DNA from: Muribaculaceae bacterium
Lineage (GTDB): Bacteria > Bacteroidota > Bacteroidia > Bacteroidales > Muribaculaceae
Length of the DNA stretch: 64,000 nt
Reading direction: 5' to 3'
Assembly: GCA_017557625.1 (NCBI GenBank)
Contig: JAFYYG010000016.1
Location: 1-64,000 of the forward strand
Every line of letters begins with the position of its first letter. The first letter of the stretch is position 1. Below are positions 1 to 64,000 of this stretch, in pieces. The notes beneath the pieces are model-generated. The model ran no database searches. It was not told where the DNA came from and was given only the letters and a program-made list of their open reading frames with translations. A program made the position numbers and the translations under genes.

Positions 1-1
1 A

Positions 2-853
2 GAGATAGGGCAATTAGTCTTCAGCCGTTGTTGTTTTACATCGATTACCATTCCCAAGTCGGTAACACATATCGGCCTGTGGGCTTTTGATGCCTGCAAT
101 GACTTGACACAAGTCAACATCACCGACCTCACCGCTTGGTGCAACATTGATTTTGAAGGCAGTAATAGCAACCCTTTGGCCAAAGCCAATAATCTTTATG
201 TCAATGGGAACAAAGTGACGAATCTTGTGATACCCAATTCGGTTACAACCATCAATAATTACGCTTTCAATGGTTGCAGCATGAACTCAGTCACGATACC
301 AAGCACAGTGACATCAATAGGCGACAATGCTTTTCGCAATTGCAGTCAGTTGTCATCTGTTCTTATCCCTAACTCGGTGACATCGATTGGCAGTTCTGCT
401 TTCGCTGGTTGCTCTGGCATGACATCGGTAACAATTCCTGGCTCAATGACTTATATACAAGGAAATGCTTTCTCTAATTGCAGCAGTCTGTCCTCGGTTG
501 TGACCAAGATTGTAACTCCCGAAAATGTCAATTATGCCAATGCGTCAAGCCAATTTAACGGCATTCCTGAGGTTAGTACGCTATATGTTCCTGTTGGCAC
601 TACCGACAAGTATCAACTTGACAAGTATAACGGTAAAACAAATCCCTGGCTGGCATTTGGCGAGGTGCAGAAACTTGTTGACGGTGATATAAACCTCGAT
701 GGCGTAGTCACCAGCACAGACGTGACGGTGATTTACAACTACCTGTTAGATGGTAATAACGAACATGTAGCCACCTGCGATGTAAACGGAGATGGCAACA
801 TCACAGCAGCCGATGTAACTGCCATTTATAATATGCTCTTAGGCGGCAACTAA
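2..853 (+). CDS. BspA-like leucine-rich-repeat protein with C-terminal dockerin-like domain (5' end outside window)
   Basis: The frame is open from base 2, so the N-terminus and any signal peptide lie upstream; a TTG at 104 is only an internal codon. The visible 283 residues hold LRR_5 (BspA/TpLRR) repeats of the type T-x-I-P-x-S-V-T-x-I-G-x-x-A-F-x-x-C, the first complete one before base 104. The last about 57 residues contain two Asp-rich calcium-loop repeats (D-G-D-I-N-L-D-G and D-V-N-G-D-G-N-I), each followed by a hydrophobic helix ending in YNYLL or YNMLL, as in type I dockerins. Such proteins are usually exported to the surface in Bacteroidales. Any partner for the dockerin-like module is unknown, and no cohesin is visible here. 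The ligand is also unknown. Confidence 0.85.
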   Translation, partial: EIGQLVFSRCCFTSITIPKSVTHIGLWAFDACNDLTQVNITDLTAWCNIDFEGSNSNPLAKANNLYVNGNKVTNLVIPNSVTTINNYAFNGCSMNSVTIPSTVTSIGDNAFRNCSQLSSVLIPNSVTSIGSSAFAGCSGMTSVTIPGSMTYIQGNAFSNCSSLSSVVTKIVTPENVNYANASSQFNGIPEVSTLYVPVGTTDKYQLDKYNGKTNPWLAFGEVQKLVDGDINLDGVVTSTDVTVIYNYLLDGNNEHVATCDVNGDGNITAADVTAIYNMLLGGN

Positions 854-964
854 TATAGTTATGTGCACAATTCATTATGGGTTGCGCTTTTAAAAATACA
901 TAATTTGAAGTTTATTATTTATTAATATACTTATAATTTAACTTTTAGACCTTTTCGCAGTCTA

Positions 965-1011
965 ACTGATAACTCACAACTGATAACTCACAACTGATAA
1001 CTGGCAACTAC
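965..1011. repeat. AACTGATAACTCAC short tandem repeat
   Basis: Three near-perfect copies of AACTGATAACT separated by CAC, ending two bases before the next start codon. Related patches lie at 2077-2110, 2693-2730, 25826-25841, 45549-45604 and 52078-52107. Confidence 0.85.
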
Positions 1012-1012
1012 T

Positions 1013-2005
1013 ATGACACAAGGAAAACATATTTGCAACACACTGAAGGCTATCCGAAGCGAGATAGCGAGCGCTAACGAGATTGACTACACCCCCACGC
1101 CATGCGACCATAAGGGCGACTGCGCTGGCACTTGCCCAGCATGCGAGAGCGAGATGAGGTGGATTGAGAGACAACTGCGAGTGCGCCAAGCCTTAGGCAA
1201 GGCGGTGACCATCGCTGGAGTGAGTATGGCGCTGAGTCTTGGCGCAAGCGCCGCCACACCATCGCCAACCGGAGTGGACCAAAAAAGAAAAACAGATGCC
1301 CCAAAACCAAAGAAACCCGACGAACGCCGAACAGTCGGTGTTGTAAGAATACCTCCTACTAATAAGGAAGAAGAAGCAAGGAAAATAGCCGAAGAGGAGC
1401 TAAGGCGCAAAATGCTCGAAGAGCAGAGAATGCGGGAGCAAGAACCAGTGAGAGGCAAGATACCTGCTCCTCCCGAAAAGCCTGAAAACGACTCTATTCG
1501 CAACACACAAACTATCGGCTCGCAATTTGTGGCTGAGGGCGACACCATAATCACCGAAGACGGCAGAGAGATTATCGTCAAAGAACTAACAACTGGAATT
1601 GTTGACAATGTTGGTCAACTCAACATTGACTCCATCTACACCGATGTTGACATCGAGGCTAAATTCCCCGACGGAGATGAGGCTATGGACCTGCTTATCA
1701 AAGACCAGCTATATATACCCGACGAGATTCTTGAGCCTATAAAGGAGGTTAAAGGCACTATCAAAGCACGCTGCATCGTCAAAGCCCTGGTGGAGCGCGA
1801 CGGCACCATCAGCGACGCCCATATCGAAAAGACCACAACCGCCGACATCTTCGACAACGAGGCGTTGCGAGCGGTGAAAAACCTGCCACCATTCCTTCCC
1901 GCACGCCTCTACGGCGCGAAAGTGCGCTCCTGGAAACTTATCCCGGTGGAGTTTATCTACGATTTCTCAAATCCTGAGCAAACCAGCAAACAAGGAGACG
2001 AGTAA
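1013..2005 (+). CDS. Cysteine-domain protein with C-terminal TonB-like domain
   Basis: A 330-residue protein. Residues 1-60 form a conserved module shared with three other genes here: C8, then C31-x5-C37-x3-C41-x2-C44 in the context GDCAGTCPACE, followed by a basic amphipathic stretch. Residues 61-80 are hydrophobic and end in ASA-A, which looks like an internal signal peptide or membrane anchor. A charged, proline-rich region (about 85-170, many K, E, R) follows, and residues about 247-318 resemble a TonB C-terminal domain (V-K-A-L-V-E-R-D-G-T-I-S motif, helix, final strand). Inferred topology: cysteine module in the cytosol, TonB domain in the periplasm. It could be an energy transducer, but no ExbB/ExbD is near. 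The metal-binding role of the cysteines is inferred only from their spacing. Confidence 0.75.
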   Translation: MTQGKHICNTLKAIRSEIASANEIDYTPTPCDHKGDCAGTCPACESEMRWIERQLRVRQALGKAVTIAGVSMALSLGASAATPSPTGVDQKRKTDAPKPKKPDERRTVGVVRIPPTNKEEEARKIAEEELRRKMLEEQRMREQEPVRGKIPAPPEKPENDSIRNTQTIGSQFVAEGDTIITEDGREIIVKELTTGIVDNVGQLNIDSIYTDVDIEAKFPDGDEAMDLLIKDQLYIPDEILEPIKEVKGTIKARCIVKALVERDGTISDAHIEKTTTADIFDNEALRAVKNLPPFLPARLYGAKVRSWKLIPVEFIYDFSNPEQTSKQGDE

Positions 2006-2055
2006 ACAGGCATGAATTAATCAAGAGTTAATCAAGAGTCAAGGAGGTTCACCAT

Positions 2056-2110
2056 GCTGCGACTCCGTCGCAGCCAACTAACAACTGAAAACTCAAAACT
2101 GAAAACTAAT
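2056..2110. repeat. GCTGCGAC hairpin plus AACTGAAAACT repeat
   Basis: 2056-2074 is a perfect 8-bp stem, GCTGCGAC, with loop TCC. It is followed by degenerate AACTGAAAACT copies up to the next start codon. The same hairpin/repeat pair recurs before the next paralog at 2676. Confidence 0.85.
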
Positions 2111-2629
2111 ATGAAACGCGGCAAGAAAATTTGTGAGACATTAAAGGCCATAAGGCGTGAGATCGCCGTTGCCAACGAAATTGACTACTCCCCCACCGAG
2201 TGCCACCACGAGGGCGACTGCGCTGGCACCTGCCCCAAATGCGAGAGCGAGACACGGTGGCTCGAAAAGCAGCTGCGCAACCGCCAAGCTCTGGGCAAGG
2301 CTGTTGCCATCGCTGGCCTGAGTCTGGCGCTTGGAGCCATGGCATCGTGCCACCATAAGACTTCAAAATCTCATTCTGTTGGCAGTTCAGATGAATCGGA
2401 AGAGTCGCTCGAATGCTCAACCGAATCAGGTGATATCACTGCAGGAGTTGTTGACGAGTCGTTCTTTAAATCAACTTCAAAAGATGGCGACACAATTCAC
2501 AACTTCACCCCTCTGAAAGGTGATGATAATGTCTCCAAAAAGGGTGACAATGATGAGGATGATGAAAAATACCAAGTAATGGGCGAAGTAGCTGTCGATG
2601 AGAACGGCAACACTTACGGACCAGAATAA
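2111..2629 (+). CDS. Cysteine-domain lipoprotein-like paralog, acidic C-terminus
   Basis: A 172-residue protein. The ATG at 2111 is chosen over an in-frame ATG at 2054 because the paralogs all begin here and the upstream codons lie in the hairpin and simple repeat. The N-terminal module is nearly identical to the previous gene (C8, C31, C37, C41, C44). The hydrophobic segment 61-79 ends in AMAS-C80, a plausible lipobox placed 80 residues from the N-terminus. The remainder is low complexity, Ser/Asp/Glu-rich, with the motif YQVMGEV near the end, which also appears as FQLMGDV in the next gene. No catalytic domain is recognised. It probably arose by tandem duplication together with its upstream repeat. 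Confidence 0.7.
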   Translation: MKRGKKICETLKAIRREIAVANEIDYSPTECHHEGDCAGTCPKCESETRWLEKQLRNRQALGKAVAIAGLSLALGAMASCHHKTSKSHSVGSSDESEESLECSTESGDITAGVVDESFFKSTSKDGDTIHNFTPLKGDDNVSKKGDNDEDDEKYQVMGEVAVDENGNTYGPE

Positions 2630-2631
2630 GT

Positions 2632-2730
2632 CGGGGATCGGAGTTCGGGGAACGAGAAACAATGAGGTTCACCGTGCTGCGACTCCGTCACAGCCAACTG
2701 ACAACTCAAAACTGATAACTTACAACTCAT
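2632..2730. repeat. Composite spacer: GGATCGGAG patch, hairpin, AACTG repeat
   Basis: Starts with a GGGGATCGGAGTTCGGGGAACG patch at 2634-2655 (the GGATCGGGAATCG family). It continues with a GCTGCGAC hairpin at 2676-2694 (one mismatch, GTCACAGC) and AACTGACAACT/AACTGATAACT copies. It matches the spacer before 2111, showing that spacer and gene were duplicated together. Confidence 0.8.
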
Positions 2731-3183
2731 ATGAAACAAGGTAAACACATATGTGAGACATTAAAGGCCATCAGGCGTGACATCGCTGAAGCCAACGAGA
2801 TTGACTACAATCCCACTGAGTGCACACATGAGGGAGACTGCGCAGGCACATGCCCAGCCTGCGAGAGCGAGACGCGCTGGCTGGAGCGGCAACTGCGCAA
2901 CCGCCAGGCATTAGGCAAGGCGGTAACCATCGCAGGGATGAGCGTGGCACTAGGCGCCATGTCGTCGTGCCACAAAATCATCCAACCCGACGGGATGATA
3001 ATGCCTATTCCAGACAACAAAATCGAAACTCAAACTCCAAACAGTGGCAACCAAACCTCCCCCTCGGCTCAATTCACACCTGTTGATTCTACCGAAGAGC
3101 CCTTTCAGCTCATGGGCGATGTGGTGTGCACACCCGACTCCGCCAACATTCAACAATCCAAGAAAACAACCAAGAAGAAATAG
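2731..3183 (+). CDS. Cysteine-domain lipoprotein-like paralog
   Basis: A 150-residue third tandem copy. The N-terminal 60 residues keep all cysteines (C8, C31, C37, C41, C44) and the G-D-C-A-G-T-C-P-A-C-E block. The hydrophobic stretch 61-79 ends AMSS-C80, again lipobox-like. The C-terminal part is short, Thr/Pro/Gln-rich, carries FQLMGDV and ends in a Lys-rich tail. Without the TonB-like domain of the first copy it has no recognisable periplasmic function. The three genes run in one direction with roughly 100-bp repeat-filled gaps and may form one transcript. Function unknown. Confidence 0.7.
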   Translation: MKQGKHICETLKAIRRDIAEANEIDYNPTECTHEGDCAGTCPACESETRWLERQLRNRQALGKAVTIAGMSVALGAMSSCHKIIQPDGMIMPIPDNKIETQTPNSGNQTSPSAQFTPVDSTEEPFQLMGDVVCTPDSANIQQSKKTTKKK

Positions 3184-3192
3184 TTGATTAAA

Positions 3193-3322
3193 AATGTTCA
3201 CCACTTGGTGTTACACCACTTGGTATACTTTTTTTCAATAATGTTTTCATACTAAAATACAATGTTTTAGTTAAAAAAATATAATGTTCACCACTTGGTG
3301 TTACACCACTTGGTGAACATTT
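3193..3322. promoter_or_regulatory. Two copies of a nested palindromic operator-like sequence
   Basis: Copy 1 (3193-3224) and copy 2 (3283-3322) share AATGTTCACCACTTGGTG followed by TTACACCACTTGGT. Copy 2 is a palindrome: the arms AATGTTCACCA (3283-3293) and TGGTGAACATT (3311-3321) are exact complements, and inside them TGGTGT/ACACCA form a second inverted pair. Four TGGTG half-sites in alternating orientation just before a promoter suggest a repressor or activator binding region for the ATPase/radical SAM pair. The remainder of the 3184-3436 gap is AT-rich. Confidence 0.55.
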
Positions 3323-3334
3323 GTTTTTTTGTTA

Positions 3335-3342
3335 TATCTTTG
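3335..3342 (+). promoter_or_regulatory. Bacteroidetes -7 box TATCTTTG
   Basis: Exact TAnnTTTG match 95 bases before the ATPase start. No well-spaced TTTG -33 box was found; the palindromic region occupies that position. Confidence 0.45.
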
Positions 3343-3436
3343 CTGACCAATGGTGCAAACCGAAACCAGCGGCAAAACTTGTTTTGTCATTGGTGAGGTG
3401 CAGCCCATTGACGCTGAAAGAAAACATCGATAAGAT

Positions 3437-4564
3437 ATGAACACTAAACCTTTTGTTTATGGCATGTCGGTTGAGGGCGAGCACTTCACCGACCGCGAGC
3501 TGGAAACCAAGCGCTTGAAGCTAAACTTTGAGAACGGCATCAACTCCATCCTCATTTCACCACGACGCATGGGCAAGACATCGCTCGTGAAGAAAGTCAT
3601 GGGAATGATTGACGACGCTCAACTCAAGGTGGTGTATATGGACATTTACAAATGCCGCACCGAGTTTGACTTCTATGACAAATTTGCCTCGACAATCATC
3701 AAAGCCACTGCCACAAAATTAGACACCATGGTGGAGAATGCCAAGAAGTTCATCACCAGCATCACTCCAAAAATATCGTTCTCACCCGACTTGAATGCCG
3801 ATTTCACCCTGTCACTCGGCATCGACAAGAACCGAAATTCGGCAGAAGAAATCCTCAATCTCCCAGAAAAGATTGCCCAAGAGCGAGGCATACACATTGT
3901 GGTGTGCATTGATGAATTTCAACAGATTGGCGAAATCCCCAACTCGATCAGCGTGCAACGTGCCATGCGGAGCGTGTGGCAGCACCAACAGAACGTGAGC
4001 TATTGCCTCTTTGGCAGCAAACAGCACCTGATGGCCAACATTTTCTACAGTCGCAAGATGCCATTCTACCAATTCGGCGACATGTTCTTCCTCAAGAGGA
4101 TTCCCACAGATAAATGGGTGCCGTTCATCACTTTAAGATTTGCGCAAACCGGCAAGAGAATAAGCGACAAACTTGCCGAGAATATTTGTGTCACCGTTGA
4201 GAATTATTCTGCTTATGTGCAGCAACTGGCATGGAATGTACTGGCTGTGAGCGGCGAACGTGTCACAAACGAGAGTTTCAACGATGGTTTAGAGGCGACA
4301 TTGGCGCAAGTGATTCCGTTGTTTGTGGAGCAGACCGCCAATCTCACCACCTATCAACTCAACTTACTAAGAGCCATAGTCGCTGGCACGCACCGCGATT
4401 TTGGAAAGAAAAAAACGACAAGTGTCTATGAGTTGGGCACTCGCTCCAACATTCCAAAGATAATAAAGGCCCTTACAGAACGTGAAATCATTGAAACTAA
4501 TGAGAATGGCATCTTCATTGCCGACCCATTGTTTAAACTGTGGTTCAAACGAGAAATGATGTAG
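3437..4564 (+). CDS. AAA/STAND-type ATPase with C-terminal winged-helix-like tail
   Basis: A 375-residue protein. The Walker A motif R-R-M-G-K-T-S-L is near residue 45 and the Walker B I-H-I-V-V-C-I-D-E-F-Q near residue 158, as in the archaeal-type ATPase family (PF01637/AAA_14-like). These families often end in a winged helix and DNA-binding-like region; here the last 60 residues (S-N-I-P-K-I-I-K-A-L-T-E to F-K-L-W-F-K-R) fit that. It has no signal peptide, so it is cytoplasmic. The role of these ATPases is generally unknown. Only 5 bases separate it from the radical SAM gene, so the two are probably co-transcribed from the promoter near 3335. Confidence 0.8.
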   Translation: MNTKPFVYGMSVEGEHFTDRELETKRLKLNFENGINSILISPRRMGKTSLVKKVMGMIDDAQLKVVYMDIYKCRTEFDFYDKFASTIIKATATKLDTMVENAKKFITSITPKISFSPDLNADFTLSLGIDKNRNSAEEILNLPEKIAQERGIHIVVCIDEFQQIGEIPNSISVQRAMRSVWQHQQNVSYCLFGSKQHLMANIFYSRKMPFYQFGDMFFLKRIPTDKWVPFITLRFAQTGKRISDKLAENICVTVENYSAYVQQLAWNVLAVSGERVTNESFNDGLEATLAQVIPLFVEQTANLTTYQLNLLRAIVAGTHRDFGKKKTTSVYELGTRSNIPKIIKALTEREIIETNENGIFIADPLFKLWFKREMM

Positions 4565-4569
4565 CAGTT

Positions 4570-5220
4570 ATGGCAAAGCAAGAACTTTCGGCGCCGTTTA
4601 TTGGCATTGTGAGGCATCGGTTGGCTACCGACGGTAAGGGGGTGACGACGCTGGTGGCGTTTCACAGCTGTCCGCTGCGGTGCAAGTACTGCCTCAACCC
4701 TCAGTGTCTCGACCCTGAGAAGGTGTGGCGCACTATCACCACTGGCGACCTGCTCAATGAGCTGCTGCTCGACAACCTCTATTTCCTCGCCACTGGCGGC
4801 GGAGTGACCTTCGGCGGCGGCGAACCGCTGCTGCGCAGCGAGTTTATCGACGAGTTCTGCCGCATGAAAATGCCTGAATGGAAGGTAAACATCGAGACCT
4901 CGCTCAACGTTGACCGCAAGCACCTAGAGCGCGTGCTGCCGCACATCGATGAGTACTTCATTGACATAAAAGACACCAACCCAACCATCTACAAGGAATA
5001 CACCACCCGAGACAACTCCCAAGTCCTCGACAACCTGCGCTGGCTGATGTCGCACGAAGGCATGGCAGAGAAAGTCATAGTGCGCCTCCCACACATCCCC
5101 GAATACAACACCCAAGCCGACATCGACCGCAGCTGCGCCCTCCTCGAAGAGATGGGAGTCAAGAATTTCGATGAGTTTGATTATATAGTTGACAGACAAG
5201 AGTTGAAAGGGGAAGAGTGA
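4570..5220 (+). CDS. Radical SAM protein, pyruvate formate-lyase activating enzyme-like
   Basis: A 216-residue protein. The ATG at 4570 is chosen because an earlier ATG at 4540 lies inside the ATPase gene. C-P-L-R-C-K-Y-C is the C-x3-C-x2-C motif that binds the [4Fe-4S] cluster; V-T-F-G-G-G-E-P follows as the SAM-binding GGE segment. Size and the lack of a ferredoxin insert resemble PflA rather than the larger activases of glycerol dehydratase-type enzymes. PflA-like enzymes install a glycyl radical on a partner, but no glycyl-radical enzyme lies in this window, so the substrate is unknown. It is coupled to the upstream ATPase. Confidence 0.8.
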   Translation: MAKQELSAPFIGIVRHRLATDGKGVTTLVAFHSCPLRCKYCLNPQCLDPEKVWRTITTGDLLNELLLDNLYFLATGGGVTFGGGEPLLRSEFIDEFCRMKMPEWKVNIETSLNVDRKHLERVLPHIDEYFIDIKDTNPTIYKEYTTRDNSQVLDNLRWLMSHEGMAEKVIVRLPHIPEYNTQADIDRSCALLEEMGVKNFDEFDYIVDRQELKGEE

Positions 5221-5239
5221 GAAGGAAATTACGAAAAAT

Positions 5240-5270
5240 AGAGGGGGAGCTGATTGTAGCTCTCCCCTCT
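5240..5270 (-). terminator. Hairpin terminator between convergent genes
   Basis: AGAGGGGGAGCT pairs with AGCTCTCCCCTCT (12 bp, one bulged T). On the minus strand it is followed by TATTTTTCG, so it best serves the aminopeptidase gene. It may also stop readthrough from the plus-strand gene. Confidence 0.6.
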
Positions 5271-5290
5271 TAACTATGTACTCTCTACTG

Positions 5291-6688
5291 TTACTGCGCC
5301 ATAAATTCCTCGACATCTTTTGGATGATAAGGAATGATGTCTTTGCCGAGGAAGCGGCAGCCATCGGCGGTGATTAGCACGTCGTCCTCGATGCGTATTC
5401 CGCCAAAGTCCTTGTAGGTCTCAATCTTGTCGAAGTTGAGGAACTCGGCGCAGTGGCCCTTAGCGCGCCACTCGTCGATAAGATCGGGAATGAAATAGAT
5501 GCCTGGCTCGTCGGTAACCACGAAGCCTTCCTCGAGGCGGCGACCCATGCGCAAGGCATTTGTGCCAAACTGGTCGAGGCGTGGACGGGTCTCCTCGTCA
5601 AAGCCCACATAAATCTGTCCTAAGCCTTCCATGTCATGCACATCCATACCCATCATGTGACCAAGGCCGTGAGGCAGGAACAGGGCGTGGGCACCTGCGG
5701 CTACTGCCTCATCGATGTCGCCCTTCATGAGTCCAAGAACTTTCAGACGCTCAGTCATCAGGCGGCACACCGCCATGTGTACGTCAAAATATTTCACTCC
5801 AGGCTTGGCGATTTTCAGCACCAAGTCATGGCAGTCCTCAACGATGCTGTAGATTGCCAACTGACGCTTAGTGAACTTACCGTTTACGGGCATGGTGCGC
5901 GTGTTGTCGCTGCAGTAGTGCTCTATAGTCTCGGCACCGCAGTCGCAGAGCACCAGTCGGCCAGCCTCAAGCTCTGCCATCGAGGGTGCGCCATGCATAA
6001 TCTCGCCATGCTGCGAGAAGATAGTGCCGAAGCTCACCTGTGCGCCATAGCTCTGCGCTATGCCGTTGATTTGTCCGCCAATGTATTTCTCGGTAATGCC
6101 AGGCTTGATGAGCTTCATCGCTGTGGTGTGCATCTTGTAGCCAATGGCGCAGGCGCGCTCCATCTCCTCAATCTCGAGAGCACTCTTCACCGAACGCATC
6201 TTCACCACCGCCTTGATAAGTTCGAGCGAGGCGGCCTCTTTCTGCTTGCTTGGATGGATACCCAGCAGGTCCATAATCTGAATCATAGTGTCGTGGCGAT
6301 AAGGTGGCAGGAAATGCACCTTGCGGCCCTTTGCCACAGCGTCTTTCACGAGTTTCTCCAACTTGGCCATCGGCGCGCTGTTCTTCACGCCCACCTGCGC
6401 CGCCATGTCGGCAACGCTGTCAACCGAGCCATACCACACGATATCCTCAATGTCGATGTCGTCGCCAAAGAGGGTTTCCTTGCCGCTCTCCACGTCAATC
6501 ACGCCAACCAATCCGTCGCGTTTCTGACCGAAATAGTACAGGAACGACGAGTCCTGACGGAAAGGATAATAAGCATTGTTGGGATAATTGTTTGGTGCCT
6601 CATTGTTTCCAAAGAGCACCACCACGCCGTCCTCCATGAGCTTTTTCAGCTCATTACGACGCTCTACATAAACTTCTTTGTTGAACAT
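5291..6688 (-). CDS. pepP: Xaa-Pro aminopeptidase (aminopeptidase P family)
   Basis: A 465-residue cytoplasmic M24B peptidase that removes N-terminal residues preceding proline. The N-terminal AMP_N domain (about 1-150) is followed by the pita-bread catalytic domain. The metal ligands are visible: C-D-C-G-A-E then S-D-N-T-R-T (two Asp), H-G-L-G-H (His), D-E-P-G-I-Y (Glu) and G-G-I-R-I-E-D-D (Glu). The ATG at 6688 begins MFNKEVYVERR, typical for the family; an upstream in-frame codon would add 14 residues of poor sequence. It is a single gene with a hairpin downstream. Confidence 0.92.
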   Translation of the reverse strand: MFNKEVYVERRNELKKLMEDGVVVLFGNNEAPNNYPNNAYYPFRQDSSFLYYFGQKRDGLVGVIDVESGKETLFGDDIDIEDIVWYGSVDSVADMAAQVGVKNSAPMAKLEKLVKDAVAKGRKVHFLPPYRHDTMIQIMDLLGIHPSKQKEAASLELIKAVVKMRSVKSALEIEEMERACAIGYKMHTTAMKLIKPGITEKYIGGQINGIAQSYGAQVSFGTIFSQHGEIMHGAPSMAELEAGRLVLCDCGAETIEHYCSDNTRTMPVNGKFTKRQLAIYSIVEDCHDLVLKIAKPGVKYFDVHMAVCRLMTERLKVLGLMKGDIDEAVAAGAHALFLPHGLGHMMGMDVHDMEGLGQIYVGFDEETRPRLDQFGTNALRMGRRLEEGFVVTDEPGIYFIPDLIDEWRAKGHCAEFLNFDKIETYKDFGGIRIEDDVLITADGCRFLGKDIIPYHPKDVEEFMAQ

Positions 6689-6910
6689 AGATATAAGTTT
6701 TTTAGTTATTAGTAGTAAGTTATTAGTCATTTGTAGAGAGGTGTCAGAATAAAAAACAACTGATTGTTCTGATTAATCAGATCTTTTGCAAAAGTTAACA
6801 TCATATCAATCAAGATATTGAGAAATCAGAAAATTCAGACAGTTCTGTTGTTTATATTAAATTCGTCGCTTTGACACACTCTCGTTGATTTCATTTTATT
6901 AAAGAACGCT

Positions 6911-6942
6911 CAAAGTTAGCAATAAATTGCGAGATACACAAA
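6911..6942 (-). promoter_or_regulatory. Bacteroidetes promoter TTTG-N20-TAACTTTG
   Basis: Read on the minus strand, TTTG (6942-6939) is exactly 20 bases from TAACTTTG (6918-6911). It points to the aminopeptidase gene, which would have a leader of about 215 bases. Confidence 0.5.
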
Positions 6943-7142
6943 TCATTCTTTAAGTAGTCTTCTTGTTCTCGGGCCAGACTGTTTTGGAAAAACAATTAAA
7001 AGCTGGACAGTGAGCCATCACCGCCAGCAGCATAATAATCAGAACAAAATATAAACCGTTTAATCATGAATTATTTCATTTCTCAATTCTATATCAACCA
7101 AGGTGAGTAAAGGTAATCAAAAAAAGTATAAATCCAAATGCC

Positions 7143-7297
7143 TGTAGGGACACAGTAGCCGTGTCCGAATTGCGGCTGACGACGGCATTCCACATGTGAC
7201 GCAGGACGATCAGGGCATGCCCTGACCCTACAGCGGAAACGTCGTCCCATATCGCATGGGTGACCGTCACAACATAGGGACACGGCATACCGTGTCC
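7143..7297. repeat. Cluster of three GC-rich palindromes (REP/BIME-like)
   Basis: TGTAGGGACACAGTAGCCGTGTCC-type element at 7143-7166 and palindrome TCAGGGCATGCCCTGA at 7210-7225, the latter followed by CCCTACA in inverted orientation. A third, GGACACGGCATACCGTGTCC, is at 7278-7297 after ATAG. The shared GTAGGG flank in opposite orientations suggests a composite repeated extragenic palindrome. Related elements lie at 24574-24631, 25843-25860 and 46877-46896. Confidence 0.75.
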
Positions 7298-7427
7298 AGA
7301 AATAAATGTATCGCCTCGCGTCTCGCATGGTTTGGATTTTGCACCTCTTTGGGGCTCGGGCTGGCGCACCTCGTCCCTTTCGGGCAAAAACCAAATCATG
7401 CTCTATATTTAATTTAAAAAGGGAAAA

Positions 7428-9377
7428 CTATAGGGCAAGGCGTAAGCCTATGGAGCCGGAGTTGTGGGGCGTGCTGCAATCGCGGCCAGACACACGGCAG
7501 GTTTCGGCCGAGGTGATTCTACAACCGCCACGACAAACACGGAAGCCCTCAGCACTGGTGTCCCTGCAACCGCGACAAAAAATGACATCAGATCCCGAAG
7601 AAGGTCCTTGCGGGTTATCGTTTGGGGTACTCTTATAATAATCATCTCCATACCAGTCGCTGCACCACTCCGCCACATTGCCGCTCATATCATAGATGCC
7701 AAGTTCATTAGGATGTTTACTGGCAACATCATGAGTCTTATTACCAGAGTTTTCATCATACCAAGCCACATCATTAATATTGTTGCTGCCGCTGTACTTA
7801 TAGCCGTTACTCTTTTTGCCACCTCTTGCGGCGCACTCCCACTCCGCCTCGGTGGGCAGACGGAACCGCTTGCCGGTCTTCTCGTTCAGCCTGCGGATGA
7901 ACTCCTGACACTCGTCCCAGCTCACACACTCTACAGGGCGTTTCGCACCCTTGAAATAACTCGGGTTATAACCCATAACTGCCATCCATAGTTCTTGAGT
8001 CACTTCAGTCTGACCGATGTAGTAAGGCGATAGTGTGACTTCATGAGCCGGCTTTTCTTCATCAAATGCGTCATCGCCCTGCTCGCTCGTAGCTCCCATG
8101 GTGAATGTGCCGCCTTCGACATAAACCATATTGTTAACATAGTCATTGATAATCCTTGCTTTCTCACTTTCAGTCATGAAGGAGCGCCATCCTTGAGTTT
8201 TCCATATTACAAATCCTGCAAGCAATGCGATTACAAACAACGACACTAAATAAATCAATTTCCGTTTTGAACGCCTCTTTATTTTATCAACGTTTCTTTT
8301 TGAGGCTTTCGATGTTTTTTCAGCAGCTTTTGGTTTCCGTATTGTTTTCTCCCCTCTTGCGGGTTTTAAGGCATCTTCTCTTTTCGTGAGGTTTACTGTG
8401 TCATTCTCTGCTTTTTTCGGTGATTTTTCAGATTCTACTGGGACATGCATCTCCTTGATGTCCTCTAATTCTGCCAGCATCTCACTAATCGTGCAGGTTC
8501 TAGAGTTTCGGTTCATCGCCATGCCACGCTCAATGGCGGTCACCACATTACTGCCGATGCCTTGCGGAAGCTCGTTCCTCACGAAGGTTTGTGGCATGTC
8601 GAGTGGCTCTATCGGGTCGTGGCCGGTGAGCAGGTAGAGGCAAGTTGCTGCGAAGGCATAGACATCAATACGTGGGTCAAACTTCTTGACCATCTGGTAC
8701 TGCTCTATTGGCGAGTAGCCAGTGCTGATACCTTGCGATGGAGTTTTGCTCGTAGGTGTGCCATCGCTGCGGAAATGCACGGCTATTCCAAAATCGATAA
8801 GCACAGGTTCCGCTTCGCCCTTGCTGTTGTGGCGCATCACGATGTTGTCGGGCTTGATGTCGAGGTGGAGGATGTTGTTATCATGCAGGCATTGCACAGC
8901 ATTTCCAATTGGCACCATCACGTCAAGCATCTGCTGCTCACTCAAGGCTCCGCCGTTGCTTTTCACCATCTTGCGCAGGTCGCCACCCTCGAGGTATTCA
9001 AGCACATAATAGGCGGTGCCGTTAGCTTGGAACACCTCGTTCACGTTCACAATATTAGGGTTGAGGTCGCATACAGCTTGTAGCTTCCTTCCCTCATTGA
9101 GAAAATCACTGATGCCGTCAACAATCTCATCGTGCTTAGTCTCAGGAATCTTGATGGTGGCATTATCCGCCTCACGGCTGCAGATGTCGGGGAAGTACTC
9201 CTTAACTGCGCAATGCACGTCAAAAGAGAGCTTATTGAGCTGCACGGTAGTCTTTACCTTATAAGTAACCCCAAATCCACCCTTTCCGAGCACCTCCTCA
9301 ATCACATAGTCATTTTCCCCGCCTTTGAGTTTGTACCCGACGGGTAGAGTGTATTTATATTGCTTCTGTGTCGCCAT
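7428..9377 (-). CDS. Membrane Ser/Thr protein kinase fused to an FGE-sulfatase (C-type-lectin-fold) domain
   Basis: A 649-residue protein. Residues 20-300 are a Hanks-type kinase: glycine loop G-K-G-G-F-G at 31-36, lysine K59 in CAVKEY, catalytic loop H-L-D-I-K-P-D-N at 171-178 (HRD arginine replaced by Leu) and D-F-G at 195-197. A basic linker precedes one transmembrane segment (about 374-391). Residues 416-649 are an FGE-sulfatase/SUMF1-type domain (E-G-G-T-F-T-M-G, T-E-V-T, R-L-P-T-E-A-E-W-E). The kinase should be cytosolic and the FGE-like domain extracytoplasmic, as in a receptor kinase. True sulfatase-activating enzymes need specific cysteines; here the domain is more likely a binding scaffold. 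The C-terminal about 50 residues are Cys/Ser-rich and unusual (7431-7577). Confidence 0.88.
   Translation of the reverse strand: MATQKQYKYTLPVGYKLKGGENDYVIEEVLGKGGFGVTYKVKTTVQLNKLSFDVHCAVKEYFPDICSREADNATIKIPETKHDEIVDGISDFLNEGRKLQAVCDLNPNIVNVNEVFQANGTAYYVLEYLEGGDLRKMVKSNGGALSEQQMLDVMVPIGNAVQCLHDNNILHLDIKPDNIVMRHNSKGEAEPVLIDFGIAVHFRSDGTPTSKTPSQGISTGYSPIEQYQMVKKFDPRIDVYAFAATCLYLLTGHDPIEPLDMPQTFVRNELPQGIGSNVVTAIERGMAMNRNSRTCTISEMLAELEDIKEMHVPVESEKSPKKAENDTVNLTKREDALKPARGEKTIRKPKAAEKTSKASKRNVDKIKRRSKRKLIYLVSLFVIALLAGFVIWKTQGWRSFMTESEKARIINDYVNNMVYVEGGTFTMGATSEQGDDAFDEEKPAHEVTLSPYYIGQTEVTQELWMAVMGYNPSYFKGAKRPVECVSWDECQEFIRRLNEKTGKRFRLPTEAEWECAARGGKKSNGYKYSGSNNINDVAWYDENSGNKTHDVASKHPNELGIYDMSGNVAEWCSDWYGDDYYKSTPNDNPQGPSSGSDVIFCRGCRDTSAEGFRVCRGGCRITSAETCRVSGRDCSTPHNSGSIGLRLAL
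7431..7577 (-). other. Variable-region-like 3' end of the kinase/FGE gene
   Basis: Residues 601-649. C601-V614 and C615-V629 are an imperfect duplication (CRG-CRDTSAEGFRV and CRGGCRITSAETCRV). For residues 630-642, 10 of 13 codons end in C with varied first and second bases (GGC, CGC, TGC, AGC, CCC, CAC, AAC, TCC, GGC, TCC). This pattern is expected if AAC codons of a retroelement template had been mutated at adenines. The tail ends I-G-L-R-L-A-L, the usual end of FGE-type variable proteins of diversity-generating retroelements. No reverse transcriptase or template repeat is in the window. Confidence 0.5.
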
Positions 9378-9402
9378 TTGCCACTTCTTATATTATAATT
9401 CA

Positions 9403-9410
9403 CAAAGGTA
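9403..9410 (-). promoter_or_regulatory. -7 box TACCTTTG before the kinase gene
   Basis: Exact TAnnTTTG on the minus strand, 26 bases upstream of the kinase start. No TTTG at the ideal distance. Confidence 0.45.
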
Positions 9411-9449
9411 GTTATTTTCACGCAATTCACATTAATATTTCAAAAAAAT

Positions 9450-9587
9450 TTAGCGAAGCGCCCACCATCCGTTAGATGCTGAAGGGGCGCGCTGCGCGCT
9501 TAAAATTTATTGAAAATACTTGTTCCTAGCAGATATGAAATTTTCTAAAAATTTTAATTCCATTTTAAGCGAAGCGCCCACCCTGCG
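9450..9587. repeat. Direct repeat GCGAAGCGCCCACC in a 332-base gene-free gap
   Basis: TTAGCGAAGCGCCCACC at 9450 and TTAAGCGAAGCGCCCACC at 9565 flank an AT-rich stretch that contains the self-complementary GCGCGCTGCGCGC near 9488. The rest of 9378-9709 shows no gene. AATTCTGCATTCTGCATTG before 9709 belongs to the AATTCACAATGCATAAT repeat family. Confidence 0.6.
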
Positions 9588-9709
9588 ACAATTGTCAGTA
9601 ATCCCCAAAAGCCGAATGGCTTGAGGACGACATCTAATGAAATTGTTAGCAATTGTGATTAATTGTATGACAAAAAACGTGGCGCAGCCAATTCTGCATT
9701 CTGCATTGA

Positions 9710-12700
9710 TTAAATTGCTTCGAGGGTAGTGATGTTGCGGAGGATGTCTAGGGCTTGGTGGACGGTGGCGACGTTGGCGATAATCATTGAGCGCTTGTTA
9801 TTCTTTTGGCGCAGTTGGCAACGTTGCGGGTTTTGTTGCAGGTAGTTGATGATGCGTCCGAAGGCGCGGGAGTTGTAGTAGGCCTTGTTCTCCTCGCCAA
9901 CGAAATAGGCGTACATCTGGCCTTTCATGAGTGCGATTTTTTCTATTCCGAGTCGTCGAGCCGTGCGTCGCAGCGGCACGATGCGGATGAGTTCCTTGCC
10001 CACGTCGGGAATCTCGCCGAAACGGTCACGCAGTCGCTCCTCGAAGTCATCGACGTCGCGCTGACTCTCCATATTGTCGAGTTCGCGGTAGAGCGAGATG
10101 CGCTCGTTCTCCTGCGGCACATAATCGGCAGGGAACATGAGGGTGAGGTCGGTGTCGATGACGCAATCGGCGGCAAATTCCACCTCTCCATCACCACCAA
10201 TGGCAATTTCGTCTTGTGCCTGCTCCATGTAGGTGTCGGCAAACTCCTCGGTCTTCAACTCCAGCACCGCTTGCTTGAGGATTTTCTGGTAGGTCTCGAA
10301 GCCGAGGTCAGCAATAAAGCCGCTCTGCTCAGCTCCCAGTAGGTTGCCTGCTCCGCGAATGTCGAGATCCTGCATAGCGATGTGGATACCCGCCCCCAGG
10401 TCGCTGAAGCTCTCGATAGCCTGCAGCCTGCGCCTTGCCACCGATGTAAGGGGCACACCCGGCGGCACAAGCAGATAGCAGAACGCCTTGCGGTTGCTGC
10501 GCCCTACCCTGCCACGGAGCTGATGCAGGTCACTGAGACCGTAGTTCTGAGCATTGTTGATGATGATAGTGTTGACATTAGGCATATCGATGCCGCTCTC
10601 GATAATGGTCGTAGCCAGCAGCACGTCGTAGTCGTGATTGGTGAAGTCGATGATGCGCTGCTCGAGTTGCTCGGGCGGCATCTGCCCGTGAGCAATCACC
10701 ACACGAGCGTCGGGCACGAGGCGGCTAATCATCGCATTGAGGTTGTAGAGCGGCTCGATGCGGTTGTTCACGAAGAATACCTGTCCATTGCGCGACAACT
10801 CAAAGTTAATAGCCTCCTTCACCACATCATCTTCAAGCGCGTTGATGCTTGTGAGGATGGGATAACGGTTGGCTGGCGGCGTATTGATGGTGCTCAGGTC
10901 GCGCGCTCCCATAAGCGAGAACTGCAAGGTGCGCGGAATGGGCGTGGCGCTCATCGTGAGAGTGTCAACATTGACCTTTAGCTGCTTGAGCTTGTCCTTT
11001 ACGGCTACGCCAAACTTCTGCTCCTCGTCAACCACCAACAAACCCAAATCTTTGAATTTCACCGTCTTGCCGATAAGCTTATGGGTACCGATTATGATGT
11101 CAATCTTGCCTGCGGCAAGGTCGGCGAGAATCTGCTTCACGTCCTTTGGCTTGCGTGCTCGGCTCAAGTAGTCGATACGCACAGGGAAATCCTTGAGGCG
11201 GTCGCGGAAAGTGTTGTAATGCTGGAACGCCAACACGGTGGTAGGCACGAGCACGGCAGTCTGCTTGCCATCAACGGCGGCCTTGAAAGCGGCGCGTATC
11301 GCCACCTCAGTCTTGCCAAATCCCACGTCGCCGCATACCAGTCGGTCCATAGGCTTATCGCGCTCCATATCGGCCTTCACAGCCTGCGATGCCAGCAATT
11401 GGTCGGGAGTGTCCTCATAGATGAACGATGCCTCCAATTCCTGCTGCAAGTAGCCGTCGGGCGAGAACGCAAAGCCTTTCTCCTCGCGCCGCTGGGCATA
11501 GAGCTTGATAAGGTCGCGGGCGATGTCCTTGAGTCGGCCTTTGGTACGGTTTTTGATGGTCTGCCACTTGCCGGTGCCCAGTTTGCTGAGCTTAGGCGGC
11601 ACGCCTTCCTTGCCACGGTATTTCGAGAGTTTGTGGAGGGCATGAATCGAGACGAAAATTACGTCGCCGTTCAAGTAGGACAGCTTTATCATCTCCTGCA
11701 TGGTGCCGTTGAGGCGGGTGCGCAGCAACCCCTCGAAACGCCCTATGCCGTGGTCTTCGTGCACAATGAAGTCGCCAGTCTCTATCTGGTTCAGCTCCTT
11801 TAGTGATAATGCCAGTTTGCCCGACCTCGCCCGCTCGCTCTTGAGATTGTACTTGTGGAAGCGGTCAAAAATCTGGTGGTCGGTAAAGACGCACATCATG
11901 CGGTCGTCATCAACGAAGCCCTCGTGCAAAGTCTTGCTCACGGGGGTGAATACTATCTCGTCGTGACGGTCATCGAAGATGACGCGCAATCGCTCAATCT
12001 GCTTCGCGCTGTCGCTGAGGATGTATAATGTGTAACCACGTTCAAGGAAATTGGTGAACGACTGGCTGATGAGGTCAAAATTTTTGTGATATATGCCTTG
12101 TGGCAAGCAGTGAAACGAGAGTTTAGCATTGCCGGTGGCCTGGCTTTCGCCGTAATAGAACTCCAACCGCCGCATGGCATTGAGCGAAGCAAGAAACTGC
12201 GGCACATCCACCACCTTGAGCATTGCCTCGTGGTCGCACTCCTGTGCCTCGAGCGCGCTATTACTCATTGTCTCTTTGCTAATCGCCTCCACACGCTGCC
12301 TGAGCCAGTCGATGTCACGAACTAACAGCGTCACGTCGCTGCCCACATAGTCAAGCAGCGACACGCCCATACCCGCCGCCTGTGACGACGTGTTGTTGAT
12401 AATGCTCACGCTCTGCAGCCGCTCCTTCGACAATTGAGTCTCCACATCGAAGGTTCTAACGCTGTCAATCTCATCGCCAAAGAAGTCGATGCGGTAAGGG
12501 AACTCGTTGCTAAAGGAATACACATCGAGGATAGAGCCACGCACCGAAAACTGGCCAGGCTCATACACATAATCCACTTCCTGAAATCCCAGCTCACGCA
12601 AGCGCACCGACACCAGTGTCAAGTCTTCCTCTTTTCCAACTTCAAGAGTGACAGTAGATTTCTCTATGCTTTCTCTTGGCACCACTTTCTCGGCAAGTGC

Positions 12701-13093
12701 CTCGGGATAGGTCACCACCCAACGCAGGTCGCTGTCGGAGTGCCAACGATTAAGAACCTCGGTGCGCAGAATCTCCTGCGGAGCATCGACTTGACCATAT
12801 TTGATATCGCGCTTGTAGCCCGAAGGAAACAGCAGCACCTGCGCCTCGCTGGTAAGTTGGCACAGGTCGTGATAGATGTAGCCAGCCTCGTCGAGGTCGT
12901 TGGCAATTATGATATAAGGCGTGTTTCCCTTAGTCAACGCCGTAAACAGCATAGCCGCTGACGAGCCGGCAAGTCCGTCAACCACCATCACGCGGTTAGC
13001 CTTGCCAGTTACTAAGCGCTTGAGTGCGGCACGCTGCGCTGTGGTGAATAGCAACTGGCCCAGCTCGCTGAGTTCAATGGGCGACAGCTTCAC
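9710..13093 (-). CDS. mfd: Transcription-repair coupling factor Mfd
   Basis: A 1127-residue ATP-dependent translocase that removes stalled RNA polymerase and recruits UvrA. The N-terminal UvrB-like region (about 1-300) is followed by the CarD-like RNA-polymerase-interaction domain (about 435-500, with G-D-F-I-V-H-E-D-H-G-I-G-R). Then come the superfamily 2 motor with Walker A G-D-V-G-F-G-K-T-E (about 588-596), a DEEQ box (V-V-D-E-E-Q-K-F-G) and G-R-V-G-R-S, and a C-terminal TRCF domain. The length is normal. Its ATG overlaps the stop of the upstream protease gene by 4 bases (13090-13093), so the two are translationally coupled. Confidence 0.97.
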   Translation of the reverse strand: MKLSPIELSELGQLLFTTAQRAALKRLVTGKANRVMVVDGLAGSSAAMLFTALTKGNTPYIIIANDLDEAGYIYHDLCQLTSEAQVLLFPSGYKRDIKYGQVDAPQEILRTEVLNRWHSDSDLRWVVTYPEALAEKVVPRESIEKSTVTLEVGKEEDLTLVSVRLRELGFQEVDYVYEPGQFSVRGSILDVYSFSNEFPYRIDFFGDEIDSVRTFDVETQLSKERLQSVSIINNTSSQAAGMGVSLLDYVGSDVTLLVRDIDWLRQRVEAISKETMSNSALEAQECDHEAMLKVVDVPQFLASLNAMRRLEFYYGESQATGNAKLSFHCLPQGIYHKNFDLISQSFTNFLERGYTLYILSDSAKQIERLRVIFDDRHDEIVFTPVSKTLHEGFVDDDRMMCVFTDHQIFDRFHKYNLKSERARSGKLALSLKELNQIETGDFIVHEDHGIGRFEGLLRTRLNGTMQEMIKLSYLNGDVIFVSIHALHKLSKYRGKEGVPPKLSKLGTGKWQTIKNRTKGRLKDIARDLIKLYAQRREEKGFAFSPDGYLQQELEASFIYEDTPDQLLASQAVKADMERDKPMDRLVCGDVGFGKTEVAIRAAFKAAVDGKQTAVLVPTTVLAFQHYNTFRDRLKDFPVRIDYLSRARKPKDVKQILADLAAGKIDIIIGTHKLIGKTVKFKDLGLLVVDEEQKFGVAVKDKLKQLKVNVDTLTMSATPIPRTLQFSLMGARDLSTINTPPANRYPILTSINALEDDVVKEAINFELSRNGQVFFVNNRIEPLYNLNAMISRLVPDARVVIAHGQMPPEQLEQRIIDFTNHDYDVLLATTIIESGIDMPNVNTIIINNAQNYGLSDLHQLRGRVGRSNRKAFCYLLVPPGVPLTSVARRRLQAIESFSDLGAGIHIAMQDLDIRGAGNLLGAEQSGFIADLGFETYQKILKQAVLELKTEEFADTYMEQAQDEIAIGGDGEVEFAADCVIDTDLTLMFPADYVPQENERISLYRELDNMESQRDVDDFEERLRDRFGEIPDVGKELIRIVPLRRTARRLGIEKIALMKGQMYAYFVGEENKAYYNSRAFGRIINYLQQNPQRCQLRQKNNKRSMIIANVATVHQALDILRNITTLEAI

Positions 13094-14814
13094 TTTTTCT
13101 TCTTAGATTGTTTTTTAGTGGTAGAGGACGGCTTCTTAACTGGTGCGATGTTGAGAATTTTCTCATACTCACCTTCTTTGTTGAACATTTCACTGGCGCG
13201 GGCGGTGACACGGTCCTTGCCCAAAGCATAAATCATCTGACCGCGCTGGTAGTAATAGTTCTTTATAATCTCCTTGCCGAGCAGCTTCTCAATGTCGTCG
13301 CGATGCAAGTCAAGGTCTTTGTCAAGGTCGTGCTTGAGAAGTTTCTCGAGGCGCTCAAACTCTGCCTTGGTCTCGTCATTGAGGTATCCCTCGTCTTCGG
13401 CGGTCTGCTTGAGAGATGCCAAGCTCTTCTCGCACACCTTGTCATACTCAAACTTCTCGGGGTCGATAAATGCCTTGAAGTCGTTGAAAATCTCGTCGGT
13501 AATCTTGAAATCCTCGGCAGCGGGAATAGTGGGGTGCTCTGCAGCATACTTCACCGCATAGTCAAATGCCCAGTTGTCGCGCACGATATTGTAGGCCAAT
13601 CGACTGGCTTTCTGAGGCTCGATAACAATGTCGGGGGTGATGCCACCACCACCTTTCACAGCCCTGCCGTGAACGGTTTGATATTGTTGCGCGGTAGTGT
13701 CAACGGTGTGCTTGGGATTGCCTGCCTCATCTTTGTTGGAATAATCTATCTCCTGAATGAGACGTCCGCTGGGAATGTAATATTTCGATACTGTCACCTT
13801 GAAAAGAGCATCATACGGCAGTTGCCTAGTTGCCTGAACCAAGCCCTTGCCAAAGGAACGGGTGCCAATCACTACGGCCCGGTCCAAGTCTTGAAGCGCG
13901 CCAGCAGTAATCTCAGCAGCCGATGCCGTGCCACCGTCAACTAGCACAGCAAGTGGAATTTCGGTATCGACAGGCTCCTCGGTGGTCTTGTAATTGCGCT
14001 CTTGTTGCTTGGTCTTGCCACGCGTCTGCAGCACCTGTGTTCCCTTAGGCACAAACATTCCCACGATTTGAATAGCACTCTCAAGCAATCCGCCTCCATT
14101 GCCACGCAAGTCTAGGATGATATACTTCACCGCGGGATTGGCCTTTAGCTCGAGCAGGGCACTTTTGACATTGGCTGCCGAGTGCTCATTATAGGTGTCA
14201 AGAGCTATGTAGCCTATATTCTCATGGATGACACCATAGTAGCTCACGGGGTCAACTTTTATCTTCTCGCGCACTATGTTGAAGGTCTTGACGCTGTCGG
14301 GGTCATATTTCCTCACCACAGTCACCGAGATTGGTGTGCTGGGCTGACCTTTGAGGTGCTCGCTCACCTTGCTGTTATCCCAGCCCTCTACCGACTCACC
14401 ATCTATCATCGTGATGCGGTCGCCAGGCTTCATACCAGCCTTAGCAGCGGGACTGCCCTCGTAAGGCTCGCTGATATACACCTTGCCGTCGCGCTCAAAG
14501 ATGTAGGAACCTATGCCGCCATACTCGCCAGTGGAAATCACAATAAAGTCATCAGTGGATTTGGCAGGAATGTACTCGGTGTAAGGATCCACGTCATCGA
14601 GCATCGCAGCGATGGCAATCTCTATAGACCTGTCGATGTCGAGAGTGTCAACATAACAAGCGTTGAGCTCTTTAAACAGGGAGTTGAAAATGTCTAAGTT
14701 GCGCGATATGCGCAAATTGCGCACGCTGTTATCGTCATCATCGGCAAGCGCCACCGAGCCAGCAACAGCAAGCAACGCAAAAAACAGAAGTAAATTTCGG
14801 AGTTTATTATTCAT
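13090..14814 (-). CDS. C-terminal processing peptidase, S41 family
   Basis: A 574-residue exported serine protease (CtpA/Prc-like). The ATG at 14814 follows an A-rich ribosome-binding region and opens with a signal peptide (about 1-24, ending A-L-A-D). A PDZ domain lies at about 90-175 (Y-E-G-S-P-A-A-K-A-G-M-K-P-G-D). The catalytic core includes D-L-R-G-N-G-G-G, S298 in G-G-T-A-S-A-A-E, and K323 in S-F-G-K-G-L-V-Q, the Ser-Lys dyad of the family. A Lys/Glu-rich C-terminal region extends past the core and ends in a poly-Lys tail. It probably trims periplasmic or lipoprotein substrates. It forms an operon with mfd. Confidence 0.93.
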   Translation of the reverse strand: MNNKLRNLLLFFALLAVAGSVALADDDDNSVRNLRISRNLDIFNSLFKELNACYVDTLDIDRSIEIAIAAMLDDVDPYTEYIPAKSTDDFIVISTGEYGGIGSYIFERDGKVYISEPYEGSPAAKAGMKPGDRITMIDGESVEGWDNSKVSEHLKGQPSTPISVTVVRKYDPDSVKTFNIVREKIKVDPVSYYGVIHENIGYIALDTYNEHSAANVKSALLELKANPAVKYIILDLRGNGGGLLESAIQIVGMFVPKGTQVLQTRGKTKQQERNYKTTEEPVDTEIPLAVLVDGGTASAAEITAGALQDLDRAVVIGTRSFGKGLVQATRQLPYDALFKVTVSKYYIPSGRLIQEIDYSNKDEAGNPKHTVDTTAQQYQTVHGRAVKGGGGITPDIVIEPQKASRLAYNIVRDNWAFDYAVKYAAEHPTIPAAEDFKITDEIFNDFKAFIDPEKFEYDKVCEKSLASLKQTAEDEGYLNDETKAEFERLEKLLKHDLDKDLDLHRDDIEKLLGKEIIKNYYYQRGQMIYALGKDRVTARASEMFNKEGEYEKILNIAPVKKPSSTTKKQSKKKK

Positions 14815-15144
14815 ATTTCTTTTTTTAGTAAACAAGCGGACAAGTTAACAAACTGACGAGACAATAGCAACACACGTCACTCGCTTGAAAAAACTATTTA
14901 AAATATCGTTATCTCAAAAAATGTTTTAGTCTATAATCATTCACTAAACACTATATCTAACCTCAAACCCATTTGGGACTGCTAAAGTAATATTTCTTCT
15001 TCATATAGAACGTAAAAAGACGTAAAAAATCACTTATTCGGCGATTTTTTAAAATATTTTGGCGAAAAGTGTTGCACAATTCAAAAAATGAGTGTAATTT
15101 TGCACCGCAATTCTCGAAGCGTCGGGAGAAAACATTGCAAAATT
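14815..15144. other. 330-base gene-free gap before the tRNA genes
   Basis: Contains an AT-rich region with CCCATTTGGG at about 14969 and the repeat ACGTAAAAAGACGTAAAAAA near 15010. AAAAAATC and GATTTTTT (15024-15050) form an 8-bp stem that could terminate leftward or rightward transcripts, and the tRNA promoter follows. No gene. Confidence 0.5.
15071..15102 (+). promoter_or_regulatory. tRNA promoter GTTG-N20-TAATTTTG
   Basis: GTTG at 15071-15074 is exactly 20 bases from TAATTTTG at 15095-15102, with transcription expected to start about 35 bases before the first tRNA-Asn. Confidence 0.6.
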
Positions 15145-15218
15145 GCTTCAATAGCTCAGTTGGTTAGAGCACCTGACTGTTAATCAGGGGGTCGTTGGTT
15201 CAAGTCCATCTTGAAGCG
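15145..15218 (+). tRNA. tRNA-Asn (GTT)
   Basis: A 74-nt cloverleaf. The acceptor GCTTCAA pairs with TTGAAGC, followed by discriminator G, as expected for Asn. The anticodon loop CTGTTAA carries GTT between stems CCTGA and TCAGG. The T loop is GTTCAAGTCC. CCA is not encoded. Confidence 0.97.
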
Positions 15219-15249
15219 CGTTTCATAATATTAAGTTTTAATTGTTAAT

Positions 15250-15323
15250 GCTTCAATAGCTCAGTTGGTTAGAGCACCTGACTGTTAATCAGGGGGTCGT
15301 TGGTTCAAGTCCATCTTGAAGCG
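15250..15323 (+). tRNA. tRNA-Asn (GTT), second identical copy
   Basis: Base-for-base identical to the copy at 15145-15218 and 31 bases downstream of it. It is followed at once by an intrinsic terminator, so both lie in one transcript. Confidence 0.97.
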
Positions 15324-15325
15324 CA

Positions 15326-15366
15326 TTAAGGCAATAATCGAAAGATTGTTGCCTTAATTGTTTTTT
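15326..15366 (+). terminator. Intrinsic terminator of the tRNA-Asn transcript
   Basis: TTAAGGCAATAATC and GATTGTTGCCTTAA form a 14-bp stem (one T-G pair) with a GAAA tetraloop, then TTGTTTTTT. Confidence 0.9.
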
Positions 15367-15716
15367 CTATACTCTCACTACCCCTCCAACAACACACCGC
15401 CTCGCCAACCTCTTTTCAAAGCACACTAATTTAACGAATTACAACTAATCTCAACGCCCACCACACACAGTTCTTTGATTACCATCTTACGCATATTTGA
15501 TGAAAGAAGTAAGCTACCATATTTCCGCAAACGAAAAAAAACCACTACCTTTGTGCCTGGCAGCGGCAATCAAACAACTGGCACAACAGAGGACTTTTAC
15601 TACACCCTCACCGAACAAAACTATTACAAAACAAGAAAAAGATATTATGGAAAAAGATTATGACATAGCTGAGTGAAAAACATAATTAAAATTAACAAAA
15701 TAAATATCAACATATT
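15367..15716. other. 350-base gap with repeat, weak promoter and a 9-codon frame
   Basis: GCACACTAATTTAACGAATT at 15421 belongs to the CACACTAATTAAACGAATT family. A -7 box TACCTTTG is at 15546-15553 without a good -33. A 9-residue frame (MEKDYDIAE) at 15647-15676 resembles the first residues of the following LRR protein (MEEDLKEEK) and could be a leader peptide or a duplicated gene start. Nothing else is supported. Confidence 0.4.
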
Positions 15717-16622
15717 ATGGAAGAAGATCTTAAGGAAGAAAAATGGTATCCAATAGAAGATAATATATTTCATCATTACTATAATCTATTTTATCGGATT
15801 AATGAAGATGGCGAAACAGCCACCATTGGAGTTGAGCATTACGAAGATGAGAGGTTTGTAACAACAATTCATTGTCCTCAATTTGTTGATGGTTATTTGG
15901 TAACCAATCTTGAAGAAGACACTTTCACCCACACAGAATGGTATCATAGATATCATGATAGGCTAGTTTATGCCGGAGACATTGCATATAAGTTTAAAGG
16001 AAAGGAGAATAAAGAAGTTTCAATTGCAATTAAAGAAGGGTGTGTTGGTATCGCTGACAAGATTTTCTCCCACTGCTCGGGTTTGACATCTGTAGTTATA
16101 CCTAACTCAGTTATCTATATTGGCAACTATGCTTTTGAATATTGTAGCGGCTTGACATCGGTGAACATCCCCAACTCGGTAAAAACGATAGGCGACTCTG
16201 CTTTTTGTTCGTGCAATAAGTTGACCACTGTAGTGATCGGCAATTCGGTAAAAACAATTGGCGATAGCGCTTTCAGTTATTGTGATAGTTTGACTTCTAT
16301 TATCATCCCCGATTCTGTAATCAAAATTGGCGACTCTGCATTTTATTACTGCGATGACTTGTCTTCTGTGGTTATTGGAAAATCGGTAAAAGAAATTGGC
16401 TACAACTCATTCAAGGGCTGTATTAGTTTGCACTCAATCTTTTGCAAAACAGCTAACCCCACATCGCATTTTGAGATGCCTAATGATGAAACGATTCTCT
16501 ACATACCCATAGGCTCTCTTGATGCCTACATAGCAATAGGTTTCGAAGAAAACCAACTAGTGGAACTGACCGATGAGGAAATGAAGCGCAGAATAGCAGA
16601 ATTGAAAGGACAACAAATTTAG
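15717..16622 (+). CDS. BspA-type leucine-rich-repeat protein without signal peptide
   Basis: A 301-residue protein. Residues about 105-245 form six or so LRR_5 repeats (L-T-S-V-x-I-P-N-S-V-x-x-I-G-x-x-A-F-x-x-C). The N-terminal 100 residues are acidic and aromatic-rich with no hydrophobic leader, and the C-terminus ends in a charged helix. Unlike the LRR protein at the left edge it has no dockerin-like tail. It would remain cytoplasmic unless exported in a non-classical way. Family members usually mediate protein binding; the target is unknown. It stands alone, with a possible weak promoter at 15546. Confidence 0.8.
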   Translation: MEEDLKEEKWYPIEDNIFHHYYNLFYRINEDGETATIGVEHYEDERFVTTIHCPQFVDGYLVTNLEEDTFTHTEWYHRYHDRLVYAGDIAYKFKGKENKEVSIAIKEGCVGIADKIFSHCSGLTSVVIPNSVIYIGNYAFEYCSGLTSVNIPNSVKTIGDSAFCSCNKLTTVVIGNSVKTIGDSAFSYCDSLTSIIIPDSVIKIGDSAFYYCDDLSSVVIGKSVKEIGYNSFKGCISLHSIFCKTANPTSHFEMPNDETILYIPIGSLDAYIAIGFEENQLVELTDEEMKRRIAELKGQQI

Positions 16623-16664
16623 TCTTAATTTGTGGAAACTAGTTGTTTTTCCTTGGCGCGGGTG

Positions 16665-16693
16665 TTAGTTTTAATTCGTTTAATTCGTGTGCT
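16665..16693 (-). repeat. CACACTAATTAAACGAATT-family repeat, inverted
   Basis: The complement reads AGCACACGAATTAAACGAAT followed by TAAAACTAA, one base different from the copy at 63586-63614. Confidence 0.75.
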
Positions 16694-16703
16694 TTCCTCT
16701 GAA

Positions 16704-16735
16704 TTTGACAATCTGCGGTTTTTTGTGTACTTTTG
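16704..16735 (+). promoter_or_regulatory. Bacteroidetes promoter TTTG-N20-TACTTTTG
   Basis: TTTG at 16704-16707 and TACTTTTG at 16728-16735 are spaced by 20 bases. The porin ATG follows 24 bases later. Confidence 0.65.
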
Positions 16736-16759
16736 TGGCGGTATTTAAAAATTATTGCT

Positions 16760-17995
16760 ATGAAACGTATATTTTTAATGCTGTTGTCGCTGGTGTGGCT
16801 GGTGCCTGGCGTGTGGGCAACCGACGTGGTGGCAGCGACTGATAACAGCACTGGTCCAGAAGCAACTACAGCAACCGAAGAAATTACAGCAGCCACTGTC
16901 ACCACTGCTGCTGAACCCCTTCAAAACGACAAGGAGAAGAGTGATAAACCGCCCATTTTCACCAAGCCGAAGTTCAGCGGATATGGCATCGGCTCCTATC
17001 AGGCGACTTTTCAGGAGGGGAATAACAGCAACACCTTCAATGTAAGAATTGTCAGAGTATCGGTCGATGGAAAAATCCTCAACCAACTATATTACAAGGT
17101 GCAGGGCCAAATCAACGGCAACACCTCTACCCTGGGCAGCAGTCCGCGCCTGGTCGATTTCTTCATGGAGTGGCAACGCTATGACTTCTTCAAAGTGAAA
17201 CTTGGCCAGTTCAAGCGCCCGTTTACCTTCGAGAACCCCATGCATCCGCTCGACCAGGGCTTCATGTCTTACTCTCAGCCCGTGTCAAAACTGTCGGGAT
17301 TCAGTGACCGCACTGGCGAGCATGCCAGCAACGGCCGCGATATAGGTCTGCAGTTTCAGGGCGACTTCCTCAAAAACAGTTCTGGCCGCTATCTGCTTCA
17401 CTATCAGGTGGGCGTGTTCAACGGCCAGGGTATCAATGTGACCGATGTAGATAAGAAGAAAGACATCATCGGAGGCGTGTGGGTGATGCCTATTGCCGGT
17501 CTCAGAATTGGCGCCTTTGGCTGGGAAGGCTCCTACGCTCGCAAGAGCGGCGGCGAGGTGCTGAGCCTCAACAAGCACCGCTATGCCTTGAGTGCGGAAT
17601 ATAAGAAGGGCGACCTCCAGCTTCGCGGCGAGTACATCCACTCCACAGGTCTGGGCTTTGCCACCACCTACCAGAAACCTGGCGACGCCACCGACCTCAC
17701 CATCAAGACCTATACCGACCGCGACGTCAACGAGATTGCCGCCAACAAGGCCGACGGCTTCTATGCCCTCGCCATAGTTCCTGTTTACCGTGACAAACTC
17801 ATGGTAAAGGGCCGTTATGACCTATATCGCCCCAGCGCCACTTGGCTTCATGCCAAGACCAACTATGAGATAGGTCTCAACTTCCGCTTCTGCAAATATT
17901 TTGAGATACAGTCGGAGTATGTCTTCACCAACGACCGCTCCCTTGCCAAGCACAACTACAGCAGCGTGTATGTGCAAGTGAGCGTGAGATATTAA
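16760..17995 (+). CDS. OprO/OprP-type porin
   Basis: A 411-residue outer-membrane protein. The ATG at 16760 is preferred over an upstream GTG because it opens directly on a signal peptide (M-K-R-I-F-L-M-L-L-S-L-V-W, cleavage near W-A-T). A Thr/Ala-rich linker (about 25-65) precedes a barrel with alternating hydrophobic strands and motifs such as F-F-K-V-K-L-G-Q-F-K-R-P-F and G-R-D-I-G-L-Q-F, typical of phosphate-selective porin O/P proteins. It ends in V-S-V-R-Y, an aromatic C-terminal residue as in barrel proteins. In Bacteroidetes the substrate is often not phosphate and cannot be told here. The Dcu carrier gene follows 108 bases downstream. Confidence 0.85.
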   Translation: MKRIFLMLLSLVWLVPGVWATDVVAATDNSTGPEATTATEEITAATVTTAAEPLQNDKEKSDKPPIFTKPKFSGYGIGSYQATFQEGNNSNTFNVRIVRVSVDGKILNQLYYKVQGQINGNTSTLGSSPRLVDFFMEWQRYDFFKVKLGQFKRPFTFENPMHPLDQGFMSYSQPVSKLSGFSDRTGEHASNGRDIGLQFQGDFLKNSSGRYLLHYQVGVFNGQGINVTDVDKKKDIIGGVWVMPIAGLRIGAFGWEGSYARKSGGEVLSLNKHRYALSAEYKKGDLQLRGEYIHSTGLGFATTYQKPGDATDLTIKTYTDRDVNEIAANKADGFYALAIVPVYRDKLMVKGRYDLYRPSATWLHAKTNYEIGLNFRFCKYFEIQSEYVFTNDRSLAKHNYSSVYVQVSVRY

Positions 17996-17999
17996 ATAT

Positions 18000-18085
18000 T
18001 GGTTATGGGTTATTGGTTATTGGACTCTCAACCCTTCCCTCTCCACTCTTCCCTCTTCCCTCTCCCCTCTCAACTCCCTCTTAAA
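18000..18085. repeat. Simple repeat spacer (GGTTATTGG and CTCTCCCCTCT types)
   Basis: GGTTATGGGTTATTGGTTATTGG is followed by degenerate CCCTCTCCACTCTTCC copies. Both classes recur at 19571-19750, and the second recurs inside pdxB. Confidence 0.75.
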
Positions 18086-18103
18086 ACTTAACACTTATAT
18101 ATT

Positions 18104-19567
18104 ATGTCAGCATTAATGATTTTACAGCTCTGCATCGTTCTCGGAGCTTTGTGGCTGGGCTCCCGCTATGGCAGCTTGGCATTAGGTGCCATTTCAGGCA
18201 TTGGACTTGCGATTTTGGTCTTTGGCTTCGGCATGAAGCCCGGAACTCCTCCCACCGACGTTATCTACATCATCATCGCCGCAGTGACCTGCGCAGGCAT
18301 CATGCAGGCGTCGGGTGGCATGGACTGGCTCATCCAGCTCGCTGAGAAGCTGCTGCGCAAGCACCCCGCGCGCATCACCTTCCTCGCTCCCTTGTGCACC
18401 TTTTTCCTCACCGTACTGGTGGGAACAGGCCACGTGGTTTACACCTTGATGCCCATCATCTGCGATATCTCCATCAAGAAAGGCATACGCCCAGAGCGTC
18501 CTTGCGGCATCGCCAGCATAGCGTCGCAGATTGGTATCACCTGCTCGCCCATCGCCGCTGCGGTAGTGGCGTTCATCACCATCTCGGGTGCTAACGGATA
18601 TGCCATCACTATCCCTAAGGTGCTCATGGTGACATTCCCAGCTTGTATTCTCGGTATCATCATGGCATCGGTAGCCTCCTACAAGCGTGGTAAAGACCTT
18701 GACAAAGACCCCGAGTTCCAGAAGAAGATTGCCGACCCTGAGCAGCGCGAGTTCATCTATGGCAACAGCGCCACCACTCTCGACAAGAAAATCGCTCCCG
18801 AGAGCAAGCGTGCCGTTTACATCTTCTTTGGCGCACTGCTGGTGATTGTGTTCTTCGCCATTTTCCAGGAACTGCTGCCTGCCCATGAAACGATAAAGGC
18901 CATTAAAGACGCTCCCGATGTGCAGCTTCTGGGCTCAAGAGTCAAAATCTCGGCCGAGCAGCTTGCAAAGCTCGGCGTGTCAGTCGATGGCATAACCCAA
19001 ATGGAATTTACGCCATTAAAGATGAACATCGTGATTCAGATTGTGATGATTTCGGCGGCGGCGCTGATGATAATTTTCTGCAAGGCATCGGCCAAGAAGG
19101 CGGTGAGCGGTCCAGTATGGCAAAGCGGCATGGTTGCCGTTGTCGCCATCTATGGCATCGCTTGGCTTGCCGACACCTACTTCGCCAACTACCTGGGTGA
19201 GATTCAAGAAATGCTTGCCGGCATGGTAGAGAAATACCCGTGGTCGATAGCTTTCGCCTTCTTCTTGGTGTCAGTACTTGTCAATTCCCAAGGAGCTGTT
19301 GTGGTTGCCATGCTGCCACTTGCCTATAAGCTCGGCATTGACGGGTGGATACTGCTTGGCGTGCTGCCATCGGTTTATGGATACTTCTTCATTCCCAATT
19401 ATCCGTCGGATATCGCCACTGTGAACTTCGACCGCACAGGAACGACAAAAATCGGAAAATATCTTCTCAACCATTCCTTCATGATGCCTGGAATGGTGCA
19501 CACCATTGTGGCATGTGTGGCAGGATATCTCATCGCTTACCTCTATCACTCAATGGGGTGGATATAA
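18104..19567 (+). CDS. Anaerobic C4-dicarboxylate transporter, DcuA/DcuB family
   Basis: A 487-residue polytopic membrane protein. The conserved N-terminal region (S-R-Y-G-S-L-A-L-G, P-T-D-V-I-Y-I-I-I-A-A, Q-A-S-G-G-M-D-W-L) and the segment V-G-T-G-H-V-V-Y-T-L-M-P-I-I match the Dcu family. Family members exchange fumarate, malate, aspartate and succinate across the inner membrane during fumarate respiration. A hydrophilic loop at about 205-245 splits the two membrane halves. Which acid it prefers, and DcuA versus DcuB, cannot be decided. The genes upstream (porin) and downstream (dipeptidase) run in the same direction but are separated by repeat-filled spacers. Confidence 0.9.
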   Translation: MSALMILQLCIVLGALWLGSRYGSLALGAISGIGLAILVFGFGMKPGTPPTDVIYIIIAAVTCAGIMQASGGMDWLIQLAEKLLRKHPARITFLAPLCTFFLTVLVGTGHVVYTLMPIICDISIKKGIRPERPCGIASIASQIGITCSPIAAAVVAFITISGANGYAITIPKVLMVTFPACILGIIMASVASYKRGKDLDKDPEFQKKIADPEQREFIYGNSATTLDKKIAPESKRAVYIFFGALLVIVFFAIFQELLPAHETIKAIKDAPDVQLLGSRVKISAEQLAKLGVSVDGITQMEFTPLKMNIVIQIVMISAAALMIIFCKASAKKAVSGPVWQSGMVAVVAIYGIAWLADTYFANYLGEIQEMLAGMVEKYPWSIAFAFFLVSVLVNSQGAVVVAMLPLAYKLGIDGWILLGVLPSVYGYFFIPNYPSDIATVNFDRTGTTKIGKYLLNHSFMMPGMVHTIVACVAGYLIAYLYHSMGWI

Positions 19568-19570
19568 GGT

Positions 19571-19750
19571 TGTTGAGTGGAAAGTGGAATGAGGAACGTG
19601 GAACGAGATTTCACCTTCTTCTACCTTCCACCAATAAACAATAAACAAACTCCGTTCCACTTTCCACCTTCCACCAATAACCAATAAACGATAAACGAAC
19701 TCCAAACTCCGTTCCACCTTCCACCAATAACCAATAAACAATAAACAGAC
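19571..19750. repeat. Simple repeat spacer (CCAATAAACAATAAAC and GGAAAGTGGAA types)
   Basis: At least four CCAATAAACAATAAAC or CCAATAACCAATAAAC copies alternate with TTCCACCTTCCACC and AACTCCGTTCCAC blocks. It fills the whole gap between the dicarboxylate carrier and the dipeptidase. Confidence 0.85.
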
Positions 19751-19752
19751 TT

Positions 19753-21381
19753 ATGAATTTAAAATTTTTTATTTCGATAGCCCTGGTGGCGACAGCGTTT
19801 GTCGCTGTGGGGCAAGTGGATGAGACAACTCGTGAGGGCATGAGGCGACTGTCTTGCACCAGCATCATGGTGGGCAAGAACGCCAGCACCGACGGCTCGG
19901 TGATGACCTCCCACACCTGCGACTCGTGGTACCGCACGTGGATGACGATGACGCCCGCCCGCGACTATGAGCGCGATACGGTGACCGCAATCTACGAGGG
20001 ACGCATGCACACTCAGGCTGCGAGCGACAGCACCAAGATGTATGTGAAGGGCACCATTCCGCAGGTGCGCCACACCTACCGCTACCTCGACACCGCCTAC
20101 CCCTGTATGAATGAGAAACAGGTAGCGATGGGCGAGACTACCATCGGCGGCCGCGACACGCTGGTAAACAAGGCGGGAATGTTCTACATCGAAGAACTGG
20201 AGCGCATCGCACTGGAACGCTGCTCCACCGCTCGCGATGCCATCAAAACGATGGGCAGCCTTGCCGAGAAGTACGGTTACTGCGATGGCGGCGAGGCACT
20301 CACCGTTGCCGACCCCAACGAGGTGTGGATATTCGAGATTTTCGGTGCTGGCCCCAAGAAGGTGGGTGCTGTGTGGGCTGCTGTACGCATTCCCGACGAC
20401 GAGATTGCCGTCTCGGCCAACATCTCGCGCATCGGCACCCTCGACCTCAACGACAAGGACCACTACATGGCATCGGCCAACGTGAAGGATGTCGCCAAGC
20501 AACTCAAGCTGTGGGACGGCAAGGAGGAGTTCAATTTCTTCAAGGCCTATAGCGGTGAGAACTACTTCCATGAGAAGAAGAACTACAGCGTGCGTGAGCA
20601 CTACATAATGAACGCCCTCGCGCCATCACTCAACCTCAGCGACACGGTGGAGTGGCTGCCATTGAGCATCAAGCCCGACGCGAAGGTGAGTCCCGAACAG
20701 GTGATGCAGCTGCTGGGAAGCTACTACGAGGGCACCGACAAGAACCTTAGCGGCCGTCACCTTATACCTAACCCCAAGCGCAAAGACAAGCAGGGCAACC
20801 TCGTGGAGAACGAGCCCGACAGCATAGTGTCGCCCTTCAGCAACCCCTGGATGCGCCCTGACGAGATAAACATGTATTACGCCATGGGCGACTCGGCGAT
20901 GAAGAACATCCGCACCGTGAGCGTACCCTGGAGTGCCTACAGCACCGTAATTCAGTGTCGTTCCTGGCTCCCCGACGAGGTGGGCGGAGTGGCATGGATA
21001 TGCCTCGACAACCCAGGCGAGAGTCCGCGATTCCCCATCTTCGCCGGCACCACCGAGCTGCCTCAACTGCTACAGGTGTGCGGCCAGCACAGCGACCGCG
21101 ACGATGCCGCCCTGTGGCACTACCGCAAGGCGAACCGTCTCGCCACTGTGCGATGGGGCAAGTTCCGCTCCATGATTGAGCCGCAGCGCGACTACTTCAT
21201 GGAGAAAGGACAGAGAGAACTGCCCTACGTGCAACAAATGTGGCAACAGCTTAACGCCAGCGACCCTGAGAAAGCCCAGACGATGCTTAACGGCTACGTC
21301 TCCGACTTCTTCGGCGCCACCATCCTCCGTTGGGACGAGCTCGCCCGCGACCTCTGGCGACAAAACTGGACAGGATTTTGA
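19753..21381 (+). CDS. Dipeptidase, peptidase family C69 (PepD-like)
   Basis: A 542-residue protein. An N-terminal signal peptide (about 1-20, ending A-V-G-Q) is followed by R-R-L-S-C35-T-S-I-M-V-G-K, where C35 fits the N-terminal nucleophile of C69 dipeptidases after propeptide removal. The conserved D-G-S-V-M-T-S-H-T block and the later W-R-P-like and E-N-Y regions agree with the family. It probably acts in the periplasm on peptides and may supply amino acids such as aspartate, but that is inference. Upstream is a simple-repeat spacer; downstream is an unrelated Sel1 protein. Confidence 0.87.
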   Translation: MNLKFFISIALVATAFVAVGQVDETTREGMRRLSCTSIMVGKNASTDGSVMTSHTCDSWYRTWMTMTPARDYERDTVTAIYEGRMHTQAASDSTKMYVKGTIPQVRHTYRYLDTAYPCMNEKQVAMGETTIGGRDTLVNKAGMFYIEELERIALERCSTARDAIKTMGSLAEKYGYCDGGEALTVADPNEVWIFEIFGAGPKKVGAVWAAVRIPDDEIAVSANISRIGTLDLNDKDHYMASANVKDVAKQLKLWDGKEEFNFFKAYSGENYFHEKKNYSVREHYIMNALAPSLNLSDTVEWLPLSIKPDAKVSPEQVMQLLGSYYEGTDKNLSGRHLIPNPKRKDKQGNLVENEPDSIVSPFSNPWMRPDEINMYYAMGDSAMKNIRTVSVPWSAYSTVIQCRSWLPDEVGGVAWICLDNPGESPRFPIFAGTTELPQLLQVCGQHSDRDDAALWHYRKANRLATVRWGKFRSMIEPQRDYFMEKGQRELPYVQQMWQQLNASDPEKAQTMLNGYVSDFFGATILRWDELARDLWRQNWTGF

Positions 21382-21469
21382 ATTAAAGCATGCGAATTGA
21401 TCATGGTTCAAGGTGCAATTGAGAAGTTGAAAATTTTAGTGAAATGAATCAGAATTAATCATTACATTT

Positions 21470-23347
21470 ATGAAAAAGATAATAACTTTATTTTTTGCTC
21501 TTCTTGTGGTTTTGACTGCCATGGCGGAAGTGAACTATAGCCTCAATCTTAAAGAGAAAGCCCAACGTGGAGATGCCAGTGCTCAATGTGACTTGGGATA
21601 TTGCTATGCGCGTGGTCAAGGTGTAGCGCAAGACTACATCCAGGCGGTGTATTGGTATCGCAAAGCTGCCGAGCAAGGTGATGCCACGGCACAATACAAC
21701 TTGGGGTATAGCTATGCACAAGGCTATGGTGTAGCGCAAGACTACATCCAGGCGGTGTATTGGTATCGCAAAGCTGCCGAGCAGGGCAATGCCAGTGGAC
21801 AATGTAGCTTGGGGTATTGCTATGATAAAGGCAAAGGAGTAGCGCAGGAATACAGACAAGCAGTGTACTGGTACCACAAGTCTGCCGAGCAAGGCAATGC
21901 CACGGCACAAAACAACTTGGGGAATTGCTATTATAACGGCAATGGAGTAGCGCAGGAATACATCCAGGCTGTATATTGGTTCCGCAAGTCTGCCGAGCAG
22001 GGTAATGCTACGGCACAAAACAACTTGGGGAATTGCTATTATAACGGCAATGGAGTAGCGCAGGACTACATCCAGGCGGTGTATTGGTACCGCAAGTCTG
22101 CCGAGCAGGGCAATGCCAGTGGACAATGTGGCTTGGGAAATTGCAATTATTACGGCAATGGAGTAGCGCAGGACTACAGACAAGCAGTGTACTGGTACCG
22201 CAAGTCTGCCGAGCAGGGCAATGCCACGGCACAATACAATTTGGGGTATACCTATGCACAAGGCTATGGTGTAGCGCAAGACTACAACCAGGCAGTGTAT
22301 TGGTACCGCAAGTCTGCCGAGCAGGGCAATGCCGATGGACAATGTAGCTTGGGGTATTGCTATGATAAAGGCAAAGGAGTAGCGCAGGACTACATCCAGG
22401 CGGTGTATTGGTACAGTAAGTCTGCCGAGCAGGGCAATGCCACGGCACAAAACAACTTGGGGAATTGCTATGAAAATGGACATGGTGTAGCGCAAGACTA
22501 CAGACAAGCAGTGTACTGGTATCGCAAGTCTGCCGAGCAAGGTAATGCCACGGCACAAAACAACTTGGGGAATTGCTATGAAAATGGACATGGTGTAGCG
22601 CAGGACTACAACCAGGCAGTGTACTGGTACCGCAAGTCTGCCGAGCAGGGCAATGCCGGTGGACAATGTAGCTTGGGGTATTGCTATGATAAAGGCAAAG
22701 GAGTAGCGCAAGACTACATCCAGGCGGTGTATTGGTACAGTAAGTCTGCCGAGCAGGGTAATGCCAGAGGACAATGTGGCTTGGGGAATTGCTATTATTT
22801 CGGCAAAGAAGTAGCACAGGACTACAGACAAGCAGTGTACTGGTACCACAAGTCTGCCGAACAGGGTAATGCCACGGCACAAAACAACTTGGGGAATTGC
22901 TATGAAAATGGACATGGTGTAGCGCAGGACTACATCCAGGCGGTGTATTGGTACCGCAAGGCAGCCGAACAGAGTAATGCCGGTGGACAATGTGGCTTGG
23001 GATATTGCTATGCGCGTGGTCAAGGTGTAGCTCAAGACTACATCCAGGCTGTATATTGGTTCCGCAAGTCTGCCGAGCAGGGTGATGCCACGGCACAAAA
23101 CAACTTAGGGTATAGCTATGAACAAGGCTATGGTGTAGCTCAAGACTACATCCAGGCGGTGTATTGGTACAGCAAATCTGCAGAGCAGGGTGATGAGGAG
23201 GCTCAATGCGGTTTGGGGAATTGCTATGAGAATGGCTATGGCGTGACAAAAGACCTCAATCAAGCGGTGGAATGGTACCGCAAGGCGGCACGTCAAGGAA
23301 ACACTTCTGCTCAAAACAATTTGACACGCCTGGGCTATTCGTGGTAG
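21470..23347 (+). CDS. Secreted Sel1-repeat protein with 16 near-identical 36-residue units
   Basis: A 625-residue protein. A signal peptide (about 1-19, ending A-M-A-E) is followed by Sel1 (SLR/TPR-like) helix pairs with consensus G-N-A-x-x-Q-x-x-L-G-x-C-Y-x-x-G-x-G-V-A-Q-D-Y-x-Q-A-V-Y-W-Y-x-K-S-A-E-Q. I count 16 AVYWY/AVYWF/AVEWY helices. The 108-base units are so alike at DNA level that recombination between them is likely, and unit number may vary between strains. Only the last unit (L-N-Q-A-V-E-W-Y) is diverged, as expected at an array edge. Sel1 proteins act as protein-binding scaffolds, often at the host interface. Long open frames on the opposite strand are artefacts of the repeated codon pattern. 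Confidence 0.93.
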   Translation: MKKIITLFFALLVVLTAMAEVNYSLNLKEKAQRGDASAQCDLGYCYARGQGVAQDYIQAVYWYRKAAEQGDATAQYNLGYSYAQGYGVAQDYIQAVYWYRKAAEQGNASGQCSLGYCYDKGKGVAQEYRQAVYWYHKSAEQGNATAQNNLGNCYYNGNGVAQEYIQAVYWFRKSAEQGNATAQNNLGNCYYNGNGVAQDYIQAVYWYRKSAEQGNASGQCGLGNCNYYGNGVAQDYRQAVYWYRKSAEQGNATAQYNLGYTYAQGYGVAQDYNQAVYWYRKSAEQGNADGQCSLGYCYDKGKGVAQDYIQAVYWYSKSAEQGNATAQNNLGNCYENGHGVAQDYRQAVYWYRKSAEQGNATAQNNLGNCYENGHGVAQDYNQAVYWYRKSAEQGNAGGQCSLGYCYDKGKGVAQDYIQAVYWYSKSAEQGNARGQCGLGNCYYFGKEVAQDYRQAVYWYHKSAEQGNATAQNNLGNCYENGHGVAQDYIQAVYWYRKAAEQSNAGGQCGLGYCYARGQGVAQDYIQAVYWFRKSAEQGDATAQNNLGYSYEQGYGVAQDYIQAVYWYSKSAEQGDEEAQCGLGNCYENGYGVTKDLNQAVEWYRKAARQGNTSAQNNLTRLGYSW

Positions 23348-23376
23348 TGATTTAATGCACAATTCATAATGCACAA

Positions 23377-23432
23377 TTATTGCTGTTGAGTTAATGCAGT
23401 TACCGAAAAAAACACTATCTTTGCAGACGAAA
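23377..23432 (+). promoter_or_regulatory. Promoter segment, copy 1 of a 56-base duplication (-7 TATCTTTG)
   Basis: Holds TATCTTTG at 23416-23423, 29 bases before the Fic start. It is repeated almost unchanged (4 substitutions, no gap) at 24506-24561 before ychF. No canonical -33 box; the conserved GCTGTTG and GGTTACCG-like blocks may replace it. Confidence 0.55.
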
Positions 23433-23451
23433 TATTAATGCTTTAATTACT

Positions 23452-24477
23452 GTGAACCAAGAATTAACACATAGATTAAAGGAAATACTCAATGAGTATA
23501 ATTCATTGGGGATTGTCAAGCAGATAGACTACCAAAAGTTCTATCTCTACTCTATTATTACCCATTCTACAGCCATTGAGGGAAGCACTGTAACCGAAAT
23601 AGAGAATCAATTGTTATTTGATGAAGGTATTTCGGCAAAAGGTCGCACTATCCAAGAACAAATGATGAATTTGGATTTAAAAATGGCATACGAGCAGTCC
23701 ATGATTTTAGCACACCAACACACTAATTTTTCTGTTGAAATGCTCAAAGGTCTGTCAGCTATCGTTATGAAAAATACTGGAAGCATCTACAACACCGCTC
23801 AAGGTTCGTTTGATGCATCAAAGGGTGATCTTCGTCTGGTAGGCGTGACTGCTGGTGTTGGTGGCCGTTCCTATATGAATTATATGAAAGTTCCTTCAAA
23901 ACTTGAAGAGTTTTGTAAAAACATAAACATTCATCGACAGCATCTTCTTGGCAACGATGATATTATCGCTAAATATCTTTTGAGTTTTGAGGCTCATTAT
24001 CAATTGGTCACAATTCATCCATGGGTTGACGGCAACGGCAGAATGGCTCGTCTAATTATGAATCATCTGCAATATGAACTTGGATTATTACCAGTAAAGA
24101 TTCTTAAAGAGGACAAAGCAGAATACATCCAAGCACTTGTTGACTCTCAAGAACAAGAATCATACGAGCCGTTCAACTCTTTTATGCTAAAAGAACATAT
24201 TCAAAACCTAAAGAAAGAAATCGAAGAATATATAAAAACACAAGCAATTGACCCAATAAAAACCGTTCCTGACCCGATAAACGTTTCCTCTGACCCGATA
24301 AAAGAGCGATTGATTGATGCTATTAAGCAAGATAACAGTCTCAACTATGCCGAATATGGCAGATTGCTGGGAGTCTCGGAGGCAACAATAAAGCGTCGCC
24401 TAAGTGAACTAAAAAAAACAGGAATAATAATAAGAAAAGGAAGTAACAAAACTGGGCATTGGGAGATAAAACAATAA
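23452..24477 (+). CDS. Fic-domain protein (class II) with C-terminal winged helix
   Basis: A 341-residue protein starting at GTG; no in-frame ATG lies nearby upstream. The Fic active-site motif H189-P-W-V-D-G-N-G-R-M-A-R200 is complete. S39-T-A-I-E43-G44 matches the inhibitory helix (S/T)xxxE(G/N) in front of the Fic core, which defines class II autoinhibited Fic enzymes that AMPylate target hydroxyls. The linker at 245-270 carries three D-P-I repeats, and residues about 280-341 form a winged helix (L-L-G-V-S-E-A-T-I-K-R-R-L), suggesting DNA binding or autoregulation. No separate antitoxin is adjacent, consistent with cis inhibition. The target is unknown. Confidence 0.9.
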   Translation: MNQELTHRLKEILNEYNSLGIVKQIDYQKFYLYSIITHSTAIEGSTVTEIENQLLFDEGISAKGRTIQEQMMNLDLKMAYEQSMILAHQHTNFSVEMLKGLSAIVMKNTGSIYNTAQGSFDASKGDLRLVGVTAGVGGRSYMNYMKVPSKLEEFCKNINIHRQHLLGNDDIIAKYLLSFEAHYQLVTIHPWVDGNGRMARLIMNHLQYELGLLPVKILKEDKAEYIQALVDSQEQESYEPFNSFMLKEHIQNLKKEIEEYIKTQAIDPIKTVPDPINVSSDPIKERLIDAIKQDNSLNYAEYGRLLGVSEATIKRRLSELKKTGIIIRKGSNKTGHWEIKQ

Positions 24478-24505
24478 TCAAAAATCAGCCCGTCGTTTTG
24501 AGTGT

Positions 24506-24561
24506 TTATTGCTGTTGGGTTAATGCGGTTACCGAAAAAATCACTATCTTTGCAGGCGAAA
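24506..24561 (+). promoter_or_regulatory. Promoter segment, copy 2 of the duplication (-7 TATCTTTG)
   Basis: TATCTTTG at 24545-24552, about 118 bases before the ychF ATG. It is offset by exactly 1129 bases from copy 1. Two REP-like palindromes separate it from the gene. Confidence 0.5.
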
Positions 24562-24573
24562 TTGTCAACGGAC

Positions 24574-24631
24574 GGTCAAGGCATGCCTTGTCCTTACATT
24601 CGTCAATGAGTGGACGAGGCAGGCCTCGTCC
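24574..24631. repeat. Pair of REP-like palindromes
   Basis: GGTCAAGGCATGCCTTGTCC at 24574-24593 and GGACGAGGCAGGCCTCGTCC at 24612-24631, the second followed by CTACAA. They lie in the likely 5' leader of ychF. Confidence 0.85.
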
Positions 24632-24669
24632 CTACAAATTATTAAAATACTAAACTAAAGAATATTCTT

Positions 24670-25770
24670 ATGGCACTTCAATGTGGTATCGTGGGACTGC
24701 CTAATGTGGGCAAGTCAACACTGTTTAACTGCTTGTCGAACGCAAAGGCGCAGTCGGCAAATTTCCCTTTCTGTACAATCGAGCCTAATGTGGGCGTGAT
24801 AACCGTCCCCGACGAGCGACTCAACAAACTCGCCGAGCTTGTGCATCCCGCCAAGATTGTGCCCACAACGGTGGAGATAGTTGATATCGCCGGATTGGTG
24901 AAGGGCGCTAGCAGAGGCGAGGGTTTGGGCAACAAATTCCTTGCCAACATCCGCGAGACCGACGCCATTATCCATGTGCTGCGCTGCTTCGACGACGACA
25001 ATGTGACTCACGTTGACGGCACCGTTGACCCCGTGCGCGACAAGGAGGTGATTGACACCGAGCTGCAGCTGCGCGACCTGGAGACCATCGAGAGCCGCAT
25101 CAGCAAGGTGGCGAAGATGGCGGCAGCCGGCGAGCGCGATGCTAAGATGCAGCACGAGGTGCTCAAGCGTTACCAGGAAGTGCTCACTCAGGGCAAGAGC
25201 GCGCGCAGCGTGGTGCTCGACACCAAAGATGAGCAGAAATTCGCCCGCGACCTGTTCCTCTTGACCAACAAGCCAGTGCTGTATGTGTGCAACGTTGACG
25301 ACGCCAGCGCCGCAACAGGCAACAAATATGTAGAGGCGGTGCGCGAGGCGGTGAAGGACGAGAACGCTGAAATCCTCGTGGTGGCAGCGCAGACCGAGAG
25401 CGATATAGCCGAACTCGACACCTACGAGGAGCGTCAGATGTTCCTTGAGGAGATTGGTTTGAAAGAGAGCGGTGTGAACCGACTCATCAAAGCCGCCTAC
25501 AAGCTACTCGACCTTGAGACCTTCCTCACCGCAGGACCCAAAGAGGTGCGCGCATGGACTTTCCGCAAGGGCAGCAAGGCACCACAGTGCGCCGGCGTGA
25601 TCCATACCGACTTCGAGCGTGGCTTCATCCGTGCCGAAATTATCAAATATGAGGATTACATCGCTTATGGCAGCGAGGCGGCAGTGAAAGAGGCTGGAAA
25701 GATGCACATCGAGGGCAAGGACTACGTGTTCCAAGACGGCGACATCGTGGTGTTCCGCTTTAACGTGTAA
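24670..25770 (+). CDS. ychF: Ribosome-binding ATPase YchF (Obg/OLA1 family)
   Basis: A 366-residue cytoplasmic P-loop ATPase. G1 is G-L-P-N-V-G-K-S-T at residues 9-17; G3 is [10 protein letters not shown]; the middle coiled-coil insertion spans about 130-205; the C-terminal TGS domain (about 283-366) ends [11 protein letters not shown]. The N-V-D-D in place of N-K-x-D is usual for YchF, which prefers ATP. The family length is 363-367 residues. It is involved in translation and redox stress. The start follows directly on a leader with promoter copy 2. Confidence 0.97.
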
Positions 25771-25788
25771 TTAGCGCCTGTGGCGCGA

Positions 25789-25860
25789 GGATCGGGAATC
25801 GAGGATCGGGGATTGGGGATCAGAAACTGATAACTGATAACGGACGAGACAGGTCTCGTC
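25789..25860. repeat. Composite repeat: GGATCGGGAATCG, AACTGATAACTG, palindrome
   Basis: GAGGATCGGGAATCGAGG and further copies (25789-25825), AACTGATAACTGATAAC (25826-25841), then GACGAGAC-AG-GTCTCGTC (25843-25860). Three repeat classes lie edge to edge between the convergent ychF and glycosyltransferase genes. Confidence 0.85.
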
Positions 25861-25861
25861 T

Positions 25862-26962
25862 CTACAATTCCAGCACTTGCTTATACACATCCAGAGTCTG
25901 CTGTGCGATATTGTCCCAATTGTAGTTGCTTAAGTCATATTGGCGACCACGTTTGGGCTTTCTCATCTTGCGAGTGAGCGAGTGAGTGAGCTCATAAATA
26001 CTGTCCATAGTAAAGAAATCGTCACGCTCAAGTTCGGGAATTCTGTTGGCAGGGATATCGCTAACAAGCACGTCAAGGTTGTAGCTCATAGCTTCAAGCA
26101 GCGAGATGGGCAACCCCTCATGAGTGGAAGGCAGCACAAACAATGCTGCATTTGTCATAATCTGGTTCAGTTTCTCGCCTTTTATAAATCCTGTAAGCAC
26201 AACATTTTCACTCTCTCTCGCCATTTTCTTGAGTTGCGCCGAGTATTGGTCGTTGTGGTCGCTGTCACCCACAATCACAAGTTTATAACCATTAAAATGA
26301 GCCCTCTGAAACGCTTCAATAAGCCAGTCAAATCGTTTCTCTGGCACGAAACGCCCCATAGTCATAACATATTTTCCTTTTTCCAGTCCCAGCGACTCAA
26401 TATAATCGGTATGTGTCGATTTAACTGGTTCATTCACCCCATTATAGATTATTGAGACATTGTTGAAACGATTGTGTCGCTTCTTCAATATATCCACAAT
26501 CACATGGCTGATGGCTATAATATGGTCGGAATGGCGAGCCTGAATGCGCTCACCCTTGCGTAAAGCCGCTTTTGCCATGCGCCCCCACTTCTGGCGGTCG
26601 TAGTCGGGTCCATGATTAGTCGATACCACTTTCATCCCCATCATCTTAGCCATGCGTGTGCAGAGGGCTGGACCGATGGCGTGAATATGCACTATGTCGG
26701 GCTTTAGCTTGCGGGCTTTCATCAGTGCCAATGAAGTGTGAATGAAAGCCTCGGTGCTCTTGCGTCGAGGAGCATAGACATCGATGATTTTCACTCCCTT
26801 ATACTCGCTGATGCGATTGTCGTCGGTCACATAGCAGCTGCGACGAATGAGCGTCACGTCGCACCCCATAGCTGCCAGCCTCGGATACAGCTCCTCGCAG
26901 TGAGTTTCCACTCCCCCTTGAATATCGGGGATGCCTCGTGTGCCAATGACAACAATCTTCAT
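25862..26962 (-). CDS. Glycosyltransferase, GT4 type
   Basis: A 366-residue GT-B enzyme. The N-terminal G-T-R-G-I-P-D-I-Q-G-G-V-E-T-H acceptor-side loop is characteristic of rhamnosyl- and galactosyltransferase-like GT4 proteins. The nucleotide-sugar half contains M-G-R-F-V-P-E-K-R-F and the E-x7-E element S-T-H-E-G-L-P-I-S-L-L-E-A. It acts at the cytoplasmic face on a lipid-linked glycan. It lies 40 bases downstream of the radical SAM gene, probably in the same transcript. Donor and acceptor cannot be read from the sequence. Confidence 0.88.
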   Translation of the reverse strand: MKIVVIGTRGIPDIQGGVETHCEELYPRLAAMGCDVTLIRRSCYVTDDNRISEYKGVKIIDVYAPRRKSTEAFIHTSLALMKARKLKPDIVHIHAIGPALCTRMAKMMGMKVVSTNHGPDYDRQKWGRMAKAALRKGERIQARHSDHIIAISHVIVDILKKRHNRFNNVSIIYNGVNEPVKSTHTDYIESLGLEKGKYVMTMGRFVPEKRFDWLIEAFQRAHFNGYKLVIVGDSDHNDQYSAQLKKMARESENVVLTGFIKGEKLNQIMTNAALFVLPSTHEGLPISLLEAMSYNLDVLVSDIPANRIPELERDDFFTMDSIYELTHSLTRKMRKPKRGRQYDLSNYNWDNIAQQTLDVYKQVLEL

Positions 26963-27002
26963 GATTCCTTAATGGGATAGTAAAAAAACAGTTAGTTAAT
27001 GG

Positions 27003-28064
27003 TCAAAAAGTCTCTCTCAGGTCGCCTTGCTGCGGGTCTTGACCCACATTGTGCCAGCACTTGTCGAGCAGAGCCGGCTTGCCTCGCAGCGAGCGCATTT
27101 TGTTCTTCAGCGCCCACTTGGCAGGATGCTTGATGTATTTCTTCATTACTGGTGCTGCGGTTCCCACCATCCAGCAGTTTTTGGGACATTTGCGCACTTT
27201 AGCTCTCACCTTCTCGGCTTGCTCGCTGTTCCATATTGTCATGAAATCGGGGGTGGTGCGGATGTTACCCATCGACTCTTTCCAGTATCTCTCTTCCAGA
27301 CCGTTGCACGGATACACCTCACCATAAGGGTCAATAAAGAAATTCACCATGCCAGCCTCGCAGGGGAGCATGCGACGGTTTCCCTCAATATAATTGATAA
27401 GGCCCATATTGAACCACGCCCGGAACCACGACTTGGGGCTACGCTCCTTGAGCTGCCAGTTCACCAGCGTCTCAAAGTCACGGCACACCTGCTCGCGGTT
27501 GGTTATCACGTTGTCATACTTGTGGAAGTAGTAGCTGTTGTGGAAGGCGGCAGTGGCAAATTCCATGCCCATCTCCTTGCCAAGCTTATATAGTTCCAGC
27601 ATATCGCTGCTGTTGTTGTTGCTAACAGTGCATCCAAAGCCTATATCCTTCAAGCCCATCTCTTTAAGGGTGCGCAAGGTGCGCAGTCCCTTGTCGAAGC
27701 CACCCTCATGGCCTCGTAATTCATCGTTCTTCTGCGCCAACCCTTCAATGCTGATGCGGATGCCAATATTGGGAAACCTCTTAGCCAAGTCGATAACCCT
27801 GTCCTCAAACCATCCACTAGTGGAGATTACTATGCGTTTTGTCTTCTTGAAGCACACCTCCACAATCTCGCCAATATCCTCACGCACAAATGGTTCACCC
27901 CCCGTGAGGTTGATGAACTTGAGCTGTGGCAGGCACTCCAGCTCGCTTGGCTTGAGTTCCTGCTCTTTTATGGTAGGGTTGTCCCAGATGTTACACATCT
28001 TGCAGCGCATAGGACAACGGTAAGTTAATATGATAGAAGCGTCAGTCGGCTTTATGATTGTCAT
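27003..28064 (-). CDS. Radical SAM protein with SPASM-like C-terminal cysteines
   Basis: A 353-residue protein. C-P-M-R-C-K-M-C (C-x3-C-x2-C) near residue 17 binds the SAM [4Fe-4S] cluster, and L-T-G-G-E-P-F follows. The C-terminal part has further cysteines (M-L-P-C-E-A-G, V-Y-P-C-N-G-L, C-P-K-N-C) that fit an auxiliary-cluster SPASM/twitch domain. In polysaccharide loci such enzymes may modify sugars or lipids, but the substrate is unknown. Its promoter (28197-28228) overlaps the end of the acyltransferase gene upstream, giving a separate transcript for this gene and the GT4. Confidence 0.85.
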   Translation of the reverse strand: MTIIKPTDASIILTYRCPMRCKMCNIWDNPTIKEQELKPSELECLPQLKFINLTGGEPFVREDIGEIVEVCFKKTKRIVISTSGWFEDRVIDLAKRFPNIGIRISIEGLAQKNDELRGHEGGFDKGLRTLRTLKEMGLKDIGFGCTVSNNNSSDMLELYKLGKEMGMEFATAAFHNSYYFHKYDNVITNREQVCRDFETLVNWQLKERSPKSWFRAWFNMGLINYIEGNRRMLPCEAGMVNFFIDPYGEVYPCNGLEERYWKESMGNIRTTPDFMTIWNSEQAEKVRAKVRKCPKNCWMVGTAAPVMKKYIKHPAKWALKNKMRSLRGKPALLDKCWHNVGQDPQQGDLRETF

Positions 28065-28169
28065 GACAATTGTGTAGTATATCTATATCTAAACGCAAAA
28101 CAATGCGCCGTTATTGTGTGTAATATACACTTTTGGGACGCGGTCTGTTTTTCGTAGAGAAACCACCAA

Positions 28170-28187
28170 TTTGCCACATGTGGCAAA
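28170..28187. promoter_or_regulatory. 18-bp perfect palindrome TTTGCCACATGTGGCAAA
   Basis: It sits immediately downstream of the minus-strand promoter at 28197-28228, at or just after the expected transcription start, a typical repressor site position. Confidence 0.5.
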
Positions 28188-28196
28188 AATAGCGTG

Positions 28197-28228
28197 CAAA
28201 GTTACAAGAAAATCAACTACACGCCAAA
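28197..28228 (-). promoter_or_regulatory. Bacteroidetes promoter TTTG-N20-TAACTTTG
   Basis: On the minus strand, TTTG at 28228-28225 is 20 bases from TAACTTTG at 28204-28197. It directs transcription into the radical SAM gene with a leader of about 125 bases. Confidence 0.65.
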
Positions 28229-29215
28229 TAATAGTCTTAGAATTTTAAATTTCTTGATGATGTAGTACAACACAATTGGCACAAGTACCCCACACGATAT
28301 GGCACAAAAAGCTTGTAGATAGAAGGTTGAATCAATATTGTTGGCAAAAAAATGTATTCTTGAAAAAGAGGCTTTAGCAATCCCTAGAATGGTTGTGTGA
28401 AAAAGGTAGATAATATAAACCGAAGGCGCAAGCACCACACATGAGCGTGCCAGCACTGGAATATACCTCTCACAGTTGTGGCACATTGTCATGACTGTGG
28501 CAATGCCCACAAACGGCAGTATCTTGTACATTACCACTGAATCTTGATGCTGCATGTAATAGGCTTCGCAGCCAATGAATGCCAATAATATGATTAATGT
28601 TGGCGCTATGCCTGCCTTAAACAAGGTTGGTGCATAGTCGGCTATCACTACTCCTGTCATGAAATAGACCATCATCTCTTGAGTTTGCCTAAGGCACAAA
28701 ATGTCTATACCGCAAGACGGCAGAAGCGAAATCAAGAAGCTGAAAAGAAAGAGTATCAGTCGCGCTTGTTTTGATTTAAAGAAGTATACAACCACAAACA
28801 TCACAAACAGAGCGATGATGAACCACAAGAAATAACCTGCCTCGGGTAAGTAAAACATTTTCAGATAGGACCACGCTGTTACAGGATGGTCAACTCTTGC
28901 ATTGCCTTGCGATAGCAGTTTAATGGTGATGATTATTGTCGAAGTGACAAGGTATGGAATGGCAAGTCGCTTGATTTTCTTGGTAATGAAAGTCTTAAAT
29001 GACTCTTCTCTTCTTGTGATTATGTATAGATATCCACTTATGAAGAGGAATACCGGCATGTGGAAGGTGTAAATGACCTTTAGCATATTGCTGTAATGAG
29101 ATGGAGCCTCGGCGGGATCATAGTGTCCAATTACAACAAGGATGACACATGCAATCCTGGCAATGTCGAGCGTAGCAAGGCGTTTGTGCTGCAATTTTCT
29201 CAGACTTGGGTCCAT
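28217..29215 (-). CDS. Acyltransferase family 3 membrane protein
   Basis: A 332-residue polytopic protein with about ten transmembrane segments. R-L-A-T-L-D-I-A-R-I-A followed by V-V-I-G-H-Y and then F-H-M-P-V-F-L-F-I-S-G-Y are the hallmarks of Acyl_transf_3 (OafA/WecH-like) proteins, which O-acetylate or succinylate glycans at the inner membrane. The ATG at 29215 is chosen because the ATG at 29290 would overlap the upstream GT gene by 49 bases and adds a non-conserved leader. It is the last gene of the main exopolysaccharide transcript. Confidence 0.85.
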   Translation of the reverse strand: MDPSLRKLQHKRLATLDIARIACVILVVIGHYDPAEAPSHYSNMLKVIYTFHMPVFLFISGYLYIITRREESFKTFITKKIKRLAIPYLVTSTIIITIKLLSQGNARVDHPVTAWSYLKMFYLPEAGYFLWFIIALFVMFVVVYFFKSKQARLILFLFSFLISLLPSCGIDILCLRQTQEMMVYFMTGVVIADYAPTLFKAGIAPTLIILLAFIGCEAYYMQHQDSVVMYKILPFVGIATVMTMCHNCERYIPVLARSCVVLAPSVYIIYLFHTTILGIAKASFSRIHFFANNIDSTFYLQAFCAISCGVLVPIVLYYIIKKFKILRLLFGV

Positions 29216-29241
29216 ATCGATATAAACGCCCCCCTGCGTCG

Positions 29242-30447
29242 TTATTGTTTGGATAATACTTGTAGATATTGCTTGGCTGCAATATCCCAACTGAAATTGT
29301 CTTTAATCATTTCTCGGCCCTTGACAGCCAACTCGGTGTGCAGCTCATGGTTGCCAATTATACTTTCAAGTTGAGTCGCAAAATCCTCACCAATTGTCAA
29401 TATTCCCTCATTCTCATGATTGCTAAAACAGGGTTGTGACTGCATGATTGCGTGATTGACAAAGGTAGGGGTTCCTGCTGCCAGTGATTCAATAACCACA
29501 AGTCCCCATGCCTCGCTCTTTGAATTCATGATTGTTGCTTTGGCAATACCATAGAGCATGTTCAGCTCCTCCCCAGGTTTAAGCTCGCCCATATATCTCA
29601 CTTGCTCAGCAACATTGAGCCTGGATGCTTCACTGTTAATGCTTTGAAGATAGGCCTCATCTATGACACCTCCTGCATAGCAAAACATTGTGTCACTAGA
29701 ACGTTGGAGCAGCGGAGCAATTTTTCTCAATGTGTCAAGCTGGTTCTTGCGGTCGCATACCGAGCCCACTTGCAGAATGACCTTGGTGCCGGGGTTGATA
29801 TTGAAATGAGAGAACGCCTCATGCTTTTGCTTATCATCAAGAGGGCAGTAGACATTGGTGTTAATGCCGTTGATGACGTTGTGAACCTTGTTAGGGTCAA
29901 CGTTGCAATGCTCGGTGAGCATATCGGTGATTACTGGGTTAAGGGTGAATACTGCATCAGCATGCTGGCAGCAATAAATCTCTTGGAAATAGCGCTTCTT
30001 GACAGTGTCCTTTATGTCCTCCCAGTTGCCGTGCCACACATAGCTGTGTACTGTGTAGCCTATGGTCACGTTCTTGAGCAGCTTCTTGGACGTGAGTTTC
30101 AGGAAGAAATAGAGGTTATACTGATTGTGGAAATGTAATATAACATGCCCCTCAGTTTTCTTGATGAGTTTCTTGAGTTTTCTTGCCAGGGCTATAGAAT
30201 AAACCACTCGCTTGGCTTTGTGCATGACGCCCAGCGAGGTGTCGGTGCTGTGAAGAAACGATGGCACTGCAACCTCCTCAACAGGGAGGCTGGTGGGAAG
30301 CCGGTTAGGGTCTTTGATATCAATAATCTTGACATTCTGCTTTAGGGCAAGCATCGATGTGGTAAGCTGCTCAACCACAATCTCGGTTGCAGCTCCCATG
30401 CGTGCAGGAATTGAAGTGTAGCCAGTTCCAATCTCTAATATAGTCAT
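29242..30447 (-). CDS. Glycosyltransferase, GT4 type
   Basis: A 401-residue GT-B protein. The N-terminal half contains H-F-H-N-Q-Y-N and T-V-H-S-Y-V-W-H-G. The C-terminal half has L-Q-V-G-S-V-C-D-R-K-N and the donor-binding E-A-W-G-L-V-V-I-E-S. The substrate cannot be predicted. Its ATG overlaps the stop of the preceding GT gene by 4 bases (30444-30447), so translation is coupled. Confidence 0.88.
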   Translation of the reverse strand: MTILEIGTGYTSIPARMGAATEIVVEQLTTSMLALKQNVKIIDIKDPNRLPTSLPVEEVAVPSFLHSTDTSLGVMHKAKRVVYSIALARKLKKLIKKTEGHVILHFHNQYNLYFFLKLTSKKLLKNVTIGYTVHSYVWHGNWEDIKDTVKKRYFQEIYCCQHADAVFTLNPVITDMLTEHCNVDPNKVHNVINGINTNVYCPLDDKQKHEAFSHFNINPGTKVILQVGSVCDRKNQLDTLRKIAPLLQRSSDTMFCYAGGVIDEAYLQSINSEASRLNVAEQVRYMGELKPGEELNMLYGIAKATIMNSKSEAWGLVVIESLAAGTPTFVNHAIMQSQPCFSNHENEGILTIGEDFATQLESIIGNHELHTELAVKGREMIKDNFSWDIAAKQYLQVLSKQ

Positions 30448-31667
30448 TTCTTGTCAATTGCTTCGTTGAAGATAATCATCAGCCTGTCATAATAAGTCTC
30501 GGGGTTAAAATTCTCCTGGGCAAACCGATGGGCCTGCAAAGATAGTAATTTATATTCATCTGCCCTAATTTTATCGCCCCAAATGATGGCATCACGCAGC
30601 GATTGCACATTAAACGGCTCAAAAACAAGTCCGGTGTTGTTGTCATCAATGATTTCAGGGATACCACCCATTCGTGCGCCAAGCACAGGGGTTCCCAGTC
30701 CATAGGATTCTATTATGGTCATAGGATTGTTGTCCTCACATTCTGAGGGCACAATAGTGAACTTCGCATTTTCCACAAGAGAGGTGAGCTTGTCGCCCAC
30801 TACAAAACCTAAATACTCGACATTGCCGCCAGAAATTGCCTCAATCTCGTGTTGCAAAGGTCCAGTTCCTGCTATCTTAAAGTTAATATTTGGCAATAAT
30901 TTTATAGCACTTATCAGAGTTTTGATTCCTTTCTCTTGTGTCAACCGTCCGTAATAAAGAAAATAATTCTTGTGCTGTGCAACCCGGATGTTATCACTAA
31001 TGTTTTTCATGAAATTAGGAAGAATAGTCCCTTTTTTCCTAAAATGCTCTCTGTATTGTGCGTGTGTGTCAAGGAAGCGTTTAGACAAGAACACATAGCG
31101 ATTGATGTATTTGTCGTAATTGAACAAAAAGTCCTTGTGTATCATCTCGATGGTTGACATGGCACTTATGGTCAAGCTGTCTTGATAGCATCGTCGTAGC
31201 AAGCAATTTAAGTGTAACGACTTGCGACAAAAACGGCACCACTTGCCACGGAGCATGAAATAGGATGATGGACAAACAAACCTGGTTTCATGCATAGTGA
31301 CCACAACAGGTATATTATGCTTGTGAAGAACCGGAAGAATCGACATCGATAGGCCATTGAACATATTGTGGATGTGGGCCACATCGGGAGAGACTGCTTT
31401 GAGCAATTCCTCTAACTGCCGTGCAGCGTTCTTGTTGCTGATGAAGCGTGGAATGCTCTTTACTTTGTCCATGATACTATTCATGTCCCGAATCTCAGGT
31501 GCATCAACAAAGTAACTCTGATAAGGCGAAGGTAAATTCTTTGGATGCTTGATGGCGAAAGGAACCACCTTGTGGCCATGAGCCTCAAGAAGCTCCATTG
31601 TGTTGAAAAACACGGTATCGGCGCCTCCTTTAAGGTAATGATACTTATTTATCTCAAGAATTGTCAT
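30444..31667 (-). CDS. Glycosyltransferase, GT4 type with cysteine cluster
   Basis: A 407-residue GT-B protein starting MTILEINKYHYLKGGADTV, a common start of capsular GT4 enzymes (K-G-G-A-D acceptor loop). The segment around residues 131-160 holds a cysteine group (C-P-S-S, W-C-R-F-C-R, L-N-C-L-L-R-R-C-Y) usual for this subfamily. The donor domain shows Y-Y-G-R-L-T-Q-E-K-G and E-C-E-D-N-N-P-M-T-I-I-E-S. Part of the leftward exopolysaccharide operon. Confidence 0.88.
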   Translation of the reverse strand: MTILEINKYHYLKGGADTVFFNTMELLEAHGHKVVPFAIKHPKNLPSPYQSYFVDAPEIRDMNSIMDKVKSIPRFISNKNAARQLEELLKAVSPDVAHIHNMFNGLSMSILPVLHKHNIPVVVTMHETRFVCPSSYFMLRGKWCRFCRKSLHLNCLLRRCYQDSLTISAMSTIEMIHKDFLFNYDKYINRYVFLSKRFLDTHAQYREHFRKKGTILPNFMKNISDNIRVAQHKNYFLYYGRLTQEKGIKTLISAIKLLPNINFKIAGTGPLQHEIEAISGGNVEYLGFVVGDKLTSLVENAKFTIVPSECEDNNPMTIIESYGLGTPVLGARMGGIPEIIDDNNTGLVFEPFNVQSLRDAIIWGDKIRADEYKLLSLQAHRFAQENFNPETYYDRLMIIFNEAIDKK

Positions 31668-31698
31668 TAAAAAACTTTTTCGCAGTGCTTGTCTCTAA

Positions 31699-33798
31699 TT
31701 ACTTGACAACATTCCAAGTTTTATCACTACCAGTATTGATGAGCACATCGCCACGTTTCCACGTTGATTTTGATTTGTCACCTGAGATGCGACAAACAAC
31801 ATTATCACCCTGATAAGAAACGCTTTCCACATTTGTTGCTCCAGATAAGATGTCTTTTTTGGTTCCAGCTTGCCAGTGATATCCATTAACCGATATGCCA
31901 TTGTCATACAAGAAACTGCCATTATTGTTAGGAATATCAACATAGCTAAAGCTCGATGAGCCATTGCGCTTGCGTATGAGTCTGATTGTTGCACGAGAAC
32001 CATTACCCTCATTATCGGCAATTACAAGAAGAACCCCGCCTTTACTGTTTTGTTTCAAACCACCTGTCATGTCTTGACTGTTAGACACATTAAAGAGCTG
32101 ATTGCCATTACGAGTGGCAAGGATTTTTCGCTCCTTGTCATAAACAACTTGATATTGATAGTTATAGGTGCCAGATTCTCCAAGCCAATAGGTGTCGTTA
32201 TTTTTCATTGCCGTGTGAACATCTATAGCATTAATGTTAGTTAGAGAAAATGACATATCAACCTTGAAGTCACTTGAAATAGAACCATTCTGAGAGAGAA
32301 TATAACTAAAGTCATTAAACTTGTGTAAAGGCTCTTGGTTGTCAAGTTTGCAAACTTTGATACCCATTGGATAAGTTTTGGCTGCAATGTCACCAACCCT
32401 GTATCTATAAACTTGATTAAGACTGATAACTGCGTTATTGTCAATGGCAATATCATATTCACTGGCATTATTGAGTCTATTTCGGAACATATTGTAGTTG
32501 ATAGGCTTGCCTTCTTCTGCACCATCAGGATAATTGCGTGGCCGATCAATGAAGATAAACATATCGCCATTCATTTTTACTATTGATTTGTTACGATCTC
32601 CATCGCCTGATATTTTCAACGGCGTGGTATAACCACGCTCAATATAATTTTCACTCATGTTAAGCGAGGTTGAAATGACAGAAATCTCGGCTCCATATTC
32701 CATGTGATTGGCAACGAAATCTATAGCTTTACAAGATTTGAAACTTACGTCGGCATTGATAATGTTGTTTCTAATGCTTGCACCTAAGCAATTAGATAAT
32801 GAAATGCCTTTGTTATATTTTGCCTCATGTATGCCATTGTGCTCAAAGAGCAGATTGTCGCCAAAACCGTCAAGAGAATAAGCAAAGAGGCGTTCTAAAA
32901 GCTTGAAGTTCTCATTAGTGCACTCATAGTCGCAATAGGTCACCTGCTTGTTGTCAATATATTGATTACTAGAGTACAAAAGGGCTTGACGCATATTACG
33001 GAACCTGACATGGTCAAGTTGAAAACCTTCATAGGCAAAGATTCCTTTTAAACAAGCAGTGGTATTCTTTTGCAACTGCTGAACAGAAGAGTATTTGCCC
33101 GAAGGGATGAAATTATATAGTTCAATATCTGCTATCTGAGTGATTTGACTTGCAAGAAAGCCGCCTTTTGTTATACGTTGCTTTTTAGCATCTGAATTCA
33201 CATAAATCATGAATTGGTCATCTTCATCACGTATCACTGAACTTTTGCTCTTCCAAGATTGCAAAATAGTGCCTCCATAGTTGTTTTCAGAATGTTTTTC
33301 AATACCTCTTTCCCCTTTTAATTGTATGCCATCAGTTATAATGACAGGTGATGATATTATGTAAATACCCTTTATTAGAAACACCTCTCCCCTTTGTTTC
33401 ATAGCTATCGCCTTATTAATGGCTTCTCCCGACTCTTTAACAGATGTCTGGGAATTATAGTTCACAAAGTCATCATATGCTGTAGCACCAAACCATTGCG
33501 GGTAGGCGCGATCAATGTCCCATGAGCCTTTTACCGACACCTTATCGCCAAAGATCCTGCCTATCGGGGCCACAATCTTAGTGTTATTTCCAGTGAGCGT
33601 CACAGCCGATTTGCTAGTTATTTTACCACCTTGAAAGATGAGTGTAACATCAGAGGCAATGGTCTCTGATCCTGTCAGGACAAAATCTTGTGAAATAACA
33701 TAGGTCTTTCCTGCCTCAAAAGTGGCAGCATTTAGGCTAAGGTTGAACAATGCCACAAAAGCCCATGCAAAAATGTAACATCTTGAAAAAAGTCTCAT
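31699..33798 (-). CDS. Secreted right-handed beta-helix (pectate-lyase-like) protein
   Basis: A 699-residue protein. A signal peptide (about 1-24, N-L-S-L-N-A-A-T) precedes a parallel beta-helix: short strand repeats with N-x-I-I, I-R-N-N-I-I-N, M-S-E-N-Y-I-E, and a lid motif Q-W-F-G-A-T-A-Y-D-D near residue 100, typical of pectate-lyase-superfamily and tail-spike-like glycan-binding or lyase proteins. The C-terminal about 130 residues (ending W-K-R-G-D-V-L-I-N-T-G) resemble attachment domains. Within a Wzx/Wzy locus it may be a polysaccharide lyase, epimerase or surface adhesin. No catalytic residues can be assigned with confidence. Confidence 0.75.
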   Translation of the reverse strand: MRLFSRCYIFAWAFVALFNLSLNAATFEAGKTYVISQDFVLTGSETIASDVTLIFQGGKITSKSAVTLTGNNTKIVAPIGRIFGDKVSVKGSWDIDRAYPQWFGATAYDDFVNYNSQTSVKESGEAINKAIAMKQRGEVFLIKGIYIISSPVIITDGIQLKGERGIEKHSENNYGGTILQSWKSKSSVIRDEDDQFMIYVNSDAKKQRITKGGFLASQITQIADIELYNFIPSGKYSSVQQLQKNTTACLKGIFAYEGFQLDHVRFRNMRQALLYSSNQYIDNKQVTYCDYECTNENFKLLERLFAYSLDGFGDNLLFEHNGIHEAKYNKGISLSNCLGASIRNNIINADVSFKSCKAIDFVANHMEYGAEISVISTSLNMSENYIERGYTTPLKISGDGDRNKSIVKMNGDMFIFIDRPRNYPDGAEEGKPINYNMFRNRLNNASEYDIAIDNNAVISLNQVYRYRVGDIAAKTYPMGIKVCKLDNQEPLHKFNDFSYILSQNGSISSDFKVDMSFSLTNINAIDVHTAMKNNDTYWLGESGTYNYQYQVVYDKERKILATRNGNQLFNVSNSQDMTGGLKQNSKGGVLLVIADNEGNGSRATIRLIRKRNGSSSFSYVDIPNNNGSFLYDNGISVNGYHWQAGTKKDILSGATNVESVSYQGDNVVCRISGDKSKSTWKRGDVLINTGSDKTWNVVK

Positions 33799-33808
33799 AT
33801 GAATTCTC

Positions 33809-35857
33809 TTATTTTGTTATAATTACTATAGCCTTTTCGGGCGAATTATACTCCTTGACAAGACTGTCGAATTTATCGCGTTTGTAATCAGGGCTCTTGA
33901 GTATCAGCATCAGCCCCTTGTCTTCTCCCGATAATATGTCGCTTGCCTGACCTAACGATGCAAGATGTGTTATTTCGGTAAAGATATAATCTGCAGAGCT
34001 TGCTTTCTCAATTTTCTCTCTATAACTATCGGAATACAGCTCATCGATGTTGGCAACCTTTATGGTTTTGATTTGCTTGTTGCTTTTTTCTATGGTCTCG
34101 ACAAGTTGCTTTAATATGCTGTCATTGTTTTTTGTGACATCATAAATCAGGAACTGCTTAATGTCTTTCATGTGGAAGAGTTTTGCTCTTATGGTGCGCA
34201 GCTGCTCTTCTATTGCTTCTTGGTCTTTTTTCTTAGTGATGACATTTACAGCTTGGTTTTCCCATTCTTCATTTAAGTCAAAAGGATCATTGATTCGGTT
34301 GCGTCTCTTCATGCGGAATAGAACAAGAAGCAGTGGCAGCAGCACTCCCATGAACAGCAGAATCAGCGTTACGATTAATGGTTTTACCAGACTTGGCTTG
34401 ACATCGCTGTAAGCCTTGTCGATAACAAAACTGGGAGACGAATTTTTGGTGAGCTGTAGCATACTGCTCTCACGGCGTTGCATAAGGAAGATAAACAACT
34501 CGTTCTTAAGTTCCTTGTCACGCAGCAGATTTAGATATTCCTTTTCCTGAGATGGCATCTGTGACTTCTTGACCTCATCATGCCCCATGCTGGCATAAAG
34601 CTCGTTGAGGCGGATGCTTGACGCGTCGATGTTGCGTTGTGCGCTAGTGATAATCGAATTCTTGGTAGCCGAAAGCTTCTCATTGAGAGACATCAGAGCC
34701 TCATTCTCGCCTCTTGCCGACTTCTCAAGTTCATGCTTTGACACCACAAGTTGGTTATATTGTGAGATAGCCGAAGAGGTGGCATCATTGCCAAGAATGG
34801 GCAGCACATTATAGCCATTCTTGTTGAGCTCATTCAAAATCATTTGATTGATTTCCATCTCGGCGCGCAGCTTTACAGCCTCCTGCTGTAAGGCTGCATC
34901 TTGCTTAATGATGGCACCAGCTTGATTCTCTAAATCAACAATGCTGTTGTTTTTTTTGAACTCAACCATGCGGTTGTCGGCATTTTCCAGCTCTTGTGCC
35001 AGTGATGCGATGCGATTGTCGTAGAACTCAATTTCCTTGCGCGAAATCTCATCTTTGTGTTCCTTGCGCACGTTGTTGTAGTTCTCCATCATCTTGTTGA
35101 GGATGTCGATGCCACGCTCTGGACATGGGTCGTCGAGAGTGAACTCCACAGCATCGGCCTTCTTGTCATAGAGATCGAGATTTATCTTTTTGCGATAGTA
35201 TTCCACAAGGGACTCACTGCCCGATATGCTCACGGTGAGCTCGTTAGTGTAATTCTTAACAGGCTGACAGGAGTCGTTGTGCGCCACTTGGAATGTTCCG
35301 TATGGGGTTTTCACTTCACATGGCAGTGACACATCGTTGAGTGTGGCGACTGTGGAGAACATTCCTTTCTTGACTTTTATGTTGGCCTTTTCTCCACTAA
35401 AGGTTATGTTCATCTTTAGGCTCACACTAAGAGTGTCGTATAGTTCACTTGGGGCATTCACCTTGATGGGGCATTGGCTGCCATAAAGCACTTTGCGCTT
35501 GATGCCGTTGTGTCCTACGACAGAGCAGTTCAGTCCCAGGTCCTTGATGGTTCGAAGCAGCACAGTGTGAGTCTCGGCGATAATGCGTTCGTTGTCAACC
35601 GACGAGGCACCAAAGCCGCCTATCGAAAATGCCCGCATCATTTGAGAGATTCCTCCTTTGTTTGAGATGCTACCACCCGAACCATTGTCTTCGTCTTCCT
35701 CGATGAGCATAACGCTATGCACAGTATATTCAGGCAGGTGGTGCTGCCAGTACCAAAACGCCAGTAGAGCGAAAGCAGCCACCGATGCTATAATCCACCA
35801 CTTGTGTCGTTTTATCTCTCTTGTGTGTCGCCTTAGGTCTATTGTGTTGTTACTCAT
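33809..35857 (-). CDS. Wzz-type chain-length regulator with degenerate tyrosine-kinase-like domain
   Basis: A 682-residue inner-membrane protein. Transmembrane segments at about 20-38 and 500-525 enclose a periplasmic region with coiled coils (about 265-330 and 370-430) and a conserved proximal P-S-L-V-K-P-L near the second membrane span. The cytosolic part (about 540-682) has the length and secondary-structure rhythm of a BY-kinase domain but lacks a Walker A G-K-S/T and a Tyr-rich tail. It probably controls polymer length with Wza and Wzy but does not phosphorylate. Its ATG overlaps the wzy stop by 4 bases. Confidence 0.82.
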   Translation of the reverse strand: MSNNTIDLRRHTREIKRHKWWIIASVAAFALLAFWYWQHHLPEYTVHSVMLIEEDEDNGSGGSISNKGGISQMMRAFSIGGFGASSVDNERIIAETHTVLLRTIKDLGLNCSVVGHNGIKRKVLYGSQCPIKVNAPSELYDTLSVSLKMNITFSGEKANIKVKKGMFSTVATLNDVSLPCEVKTPYGTFQVAHNDSCQPVKNYTNELTVSISGSESLVEYYRKKINLDLYDKKADAVEFTLDDPCPERGIDILNKMMENYNNVRKEHKDEISRKEIEFYDNRIASLAQELENADNRMVEFKKNNSIVDLENQAGAIIKQDAALQQEAVKLRAEMEINQMILNELNKNGYNVLPILGNDATSSAISQYNQLVVSKHELEKSARGENEALMSLNEKLSATKNSIITSAQRNIDASSIRLNELYASMGHDEVKKSQMPSQEKEYLNLLRDKELKNELFIFLMQRRESSMLQLTKNSSPSFVIDKAYSDVKPSLVKPLIVTLILLFMGVLLPLLLVLFRMKRRNRINDPFDLNEEWENQAVNVITKKKDQEAIEEQLRTIRAKLFHMKDIKQFLIYDVTKNNDSILKQLVETIEKSNKQIKTIKVANIDELYSDSYREKIEKASSADYIFTEITHLASLGQASDILSGEDKGLMLILKSPDYKRDKFDSLVKEYNSPEKAIVIITK

Positions 35858-37089
35858 ATATTTTTATTTTTTATTGTTGACATTTTATGCTCTTTTGCAA
35901 TAGCTGTGACAAAACCTAATATCATCATGACAATTACACCTGAAGATCTGATGAATGCGGTTCCAGTTGTGCATTCTACAAGAATAAAAAAAAATGCCGA
36001 TGCTCCAACGATAAACACGTATTTTAACGATTCATCTTGAATAAGGGGCTTTATTTTGCCATAGGCCCAATACCAGAAATATATAAACAGTATGATACCC
36101 ACAATACCAAATTGAGCAAGCTCTGCATAAAATGCATCGCATATAAAATCGGGCATCTCAGGACTTAATCCCCATACATTGTTGAGACCATATTGAAAAT
36201 ATATATCAGAATAATTGGCATAAGATGCATAGGTCGCAAATGAAGCTAATCCAGAACCAAATGGAATGTAGTCAATAAGAATTTCTCCACTGGCATAATA
36301 TAATGCCGGTCGTGCCATGGACTCGATAAAATCGGAATCAAAAGATTCTCCCATAGAAGAGCCAATAAAGTAATAAGAAAATTTATTCCAAACAGCAAAA
36401 CCGATAACGCTAAATAATAACAAAACCAATATTAAATGCTTAAATTTAAAACTTCGCATCATGCCTGGCTTGTAGAGAAAAAGCATGAACAAGAGGAAAA
36501 TACATTCTCCATAATATTTTGAGCGTGTACACATCAATCCCGCCAAAAGCGATATAACAACTATTATTTTTTGGGGGGCAAATAGGCTATTATCCTCGTT
36601 TAGATTGCAAAACATGAAAATTAATATGTTGAGGAAGATAATAATACCACCATTTGCAATGTGGCCAATGGACATCTCAATATATGGCTCTCCTATAAGC
36701 AGTAGTATTGCCACAGCTACAATATTAATGACGCTGATGACACTGATAATCTTTTTCTCGCTAGAGTTCATTATTGGCGCAATGGCATAAACAACAAGAA
36801 ATGCTAAAAATGACTTGATTTGGATGACAAAGTCTAAGAGTATATACTTGATTCCGTTACTTCCAATTGCTATAGAATAGAGAACATAGCAAAAAAGAAT
36901 AAAGATAACCACTAAAAGTGGAACATAGCGACTGCGATTCTTTCTGTTAAATATAAAGTCGGCAAAAGCGACACATGCGAGTAAAAAGCTTGCCAATTCA
37001 TCAAGATATCCCAAATAATCCGTAGTGCTCATTAAAGCCAAGCACACGATGAAAATCCAAACGCATATTCTGTCAAGCTTAATAACCAT
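35854..37089 (-). CDS. Wzy-like polysaccharide polymerase / O-antigen ligase family protein
   Basis: A 411-residue protein with about 11 membrane spans and a large periplasmic loop near residues 240-310. That loop contains R-P-A-L-Y-Y-A-S-G-E and G-S-G-L-A-S-F-A, as in Wzy/ligase-family loops. It polymerises undecaprenyl-linked repeat units in the periplasm. Sequence divergence prevents a specific linkage prediction. It lies between wza and wzz in one operon, with an ATGA overlap to wzz. Confidence 0.78.
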   Translation of the reverse strand: MVIKLDRICVWIFIVCLALMSTTDYLGYLDELASFLLACVAFADFIFNRKNRSRYVPLLVVIFILFCYVLYSIAIGSNGIKYILLDFVIQIKSFLAFLVVYAIAPIMNSSEKKIISVISVINIVAVAILLLIGEPYIEMSIGHIANGGIIIFLNILIFMFCNLNEDNSLFAPQKIIVVISLLAGLMCTRSKYYGECIFLLFMLFLYKPGMMRSFKFKHLILVLLLFSVIGFAVWNKFSYYFIGSSMGESFDSDFIESMARPALYYASGEILIDYIPFGSGLASFATYASYANYSDIYFQYGLNNVWGLSPEMPDFICDAFYAELAQFGIVGIILFIYFWYWAYGKIKPLIQDESLKYVFIVGASAFFFILVECTTGTAFIRSSGVIVMMILGFVTAIAKEHKMSTIKNKNI

Positions 37090-37119
37090 GCCATGATAGT
37101 GTGTGAAAAAAGAAGAAAT

Positions 37120-37929
37120 TTATTTCACTGCCAGAGCAATTATTAACGATGCCACTACTGAGCTAGCACTCACAATGGTAGAAATGACCGAAAGTTTATA
37201 GGCATTGTTTTGGTTATATTTGGAATTGTCTATGCGAATCTGATTGGGCTCAACATAGATAACATCGTTCTGATGCAAGTAGAAATATGGCGAAGAGAAG
37301 ATATTGCTGTCGGCAAGGTTCAGGCGATGGTATGTCTGCTTGCCATCTTCTTCGCGTATCACCAGCACGTTGCTGCGCTCTCCATACTCAGTGAGGTCGC
37401 CAGCGGCACTTAATGCGTCGAGCAGTGTGTATCGCTCGGAATTGACATAAATGCGTTGAGGATTCTTCACTTCGCCCATTACGTCTATGTTAAATCCTAA
37501 CAACTCAACTCTCACAAACGGATCTTTCACGTTGGCACTCACCCGCGCTCTAATGATTTCTTCCACTTCCCTGGTTGTCTTGCCAGCAACATTAATCTTA
37601 CCCAGCACTGGCATCATAATATCGCCCTGCTTATCGACTATGTAAGTCTGAAGTTTTGGAGTAGCTTGGGTGTTAAGATCACCACGATTGGCATTATTGG
37701 CTTGCAGCTGGTTATACATAGCAGTAGCCTCTGGCACCGAAGATGACACAACAATAGAGAGTTCATCGTCTGTAACAATCTTTATGCCATATCCTAAGCC
37801 CTGTGGCATCACTCCGTTTGGGGAATCTCCAAGATTACGGAAATAGGAAAGAGCGTTATTAGTCGCTGTCTTGCAGCCAGTCAACACAAATATCGAAAAG
37901 ACAAATATTATTAATTTTGTAATTTTCAT
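37120..37929 (-). CDS. Polysaccharide export lipoprotein, Wza-like
   Basis: A 269-residue protein. The lipobox L-T-G-C19 ends the signal peptide. A Poly_export (PES) region at about 48-135 (G-Y-G-I-K-I-V-T-D-D-E-L-S-I) is followed by a SLBB-type domain (V-M-G-E-V-K-N-P-Q-R-I-Y) and a C-terminal hydrophobic helix (S-V-V-A-S-L-I-I-A-L-A-V-K). It forms the outer-membrane channel for the polysaccharide. The length is below E. coli Wza because Bacteroidetes forms lack one SLBB repeat. Confidence 0.9.
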   Translation of the reverse strand: MKITKLIIFVFSIFVLTGCKTATNNALSYFRNLGDSPNGVMPQGLGYGIKIVTDDELSIVVSSSVPEATAMYNQLQANNANRGDLNTQATPKLQTYIVDKQGDIMMPVLGKINVAGKTTREVEEIIRARVSANVKDPFVRVELLGFNIDVMGEVKNPQRIYVNSERYTLLDALSAAGDLTEYGERSNVLVIREEDGKQTYHRLNLADSNIFSSPYFYLHQNDVIYVEPNQIRIDNSKYNQNNAYKLSVISTIVSASSVVASLIIALAVK

Positions 37930-37977
37930 AATATAATATTAATATAAAATATATAATGTAACGTTAAAATACTATCT

Positions 37978-39408
37978 TTATTGTTTACGTTTCAAAAGTT
38001 TGCCCAACAAGTCTTGCCTAATAGAGGCTGGCATTGCAACGAGCAAAACCAGGTTTCCAGCAATGAGAAAAGCAATAAGATACCACGCTGAGTTCCACCA
38101 GTAAAAAGGAATAGCCGTCAGTCCTATCATTACAATAGCGACAATTGAGCTACCATTAATCCTGATTTTAAAGAAGCGGCGAGTATCAACATATCTATAT
38201 ATGAATAACACTAAAAATGAGACATTTATTGAAATTGCAGCACCTGAAAGACCTAACTGTTTTATCAATATATAGTTGAGAGTCACATTGATGAAAGCTG
38301 TTAGCGCGTAGCTTGGAATTATGAGTAGTGTCTCCTTGGAGCACTGGTAGCCCATGTCAAGAAACTGGGTCATTGAGAAAAACAGAGCAGAAATGCAGAG
38401 AGGCAAGATGTAGTAGATGCTTTCAGCATAATTATTATCAACAATATAGGGATAAAAGATTTTAAGTGCTATATTATAATTGATGAACAAAAAAGCTAAA
38501 AAGAAGATGAACGTGTTAGCCATCTGAGAAAAGAATTGATCTCTGTCTTTACTTTGATATTGTTTTATGGCAGTTTCTTGCCAGGCTTGGTAGAAGATGG
38601 TAGTAAAGGTATAAATGATACCTGTAAAACGTACTGCAACAGCATATATTCCGTTAATATTAACCCCTAAATAAGTTGAAATAAAGAATCGGTCGGAGGA
38701 GCTTGCCAGCCACCAACATATCATTCCAGGTATGAGCGGCACACAATAATATAAAATCTTCTTGCCAATGTGCCAGTATTCTGTTTTTAGGTCAAAATAA
38801 GTCTTGAGAAGTCCTATTTTAAAGTCTAAATATAAGTATGCTATAATACGGGCCAGGATGTTGCCCCAAAAGATTCCTACAACTCCCATACGCAAGCACA
38901 CAACAAAGATGATGCTAAAAATGCCAATGCCAAAAGCCGATAAAATGCTTGCTGTTACAAACTCCTGTTTACGCTCCAACCCCCTTGCAACTCTTAACAT
39001 TACCTCAAAGACCGACATCGCCATGAGAAGCAGATATGTGAGCCACACATACTTGACATCAAAGAAAAAGTCTATAATTGATGTGATAATGAGAAATGCA
39101 ACACCTGTACACAGAAGTGTAATGTAGGTGAAAGTAATAGTACGCTTGTGGTCATTTAAGTTGTTGCGGTCAATAAGGAAACGAAAAGCACCATCCGTTA
39201 GCTGCATTGTTGCAGGCATCAGCAACAACAGCACCATTGTGAGGCACAAATCATAATATCCATAGTCACCGGTGTCCTTTACAAAGAAAGTGTAGAGTGG
39301 CACCATCGCAAACGTGATGATCTTAGACCCCAAATTTCCGATGGCATAGATGCCCAAGTCCTTCAAGAACTTCGACAACCTCTCATTATGTGAAGCATTA
39401 AGTGACAA
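37978..39408 (-). CDS. Polysaccharide flippase, Wzx/MATE-like
   Basis: A 476-residue protein with about 12-14 transmembrane helices and the conserved N-terminal pattern F-L-K-D-L-G-I-Y-A-I-G-N-L-G-S-K-I of lipopolysaccharide flippases. It moves undecaprenyl-linked repeat units to the periplasmic side. The start used is a TTG at 39408: no ATG lies in the open stretch upstream, and a stop closes it at 39439-39441. A second TTG ten codons later is possible. It is the first gene of the leftward locus. Confidence 0.85.
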   Translation of the reverse strand: MSLNASHNERLSKFLKDLGIYAIGNLGSKIITFAMVPLYTFFVKDTGDYGYYDLCLTMVLLLLMPATMQLTDGAFRFLIDRNNLNDHKRTITFTYITLLCTGVAFLIITSIIDFFFDVKYVWLTYLLLMAMSVFEVMLRVARGLERKQEFVTASILSAFGIGIFSIIFVVCLRMGVVGIFWGNILARIIAYLYLDFKIGLLKTYFDLKTEYWHIGKKILYYCVPLIPGMICWWLASSSDRFFISTYLGVNINGIYAVAVRFTGIIYTFTTIFYQAWQETAIKQYQSKDRDQFFSQMANTFIFFLAFLFINYNIALKIFYPYIVDNNYAESIYYILPLCISALFFSMTQFLDMGYQCSKETLLIIPSYALTAFINVTLNYILIKQLGLSGAAISINVSFLVLFIYRYVDTRRFFKIRINGSSIVAIVMIGLTAIPFYWWNSAWYLIAFLIAGNLVLLVAMPASIRQDLLGKLLKRKQ

Positions 39409-39460
39409 ATGTAAAATGTGAAATATTATGTGCCTTCTCTAACCACTAACTAACCTCTAA

Positions 39461-39488
39461 AGTTCAAGTTTCTTAAGAAACTTGAACT
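39461..39488 (-). terminator. 28-bp perfect palindrome after the M28 peptidase gene
   Basis: The left arm AGTTCAAGTTTCTT is followed directly by its complement and overlaps the TAG stop of the peptidase gene. No T-run follows, so termination is plausible but not certain. It abuts a CTAACCTCTAA repeat, as do the palindromes at 60449 and 63279. Confidence 0.5.
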
Positions 39489-40452
39489 AATAACTATACA
39501 CCACATTTGCCACTACTTGTCCCACGGCCTTTAGTGTATTCTGGTCAATCCAGCTCATGGTGTCGGTTGTGGTGTGCCAACCTGGAAAGAAATGACCATT
39601 ATCACGTGTGTCAATGATGTCTATGCATCTGATGCCCATCTCGTTGACAACAATATGGTCATCGGTGATACCGCCACCAGCATAATTTGGGTCAAAATAA
39701 GAGCTATAGCCACTCCTTTGAGCCTCACCCCACACAACATCTACAACATCTTTAGCAAAGTACAACGAAGCATCCTCTTCATAAAACTTAGCCCCTCTAG
39801 CCCCCACCATGTCGAGCAGTATGCCAAAGCGTGCCGTGTAGCCCGTCACATGTGGATTCTTAGCCCAATATTGCGTGCCCAATGCCCACGAGTCCTCAAC
39901 GTCGTTGGTGCCCCAGTCCTCGGCATCGACAAACAAGATATCAACGCCTATGTTGGGTTTCTTCTCCTTCATCAAGCGTGCCAACTCAAGGAGCACTGCC
40001 ACGCCACTTGCGGCATCATTAGCACCCATCACTGGTTCACTGTGCTTTGTGGAGTCAGGGTCATTGTCGGCCCAGGGGCGACAGTCCCAATGCGCGAGCA
40101 ACAAGATGCGGTCACTGTTGCTGGTGTTAAAGCTGCCAATAAAATTCTTGATATTCAAGATTTTACCATCAAAGGTGGTAACTTGTCCCTGCTGCACAAT
40201 CACCGTGTCACAATTCTGCTTTAGCGATTGTTCCAACCACTCAGCACACTTGCTGTGAGCCGGAGTGCCAGGCACTCGCGGTCCAAAGTCGCACTGCGCC
40301 TTCACAAGACTGTAGGCATTACTAGCATTGAAATTCACGACTTGTGTATCCACCTCATCGGCTATAGAGGTCTCTTCAGTGGCCTTTTGAGACTTACAGC
40401 TAAACAAAGACAAAAAGGTCACAATTAATAAAATAATATTCTTCAGTTTCAT
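39487..40452 (-). CDS. M28 peptidase / glutaminyl-peptide cyclotransferase-like lipoprotein
   Basis: A 321-residue protein. The signal peptide ends with lipobox L-F-S-C19. The zinc-binding framework of M28 enzymes is present: L-A-H-W-D-C-R-P-W-A-D (His/Asp), G-A-N-D-A-A-S-G (Asp), F-V-D-A-E-D-W-G (Glu), and W-H-T-T-T-D-T (His). This arrangement and length match the bacterial glutaminyl cyclase-like members, which form N-terminal pyroglutamate on exported proteins. In Bacteroidetes that modification follows signal peptidase cleavage before Gln. Aminopeptidase activity is the alternative. Single gene. Confidence 0.87.
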   Translation of the reverse strand: MKLKNIILLIVTFLSLFSCKSQKATEETSIADEVDTQVVNFNASNAYSLVKAQCDFGPRVPGTPAHSKCAEWLEQSLKQNCDTVIVQQGQVTTFDGKILNIKNFIGSFNTSNSDRILLLAHWDCRPWADNDPDSTKHSEPVMGANDAASGVAVLLELARLMKEKKPNIGVDILFVDAEDWGTNDVEDSWALGTQYWAKNPHVTGYTARFGILLDMVGARGAKFYEEDASLYFAKDVVDVVWGEAQRSGYSSYFDPNYAGGGITDDHIVVNEMGIRCIDIIDTRDNGHFFPGWHTTTDTMSWIDQNTLKAVGQVVANVVYSY

Positions 40453-40509
40453 AATTACGCTTTATGAAAATGTTCAATTAAATCAAGTGCCGCCCAAAGG
40501 TGCATTGAA

Positions 40510-42102
40510 TTAAAGTTTCAAGTCTTCCTCGTTCTTGGGCTTGGGCGGATAATCAACAGTGTAGTGCAGACCACGCGACTCCTTGCGCTCTCTGGCCTGA
40601 CGCATGATGATATAGCTTACGTTGATGATGTTGCGAAGCTCGCAGATGCGGCGGCTCACAGTGCTCTCCTTGAAGAGTTTCTCGGTCTCCTGATAGAGGA
40701 TATCGAGGCGGTTCCAGGCGCGGTCGAGACGCAGATTGCTGCGCACGATGCCCACATAGGCGCTCATTATCTCGCCCACCTCTTTCTCGCTCTGACTGAT
40801 AAGCACCATCTCCTCAGGATGTTGTGTGCCCTTGTCGTCCCAGTCGGGGATATCGGTGCGGTAGTCGTAGTGGTTGCGGCAGGCGATGGCATGCTTGGCG
40901 GCAGCATCGGCATATACCACAGCCTCTATCAACGAGTTGCTTGCCAAACGGTTGCCACCATGCAGACCAGTGCATGAGCACTCTCCTACTGCATAAAGTC
41001 GCTCAATCGACGAGCAAGCATTCAAATCCACCTTGATGCCTCCGCACAGGTAGTGGGCAGCTGGCACCACAGGGATATAGTCCTTAGTGATATCTACACC
41101 TATCTCCAGGCAGTGCTTGTAGATGTTAGGGAAGTGGTGTTTTGTCTCCTCTGGGTCTTTGTGGGTCACGTCAAGGAACACATGGTCTTCGCCGCGCTGC
41201 TTCATCTCGCTGTCGATGGCGCGCGCCACCACGTCGCGAGGTGCGAGTGACAGGCGCGGGTCATACTTCTGCATAAACTCCTCACCTGCAAGGTTTCTCA
41301 AAACGCCTCCATATCCACGCATCGCCTCGGTGATGAGGAAGGCGGGACGATCGCCAGGATGATACAGTGCAGTGGGGTGGAACTGGATGAACTCCATGTC
41401 CTGAACGGTGCCCTTGGCGCGATAGACCATGGCGATGCCGTCGCCGGTGGCGATAAGCGGATTGGTGGTGGTGTGATACACAGCGCCACAGCCACCTGTA
41501 GCCATGAGCGTGAGGCGAGAGAGGAAGGTGTCGACCTTACCCGTCTCCTGGTTGAGCACGTAGGCGCCATAGCACTGTATGTCGGGAGTGCGACGAGTGA
41601 CTATCTTGCCCAAGTGGTGCTGAGTGAGAATCTCGATTGCAAAGTGGTTGTCGAAGATGTCGATGTTGTCATGAGCCTTCACAGCCTCGATGAGCGACTG
41701 CTGAATCTCGTGGCCGGTGTTGTCGGCATGATGGAGAATGCGGAACTCACTGTGACCACCCTCACGGTGAAGGTCAAAATCGCCATTCTCGTTCTTGTCA
41801 AAATCTACACCCCACTCTATCAGAGCATTAATCTGTTCAGGAGCTTTGGTCACCACCTGCTCCACTGCCTTTGGGTCGCTGAGCCAGTCGCCAGCCACCA
41901 TAGTGTCGTGGATGTGCTTCTCAAAGTTATCAACTTCCAAATTGGTGACACTTGCCACGCCTCCCTGAGCGAGGTCGGTATTGGCCTCATCGAGCGTGCT
42001 TTTGCACACGAGGGCCACCTTGCCAGTGCCGGCAACTTTCAGAGCGAAGCTCATTCCTGCCACGCCCGAACCTATAATGAGATAGTCATATTTGTAAACC
42101 AT
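40510..42102 (-). CDS. nadB: L-aspartate oxidase
   Basis: A 530-residue flavoprotein making iminoaspartate for quinolinate and NAD synthesis. The FAD-binding G-S-G-V-A-G-M-S is at about residues 12-19. The succinate dehydrogenase/fumarate reductase-type fold has D-L-A-Q-G-G-V-A-S, H-R-E-G-G-H-S, G-G-C-G-A-V-Y and C-T-G-L-H-G-G-N-R-L-A-S-N-S-L-I-E-A. The C-terminal helical domain (about 430-530) separates it from short-chain homologs. nadA and nadC are not in the window. It follows the PBP gene with a 50-base gap. Confidence 0.95.
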   Translation of the reverse strand: MVYKYDYLIIGSGVAGMSFALKVAGTGKVALVCKSTLDEANTDLAQGGVASVTNLEVDNFEKHIHDTMVAGDWLSDPKAVEQVVTKAPEQINALIEWGVDFDKNENGDFDLHREGGHSEFRILHHADNTGHEIQQSLIEAVKAHDNIDIFDNHFAIEILTQHHLGKIVTRRTPDIQCYGAYVLNQETGKVDTFLSRLTLMATGGCGAVYHTTTNPLIATGDGIAMVYRAKGTVQDMEFIQFHPTALYHPGDRPAFLITEAMRGYGGVLRNLAGEEFMQKYDPRLSLAPRDVVARAIDSEMKQRGEDHVFLDVTHKDPEETKHHFPNIYKHCLEIGVDITKDYIPVVPAAHYLCGGIKVDLNACSSIERLYAVGECSCTGLHGGNRLASNSLIEAVVYADAAAKHAIACRNHYDYRTDIPDWDDKGTQHPEEMVLISQSEKEVGEIMSAYVGIVRSNLRLDRAWNRLDILYQETEKLFKESTVSRRICELRNIINVSYIIMRQARERKESRGLHYTVDYPPKPKNEEDLKL

Positions 42103-42152
42103 AGTTTCTTGAGTTTATTGATAATCGTATTTGAGTTTTATAGTTTCTTCTG

Positions 42153-44699
42153 TCATTTACTAAAGGCATTCCTTACCTTTTCTTCGATTGCGGGGTCAAC
42201 AGGACGCTCTTCCTCTTCAGTATTATTGCGAGGAGGGGCGCCTTCATCGCCATAGATGTCGTCATGAACCCTATCGCGTATGTAGCGAGTGCTGTCATAG
42301 CCACCATCGGCAGAGTTTTGGGGATAGATGGTGTCATAACCTAACGATGTGTCATCATTGTAATTATTGCCTGTGTTGAGATTACCTTCGCATGCAAAGT
42401 AACGACGGTCAAGGTCATAATCAGAGACAAACTGCTTGTGAAGATATGCCAAATTATGATTTGCCAGCACTTTGCGCAAGAAGGCTCCCACAATGGGCAA
42501 CGCAGCTTTGCCGCCCTGTCCCTGCGATGACTTGAAGTGGATTTGCCTATAACTGCCACCCACCCAAGCGCCACACACCAAATCGGGGGTTGTCGCCACA
42601 AACCAGGCATCGGTGAAATTGTCGGTGGTTCCAGTCTTTCCGCCAATGCCCACGTTGCTCACATAGTTGTTGATGGCAACACCAGTGCCACCAGCATCTT
42701 TGCACACTGCCTCAAGCAGTTTGCGCATGCAGTAGGCCTGACTGTGCGACAATGCTCTGTCGGGGTCATCATAGGCCTTGCTATTGTAGATTTCTTCTTT
42801 TTCTCCGTCCTTGTTGGTACGGTATATTTTTGTCACAAGCACTGGCTTCTTAGGCTGTCCGTCGTTGATAACTGTGCAGTAGGAATTCACCAGTTCCATA
42901 AGGTTCACATCACTCGAACCAAGAAACATCGATGGCGTTTTGGTCAACGACGATCTGATGCCCATCTCAAACGCCGTGTTGGCAACACTGTTGACACCCA
43001 CGGTATTACCGACCTTCACAGCTATTATGTTGTTGCTTCGGGCAAAAGCCGACCGCAGTGTCATATTGGTGTTAGAAAACTGCCCGTTGGCATTCTTGGG
43101 CGACCACAGCTTGGATGTTCCTGTAGCTGGGTCAATATCGACAAGTGGATTATCTAGCGGAGAGTCAACATACATGTCGCAGGGCTTTATGCCTGCCTTC
43201 ATTGCGGCACTATACACAAAAATCTTGAATGTGCTGCCAGGTTGGTGCTGTGCCCGCACATTATCATACTGCCACGTCTTGAAATCGACATCACCAACCC
43301 ACGCCTTCACCTCGCCAGTGTGCGGGTCCATAGCTATTAATCCACAGTGCATCTTGTGGAGCATATATTCTATCGAGTCGATTGAACTCATATTGGCATA
43401 ATGACTGCCATTCTTGCTGTAGTCAAAGAGCTTCACTTGATGCTTTTGATTCATATAGTGGTTTACCGAGTCGTAATTATTGTTATACTTTACCATCAGC
43501 TGTTTATAGACTGGCGACTCCTCAACTCGTTTTCTTATAAAAGTGCTGTCAATCTGCCCGTTCTCGTCAACCCAGCACGGGTTGTTGCCCCACTCGCGGT
43601 CGAAATTCTGCTGCACCACTTTCATCTGTTCCCTCACGGCATCCTCAGCGCTTTTCTGCATTCGTGTGTCAATAGAGGTGTGAATCTCCAAACCGTCACG
43701 ATAGAAATCAATGTTGTTTTGCTCGCACCACTGACGCATTTCTTCCACCACCGCCTGCCTGAAGTAGGGGCAAGCCACATCAAAGTCGGTATCGGGGGTA
43801 TATTTTAAGTCAAGGGCATGTTTACTAAGCTCTTTATATTCTTTACGCGATAAGTGATGATGGACTAAAGCATTGTTAAGCACCACATTACGCCGCTCAA
43901 CACAGCGCTCAGATTGGGTGAGTGGATCGTAATAGGAGGTGCCTTTTAAAACTCCCACAAGCATCGCGCACTGCTCGGTGGTGAGTTTGTCGGGGGTAGT
44001 GTTGAAATACACCTTTGACGCTGTCTTGATGCCATAGGCCTGATTGCCGTAATCAACAGTGTTGGCATACATCTCAAGAATCTGCTTCTTGTCGTAGAAC
44101 ACCTCCAGCTCGCTGGCGAGAATCCACTCCTTGGCTTTGGTGATGAGCATTCCCACACCGGGAATTCGGCACAGCAGACCGCCGGTGTATTCGCTGGTGC
44201 GCATCTTAAACATGTTCTTAACCAACTGCTGGGTAATGGTAGAAGCACCTCTAGCACGATGATGCACAACAAAGTCTTTCAATGCGCCGCCCATACCTTT
44301 GAAGTCGATGCCATGGTGGTCGTAGAAACGCTCGTCCTCGGTGTCGATAAGCAGCGTGTAGAACATGGGGTTCACCTCATCATACTGTACAGGAGTGCGG
44401 TTCTCCCTGTAGTATTTGCCTATAAGCACACCGTCGGCACTGTAGATATAGGAGGCATTGTAGGGTCGGGGCGACATTATTTCGCCAAGCGACGGAGACT
44501 TGCCGAAAAGCCACAGGAAATTGATGTTGATGGCAACTACTGTCAGCACAAGCGTTACAAACAGTGTACACATCGCCACAAGGCTCTTAACATACCACGG
44601 CTTGCCGTCATAAAGACCCTTGTACCAAGCATTGAAACGCTTGTAACGATTGATGATGCCCCTAAAGAAGCCAACCGTTTTACTCCAAAAACCACTCAT
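42153..44699 (-). CDS. Penicillin-binding protein 1A-type transglycosylase/transpeptidase
   Basis: An 848-residue bifunctional class A PBP. One N-terminal transmembrane segment (about 40-60) precedes the GT51 domain with T-E-D-E-R-F-Y-D-H-H-G-I-D and G-A-S-T-I-T-Q-Q-L-V-K-N. The transpeptidase domain has S in P-G-S-T-F-K, S-N-N, and K-T-G-T. An Asp/Asn/Tyr-rich tail (about 770-848) extends past the usual end. It builds and cross-links peptidoglycan at the periplasmic face. It may share a transcript with nadB. Confidence 0.95.
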   Translation of the reverse strand: MSGFWSKTVGFFRGIINRYKRFNAWYKGLYDGKPWYVKSLVAMCTLFVTLVLTVVAININFLWLFGKSPSLGEIMSPRPYNASYIYSADGVLIGKYYRENRTPVQYDEVNPMFYTLLIDTEDERFYDHHGIDFKGMGGALKDFVVHHRARGASTITQQLVKNMFKMRTSEYTGGLLCRIPGVGMLITKAKEWILASELEVFYDKKQILEMYANTVDYGNQAYGIKTASKVYFNTTPDKLTTEQCAMLVGVLKGTSYYDPLTQSERCVERRNVVLNNALVHHHLSRKEYKELSKHALDLKYTPDTDFDVACPYFRQAVVEEMRQWCEQNNIDFYRDGLEIHTSIDTRMQKSAEDAVREQMKVVQQNFDREWGNNPCWVDENGQIDSTFIRKRVEESPVYKQLMVKYNNNYDSVNHYMNQKHQVKLFDYSKNGSHYANMSSIDSIEYMLHKMHCGLIAMDPHTGEVKAWVGDVDFKTWQYDNVRAQHQPGSTFKIFVYSAAMKAGIKPCDMYVDSPLDNPLVDIDPATGTSKLWSPKNANGQFSNTNMTLRSAFARSNNIIAVKVGNTVGVNSVANTAFEMGIRSSLTKTPSMFLGSSDVNLMELVNSYCTVINDGQPKKPVLVTKIYRTNKDGEKEEIYNSKAYDDPDRALSHSQAYCMRKLLEAVCKDAGGTGVAINNYVSNVGIGGKTGTTDNFTDAWFVATTPDLVCGAWVGGSYRQIHFKSSQGQGGKAALPIVGAFLRKVLANHNLAYLHKQFVSDYDLDRRYFACEGNLNTGNNYNDDTSLGYDTIYPQNSADGGYDSTRYIRDRVHDDIYGDEGAPPRNNTEEEERPVDPAIEEKVRNAFSK

Positions 44700-44739
44700 T
44701 GCAGTGTTATATTATATAATATAATTATAATACAAACTG

Positions 44740-44774
44740 CAAAATTAATAAATTACTTAATATTATAGCACAAA
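44740..44774 (-). promoter_or_regulatory. Promoter TTTG-N23-TAATTTTG for the PBP gene
   Basis: Minus-strand TTTG (44774-44771) and TAATTTTG (44747-44740), spacing 23, about 40 bases before the ATG. The -33 box overlaps the outer arm of the neighbouring terminator. Confidence 0.5.
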
Positions 44775-44826
44775 AGACCCTAAAAAAACAAAATGCCCAA
44801 ATTAAAATGGGCAAAAAAGGTCTTTT
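44772..44826 (-). terminator. Intrinsic terminator of the serine protease gene, nested hairpin
   Basis: Inner stem TGCCCA/TGGGCA (44794-44813), followed on the minus strand by TTTTGTTTTTTT. An outer arm pair AAAAGACC/GGTCTTTT (44772-44779, 44819-44826) encloses it. Confidence 0.8.
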
Positions 44827-44855
44827 TAGAGATTAAACGGAAACTTTTTATGACG

Positions 44856-45455
44856 TTATGGCATAAACCGCCTGATGAAGCTGGTTTTGAATGCCCAGCA
44901 GCTGTTTTGTTCCATCTTGCGGGGCAGAGGGGCGAGGTTTTGAACATCTACATCGGTTCGGCCCATGGTAATCATGCCATAGACCTTGCCGTCGCTGCCA
45001 AAGGCTGGGCAGCCACTGCAGCCGTGAGTGATGTGGTCAACGGTAGCGAGACGGAAGTATCCTTCCAAGTTATGGTCCTTAATTACAAGGCCTTGCGTAG
45101 ACACTTGCCTGGGTATGACTCCACGCATCTGCCAACATAGGATGTCGAGATGATCATTTGGCTCAGCATCGCTGTCGGCAAGCGAAAACGGACTTTTGAG
45201 ACCAGGAATTGGATAAAAAGCTACATCATAACCCATGTGGTCATCAGTAGGCAGCTGCTTCGGTATCCATTGCTCAAAATGAAGAGGATGATAATCATTG
45301 CCATTTCGCACATAACAGGTATCAGGAAATGTGAGCACATGGCCTGCGGTAACCAGATAGTCATCGATGCAGAAAGCCGTGCCAGCAAACGACCGCTCGT
45401 TGCCCATCTGTCTGAAAATGGGCATCACGTAGGGTAAGTAGTTTATGCTTTGCAT
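44856..45455 (-). CDS. Trypsin-like serine protease (S1/DegP-like core)
   Basis: A 199-residue protein. The triad is readable: H39 in V-T-A-G-H-V-L, D77 in Y-D-V-A-F-Y, and S147 in H-G-C-S-G-C-P-A-F, where the two cysteines flanking the active serine are unusual. No clear signal peptide and no PDZ domain are visible, so it may be cytoplasmic or exported atypically. The substrate is unknown. Its own terminator lies at 44772-44826 and a simple-repeat spacer lies upstream, which suggests a single-gene transcript. Confidence 0.8.
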   Translation of the reverse strand: MQSINYLPYVMPIFRQMGNERSFAGTAFCIDDYLVTAGHVLTFPDTCYVRNGNDYHPLHFEQWIPKQLPTDDHMGYDVAFYPIPGLKSPFSLADSDAEPNDHLDILCWQMRGVIPRQVSTQGLVIKDHNLEGYFRLATVDHITHGCSGCPAFGSDGKVYGMITMGRTDVDVQNLAPLPRKMEQNSCWAFKTSFIRRFMP

Positions 45456-45457
45456 AA

Positions 45458-45604
45458 AAGTTTAGTGTTTAGTGTTTAGGTGTTTCACACTGTCGTGCTC
45501 TTCACTATTCTTGATAACAATGCAAATTCTATGCCAAGGCTTAGGAAACTATGAACTGAGAACTGAGAACTGAAAACTGAGAACTGAAAACTGAGAACTA
45601 AAAA
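45458..45604. repeat. Spacer of TTTAGTGTTTAG and AACTGAGAACTG repeats
   Basis: TTTAGTGTTTAGTGTTTAGG at 45462-45481, then about seven degenerate AACTGAGAACT/AACTGAAAACT copies at 45549-45604 running up to the stop codon of the permease gene. Confidence 0.85.
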
Positions 45605-46843
45605 CTATGAACTGTGAACTATTCGCAGCCGTCTACGCATGATGGTGCTAGTGACAAGTGACGTTACAAAACCTATACCAGCAACGAGCAATAGCACTAT
45701 GAGCATATCGGTCCAAACCACCTTAACAGGATAAGCGTTGACTATCACCTGAGTGGGATCAGCACCAATCTTAAGCCACCCGAAAGTTTGCTGACCCAGA
45801 CACAGCAAGAGACCAATCACTATACCCATTAAAGCTCCGAGCATAGTGATTAGCCACCCTTCGGCTACAAAGATGCGTGATATCTGTTTACTAGTGGCAC
45901 CGAGGTTTTGGAAAGTGCGTATGCTCTCGTCCTTCTCAATGATGAGCAGCGACAATGTGCTGATAATGTTGAAAGTGGCGATAATCATGATGAACGTGAG
46001 CAGCAAAAATGTCACCCATTTCTCCACATTAACCATTCGGAACGACTCCGATTGCTGCATCAGCCGGTTTTTCACCACATAATTTGTTCCCAGAGCCTGT
46101 TCAAGTTGTTTCATCACATCTTTCTCCTTGGCGCCAGGCTTGAGTTTCAGCTCAATTTGGGTAGCCTCAGTGTCATAATCAAACAGTTCTCGCGCCTTAT
46201 CAATGGGGATAAAGATAAGGTCTTGATCGTAAGACGCTTGCTGAACTTGGAATATACCCTTCACAAATAGCGAATCGCTGGTGAAGGCATCTATGGGATT
46301 GGCAACGTTGACCTGACCCTCACGGCGGGGTGCATAGAGATGAAGCAAGCGCAGACTGTTGGCTTGAAGACGGAGGCTCACCGCTGGTCCCACCCCAACT
46401 ATAGCGTAACTGTTACCAACCTCATCTTCAAGAGCAAACGAGCCATCCACGATGACACTGTCGATAGAATTTATCTCATTATAGTTGGCAGGAACGCCTT
46501 TCAACCGAACTGGCATCTGATAATCGACAAAGATGGCTAGAGCCTGGTCTTCAATTACCGGCATCGCCTTCTCAACACCCGCCACACGGCTTATTACGGC
46601 AATGACACTGTCGGCGTTGCCAATGGTCTTGCCTACTGCTGGACACACAGCAATCTGAGGGTCGAGTTTTGCCAACTTTCCCTTTATCACATCAGAGAAG
46701 CCATTAAAGACGCTAAGCACGCACACCAAAGCCGCAGTGGTCACCACCACACCGCATATCGAGATTATGCTGATGATGTTCACCGCGTTGTGAGCCTTCT
46801 TCGACTTCAAATAACGCAACGCTATTTTCAATGACAGAGCCAT
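45605..46843 (-). CDS. ABC transporter permease, LolC/LolE family
   Basis: A 412-residue protein with four transmembrane segments in MacB/FtsX topology: TM1 about 20-45, a periplasmic domain to about 270, then three C-terminal spans. R-Y-L-K-S-K-K-A-H-N-A-V-N-I-I-S-I-I-S is the classical LolC/E start, and the coupling region reads K-D-E-S-I-R-T-F-Q-N-L-G-A-T-S. It would extract lipoproteins from the inner membrane with a LolD ATPase encoded elsewhere. It lies downstream of rbfA, separated by repeats. Confidence 0.9.
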   Translation of the reverse strand: MALSLKIALRYLKSKKAHNAVNIISIISICGVVVTTAALVCVLSVFNGFSDVIKGKLAKLDPQIAVCPAVGKTIGNADSVIAVISRVAGVEKAMPVIEDQALAIFVDYQMPVRLKGVPANYNEINSIDSVIVDGSFALEDEVGNSYAIVGVGPAVSLRLQANSLRLLHLYAPRREGQVNVANPIDAFTSDSLFVKGIFQVQQASYDQDLIFIPIDKARELFDYDTEATQIELKLKPGAKEKDVMKQLEQALGTNYVVKNRLMQQSESFRMVNVEKWVTFLLLTFIMIIATFNIISTLSLLIIEKDESIRTFQNLGATSKQISRIFVAEGWLITMLGALMGIVIGLLLCLGQQTFGWLKIGADPTQVIVNAYPVKVVWTDMLIVLLLVAGIGFVTSLVTSTIMRRRLRIVHSS

Positions 46844-46849
46844 TATTTT

Positions 46850-46930
46850 AAGTGTTAAGTGTCAAGTTTTAAGCAGGGACGAGGCCTGCCTCGTCCGTCA
46901 ATCTCCAATCCCCGATCCTCGATCCCCGAT
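46850..46930. repeat. Composite repeat spacer between permease and rbfA
   Basis: TTAAGTGTTAAGTGTCAAG (46850-46872), palindrome GGACGAGGCCTGCCTCGTCC (46877-46896), then complement copies of the GGATCGGGGATTGG family (46900-46930). Confidence 0.85.
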
Positions 46931-47266
46931 CTACTTCTTAAGCAACTCGTCAATATGCTCAATATAATCGAGTGAGTCGTCTATATAGAACACCAGCTCA
47001 GGAGTCTTGCGCAACTGGTTGCGCACACGCTGAGCAAGGGCATAGCGGATGGTCTTCTCGTTGCGGTTGGCGGTTTCGACAATCTCCTGTCCTCTCTCGC
47101 TTGGGAACACACTCAGGTGCACACGGGCGATGCTCAGGTCGGGCGACACGCGCACGTTGCTCACGCTCACCAGCACACCGCGCATCTTGGCGGTGTCCTC
47201 GCGGAATATCTCACTCAAATCTTTCTGTATCTGTCGTTGTATCTTCTGTAATCTTGTTGATTCCAT
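46931..47266 (-). CDS. rbfA: Ribosome-binding factor A
   Basis: A 111-residue KH-like protein needed for maturation of the 30S subunit 5' end of 16S rRNA. Recognised by Q-R-Q-I-Q-K-D-L-S-E-I near the N-terminus, V-S-P-D-L-S-I-A-R-V-H-L-S-V-F and the final R-T/K-P-E-L-V-F-Y-I-D-D-S-L-D-Y. The length is normal. Its start is 8 bases from the broken toxin gene, and transcription may begin at the toxin-antitoxin promoter. Confidence 0.95.
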   Translation of the reverse strand: MESTRLQKIQRQIQKDLSEIFREDTAKMRGVLVSVSNVRVSPDLSIARVHLSVFPSERGQEIVETANRNEKTIRYALAQRVRNQLRKTPELVFYIDDSLDYIEHIDELLKK

Positions 47267-47274
47267 ATTATTTA

Positions 47275-47541
47275 TTATTCGTAATGTCCAAAAACTGAAA
47301 TTATTATAACTTCAACAATATCATTAAGTACCTTGTACACAATGCGATGTTTTTTATTGATTCTGCGTGAATAAGTATTGGGACCCAAATACTTGAGTTG
47401 TTCAACTTGTCCTGTCCCAGTTGTGGGATGATGTTCAATTTCAATAAGAAGTTTCTCTAATTTCTTGATAAGATGAGGACTTTCTTTTTTAAGTTTAATT
47501 AAGCCTACTTAAGCTTTCTCTGAAAAGAAGATTTTATACAT
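47275..47541 (-). pseudogene. YoeB/Txe-like toxin interrupted by a TAA at codon 11
   Basis: From the ATG at 47541 the frame reads MYKIFFSEKA, then TAA, then 77 further codons without another stop: V-G-L-I-K-L-K-K-E-S through R-R-I-N-K-K-H-R-I-V-Y-K-V to the end F-G-H-Y-E. This is a full-length YoeB/RelE-like mRNA interferase, with the conserved C-terminal His-Tyr and paired arginines, in which one codon is a stop (GCT TAA GTA). No ATG or GTG follows the stop in frame; a TTG comes only much later. The ATG overlaps the antitoxin stop by 8 bases. The toxin is therefore probably not made, unless the stop is a sequencing error. Confidence 0.85.
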
Positions 47542-47800
47542 TGGTAAGCCTATTTAAAAACTGTTCCATACTTTCATCATCTCTTTTGTAATAACCTTTG
47601 CCCGAATTATATTCAACTTCAGCTTCGGCGGCCATGTTCGCTAAATCCTCCATGCTATAAACGGTGTCGTCTTTAGTCACGGGTGTGACTTTGAAACTGC
47701 CGTGGTCGCGGGACTTGATTATCACGTCCTCACCATTGCGTGCTTGGCGAAGATAACGGCCTTGATTGGCGCGAAAATCGCGAGTGCTTACTATTATCAT
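47534..47800 (-). CDS. YefM/Phd-type antitoxin
   Basis: An 88-residue protein. M-I-I-V-S-T-R-D-F-R-A-N-Q-G-R-Y-L is the Phd/YefM DNA-binding N-terminus. The C-terminal half (E-Y-N-S-G-K-G-Y-Y-K-R-D-D-E-S-M-E-Q-F-L) would wrap the toxin. It normally neutralises the YoeB partner and autorepresses the operon. Here the antitoxin is intact while the toxin behind it has a premature stop. The promoter with a -7 TATCTTTG is at 47838. Confidence 0.88.
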   Translation of the reverse strand: MIIVSTRDFRANQGRYLRQARNGEDVIIKSRDHGSFKVTPVTKDDTVYSMEDLANMAAEAEVEYNSGKGYYKRDDESMEQFLNRLTNV

Positions 47801-47837
47801 AATCGTTAAATTTTAAGTAGTGACTGTTTTTAGACTG

Positions 47838-47872
47838 CAAAGATAACACCTTTTCCTGAATTGTGTACCAAA
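47838..47872 (-). promoter_or_regulatory. Antitoxin promoter TTTG-N23-TATCTTTG
   Basis: Minus-strand TATCTTTG at 47845-47838 and TTTG at 47872-47869, about 40 bases before the antitoxin ATG. Confidence 0.55.
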
Positions 47873-47903
47873 ATGGCGCACATTCTTTAGGAAACCTCAA
47901 ATA

Positions 47904-47937
47904 TTTGGCAAGTAGTAAAAAAATTGAGATATATTTG
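47904..47937 (+). promoter_or_regulatory. Promoter TTTG-N22-TATATTTG
   Basis: Plus-strand TTTG 47904-47907 and TATATTTG 47930-47937, about 58 bases before the cysteine-domain gene. It is divergent from the antitoxin promoter. Confidence 0.45.
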
Positions 47938-47994
47938 GTTTTTATTAAAATTTTCTTTTCCTTTGCGAAAATCAACTCCACAAATCATTTTATT

Positions 47995-48642
47995 ATGAAA
48001 GAAAAAAAGATCTGCAAGGCACTCAAAGAAATCAGGCTGAATATTGCTCAAGCCAATGATATCAATTATATTCCCGCAGAGTGCGACCACAAGGGAGACT
48101 GCTCGGGAACATGTCCTCAATGTGAGAAAGAATTGCAATACATTGAGCAACAGTTGTTACGTCGTAAGACTCTTGGCAAGGCAGCAGTGGTTGCAGGTCT
48201 TGCTATTGGAGCAACAAGCATCGCGCCAGTGATGGCACAGACATATCATAATGTGCCAAAAGTTGTGCAAAGCAAAGAGGAACTGAAGCCTGTTGATTGT
48301 GCACCAAATGACGCTGCCGCAATAATTGTGCGTGGATGTGTCCTCGATGAGGATAATGAGCCATTGATTGGAGTGATGATTCACGTCCTTGACGAAAAAG
48401 ATAAAATAACAAAACTCGGTACTGCCACTGATTATGACGGACAGTTTGCCATCAGGGTTTCAAAAGGTTGCAAGATACAGATAGCATGTATTGGTTATAA
48501 GAAAGTGACTAAGAAACTTACCAATCCCGAGGAAAATCTAGTCATTAAAATGGATGATGATTTCACACTCATAGGAGAGGTTGTAATTGTTAAGCAAAAA
48601 ACTATGCCCGATGTCGATGCCGACATCTACGAGATGAGATAA
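47995..48642 (+). CDS. Cysteine-domain protein with carboxypeptidase-regulatory-like domain
   Basis: A 215-residue fourth member of the family at 1-3 kb. The ATG at 47995 is chosen by alignment to the paralogs; the longer frame covers promoter sequence. The cysteine module is intact (C7, C30-x5-C36-x3-C40-x2-C43, G-D-C-S-G-T-C-P-Q-C-E). A hydrophobic segment (about 60-80) ends P-V-M-A-Q, a signal-peptidase-like site. Residues about 105-190 form a CarboxypepD_reg-like beta-sandwich (V-R-G-C-V-L-D-E-D-N-E-P-L-I-G-V, D-Y-D-G-Q-F). The end, F-T-L-I-G-E-V-V, echoes the Q-V-M-G-E-V motif of the paralogs. Function unknown. Confidence 0.75.
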   Translation: MKEKKICKALKEIRLNIAQANDINYIPAECDHKGDCSGTCPQCEKELQYIEQQLLRRKTLGKAAVVAGLAIGATSIAPVMAQTYHNVPKVVQSKEELKPVDCAPNDAAAIIVRGCVLDEDNEPLIGVMIHVLDEKDKITKLGTATDYDGQFAIRVSKGCKIQIACIGYKKVTKKLTNPEENLVIKMDDDFTLIGEVVIVKQKTMPDVDADIYEMR

Positions 48643-48652
48643 TCTGGTATTT

Positions 48653-48784
48653 TTAGAAACTTATTTTGGTTTCTTCACCTTGAATCTTAAAAGTGATGGG
48701 CAGGGTGTACCACACGCTAATTGGTTCGCCAACTGCATTGCGACCTGGTGAGAAATCGGGCAGCAATTTAATAACTAAGGCTTT
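48653..48784 (-). pseudogene. Remnant of a TonB C-terminal domain
   Basis: Between a TAA upstream and the TAA at 48655-48653 the minus strand encodes about 42 residues. They include K-L-L-P-D-F-S-P-G-R-N and V-W-Y-T-L-P-I-T-F-K-I-Q, the last helix and strand of a TonB_C domain as found in Bacteroidetes energy transducers. The rest of the gene is missing. Its front end overlaps the stop of the O-methyltransferase gene in another frame. It faces the cysteine-domain gene, whose paralog at 1013 carries a complete TonB_C domain. Confidence 0.65.
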
Positions 48785-49416
48785 TTATAAAGTATTGTGA
48801 GGCCATCGCGCAAGGGCAAGATAACAGTCTCGACTCGCGGATCGTGAGCCACTAGGTCGTTGAAGTCGCGGATGCCTTGAGTTTGGTCATCCATCTTCTT
48901 GCCGTGGAGATCGGTGACTTTGCCGTCCCACAAGGTGTTGTCGGCGATGATGAACCCGCCAGGCCTCACATGGTTAATCACGAGGTTGAAATAATCCACA
49001 TATTGCCGCTTGTTGGCATCGACAAATACTAAATCGAAGTCGCCGCCGAGCTGTGGCACTATCTCATTGCAGTCGCCAATGTGGAGCGTAATACGGTCGC
49101 CAACTGGTGATTGCGCAAAATGGCGGCGAAGAAAATCCTCCAGTTCATCCTCTATCTCAATGCTGTGGATGCGGGCATCTTCTTCAAGCAGCCCCTCGGC
49201 AAGGCATTGCGCCGAGTAGCCCGAATAGGTGCCAAGTTCAAGCACCCGATTAGGACGTATCATGCGCACTAGCATCTTGAGCAAACGACCCTGCAGGTGC
49301 CCCGAGCACATGCGCGAGTAGAGCAACTCGATGTGAGTGTCACGGTCAAGCTCATGCAGATGCTCTGGCTCAGTATCGATGTGCGACAGTATATAATTTT
49401 CAAGTTCTTGAGTCAT
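48775..49416 (-). CDS. Class I SAM-dependent O-methyltransferase
   Basis: A 213-residue cytoplasmic protein of the catechol/caffeoyl-CoA O-methyltransferase-like family (Methyltransf_3). Motif I V-L-E-L-G-T-Y-S-G-Y-S is at about residue 60, followed by H-S-I-E-I-E-D, the metal-site D-L-V-F-V-D-A-N-K, and A-D-N-T-L-W-D-G. The ATG at 49416 gives the standard start M-T-Q-E-L-E-N-Y-I; the longer frame adds 15 residues of poor sequence. The substrate is unknown. It has its own promoter at 49490. Confidence 0.88.
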   Translation of the reverse strand: MTQELENYILSHIDTEPEHLHELDRDTHIELLYSRMCSGHLQGRLLKMLVRMIRPNRVLELGTYSGYSAQCLAEGLLEEDARIHSIEIEDELEDFLRRHFAQSPVGDRITLHIGDCNEIVPQLGGDFDLVFVDANKRQYVDYFNLVINHVRPGGFIIADNTLWDGKVTDLHGKKMDDQTQGIRDFNDLVAHDPRVETVILPLRDGLTILYKKP

Positions 49417-49489
49417 AGTTATAAAGCTGACAAGCAACGAGTAAACAAGCTGACAAGGCAATGGTTAGTATGCCTCTTAATCTTAGGTG

Positions 49490-49521
49490 CAAAATTACCA
49501 CAAAGTATTTGAAACAGCAAA
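49490..49521 (-). promoter_or_regulatory. Promoter TTTG-N20-TAATTTTG for the methyltransferase
   Basis: Minus-strand TTTG 49521-49518 and TAATTTTG 49497-49490, spacing exactly 20. Confidence 0.65.
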
Positions 49522-49545
49522 CGTTGATTGATTTTTCGTATTATT

Positions 49546-49577
49546 TTTGCGTTTATGCAATAAAACACCTAATTTTG
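49546..49577 (+). promoter_or_regulatory. Promoter TTTG-N20-TAATTTTG for the lipoprotein gene
   Basis: Plus-strand TTTG 49546-49549 and TAATTTTG 49570-49577, spacing exactly 20, 29 bases before the ATG. It is divergent from the methyltransferase promoter. Confidence 0.65.
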
Positions 49578-49606
49578 TGAATTGTATAACACCAAAACAT
49601 TATAAC

Positions 49607-50341
49607 ATGAAACTCTCAAAAGCAATTATTCTGGCTGTAGCGGTTCTTTTGATTGTGGGAGCCACAAACACAGCATGCAAACAATCCCCTAAAGACCAAG
49701 AGTCAGAGTCTCAACAGTCGAGCAAAGTTGATGAAAAAACCGATGTTTCGACAGTTGATGAGTCAAAGTTTCAAGCCACATGTGCAGGAGACATCAACCA
49801 CAACACATGGAAACCTAACGAAGCTACAAGCGTGGAGTTTAATGCCTTCCCCGCCAATATCGCCGAGTGGAAACACATGCAAGAAATGCTGGGTGATGAA
49901 CCGCAGGGGGCAGCAGCACTGCAAGTGATGGCTTTTGAGCTATTCCGCAACAACCGCACCGACGGCGAGGAGGCACTACGATTGAACAACACTCAGACCA
50001 ACTACAACAGCACTGTAGAGCGCCTGCACGAGATTATGGGCAGCGACAAATATTATGCCCGCCCTTACATCGCTTGGGCAATGCTCAACGGAGCAACTCC
50101 CGAAAATGGATATACCGTCGAACCACCCTACACCATCAAAATGAAAGTTGACCCAAACAAAAAGTACCAAGAGAGCCAGATGCTTCACGGCACAGTCATC
50201 TACCTGCTCATCGACAGCAAGGGTTGGGACACCAACTGGCGCGGCGTAGAGGTTGTTAAGCCCGAAGGCAGCGAATACTTCGTGGTTAGCAACTGCCCGG
50301 CAATGTACACCCAGTGCAAAGAGGCAAAAACAAACAAATAA
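49607..50341 (+). CDS. Lipoprotein of unknown function
   Basis: A 244-residue protein. The ATG at 49607 is preferred over one at 49547, which lies inside the promoter. The signal peptide ends T-N-T-A-C22, a usable lipobox. A Ser/Gln/Lys-rich linker follows, then a folded region (about 55-244) with W-K-H-M-Q-E-M-L-G-D-E-P-Q-G-A-A-A-L, Y-I-A-W-A-M-L-N-G-A-T-P-E-N and a beta-rich end (Y-T-I-K-M-K-V, Y-L-L-I-D-S-K-G-W-D). I do not recognise the family with confidence; similar domains of unknown function occur in Bacteroidales lipoproteins. Confidence 0.75.
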   Translation: MKLSKAIILAVAVLLIVGATNTACKQSPKDQESESQQSSKVDEKTDVSTVDESKFQATCAGDINHNTWKPNEATSVEFNAFPANIAEWKHMQEMLGDEPQGAAALQVMAFELFRNNRTDGEEALRLNNTQTNYNSTVERLHEIMGSDKYYARPYIAWAMLNGATPENGYTVEPPYTIKMKVDPNKKYQESQMLHGTVIYLLIDSKGWDTNWRGVEVVKPEGSEYFVVSNCPAMYTQCKEAKTNK

Positions 50342-50358
50342 TAAACCTAAAAAAGCTA

Positions 50359-50438
50359 ATAGCGGATGTGCAACAAAGTAGACACACCCGCTATATCCTT
50401 GTGAAATAACAGCCTGATTAAGGGGTGTTATTCTTTTT
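50359..50438 (+). terminator. Two hairpins downstream of the lipoprotein gene
   Basis: Hairpin 1 (50359-50394) pairs ATAGCGGATGTG with CACACCCGCTAT (one mismatch). Hairpin 2 (50405-50438) pairs AATAACA with TGTTATT and is followed by CTTTTTAG, the better terminator. It overlaps the 3' end of the convergent small gene. Confidence 0.55.
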
Positions 50439-50660
50439 AGAAGGCAATTGGGGTGTCAATCTTTGTTTTTCTTCATCATACCTTGAACTGTTCGGAATAT
50501 CCTCACGTCTTTGCCAAAGACGTATTTTCACGTCATAGCCCTCTTCTATGGCCCTTTCTATTTCGCCTTGTTCCAACTCTTCAGGACTATACTCCATAAC
50601 GCAAGAGTGTAATGAACCACAAGCTACAAATATCACTAATAACAATCTTAATATCTTCAT
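50418..50660 (-). CDS. Small lipoprotein, unknown function
   Basis: An 80-residue protein. The ATG at 50660 (M-K-I-L-R-L-L-L-V-I-F) gives a short signal peptide ending H-S-C, a probable lipidation cysteine. The mature part is hydrophilic (about 60 residues, E/R/Q-rich). No family recognised. It is the third gene of a leftward trio of small envelope proteins (51365 to 50418). Confidence 0.6.
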   Translation of the reverse strand: MKILRLLLVIFVACGSLHSCVMEYSPEELEQGEIERAIEEGYDVKIRLWQRREDIPNSSRYDEEKQRLTPQLPSKKNNTP

Positions 50661-50683
50661 AATAAACAATTTAAATGTTTTGA

Positions 50684-50977
50684 CTATTTATCCTCATCAG
50701 GAGTATTGAACTCATCACCTATAAGGGACATTATTCTTTGGTATTCCCTGGTTTTTACAAAGGCGGTGTCACATAATGCACTGTCATTTTCCATGTACCA
50801 CTGAAGGCCTTCCCTGAGCGCTTTATGGAATTTTATCTCACGCTCAAGCTTGTAGTTCGCCACATTATAAGGATGAATTTCATTACCACAAACAAACATC
50901 ATTTTGCCATAACAAAACGAAACAAATCCTATAAACAAGATAAAAACTGCGTAAATTATATATGGAACGTATTTCAT
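50684..50977 (-). CDS. Small membrane-anchored protein, paralog of the next gene
   Basis: A 97-residue protein. One N-terminal transmembrane segment (about 5-25) is followed by a helical region with L-R-E-G-L-Q-W-Y-M-E-N-D-S-A and F-V-K-T-R-E-Y. The same L-x-x-G-L-x-W-Y-x-x-N-D-S-A and F-V-K-T-x-E-Y core is in the neighbouring 122-residue protein, so the pair is a tandem duplication. Function unknown. Confidence 0.65.
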   Translation of the reverse strand: MKYVPYIIYAVFILFIGFVSFCYGKMMFVCGNEIHPYNVANYKLEREIKFHKALREGLQWYMENDSALCDTAFVKTREYQRIMSLIGDEFNTPDEDK

Positions 50978-50996
50978 TATATCCGTTTTTTATTAG

Positions 50997-51365
50997 TTAA
51001 TAATGATGTCTTACTATATCACTCTCGTCTATGGTTTCCTTTGCTTTCCAGTCGGGAGAATCAAAATCGCCCCATTCCACCATACCATCTATATTCTTGT
51101 ATTCCTGAGTTTTAACAAAGGAAGATTCCCAAAATGCACTGTCGTTAATCAAATACCAATGCAGTCCATCTAACAGTGCATTAGAAATTATCATCTCTTT
51201 CTCCAAATCGGCTTTTACAGCCTCAACAGGGCGAGGTATAGGATCGGGATGGGAATGTTTTTTTTCGTATACTAACAACCCCAATTTAAAACCAATAATT
51301 GGTGTGATCAATATGCCTAAAATCATACATATAGCAATAAGTATAGCAATAAGTACTTTCTTCAT
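50997..51365 (-). CDS. Small membrane-anchored protein, tandem paralog
   Basis: A 122-residue protein. The N-terminal hydrophobic segment (about 4-32) may span the membrane once. The shared core L-L-D-G-L-H-W-Y-L-I-N-D-S-A and F-V-K-T-Q-E-Y follows, with a longer acidic tail ending in H-H-Y. Its gene is 19 bases upstream of its paralog and probably co-transcribed. No family recognised. Confidence 0.65.
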   Translation of the reverse strand: MKKVLIAILIAICMILGILITPIIGFKLGLLVYEKKHSHPDPIPRPVEAVKADLEKEMIISNALLDGLHWYLINDSAFWESSFVKTQEYKNIDGMVEWGDFDSPDWKAKETIDESDIVRHHY

Positions 51366-51442
51366 TTTTCCACTTTTTATTTGTTAATGATTGATTGTTT
51401 AAAGAAGGCTTCTTTCCATCCAACAGATAACAGAAAACAGAA

Positions 51443-51473
51443 GACCGTGCCTCGATTTCTCTGGGGCACGGTC
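51443..51473 (-). terminator. Hairpin after the Ser/Thr-rich lipoprotein gene
   Basis: GACCGTGCC/GGCACGGTC, 9-bp perfect stem, followed on the minus strand by TTCTGTTTTCTG, 10 bases after the stop codon. Confidence 0.65.
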
Positions 51474-51483
51474 TCTTGAGGTT

Positions 51484-51717
51484 TTAACCCTCGGTCTTAG
51501 TCTCTGTATTGTTTTCAGTTGTCTGCTCACCAGCGTTGGTGTTCTGCTCGGTGGGAGCAGCAGCGTTGTCCTTAACTTCGGTGGTCTCACCCTCGGCTGC
51601 TGGGCTCACGCTCTCGGTGCTGGCGCTGCTGCCACTGGCGTCACTGGCGCTCTTGGTCTCACATGAAACAAATGTCATTGCAAATACTGCTGCGAACAAT
51701 AAAACTAACTTTTTCAT
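51484..51717 (-). CDS. Low-complexity Ser/Thr/Glu-rich lipoprotein
   Basis: A 77-residue protein. The ATG at 51717 opens the signal peptide M-K-K-L-V-L-L-F-A-A-V-F, ending F-V-S-C19. The remaining about 58 residues are almost only S, T, E, A, N, D and K, unfolded in appearance. It could be a surface spacer or an abundant small lipoprotein. A strong hairpin follows the gene. Upstream, a minus-strand TAATTTTG box sits at 51830-51823. Confidence 0.7.
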   Translation of the reverse strand: MKKLVLLFAAVFAMTFVSCETKSASDASGSSASTESVSPAAEGETTEVKDNAAAPTEQNTNAGEQTTENNTETKTEG

Positions 51718-52162
51718 AATAGATAATTTTTTAAATGATGAATAAAATATGTGTAAACTCAAATCGTTTTTTTGTTTTGGTTTTTATCGCCACTCGCCAA
51801 CGGTTGGTTTGTGTTGACGATGCAAAATTATAACGGCGGCGACCGGAGGTGTTATAACCGCCAGGACAATTTTTGAAACAACGGGGACAATCGCTGTAAA
51901 AAATCGGAAAACTTGTGTAACAACGGGGACATCTTTGTCACACAAAACCCTTAAGTACAGCATTTTGCAATTAATCTAAAAACAACCCGATTCTTCTCTA
52001 TTTTTTCTTCCAAAAAAGTGATTTTCTCGCCAAAAAAAACCTTTTCTTGACGTTTTTTTGTGATGTTTCTAAGAAAAAACTGACAACTGATAACTGATAA
52101 CTGCCAACATTTTTGTATCTTTGCACTTCAAATGAATAATAACACATAAAAATATCACAAAA
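51718..52162. other. 445-base gap with two ACAACGGGGACA copies
   Basis: Contains AACAACGGGGACAATC (51877) and TAACAACGGGGACATC (51918), the inverted TTATAACGGCGG and TGTTATAACCGCC (51827-51863), and an AT-rich region. The AACTGATAACTG repeat and a -7 box TATCTTTG (52116-52123) lie before the next gene. No coding region is supported. Confidence 0.5.
52078..52123 (+). promoter_or_regulatory. AACTGATAACTG repeat abutting a -7 box TATCTTTG
   Basis: ACTGACAACTGATAACTGAT and a further partial copy (52078-52107) occupy the position of the -33 box. TATCTTTG at 52116-52123 is 39 bases before the DUF3467 start. Confidence 0.5.
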
Positions 52163-52483
52163 ATGGCAAACGATAACAAGAAACAAAACCAGATTCAAAT
52201 TGAAGTTCCCAACGATGAGATGCAGGGCCGCTATGCTAACCTTGCCGTTATCTCACACTCTCCCAACGACTTTGTGATGGACATGATATTTGTGGCACCC
52301 AACACTCCCAAAGCACGCGTGCAGAGCCGCATCATCATGACTCCCGAGAACGCTAAGCAATTGCTCTTCGCCATGAAGGAGAACATCGACAAATATGAGG
52401 CCAATTTCGGTGAAATCCGTCCTCGACAAATGAAAAACAACGACGGAATCATGGACTTCCCCCTGCCCAAAGGCCAGGCTTGA
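52163..52483 (+). CDS. DUF3467 family protein
   Basis: A 106-residue cytoplasmic protein with the DUF3467 pattern: I-E-V-P-N-D-E-M-Q-G-R-Y-A-N-L-A-V-I-S-H-S-P-N-D-F-V-M-D-M-I-F-V, then V-Q-S-R-I-I-M-T-P-E-N-A-K-Q-L and L-x-x-N-I-D-K-Y-E. The family is widespread in Bacteroidetes and has no assigned biochemistry. The promoter with -7 TATCTTTG is at 52116. Confidence 0.87.
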   Translation: MANDNKKQNQIQIEVPNDEMQGRYANLAVISHSPNDFVMDMIFVAPNTPKARVQSRIIMTPENAKQLLFAMKENIDKYEANFGEIRPRQMKNNDGIMDFPLPKGQA

Positions 52484-52487
52484 TTTA

Positions 52488-52517
52488 ATTCACAATGCAT
52501 AATTCACAATGCATAAT
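52488..52517. repeat. AATTCACAATGCATAATTC repeat
   Basis: TTCACAATGCATAA occurs twice in tandem, nearly edge to edge. Related pieces are at 873-887, 9687-9706 and 23356-23380. Confidence 0.7.
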
Positions 52518-52576
52518 ATTCTAGAGAATCTAGTTAATCAAGAAATTCTAGGACTATTAAGCACAAAGAATTGACA

Positions 52577-54052
52577 ATGGATCATCAACTTTTCATTTAT
52601 AATACTCTCACTCGGCGCAAGGAGCTGTTCAAGCCACTGCAGGAACCTAATGTGGGGATGTATGTGTGCGGACCAACTGTCTATGGCGACCCGCATCTGG
52701 GCCATACCCGCCCGGCAATCACCTTCGACGTGCTGTTCCGCTACCTCAAGCATCTTGGCTATAAAGTGCGTTACGTGCGCAACATCACCGATGTGGGACA
52801 CCTTGAGCACGATGCCGACGAAGGCGAGGACAAGATAGCAAAGAAGGCACGCCTCGAGCAACTCGAGCCCATGGAGATAGCACAGTACTACACCAACCGC
52901 TACCATGCAGCCATGCAGGCCCTCAACGTGTTGCCACCGAGCATCGAGCCTCACGCAACAGGACACATCATCGAACAGGAGCAGCTGGTGCAGGAAATCC
53001 TCGACAACGGCTACGCCTACGAGAGCAACGGCAGCGTGTATTTCGACGTTGAGAAGTATAATAAAGACCATAAATACGGCAAACTCAGCGGCCGCAACCT
53101 GGAGGATGTAATCAACAACAGTCGCGCCCTTGAGGGTGTTGGCGAGAAGCGCAACCAAGCCGATTTCGCCCTGTGGAAGAAAGCTCAACCCGAGCACATC
53201 ATGCGATGGCCATCGCCCTGGAGCGACGGTTTCCCTGGCTGGCACTGCGAATGCACTGCCATGGGACGCAAGTACTTGGGCAGCCACTTCGACATCCACG
53301 GTGGCGGCATGGATCTCGTGTTCCCGCACCATGAGTGCGAAATCGCTCAGTCGGTGGCGAGTCAGGGCGACGACATGGTACAATACTGGATGCACAACAA
53401 CATGATCACCATCAACGGTCAGAAGATGGGCAAGTCGCTTGGCAACTTCATCACCCTTGAGGAGTTCTTCACCGGCAACCACAAGATGCTCGAGCAGGCC
53501 TACACGCCCATGACAATACGCTTCTTTATCCTGCAGGCTCACTACCGCGGAACCGTCGATTTCTCGAATGCCGCACTGCAAGCCGCCGAGAAGGCCTACG
53601 AGCGCATGCTTGACGGTTGGCACCGACTCAACGAGCTGAAAGCCTCCGAAACATCAAGCATCACCATCGATGACTATGCCGCACGCTGTGCCGAGGCAAT
53701 GAACGATGACCTTAATACCGCACAGGTAATCGCCACGCTCTTCGATGCCTGCAAGGTCATCAATCAGGTGAACGACGGCAACGCCACCCTTTCTCAGCAC
53801 GACATCGACGCTCTCAAGGCAACATTCCAAGCCTATCTCTTTGATGTGCTTGGAATGCGCGACGACGCTGCCGGAGGCGACAACGTGAACCTTGAGCCTT
53901 ACCGCAAGGCCGTTGACCTGCTCCTCGAGATGCGCAAAACCGCCAAGGCCAACAAGGACTGGGCGACCAGCGACCTCATCCGCGACCGCCTCAACGAAGC
54001 CGGCTTCGACGTGAAAGACACCAAAGACGGCTTTGAGTGGAAAGTGCGATAA
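52577..54052 (+). CDS. cysS: Cysteinyl-tRNA synthetase
   Basis: A 491-residue class I synthetase. [15 protein letters not shown] includes the HIGH-type motif and the first zinc cysteine. W-H-C-E-C-T-A-M-G and F-P-H-H-E-C-E supply the other zinc ligands. The KMSKS loop reads K-M-G-K-S-L-G-N-F. The C-terminal helical anticodon-binding region starts near residue 345. The ATG at 52577 is used; a TTG two codons earlier is less likely. Single gene; the leftward open frame across it is a shadow. Confidence 0.96.
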
Positions 54053-54059
54053 GCGCTTC

Positions 54060-54182
54060 GCGCGTTAATCGTGGATCGAGGATCGGGAATCGAAGATAGA
54101 AGATTGGGAATCGGGAATTGGAAGATGTTCCCCGTACTGCGACTCCGTCGCAGTCCACATAACACTTAAAATTTTACACTTA
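54060..54182. repeat. Composite spacer: GGATCGGGAATCG, hairpin, AACACTTAAAA
   Basis: GGATCGAGGATCGGGAATCG and further copies (54070-54120), hairpin ACTGCGAC-TCC-GTCGCAGT (54136-54154), then AACACTTAAAATTTTACACTTA to the next start codon. Here the outer base pair is A-T instead of G-C, a compensatory change from the 2056 copy. Confidence 0.85.
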
Positions 54183-55136
54183 ATGGTAAGCGTCATAATA
54201 CCGATCTACAACGTGCAGGATTATCTTGCACGTTGTATTGACTCGGTCTTGGCGCAAACTTATAAAGACCTTGAAATCATTCTCGTGGATGACGGCAGCC
54301 ACGACACCAGCGGCGACATCTGCGATGAATATGACATCAAATACCGACATGTACGTGTAATACACAAAACCAACGGCGGACTTAGCGATGCACGCAATGC
54401 CGGACTGGAAGTGGCGCAAGGTCATTATGTCACCTTTATTGACGGCGATGACTATGTGCACCCTTGTTTTGTGGAGGCACTATTACGCACCATAGAGCAG
54501 ACTGGCGCACAGATTGCCGCATGCACTTGGCAAGAACTCAAAGACGGCGATACACCACGCGACGTAAACATAGAAAATGCCAAAAGCAAGACTTATACTA
54601 AATCAGAGGCGATAAACACTGTTTTTTATCAGGGCGAACTCAATCACTCGGCTTGCAGCCGTATTTTTGAGAAGCAACTCTTTGACGACCTGCGTTTTCC
54701 CGAAGGCGCTCTCTACGAAGACCTTGCCGTTATCTATCCACTGCTGCGTAAAGTCGAGAAAGTGGCGTTGCTCAAAGCCCCAATGTACTACTACATGCAC
54801 CGAACAGGCAGCATCATCACTACAATGTCGCTGCGCCGAACACAAGTTCTCGACCACCTTGAGAAACTTGAAAAACAAGTGGCTGAAGAAGCCCCCCAAT
54901 ACCTGCCGGCAGTACGTAGTCGCCACCTGAGCGCCTGCTTCAACATGCTGCGGCTTATGCCAGCCCGCGACCCCAAGTGGCAACCCACCAAGAAACGTTG
55001 CTGGGATTACATTAAAAAAATGCGCATCTCTTGCCTAAAAGACATGAAAGTGCGCGCCAAGAACAAAGCAGCTTGCATCCTATCATTTTTAGGGAGAGGT
55101 GTCACAACAATGATTATCAATAGAAATAAGGGGTGA
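54183..55136 (+). CDS. Family 2 glycosyltransferase
   Basis: A 317-residue GT-A enzyme. V-S-V-I-I-P-I-Y-N-V-Q-D-Y-L, L-V-D-D-G-S, G-G-L-S-D-A-R-N-A-G-L and the D-x-D-equivalent I-D-G-D-D-Y are the nucleotide-sugar-binding motifs of capsular GT2 proteins. The C-terminal about 100 residues are basic and helical and may touch the membrane. It stands alone, away from the exopolysaccharide locus, so its glycan is unknown. Confidence 0.9.
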   Translation: MVSVIIPIYNVQDYLARCIDSVLAQTYKDLEIILVDDGSHDTSGDICDEYDIKYRHVRVIHKTNGGLSDARNAGLEVAQGHYVTFIDGDDYVHPCFVEALLRTIEQTGAQIAACTWQELKDGDTPRDVNIENAKSKTYTKSEAINTVFYQGELNHSACSRIFEKQLFDDLRFPEGALYEDLAVIYPLLRKVEKVALLKAPMYYYMHRTGSIITTMSLRRTQVLDHLEKLEKQVAEEAPQYLPAVRSRHLSACFNMLRLMPARDPKWQPTKKRCWDYIKKMRISCLKDMKVRAKNKAACILSFLGRGVTTMIINRNKG

Positions 55137-55486
55137 TAGTCTGTCTTTATTGTATAATTGTAAAAAAATCTTTCACCAAGCCGTTTTATCTATAAAATTT
55201 GCCCGTTTGTATATACTTACTTGCACATTTTATAATTATGTGCTAGTTTTGCATCACAATTCATAGGCATAAAGGTAAAATTGTTTTAGGCTTGTTTATT
55301 TTTATACATTTGTTGTTTGTCCATGAAAAACACTTTTTTTGGGTTTAGTAAATTTTAGGCTTCAAGAAAAAAACTTGAAATTATCGAGGCGGAGACGTTG
55401 ATGTCCCCGCCTTGATAACGTTTATAAGCTTACAGAACAAATTCTGCTCTGAAATAAATCCTAATGACCAATTCGGGTTATAAGAA
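55137..55486. other. 350-base gene-free gap with promoter-like box and hairpins
   Basis: CTTG-N20-TAGTTTTG (55220-55251) on the plus strand would start RNA near 55258. An 11-codon frame M-K-N-T-F-F-G-F-S-K-F lies at 55323-55358, then a TTCAAG/CTTGAA hairpin (55361-55379) and the larger terminator hairpin. This could be a small RNA or leader, but no known RNA family is recognised. Confidence 0.35.
55381..55418 (-). terminator. Terminator hairpin of the rhodanese operon
   Basis: TTATCGAGGCGG pairs with CCGCCTTGATAA (one G-T pair) plus GAC/GTC. On the minus strand it is followed by TTTCAAGTTTTTTTC. Confidence 0.65.
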
Positions 55487-55882
55487 TCATTCCACGTCTT
55501 TGCCAGCGTCCTGCCAAGCTATGATGCCACCGTCAAGGTTTATAACCTGAAAGCCAGCCTTTACCATCGCATTCGCGGCTTTTGCGCTGCGGCGTCCGCT
55601 GCGGCAATACACGGCCACGGTTTTTTGCTTATCGAGTTGCGCCGTTACCTTGTCAATGAATAAGGAGTCGTTCACGTCAATAAGTTTGGCACCAGCTATA
55701 TGTCCCTCGTTATATTCCGACAGTGTTCTCATGTCGACCAACTGGATGCTCTCACGGTCGGCAATCAGTTTGGAAAACTCGTCAACACCTACCGTCTTGA
55801 AACCGTTGTTCTTTGTCGCGCATGACGAGTAAATCACTATACCAATGACAAGAACTACCGCTATAATCAGAATGTACTTCAT
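55487..55882 (-). CDS. Rhodanese-domain lipoprotein
   Basis: A 131-residue protein. The ATG at 55882 gives an N-terminal hydrophobic segment ending Y-S-S-C21, a probable lipidation site. The single rhodanese domain (about 30-128) has L-V-D-M-R-T-L-S-E-Y-N-E-G-H-I-A-G-A and the active-site loop V-Y-C93-R-S-G-R-R-S. It probably transfers sulfane sulfur in the periplasm; the acceptor is unknown. It is the last gene of a three-gene leftward cluster, 9 bases after the hydrolase gene. Confidence 0.87.
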   Translation of the reverse strand: MKYILIIAVVLVIGIVIYSSCATKNNGFKTVGVDEFSKLIADRESIQLVDMRTLSEYNEGHIAGAKLIDVNDSLFIDKVTAQLDKQKTVAVYCRSGRRSAKAANAMVKAGFQVINLDGGIIAWQDAGKDVE

Positions 55883-55891
55883 GTGTGTCAA

Positions 55892-56299
55892 TTATAAGAT
55901 ATTGTCAATCATTGAAAAAATATCTTCCTCCTTCTCGTAAGGATGGATGTGGAAATAGCTGTCGCCGGTTAGCATCGCCGAGAGGGCGCACTTGGAGGGG
56001 TTATAGAAGATGTGAACAGGAATCTCAAACCGCTCAGCGTAAGCCAATTCATAGCCCACACCTAACGACGGACAAGTGCACTCAGCAATCACCACATCGC
56101 TCTCGCGCAGCCAAGTGGTGTCCTGATTATAGATAGCCGCGTCACGGTCACGAGTCTGCTCCTCAAGGCACAAATGGTCGCTGCCTACATGCTCGGTGAG
56201 CACATCGTGTCCTTTCTGCTGCAAATAGCTGATAATTTGTCGGTAGAGCCCAGCATCTACCCTACCACCACGTATTGAGCCAGCAAAATATATCTTCAT
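55892..56299 (-). CDS. Nucleoside 2-deoxyribosyltransferase-like protein (DNPH1-type N-hydrolase)
   Basis: A 135-residue cytoplasmic protein. The start M-K-I-Y-F-A-G-S-I-R-G-G-R is diagnostic for 2'-deoxynucleoside 5'-phosphate N-hydrolase-like proteins, which split dNMPs into base and deoxyribose phosphate. S-D-V-V-I-A-E and G-V-G-Y-E84-L-A-Y supply the expected catalytic Asp/Glu region. The ATG at 56299 is chosen because the longer frame overlaps the upstream gene. Substrate assignment is by family. Confidence 0.82.
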   Translation of the reverse strand: MKIYFAGSIRGGRVDAGLYRQIISYLQQKGHDVLTEHVGSDHLCLEEQTRDRDAAIYNQDTTWLRESDVVIAECTCPSLGVGYELAYAERFEIPVHIFYNPSKCALSAMLTGDSYFHIHPYEKEEDIFSMIDNIL

Positions 56300-56309
56300 A
56301 GCATTATTA

Positions 56310-56783
56310 TTAATCATAGAAGAAAAAACTGTAAGAGTAAAGCACAAAGCTTCCCAACAAGAAACTCACCACATTAGCGATGATAGTGGCGCGCATCACA
56401 GGACGGAACTCGTAACGTTTCTTTAGAAACACACAATTTACGATCAATTCGATGAGGATTGTTGCCACCAAGGCTACAGCATAATAAAGGACAAAACTGA
56501 ATAAGTCCTCATCGTTTGAAAGATTCACCTCATCCGAACTTACCCAGGGGAACCACACCGTCAACAGTCGGCCTCCATTAATGGCGATTGACGTGTAAGC
56601 CCCAGCTATGCCACTCACCACATTACTTACGAGAGCAGTAAAAGCGACACGCGATTTGAAATACTTGCGGTCCAAAATCTGCGACATCACTATAACCTCA
56701 ATGGCTATCAAGCAAGCCATAAGCAACCACCCCATGGGCAGCGAAGCATATTTCCCGAAATAAGTATTATTTAATATAATCAT
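56310..56783 (-). CDS. Four-helix integral membrane protein, unknown function
   Basis: A 157-residue protein. Hydrophobic segments at about 16-33, 47-68, 92-116 and 128-150 suggest four membrane spans; a hydrophilic loop lies between the second and third. Charged residues (K-K-R-Y-E-F-R-P) sit before the last span. I recognise no family. Its stop is 10 bases before the hydrolase start, so it probably heads this operon. Confidence 0.65.
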   Translation of the reverse strand: MIILNNTYFGKYASLPMGWLLMACLIAIEVIVMSQILDRKYFKSRVAFTALVSNVVSGIAGAYTSIAINGGRLLTVWFPWVSSDEVNLSNDEDLFSFVLYYAVALVATILIELIVNCVFLKKRYEFRPVMRATIIANVVSFLLGSFVLYSYSFFFYD

Positions 56784-56826
56784 TTTTCTAAAAGAATAAT
56801 TTCAATAAATTGTGAACTATATACTG

Positions 56827-57414
56827 TTATCTTATACCCAGAAATCGGTGAGTTTGCAGCGACAGTCGCCAATGTGGGTTGGCAAGCACAGCTTCTACGC
56901 ATAGTTGCAAATTCATTTTACGTTGCCGCTCGTCAGGGACAAAACAAGGCTGAATGAAGCGGTGATCGGCGACGATAAAGTCATACTGGCTCAGGTCTTG
57001 ACCTGTATAGACAACTTTCAGTTCGTCGCAGCGGTCAACCAAACAAGGCGCAAGCTCTCCGCCCGGGAAGCCGAATTTTGGCGACAACGTCACCCAATCA
57101 ATGCCTGGAGGCAGGGGTCGGGTGCCATTGGTCTCGATGGCGACCTTTTTCCCCGTGAGGTGCAGAGCTTTCAGCATCGGTTCATCGACATATAGCGACG
57201 GCTCGCCGCCAGTCAGGATAACGAGCGGCGCATCGGGATATTTCATCACCTCATCCATAATCTCGGGCAACGACATCATAGTGTGACTCTGGTGCTCGGT
57301 GTCACAAAAGGCACACCGCAGGTTGCACCCGCTGAAGCGGATGAACACGCTGGCGACACCTGTGTTAAAGCCCTCGCCCTGCAATGAGTAGAATATTTCG
57401 TTAACAGGATACAA
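56827..57414 (-). CDS. queE: 7-carboxy-7-deazaguanine synthase
   Basis: A 195-residue radical SAM enzyme converting 6-carboxy-tetrahydropterin to 7-carboxy-7-deazaguanine in preQ0/queuosine synthesis. I-F-Y-S-L-Q-G-E-G-F, G-C-N-L-R-C-A-F-C-D (C-x3-C-x2-C), L-T-G-G-E-P-S-L and I-E-T-N-G-T are all present. The start is a TTG at 57414 (M-Y-P-V-N-E-I-F-Y); no ATG is available before the upstream stop. It lies downstream of queD, separated by a repeat-filled spacer. Confidence 0.95.
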   Translation of the reverse strand: MYPVNEIFYSLQGEGFNTGVASVFIRFSGCNLRCAFCDTEHQSHTMMSLPEIMDEVMKYPDAPLVILTGGEPSLYVDEPMLKALHLTGKKVAIETNGTRPLPPGIDWVTLSPKFGFPGGELAPCLVDRCDELKVVYTGQDLSQYDFIVADHRFIQPCFVPDERQRKMNLQLCVEAVLANPHWRLSLQTHRFLGIR

Positions 57415-57424
57415 TAGTAAGTTT

Positions 57425-57605
57425 TAAGAGTTAAGTACAAAGTACAAAGGGCCAAGTACAAAGGGCCAAGTACAAAGGACCAAGAGCCAAGTAACTAAGA
57501 ACTAAGTACAAAGTACCAAGTATTAAGCATCAAGTGTTAAGAAGCAAGCAACCTTTGTCCTTCCTACCTTGTCCTTCGTCCTTCATACTTTGTCCTTCAT
57601 ACTTT
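57425..57605. repeat. AAGTACAAAGGGCCAAG / CCTTTGTCCTTC repeat block between queE and queD
   Basis: Eight or so degenerate copies of AAGTACAAAGGACCAAG and AAGTGTTAAG (57425-57550) are followed by copies of TCATACTTTGTCCT (57553-57605). The two halves are partly complementary (ACAAAGGA and TCCTTTGT), so the RNA could fold into a long imperfect hairpin. Confidence 0.85.
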
Positions 57606-57610
57606 GTCCT

Positions 57611-57949
57611 TCATACTTCATCCTTTACATATGATGCCATATTGTCGCGCGACTCCCAAACGTCGGCGCGGTAGCAGTTGGGCACGGTCTCCACCACCCA
57701 GTGCGCGATATTCTCGGCTGTGGGGTTGAACTTGAGCACCTCGTTGAGGTTCTTATGGTCGATTCGGTCGTGAATGAGCTTCTTGATAAACGTGAAGTCG
57801 CACACCAAGCCATTGCTGTCAAGCTCCTTAGCCTTGCAATAGACCTTGATGATCCAGTTGTGACCATGCAGGTTCTCGCACTTGCTCTCATAGTCAAGAT
57901 AGAGCTGATGGCACGATGAAATCTCTAAAGTTTTTTCTACGTAATACAT
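57611..57949 (-). CDS. queD: 6-carboxy-tetrahydropterin synthase
   Basis: A 112-residue PTPS-like zinc enzyme acting before QueE. Zinc and catalytic motifs are S-S-C-H-Q-L (His), K-C-E-N-L-H-G-H-N-W (catalytic Cys and two His), C-D-F-T-F-I-K-K and P-T-A-E-N-I-A-H-W. Short but normal for QueD. It lies in the leftward queFCDE cluster. Confidence 0.93.
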   Translation of the reverse strand: MYYVEKTLEISSCHQLYLDYESKCENLHGHNWIIKVYCKAKELDSNGLVCDFTFIKKLIHDRIDHKNLNEVLKFNPTAENIAHWVVETVPNCYRADVWESRDNMASYVKDEV

Positions 57950-58026
57950 TATTAAGTAATAAGTGTTAAGTTTTAAGTGTTAAGTAGGACCTTCCTCGTT
58001 TCTCGTTTCACCTCCCTCGTTCCACC
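57950..58026. repeat. TTAAGTGTTAAGTTTTAAG and CTCGTTTCACC repeats
   Basis: A TTAAGTAATAAGTGTTAAG run, then TCCTCGTTTCTCGTTTCACC, fills the gap between queD and queC. Confidence 0.75.
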
Positions 58027-58680
58027 TTATTCATACTCGGTGGGATCATCAATGCCGGCATCGTGGAGAGCTTCGATGCGCTCGCGGCAGGTGCCGCATT
58101 TGCCACAGTGCTTCTCGCCGCCCTTGTAGCATGAGTAGGTCATGGCGTAGTTCACGCCAAGAACTTTTCCTCGACGGGCTATGTCGGTCTTGGTGATGTT
58201 GGTATAAGGCGCATACACCTCGATGCCTTCGTATGTGCCGTGCCACATTGCCAGCGACATGGCATTAATAAAGTTTTGGCGGCAGTCGGGATAGATGGTG
58301 TGGTCACCGGCATGATTGGCAATCATCACACGCTTGAGGCCGTTGCTCTCGGCAATGCCGCAGGCTATCGCCAGCATGATGCCGTTGCGGAATGGAACCA
58401 CCGTGGCTTTCATGTTCTCCTCGTCGTAGTTGCCTTCGGGGATGGCGTCGGGACTCTCGAGCAACGCGCTCTTGAAATAGCGGCGCATAAAGTCGAGCGG
58501 GATGATGATATGCTTGACACCCAACTGCTGGCATTGCGCCACTGCATACTGCTGCTCGCGGTAGTTCTGCGTGGAACCGTAGTCAAATGTGATGGCGAGG
58601 GCTATCTCGTCATGAAACTCATGCAGCATGGTGCACGAGTCCATGCCTCCTGAAAGGATAATCACTGCGTCTTTTGCCAT
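58027..58680 (-). CDS. queC: 7-cyano-7-deazaguanine (preQ0) synthase
   Basis: A 217-residue ATP-dependent enzyme converting 7-carboxy-7-deazaguanine plus ammonia to preQ0. The PP-loop S-G-G-M-D-S-C-T is at about residues 10-17. The zinc site is the cysteine group C-Y-K-G-G-E-K-H-C-G-K-C-G-T-C-R-E-R. V-P-F-R-N-G-I-M-L-A and H-A-G-D-H-T-I-Y-P-D-C-R are conserved. One base separates it from queF. Confidence 0.95.
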   Translation of the reverse strand: MAKDAVIILSGGMDSCTMLHEFHDEIALAITFDYGSTQNYREQQYAVAQCQQLGVKHIIIPLDFMRRYFKSALLESPDAIPEGNYDEENMKATVVPFRNGIMLAIACGIAESNGLKRVMIANHAGDHTIYPDCRQNFINAMSLAMWHGTYEGIEVYAPYTNITKTDIARRGKVLGVNYAMTYSCYKGGEKHCGKCGTCRERIEALHDAGIDDPTEYE

Positions 58681-58681
58681 A

Positions 58682-59152
58682 TCATTTGTTATTTAGACTG
58701 TCAATGATGCGTTGTTTCACCATGTCTTGGTGCTCATCGTCGCCATAGTTGGCGAACGGCACAATGGAGATGCCTCCACGTGGGTTGAAATAGCCTGTCA
58801 CTTCCAGATATTTGGGATCCATCAACTTCACCAGGTCCTTCATGATGATATTCACGCAGTCCTCATGAAAATCGCCCTGATTACGGAAGCTGAACAGATA
58901 GAGTTTCAGACTCTTGCTCTCCACCATGCGCTGGCGGGGGATGTAGCGGATAATGATATGCCCAAAGTCGGGCTGACCAGTGATGGGGCACAGAGCTGTG
59001 AACTCCGGGCAGTCGAAAGTGACGACATACTCATTGTCGGGATGCAGGTTCTCAAAGGTCTCAAGCACCGCGGGATTATAGGTGTCCTCATATTTCGTCC
59101 CCTGATTTCCAAGCAGAGTTATCCCACCGGCATTTTCCTTATTTCTTGACAT
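58682..59152 (-). CDS. queF: NADPH-dependent 7-cyano-7-deazaguanine reductase
   Basis: A 156-residue short-type (type I) QueF reducing preQ0 to preQ1. [13 protein letters not shown] holds the nucleophilic Cys; E-S-K-S-L-K-L-Y is the NADPH-contact motif; F-H-E-D-C-V-N follows. It is the first gene of the leftward que cluster and has a consensus promoter (59182-59213). The leader is only about 23 bases, too short for a preQ1 riboswitch. Confidence 0.95.
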
Positions 59153-59181
59153 AATACTAAGATATTATCGATTTTGCGCTG

Positions 59182-59213
59182 CAAAGGTACAAAAAAGAGA
59201 ATATATATACAAA
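59182..59213 (-). promoter_or_regulatory. que operon promoter TTTG-N20-TACCTTTG
   Basis: Minus-strand TTTG 59213-59210 and TACCTTTG 59189-59182, spacing 20, 30 bases before the queF ATG. Confidence 0.7.
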
Positions 59214-59347
59214 GAAGACAAAGAAAAACATGGCATGACACCACAAGTTGAGGAACAGCCCTCATAATAGTATGGTTATGAGGCACCCAAGCGTAGGCGT
59301 AGTTGGTGTATTGCGCCGCAAGGGCGGCGTTCGGATACAACGGCATT

Positions 59348-60415
59348 TCACACCTCCTCGCGCAGTAAATAGTTGTTACGCAGAGATTCAAATAGATGTG
59401 GCGCCGCTTTCAGGGTGGCGGTGTCGTGAAGGGGGTTATAGCTATCCATAATGAGTTGGGGCGTCATATCGTTGGCACCGAGCAGGGGCTTATCAACCTC
59501 AGGCACAGGCAAATTCCAGCCGAAATAGCGGTTTAGTGCCTCTATCACCATCGCTGTGCCACGCATTTTGCCCTGACGGCTGTAGCCTGCTATATGCGGG
59601 GTTGCCACAAAGGCCTTGTCGAGCAGCTCTTGGCTTATCGCTGGCTCGTTTTCCCAACAGTCGAGCGCCACGTCGCCCTGCCAGCGCAGCAGTGCCTCGT
59701 TGTCGCACACCGCCCCCCGGGCTGCGTTGAGAATCAGTTCGCAATGTTTCAAGCCTTGCAGGAAAGCCTTGTCACACAGGTGCCAAGTGGGATATTTGCC
59801 ATCCTTGGTTAGCGGTGTGTGAAAGGTGATAATGTCGCACTCATGCTGTAAGCAGTGGAGAGTAGAGAGTTGAGAGTGATTTTCAGTGGAGGGTGGAGAG
59901 TGGAGAGTGGAGAGGTCGTTCCCCGATTCCCGATCCCCGATTCCCGATCCCCGTGCGTAGCACTCTGCGAGAGGTGGATCGTTGAGCAAGATGCGGTAGC
60001 CCAACTGTTGTGCCCAACGCGCCACAATGCTCCCCACATGGCCCACGCCCACCACGCCAAGGGTGATGGGATGTGTCACATGATTAGCCTGCATCCACTG
60101 CAAGATGGTGGCGTGCACCCACTGTGCCACTGCCGGGGCGTTGCAGCCTGGAGCGTTAACCACCGTGATACCGTGACTGTGGCAGTAATCTAGGTCGATA
60201 TGATCGGTGCCGATGGTTGCTGTGCCGATGAATTCCAACTTGCTGCCCTCAAGCAGCGCGCAATCGCAGCGGGTGCGGGTGCGGGTAAGCAACACATCAG
60301 CATCACGCACCACGTCGCTAGTAATCTCATTGCCAGGCACATAAAGCACTTCCTGAGCCACTTGTTCAAGAACACCTTTGAGATAAGGGATTTTGCTGTC
60401 GGCAACAATCTTCAT
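59348..60415 (-). CDS. pdxB: Erythronate-4-phosphate dehydrogenase with an in-frame repeat insertion
   Basis: A 355-residue D-isomer-specific 2-hydroxyacid dehydrogenase of pyridoxal phosphate synthesis. The start M-K-I-V-A-D-S-K-I-P-Y is typical of PdxB. The NAD fold has G-V-V-G-V-G-H-V-G-S, and catalytic regions are N-A-A-R-G-A-V-C-D, W-E-N-E-P and T-P-H-I-A-G-Y-S. Between N-D-P-P-L-A-E and C-D-I-I-T-F-H-T-P-L it carries about 34 extra residues (153-186) encoded by GGATCGGGAATCG- and GGAGAGTGGAGAG-type repeats that elsewhere are intergenic. The insertion keeps the frame. Whether the enzyme stays active is unknown, but the rest is intact. A palindrome and repeats lie upstream. Confidence 0.92.
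   Translation of the reverse strand: MKIVADSKIPYLKGVLEQVAQEVLYVPGNEITSDVVRDADVLLTRTRTRCDCALLEGSKLEFIGTATIGTDHIDLDYCHSHGITVVNAPGCNAPAVAQWVHATILQWMQANHVTHPITLGVVGVGHVGSIVARWAQQLGYRILLNDPPLAECYARGSGIGDRESGNDLSTLHSPPSTENHSQLSTLHCLQHECDIITFHTPLTKDGKYPTWHLCDKAFLQGLKHCELILNAARGAVCDNEALLRWQGDVALDCWENEPAISQELLDKAFVATPHIAGYSRQGKMRGTAMVIEALNRYFGWNLPVPEVDKPLLGANDMTPQLIMDSYNPLHDTATLKAAPHLFESLRNNYLLREEV
59858..59959. repeat. Simple repeats inserted inside pdxB
   Basis: GTGGAGAGTGGAGAGTGGAG and related copies (59860-59915) adjoin CCCCGATTCCCGATCCCCG copies (59921-59952). They match the spacer repeats at 18027-18075, 25789-25825, 46900-46930 and 54070-54120. Confidence 0.9.
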
Positions 60416-60416
60416 C

Positions 60417-60464
60417 TAAACACTAAACTCTAACTCTAAACACTAAACTTCAAGTTAACTTGAA
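60417..60464. repeat. CTAAACACTAAACT repeat and 16-bp palindrome
   Basis: Degenerate AACACTAAACTCTAACTCT copies, then TTCAAGTTAACTTGAA (60449-60464), a perfect palindrome four bases from the stop codon of the membrane protein gene. It may end that transcript. Confidence 0.7.
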
Positions 60465-60467
60465 TAA

Positions 60468-61457
60468 TCACACTAACGCCATTGCCACGATATAGACTGT
60501 GAGCATCGCCACCATGAGCCACATTGTCACTGGTTGGCGTGTCTCATGCCTAGTGATAACATACCAATGCCCAAACTGGATAGCGAAACACATGTTCATC
60601 ATAGGCAAGTAGAACAGAAAGTCGTTATAATCCACCAGCATCATAAGCAACACAAAGACGGACAGAGCCACAAAGAAATTATTGTAGGCTCGCACATGCA
60701 CGCTGTAGTTGAGCATCGTCTTGAAGTTGCCCACGGTGAGCAGCACGGTCAACGCGGTGGTGGCGATGGCGATAGATATCGCCCAGCTCTTACCGGGATA
60801 AGACGGTACGCTAGTCCAAACCTGCGAAAACTCGGGGGCATTAAACGAAGTGAAGCTCTCGAGGCCTGTGCCGAGGGCTATCCAGTAGGGCGTAGCCAGG
60901 CCAAAAAATATCGCCAAAACAGCCTTCACATTTAACGCGCGCATATAAGCGAAACCCACGATAAACAGCGGAACGAGCAGCAGGAATACATAGTGGTATA
61001 TCGAGAAAAACGACAGCAGCGCCATTATCAGGAACACTCCCTGCGATGCCATCTGCTGCTTGCCGTAGAGGTCAAACAGGAAGAACAGGGCGATTACCAC
61101 CACCAGACACATCGCCGTGCCGGCAAAAAAGCGGGTGCTCAAAAAAGGATTCATGCCCTGCAGCAACACAAACACCGACGCAAAGACAAAGCAGTTGTAG
61201 GTCTTGATGTAGCGGTACATGATATTGAGCGTGACAAGCAGCACGCCAATCACAATGTTGCACAGCACTGCCACAAAGCATGAGGTGTCGTTACTCGAAA
61301 TCCAAGAGGCAATGTTGTGCAGTGTGCCATAGCCACGCTGAGGCACCTCGAAATTGCCGCTAGCGATGACCGACAAAATCACCATCACCAACAGCGACAA
61401 TCCAAAAAAGCCGCGATTGTTGAAATAATCTACTATGTAACTGCCCTTCTTTGCCAT
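60468..61457 (-). CDS. Polytopic membrane protein, unknown function
   Basis: A 329-residue protein with about ten hydrophobic segments and few charged loops. The start M-A-K-K-G-S-Y-I-V-D-Y-F-N-N-R-G-F-F is followed directly by a membrane span. Motifs such as G-M-N-P-F-L-S-T-R-F-F-A-G-T and F-S-I-Y-H-Y-V-F-L-L-L-V-P-L are visible. It resembles Bacteroidetes-specific integral membrane proteins without known activity; I cannot name the family. It sits between the RNA methyltransferase and pdxB, same direction. Confidence 0.75.
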   Translation of the reverse strand: MAKKGSYIVDYFNNRGFFGLSLLVMVILSVIASGNFEVPQRGYGTLHNIASWISSNDTSCFVAVLCNIVIGVLLVTLNIMYRYIKTYNCFVFASVFVLLQGMNPFLSTRFFAGTAMCLVVVIALFFLFDLYGKQQMASQGVFLIMALLSFFSIYHYVFLLLVPLFIVGFAYMRALNVKAVLAIFFGLATPYWIALGTGLESFTSFNAPEFSQVWTSVPSYPGKSWAISIAIATTALTVLLTVGNFKTMLNYSVHVRAYNNFFVALSVFVLLMMLVDYNDFLFYLPMMNMCFAIQFGHWYVITRHETRQPVTMWLMVAMLTVYIVAMALV

Positions 61458-61460
61458 TGT

Positions 61461-61529
61461 TATCGTGAATCGAGAATCATGGAGGTCGCCTATGCTGCGA
61501 CTACGTCGCAGCCACTCAACACTTAAAAC
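61461..61529. repeat. GAATCGAGAATCATGG patch, hairpin and AACACTTAAAAC
   Basis: The hairpin GCTGCGAC-TAC-GTCGCAGC at 61494-61512 is a perfect 8-bp stem with a changed loop base. It is flanked by a GGATCGGGAATCG-type patch and by AACACTTAAAACTTA. Confidence 0.8.
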
Positions 61530-63149
61530 TTACTCCTCGTTTCCATTGTCAGCTTTTGCGTCGCGGCGTTTCCAGCCGTTGCGGCGACCTTTGAACACAG
61601 GGCGCTCCTTGTCCTCGCCCAGGCGGGGGCCGTGGAACGAGAAGGTGCGGCGTGGACTATCTTCTTTGTATGGTCTCTCGGTGCGGTAAACGCGTGTGCC
61701 GTCTTCACGTTCGCGCATGGGGTTAACGCCACGGTCTTCGTCCTCACGACGCTTGCGCATGGGATTCACGCCGCGGTCGCCGCGCTCTCCACCTCGCTTG
61801 AAGCTTCGTTCGCCACCACTCTTGAAGCCTCGCTCACGACGCTCTCCGTCACGTTTCTTGCTGAAGCCTCCCTCACGACGCTCTCCACGCTCTCCACCGC
61901 GCTTGAACTCACGGCGTGGCTTGTCGTCCTTGTCACGGCGAGGATATTCAGGCTTCTCGCTAGCGCGGAACTCGGTATTCTTGATGCTTCCGCCCTTGCG
62001 ACGCATATCATCGAAGCTGCCGTCAAATATCACATACTCACGCAGCTCGCACTCGATGTCACCATTGAGCAGCGGATAATGCAACGAAGCCTTCAGACCC
62101 AAGTTGTCGATAAGCTCCTTGTTTGAACCAACAATCAACCAGCAGTCGTAGCCCAAGAACACCTTCTTGAGCTTGCTGCCCAAGGTTGCATAAAGCTGTG
62201 GCAGCTCGTCGCTGGTGAGGCGCTCGCCGTAGGGCGGATTGGTGATAAGCACGCCCTTCTCGGGGGCTGCCTCCTGCTCCTCGAGCGGCACTCGCTCCAC
62301 CTCAATATATTGTGTGAGGCCAGCATTCTTGATGTTGGCGTTGCTGGCGGCAACTGCCTTACCCAGAATGTCGTAGCCGTAAATCTTGTGCTCAAACTCC
62401 CGCTCGCCGCTGTCGTCGTTGTAGATAGCGTCGAAGAGGTCGGCGTCATAGTCGGGCCACTTCTGGAAGGCATATTCCTGGCGATACACACCTGGATTGA
62501 TGTTGGCGGCTATCAACGCGGCCTCAATCAGGAACGTGCCCGAGCCGCACATAGGGTCCACGAAGTTGCTCTCGCCGTCCCAGCCACTGAGTTTGATGAT
62601 GCCCGCTGCCAGCACCTCGTTGATGGGTGCGTCGGTCTGCGCCACGCGCCAGCCGCGCTTGTAGAGTGGCTCACCCGACGAGTCGAGCGAGATGGTCACA
62701 TCATTGCCGCTGATGTGCACATTGAATTGGTAGTCAGGGGAATTGAGACGAATTGACGGACGTTTGCCGCACTGCTCCATGAAGTGGTCGGCGATGCCGT
62801 CTTTCACACGGTAGGTGACAAAGCGTGAGTGCTTGAACGACTCGCTATAGACGGTGCTGTCAATCGAGAACGTGCTGCTCTCGGTCATGATGTCTTCCCA
62901 GCGGAACTGCTTTACCTGCTCATAGAGGTCGTCGGCGTCGGTAGAAGTGAACTTGTAGATGGGTTTGAGCACCCGCAACGCCGTGCGCAGGCAGAAGTTC
63001 GCCTTATACATCATCTCCTTGTCGCCCTTAAACGACACCATGCGGCGACCCTGCAACACATCCTGCGCGCCTAGCGCCGTCAGCTCATCACTCAACACGC
63101 CCTCCAGCCCCTGGAAGGTCTTAGCAACCATTTCAAATGTCTCACTCAT
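61530..63149 (-). CDS. THUMP-domain 23S rRNA methyltransferase (RlmL N-terminal type) with Arg/Gly-rich tail
   Basis: A 539-residue protein. The N-terminal THUMP/ferredoxin-like region (about 1-165) starts M-V-A-K-T-F-Q-G-L-E-G-V-L. The class I methyltransferase domain (about 165-385) has F-V-D-P-M-C-G-S-G-T-F-L-I-E-A-A and the N6-adenine/guanine-N2 motif I-T-N-P-P-Y-G-E-R-L. It matches RlmL (m2G2445-type) without the RlmK half. Residues about 390-539 form a long disordered tail rich in R, G, E and K with R-G-G-E-R-G repeats and a duplicated D-R-G-V-N-P-M-R, probably RNA-binding. The promoter -7 TACCTTTG is at 63324. Confidence 0.9.
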   Translation of the reverse strand: MSETFEMVAKTFQGLEGVLSDELTALGAQDVLQGRRMVSFKGDKEMMYKANFCLRTALRVLKPIYKFTSTDADDLYEQVKQFRWEDIMTESSTFSIDSTVYSESFKHSRFVTYRVKDGIADHFMEQCGKRPSIRLNSPDYQFNVHISGNDVTISLDSSGEPLYKRGWRVAQTDAPINEVLAAGIIKLSGWDGESNFVDPMCGSGTFLIEAALIAANINPGVYRQEYAFQKWPDYDADLFDAIYNDDSGEREFEHKIYGYDILGKAVAASNANIKNAGLTQYIEVERVPLEEQEAAPEKGVLITNPPYGERLTSDELPQLYATLGSKLKKVFLGYDCWLIVGSNKELIDNLGLKASLHYPLLNGDIECELREYVIFDGSFDDMRRKGGSIKNTEFRASEKPEYPRRDKDDKPRREFKRGGERGERREGGFSKKRDGERRERGFKSGGERSFKRGGERGDRGVNPMRKRREDEDRGVNPMREREDGTRVYRTERPYKEDSPRRTFSFHGPRLGEDKERPVFKGRRNGWKRRDAKADNGNEE

Positions 63150-63173
63150 AATTGTCTCAATATGTTTTAGTTA

Positions 63174-63315
63174 TTCCAGTTAAACTGGAAGTTTAATGTT
63201 TAGAGTTTAGTGTTTAGAAGCATTGACGCCTCCTGTGACGAGGTCGTTTCTCTAACCTCTAACCAATAACCTCTAACCTTCAAATTCTTAAGTGTTCAGC
63301 ACTTCAGAATTTGAA
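63174..63315. repeat. Two palindromes around TTTAGTGTTTAG and CTAACCAATAACC repeats
   Basis: TTCCAGTTAAACTGGAA (63174-63190) and a 16-bp stem TTCAAATTCTTAAGTG with loop TTCAG (63279-63315, one mismatch). Between them are TTTAGAGTTTAGTGTTTAG and CTCTAACCAATAACCTCTAA copies. All lie in the leader of the methyltransferase gene. Confidence 0.75.
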
Positions 63316-63323
63316 ATATAGTG

Positions 63324-63331
63324 CAAAGGTA
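63324..63331 (-). promoter_or_regulatory. -7 box TACCTTTG before the rRNA methyltransferase
   Basis: Exact TAnnTTTG on the minus strand, 175 bases upstream of the gene. No TTTG at the ideal distance. The leader includes both palindromes. Confidence 0.45.
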
Positions 63332-63537
63332 CTCCTTTTTACCGAAATAAACCACCCAATTCACACTAATTTTCAACACCGCTAATTTTTTCAGACAATT
63401 AAATACAATTAAAAACAATTTTTTTCATTAAGGACAATTTACACTGTGCACTAACTAAACGAATTTGAGCGAAACATAAAAGACACACAATGCCCACCAT
63501 ACATAATAATCAAACGATTAGAAACGACTAGAAACAA

Positions 63538-63899
63538 CAAACCACAAATTACACGGATTATCACCAACTCTGCAACAAAAAATTTAGCACACTAATTAAA
63601 CGAATTAAAACTAATTTTGAATAGCATTTAAAATGCTCTCAGACTCAGATCTTAGACAGAAGAACATAATCCCCACGCTTGGCGGGACATAAGAACACAT
63701 TTATGTTCTTTTTCTACCAACTATCACTTTTTTGATTTCAAAAAGTCGCACCTATCGGAACCCAAAAGCCTCGCAAGCTCGGGTATTTTCAAACGACCAA
63801 AAACGATTAAAAAAAACTGCACATTCACAACAAACCACAAATTACACGGATTATTACAAAAAACCGCCACAATAATTTAGCACACTAATTAAACGAATT
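63538..63899. repeat. Direct repeat of about 70 bases, 293 bases apart
   Basis: 63538-63607 and 63831-63899 both begin CAAACCACAAATTACACGGA and end AGCACACTAATTAAACGAAT, with diverged middles. The end segment also occurs at 15421, 16665 (inverted) and 63447. Confidence 0.8.
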
Positions 63900-63985
63900 G
63901 GAACGAAGGTTGGGGCCACCATGCCATAATCGGGACAGTTGAAAAAAAGTTATAATGATTATTTTTCAGAAAAAGATTTTTTTGT

Positions 63986-63993
63986 TAACTTTG
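63986..63993 (+). promoter_or_regulatory. -7 box TAACTTTG at the right edge
   Basis: Exact TAnnTTTG, probably serving a plus-strand gene beyond the window. Confidence 0.45.
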
Positions 63994-64000
63994 TGAGCAA

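Follow-up and report, generated by a model that had tools for sequence, protein, structure and literature searches.

A cysteine module and an activase-like radical SAM enzyme suggest an undescribed chemical marking of exported proteins of Bacteroidales and of phage proteins

Four proteins encoded in a 64,000-nucleotide stretch of a Muribaculaceae genome (the window, positions 1 to 64,000 of contig JAFYYG010000016.1) begin with the same five-cysteine module. Judged by shared occurrence, adjacency and fusion, this module and a small radical SAM enzyme are one system, and no known family fits it. Together with the enrichment of a motif in the tails of the module proteins, these sequence patterns suggest that proteins which are exported, or belong to phages, are chemically marked at short glycine motifs in a way not yet described. 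We lean, though not heavily, toward a radical SAM protein-modification system in which the Cys module is a docking or leader tag and the tails are modified at the motif glycines. A more specific version is tentative, and we would sooner bet against it than for it: the activase-like enzyme would attack the alpha-carbon of glycine in repeated L-x-G-[DE]-[VI] motifs of envelope and phage proteins, and a detachable Cys-cluster tag, placed on the substrate or the enzyme or standing by itself, would direct it there. This would be a new kind of modification.

The earlier note on this DNA recognized a module of about 60 residues with five cysteines in the genes at 1013, 2111, 2731 and 47995, and alignment bears this out. 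Residues 1-69 of the four proteins align, and 37 positions are the same in all of them, including Cys 8, 31, 37, 41 and 44 (one lower in the numbering of 47995). A search of the same genome returned exactly these four, the fifth match standing at E 0.96. Across the pooled sources, which give 216 distinct module frames, C31 and G39 are kept in 216 of 216, C8 in all 214 that reach it, C41 and C44 in all 215 with a letter at that place and C37 in 210, counts that are biased because some loci were found by patterns over part of the Cys motif; tandem-neighbour and genome-search loci were not found by those patterns. All six enzyme-module fusions described below, and no other frames, lack C37; they have a Cys one position earlier. 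The conservation is far beyond chance, and with 216 copies we set aside a chance likeness of the four genes.

That note had allowed that homologues might lack the cysteines, which they keep, or that the module might be a characterized zinc ribbon. Searches with 52 module members met no curated zinc-ribbon or ferredoxin model, and the matches to LysW (E 0.44) and ResA (E 0.59) are not significant. Hits in NCBIfam involved 1-11 of the 52 members (best E 0.00064 for YvyF and 0.0013 for CoB_CoM_SS_C) and those in Pfam 1-3 members (best E 0.0082); cut-offs were compared for member 1 only, which falls below them. Five of the 52 weakly match TIGR02494 (best E 0.036, member 1 at profile positions 38-75), and we take this resemblance to part of the model as a hint only. 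These searches found no named family for the module.

A hydrophobic segment follows the module in 188 of 191 full-length proteins, and a pattern scan finds a lipobox after it in 121 and a signal-peptidase-I-like site in 62. The signal that had been noticed at about residues 60-80 of the window proteins is there, with ends read from the sequence as AMASC (2111), AMSSC (2731), ASA-A (1013) and VMA-Q (47995). Module and signal would probably be cut off at about residue 80 on export. The Q-rule of the Bacteroidetes signal peptidase I is reportedly the subject of one paper (PMC5837995). The domains named for the tails also hold up: 1013 ends in TonB_C (PF03544, E 3.6e-9, 37.4 bits against a Pfam cut-off of 24.6) and 47995 in CarbopepD_reg_2 (E 7.1e-12), while the low-complexity tails of 2111 and 2731 matched no family, and these two proteins met no NCBIfam model even at E 1. 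Among the tails are folded domains of envelope proteins and one HIRAN domain, and module genes stand in tandem arrays of up to 12 (L075; 11 at a stricter cut). Table 1 gives the features of the window.

Table 1. Features of the system in the window
Feature	Position	Strand	Description or basis
Module protein 1	1013-2005	+	330 aa; Cys module residues 1-60, signal-peptidase-I-like signal, linker, TonB_C
Module protein 2	2111-2629	+	172 aa; Cys module, lipobox AMASC, acidic low-complexity tail
Glycine motif VMGEV, tail of protein 2	2576-2590	+	PSSM 22.8; in the short-tail class that served as PSSM training set
Module protein 3	2731-3183	+	150 aa; Cys module, lipobox AMSSC, low-complexity tail
Glycine motif LMGDV, tail of protein 3	3109-3123	+	PSSM 26.6; in the short-tail class that served as PSSM training set
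AAA ATPase (ATPase_2), lying between the module genes and the enzyme gene	3437-4564	+	family match; membership doubtful
Radical SAM protein, activase-like; enzyme of the system	4570-5220	+	216 aa; profile matches, co-occurrence
CX3CX2C motif CPLRCKYC of radical SAM protein	4669-4692	+	sequence
Module protein 4	47995-48642	+	215 aa; Cys module, signal ending VMA-Q, CarbopepD_reg_2
Glycine motif LIGEV, end of protein 4	48568-48582	+	PSSM 6.7

The span of the earlier note, 1013-3183, omits the radical SAM gene on the same strand, which we consider central. Its product carries the radical SAM core (CX3CX2C, DGxG and a GGGEP region), and C34, C38 and C41 are invariant in 27 of 27 sequences. Its best library matches are activases and PflA: the enzyme profile aligns over 179 positions with PflA at E 1.1e-23 (3c8f; 3cb8 has the identical sequence). 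It scores 129.1 bits against TIGR02494 (cut-off 174.35) and 95.8 against TIGR02493 (cut-off 231.75), and it is likewise under the cut-off of the remaining activase models. The main TIGR02494 match begins at profile position 103, with a second stretch besides, so the enzyme seems to skip an inner part of the profile. A SPASM or twitch C-terminal domain is absent from its 216 residues, the PflA-like core spanning positions 19-197 of 211, and SPASM-type maturase models match it weakly, within the core. A defence role was set aside, the PADLOC viperin matches being weak (E 3.6e-4 in the window, 4.1e-6 in L146).

Enzyme and module travel together. In an order-level set of 393 genomes the module occurs in 15, and the radical SAM subfamily reaches at least 254.9 bits in exactly those 15; one more genome, G208, gives 126 bits. 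Among 37 genomes of the same genus, 31 have the module, 29 the enzyme and none the enzyme without the module; the two with the module alone (G002 and G031) are drafts of 300 and 560 contigs. The enzyme is present in 50 of 78 pattern-found loci, in 45 of these at most 200 bp away; the other 28 loci come from 23 genomes, of which 20 encode it elsewhere and 3 have the module without it. Module protein 4 of the window has no radical SAM gene beside it. In another genus, 6 of 9 genomes have the enzyme, and all six copies are fusions in one open frame with the module at the enzyme's C-terminus. Downstream of each fusion a small peptide is encoded that contains L-x-G-[DE]-[IL], and after this separate peptide comes a TonB-dependent receptor gene. 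On six virus-database contigs, in two phage records from human faeces and on a plasmid of Segatella copri, module and enzyme again occur together, the three-gene set of S. copri HDE06 comprising WP_218413588.1, WP_218413589.1 and WP_218413590.1; on phage-type contigs the module adjoins 6 of 7 strong enzyme matches (E at most 1e-33, among 22 listed). The constant feature is the radical SAM partner and not the envelope.

The intervening AAA ATPase is another matter. Its ATPase_2 cluster is seen in 11 of 114 sources, the genome's own loci among these, and we set it aside as a core component. A scan for promoters and terminators gave about the level of shuffled sequence (6 vs 4.6 and 5 vs 5.5 sites).

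The tails had been called unrelated, yet many have a glycine-centred motif in common, L-x-G-[DE]-[VI]. It was first spotted by eye and tested afterwards with a PSSM trained on short tails (53 windows), so the 41 of 57 short tails that carry it (1.45 expected) are a training-set figure and not independent. Out of sample, in classes that come partly from the same genomes as the training set, it occurs in 31 of 70 long-tail linkers (2.4 expected), 2 of 3 CarbopepD tails (0.2) and 6 of 8 phage-record proteins (0.6), the last not independent since L195 and L196 are almost identical and three come from one record. There is no excess in 250 neighbouring ORFs (19 hits vs 20.4 expected), and 134 modules have no hit by PSSM. 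LMGDV is kept in 12 of 12 orthologues of protein 3, whose tails diverge otherwise. Tails were split into classes by regular expressions (57 short, 70 long, 3 CarbopepD, 4 OmpA), long tails being cut ahead of a TonB_C-like start where found. Dropping tails with at least 30% of their 4-mers in common with a kept tail reduced 191 to 134; in an earlier set the same filter reduced 196 unique proteins to 136 tails.

The motif is common to many tails and not universal. By PSSM it is missing from 16 of 57 short tails, 39 of 70 long-tail linkers, 1 of 3 CarbopepD tails, 2 of 8 phage-record proteins, both S. copri module proteins and protein 1013; the four OmpA tails, left out of the counts, score -4.0, -7.2, 9.7 and -7.1 at best. 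The linker of 1013 has looser glycine-hydrophobic stretches, TVGVVRIPP and PVRGKIPAPP, and one of three motif hits in L221 falls in the signal region. One of the six separate peptides passes the PSSM and all six match a looser pattern (shuffle p 0.02-0.054 each, in orthologues that are not independent). That pattern is also found in modules (4 vs 0.8). By eye, the modules of the fusions and of L146 are without the motif.

From these patterns we infer docking, the tails as substrate, the glycine target, the product, the metal and the cleavage. The Cys module, which probably holds a metal or Fe-S cluster in its fold, would be a portable tag which the enzyme binds in the cytosol. The enzyme would then modify the attached tail by radical chemistry, with the motif glycine as the most likely site. 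On export, signal peptidase II or I would cut near residue 80 and remove module and signal, leaving a modified lipoprotein or a periplasmic TonB_C, CarbopepD_reg or OmpA-type protein. One enzyme could serve several targets, often in tandem. In one genus the tag appears to have moved onto the enzyme, the likely target being the separate small peptide, and some phage-type versions have tag and motif but no signal.

The most serious alternative, which we nevertheless think unlikely, is that the module is an auxiliary-cluster or activating subunit acting in trans, SPASM- or ferredoxin-like, with the lipoproteins as carriers and the true substrate elsewhere. Its five near-invariant cysteines fit this idea, as does its fusion at the C-terminus of the enzyme, the usual place of SPASM domains. 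The apparent skip in TIGR02494, together with the weak module matches to that model, points the same way. However, it leaves unexplained both the arrays of up to 12 module genes with changing tails and a motif common to so many tails, and the lipoproteins would lose their module by cutting on export. The earlier note was right about a Cys-rich, possibly metal-binding cytosolic module ahead of an unusually internal signal; its further step, a sensor joined to envelope output domains (for metal or redox state, as we read it), is quite improbable. Although the module does precede a hydrophobic segment in nearly all full-length proteins, the lipobox found in most of them should cut the link, and the module has no export signal in 6 of 6 fusions, in the 95-residue frame of L146, where it stands bare, or in the L195-L198 proteins of phage-type contigs. 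With several forms lacking a signal, the module is unlikely to be an envelope sensor.

We give about as little credence to the motif being a TonB box or envelope sorting signal unconnected with the enzyme. The TonB_C and CarbopepD_reg partners and the receptor gene after the separate peptide would suit it, and the looser pattern is in twofold excess among secreted-like neighbours (20 vs 9.6, 126 proteins), but the motif is also present in the signal-less phage-type proteins L195, L196 and L198, and small peptides that have no hydrophobic segment carry its looser form. Least probable of all is that the enzyme is an ordinary glycyl radical enzyme activase with the module genes as bystanders. Its best matches are of that kind, and it is the sole TIGR02494-type match at E 1e-20 in G000, G413 and G171, genomes in which PF01228 matches weakly (21.3 to 28.3 bits), perhaps through anaerobic ribonucleotide reductases with an NrdG of their own. 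Yet the enzyme lies under every activase cut-off. Of the 15 positive order-set genomes, 10 have PF01228 over the cut-off, but 4, each of them 99-100% complete, give no match to it at E 0.001. In G201, G423, G291 and G351 another activase lies within 2.4 kb of the strong glycyl radical enzymes, and co-occurrence with the module is perfect in the order set. A glycyl-radical-like C-terminal motif appears in one ORF only (L082) among loci L001-L113 and the window.

Returning to the proposed modification system, its closest relatives are the glycyl-radical-enzyme activases (PflA, TIGR02493; PFLE_PFLC, TIGR02494), which share the core and the PflA alignment and differ in that our enzyme lies below their curated cut-offs and has Cys-module proteins as partner. 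PflA acts on a glycine within a short peptide; 3cb8 is, we take it, the PflA structure with the RVSGYAV peptide. Radical SAM/SPASM maturases and their RiPP leaders resemble the system in clustering enzyme with multi-copy candidate substrates that have a conserved leader-like part and variable tails. Unlike them, it has a 216-residue enzyme without SPASM, a leader-like module ahead of a signal, and tails that include folded envelope and HIRAN domains. TIGR04133/TIGR04134, presumably the rSAM/lipoprotein system of Bacteroidetes, also has a radical SAM gene beside lipoprotein genes in Bacteroidales; TIGR04133 is absent among the enzyme's 25 NCBIfam matches at E 0.01, and proteins 2111 and 2731 match neither model. 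Energy transducer TonB (PF03544) shares the C-terminal domain of 1013 and lacks the N-terminal Cys module and radical SAM partner. Radical SAM RiPP clusters have been mined in Bacteroidales (PMC10352776), and the parts of that paper available to us do not mention the pair. Literature searches, as judged from their result listings, returned no description of it either. The earlier note knew no named system of this layout.

If our reading is right, proteins of gut and rumen Bacteroidales and of phage-type contigs now called "energy transducer TonB", "hypothetical" and "radical SAM protein" belong to one modification system. Activase-type chemistry would reach beyond a few metabolic enzymes to surface proteins that are disordered, radical chemistry could be directed with a portable tag, and one would have to ask why phages carry the system. 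The S. copri plasmid, whose module proteins are annotated "energy transducer TonB", holds a compact three-gene version, which makes the system testable in a named human-gut isolate.

The cysteine module and a radical SAM enzyme encoded near it form a real two-part system, probably a variant of radical SAM protein modification, and the pair was not found described in the literature that we searched. The earlier note had proposed a four-member protein family here. The four genes are real, and their products share a module at the N-terminus, some 60 residues long, with cysteines at 8, 31, 37, 41 and 44; a search of the source genome found four copies, all inside the window. The module in these four proteins has nothing over the cut-off in Pfam or NCBIfam, where the remaining matches fall on the tails (the parts after module and signal) except for a weak YvyF match (E 0.0051). 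None of its matches is better than E 0.035 in PHROGs or than E 0.44 among solved structures, and 52 module members gave only scattered weak matches to Pfam and NCBIfam.

A scan of a species-genome collection gave 465 pattern matches, among them 358 relatives; the top 80, at 78 loci, were retained. Every one of these 80 is titled Bacteroidales or one of its families (Muribaculaceae, Prevotellaceae, Paludibacteraceae and others), and many come from ruminant guts. An even draw of the order has the module in 15 of 393 genomes and 11 of 207 genera; within the same genus it is in 31 of 37 genomes. The five cysteines and Gly39 are near-invariant over 216 distinct module frames. By simple patterns, 121 of 191 full-length proteins have a lipobox after the module, 62 a signal-peptidase-I-like site and 5 a hydrophobic segment lacking an evident site, while the last 3 lack such a segment altogether. 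The tails include TonB_C, CarbopepD_reg, OmpA (PF00691, E 2.3e-14 in the one tested), HIRAN (PF08797, E 2.4e-10 in the one tested) and low-complexity types. Module genes are frequently in tandem, the array at L075 holding 12 by the first profile and 11 by a stricter cut.

Coordinates of the enzyme, module genes and side observations
Sequence	Positions	Strand	Feature	Basis
Window	4570-5220	+	radical SAM enzyme, 216 aa	neighbour-ORF clustering
L146 (genome G271)	5447-7491		enzyme, then bare module (95-aa frame)	
L223, Segatella copri plasmid, NZ_CP137558.1	5410-8489		two module proteins and radical SAM gene	
L075	1031-10249		twelve tandem module genes, TonB_C-like and OmpA-type tails; the genome's enzyme lies beyond the retrieved stretch, at G841:C44	
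L056	4515-4979		module fused straight to TonB_C-like stretch, no hydrophobic segment, within a tandem array	
L069	10077-10550		as L056	
Window	104-853		BspA-type leucine-rich-repeat gene of uncertain start, with a dockerin type I domain at the C-terminus; just upstream of module genes	
Window	15145-15324		paired adjacent tRNA-Asn(gtt) genes	

Clustering of 897 neighbouring ORFs left a single dominant family, the radical SAM protein (about 210 aa). It occurs in 63 of the 114 sources (which include the window and overlapping loci of its own genome) at a median of 53 bp from a module gene. At the 78 loci the enzyme is present in 50, in 45 of them within 200 bp of the module gene; the other 28 represent 23 genomes, 20 with the enzyme somewhere in the genome and 3 without it. 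In the 393-genome draw it scores at least 254.9 bits in exactly the 15 module-bearing genomes, and one extra genome has a weak relative (126 bits). Under independence two identical sets of 15 in 393 have a probability of about 10^-27, or 10^-18 on 11 of 207 genera. Within the same genus the enzyme is in 29 of 37 genomes and never without the module, while two genomes (G002, G031) have the module without the enzyme. A draw of 395 genomes across the phylum found it in just two, both already known and both of the order.

In another genus 6 of 9 genomes have the enzyme, and all six have the module fused to the enzyme's C-terminal end, where no segment follows it. The gene that comes next encodes a 61-92 aa peptide (MLI...), which lacks a hydrophobic segment and has conserved glycines, the final one lying in L-[VI]-G-[DE]-[IL]. 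After fusion and peptide comes a large look-alike ORF at all six loci (L143-L145, L182-L184); that of L143 is a TonB-dependent receptor and the other five look similar. At L146, where the module stands bare, a neighbouring gene matches the defence candidate PDC-S51 (E 4.7e-102), and by eye some nearby ORFs resemble mobilisation genes. Enzyme and module are inherited together and sometimes fused, and we are highly confident that they share a function.

Many tails carry a common glycine motif, L-x-G-[DE]-[VI], that is rare in neighbouring proteins. A looser pattern, [LMIV][LMEQAVT]G[DEM][VIL], matches 67 of the 136 nonredundant tails, where shuffling predicts 4.4 (at most 10 over 300 shuffles); in a split by class, short tails gave 43 hits against 0.9 and long ones 34 against 3.8. 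The controls also exceed expectation (67 against 51 in 635 neighbouring ORFs, 6 against 3 in 46 neighbouring lipoproteins, 20 against 9.6 in 126 secreted-like neighbours, 4 against 0.8 in 134 modules), so there is a mild excess outside the tails, far below that within them. A PSSM built from the short tails detects the motif in 41 of 57 of that class. Out of sample it detects it in 31 of the 70 linkers of long tails (2.4 expected), in 2 of 3 CarbopepD tails (0.2) and in 6 of the 8 proteins from phage records (0.6), some of the last being near-copies of each other; one protein, at L221, has three matches, one inside the signal region. It shows no excess in 250 neighbouring ORFs (19 against 20.4) and no match in 134 modules (1.8 expected). 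It misses 5 of the 6 separate peptides, L202, both S. copri proteins and the TonB_C-tailed window protein 1013, so the motif, though common, is not found in every tail. Among 12 orthologues of window protein 2731, picked by a different stretch of the protein, LMGDV does not vary at all and the surrounding tail has diverged.

The enzyme's best library matches are glycyl-radical-enzyme activases, every one below cut-off, and its profile aligns with PflA (3c8f) over 179 positions. It could be an ordinary activase: in three genomes (G000, G413, G171) no other TIGR02494-type match reaches E 1e-20, and each has a weak PF01228 match. We consider this unlikely because PF01228 matches nothing in 4 of the 15 positive genomes, and because the strong glycyl radical enzymes of G201, G423, G291 and G351 have another activase within 2.4 kb. 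PflA abstracts hydrogen from the glycine of a V-S-G-Y-like peptide. Since the enzyme is related to PflA, the motif glycine is the likeliest target. That the tail is the enzyme's substrate we hold with moderate confidence, and that the chemistry is at the glycine with low to moderate confidence. The module would dock the enzyme, the tail would be modified in the cytosol, and on export a cut around residue 80 would take off the module together with the signal. As candidate outcomes, the tail might gain a radical, cross-link or cleavage site, or be oxidised. The cysteines may be ligands of zinc, or of a cluster with a further role in aiding the enzyme, and the fusions are compatible with docking and with such an aid alike.

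IMG/VR contigs, whose status as phage or integrated element was judged by PHROGs on few genes only, gave 22 enzyme matches, 7 of them strong. The module adjoins 6 of the 7, one of these being cut short at the contig's edge; the remaining strong match (L205) is a short enzyme frame with no module in 2.4 kb. L202 has its module near the C-terminus and an endolysin by PHROGs; at L195, L198 and L204 the enzyme alone matched among the genes tested. The L198 module protein has no hydrophobic segment anywhere, and its tail has ILMGDVAPPDE, VTMGLPAMPRE and PLAGIPALPDD. At L195-L197 no hydrophobic segment follows the module and the tail contains a HIRAN domain (tested in L195). The earlier note had suggested a sensor tethered to the envelope; as a general role this fails, for some phage-type proteins lacking a signal retain tag and motif, and for the same reason the motif is not in general a TonB box. 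The module is followed by a hydrophobic segment in the versions from two human-faecal 'Bacteriophage sp.' records marked unverified (MT838070.1, MT837469.1) and, as read from the sequence, in those on the plasmid of Segatella copri HDE06, where the module proteins are annotated energy transducer TonB and a relaxase and mobC lie nearby.
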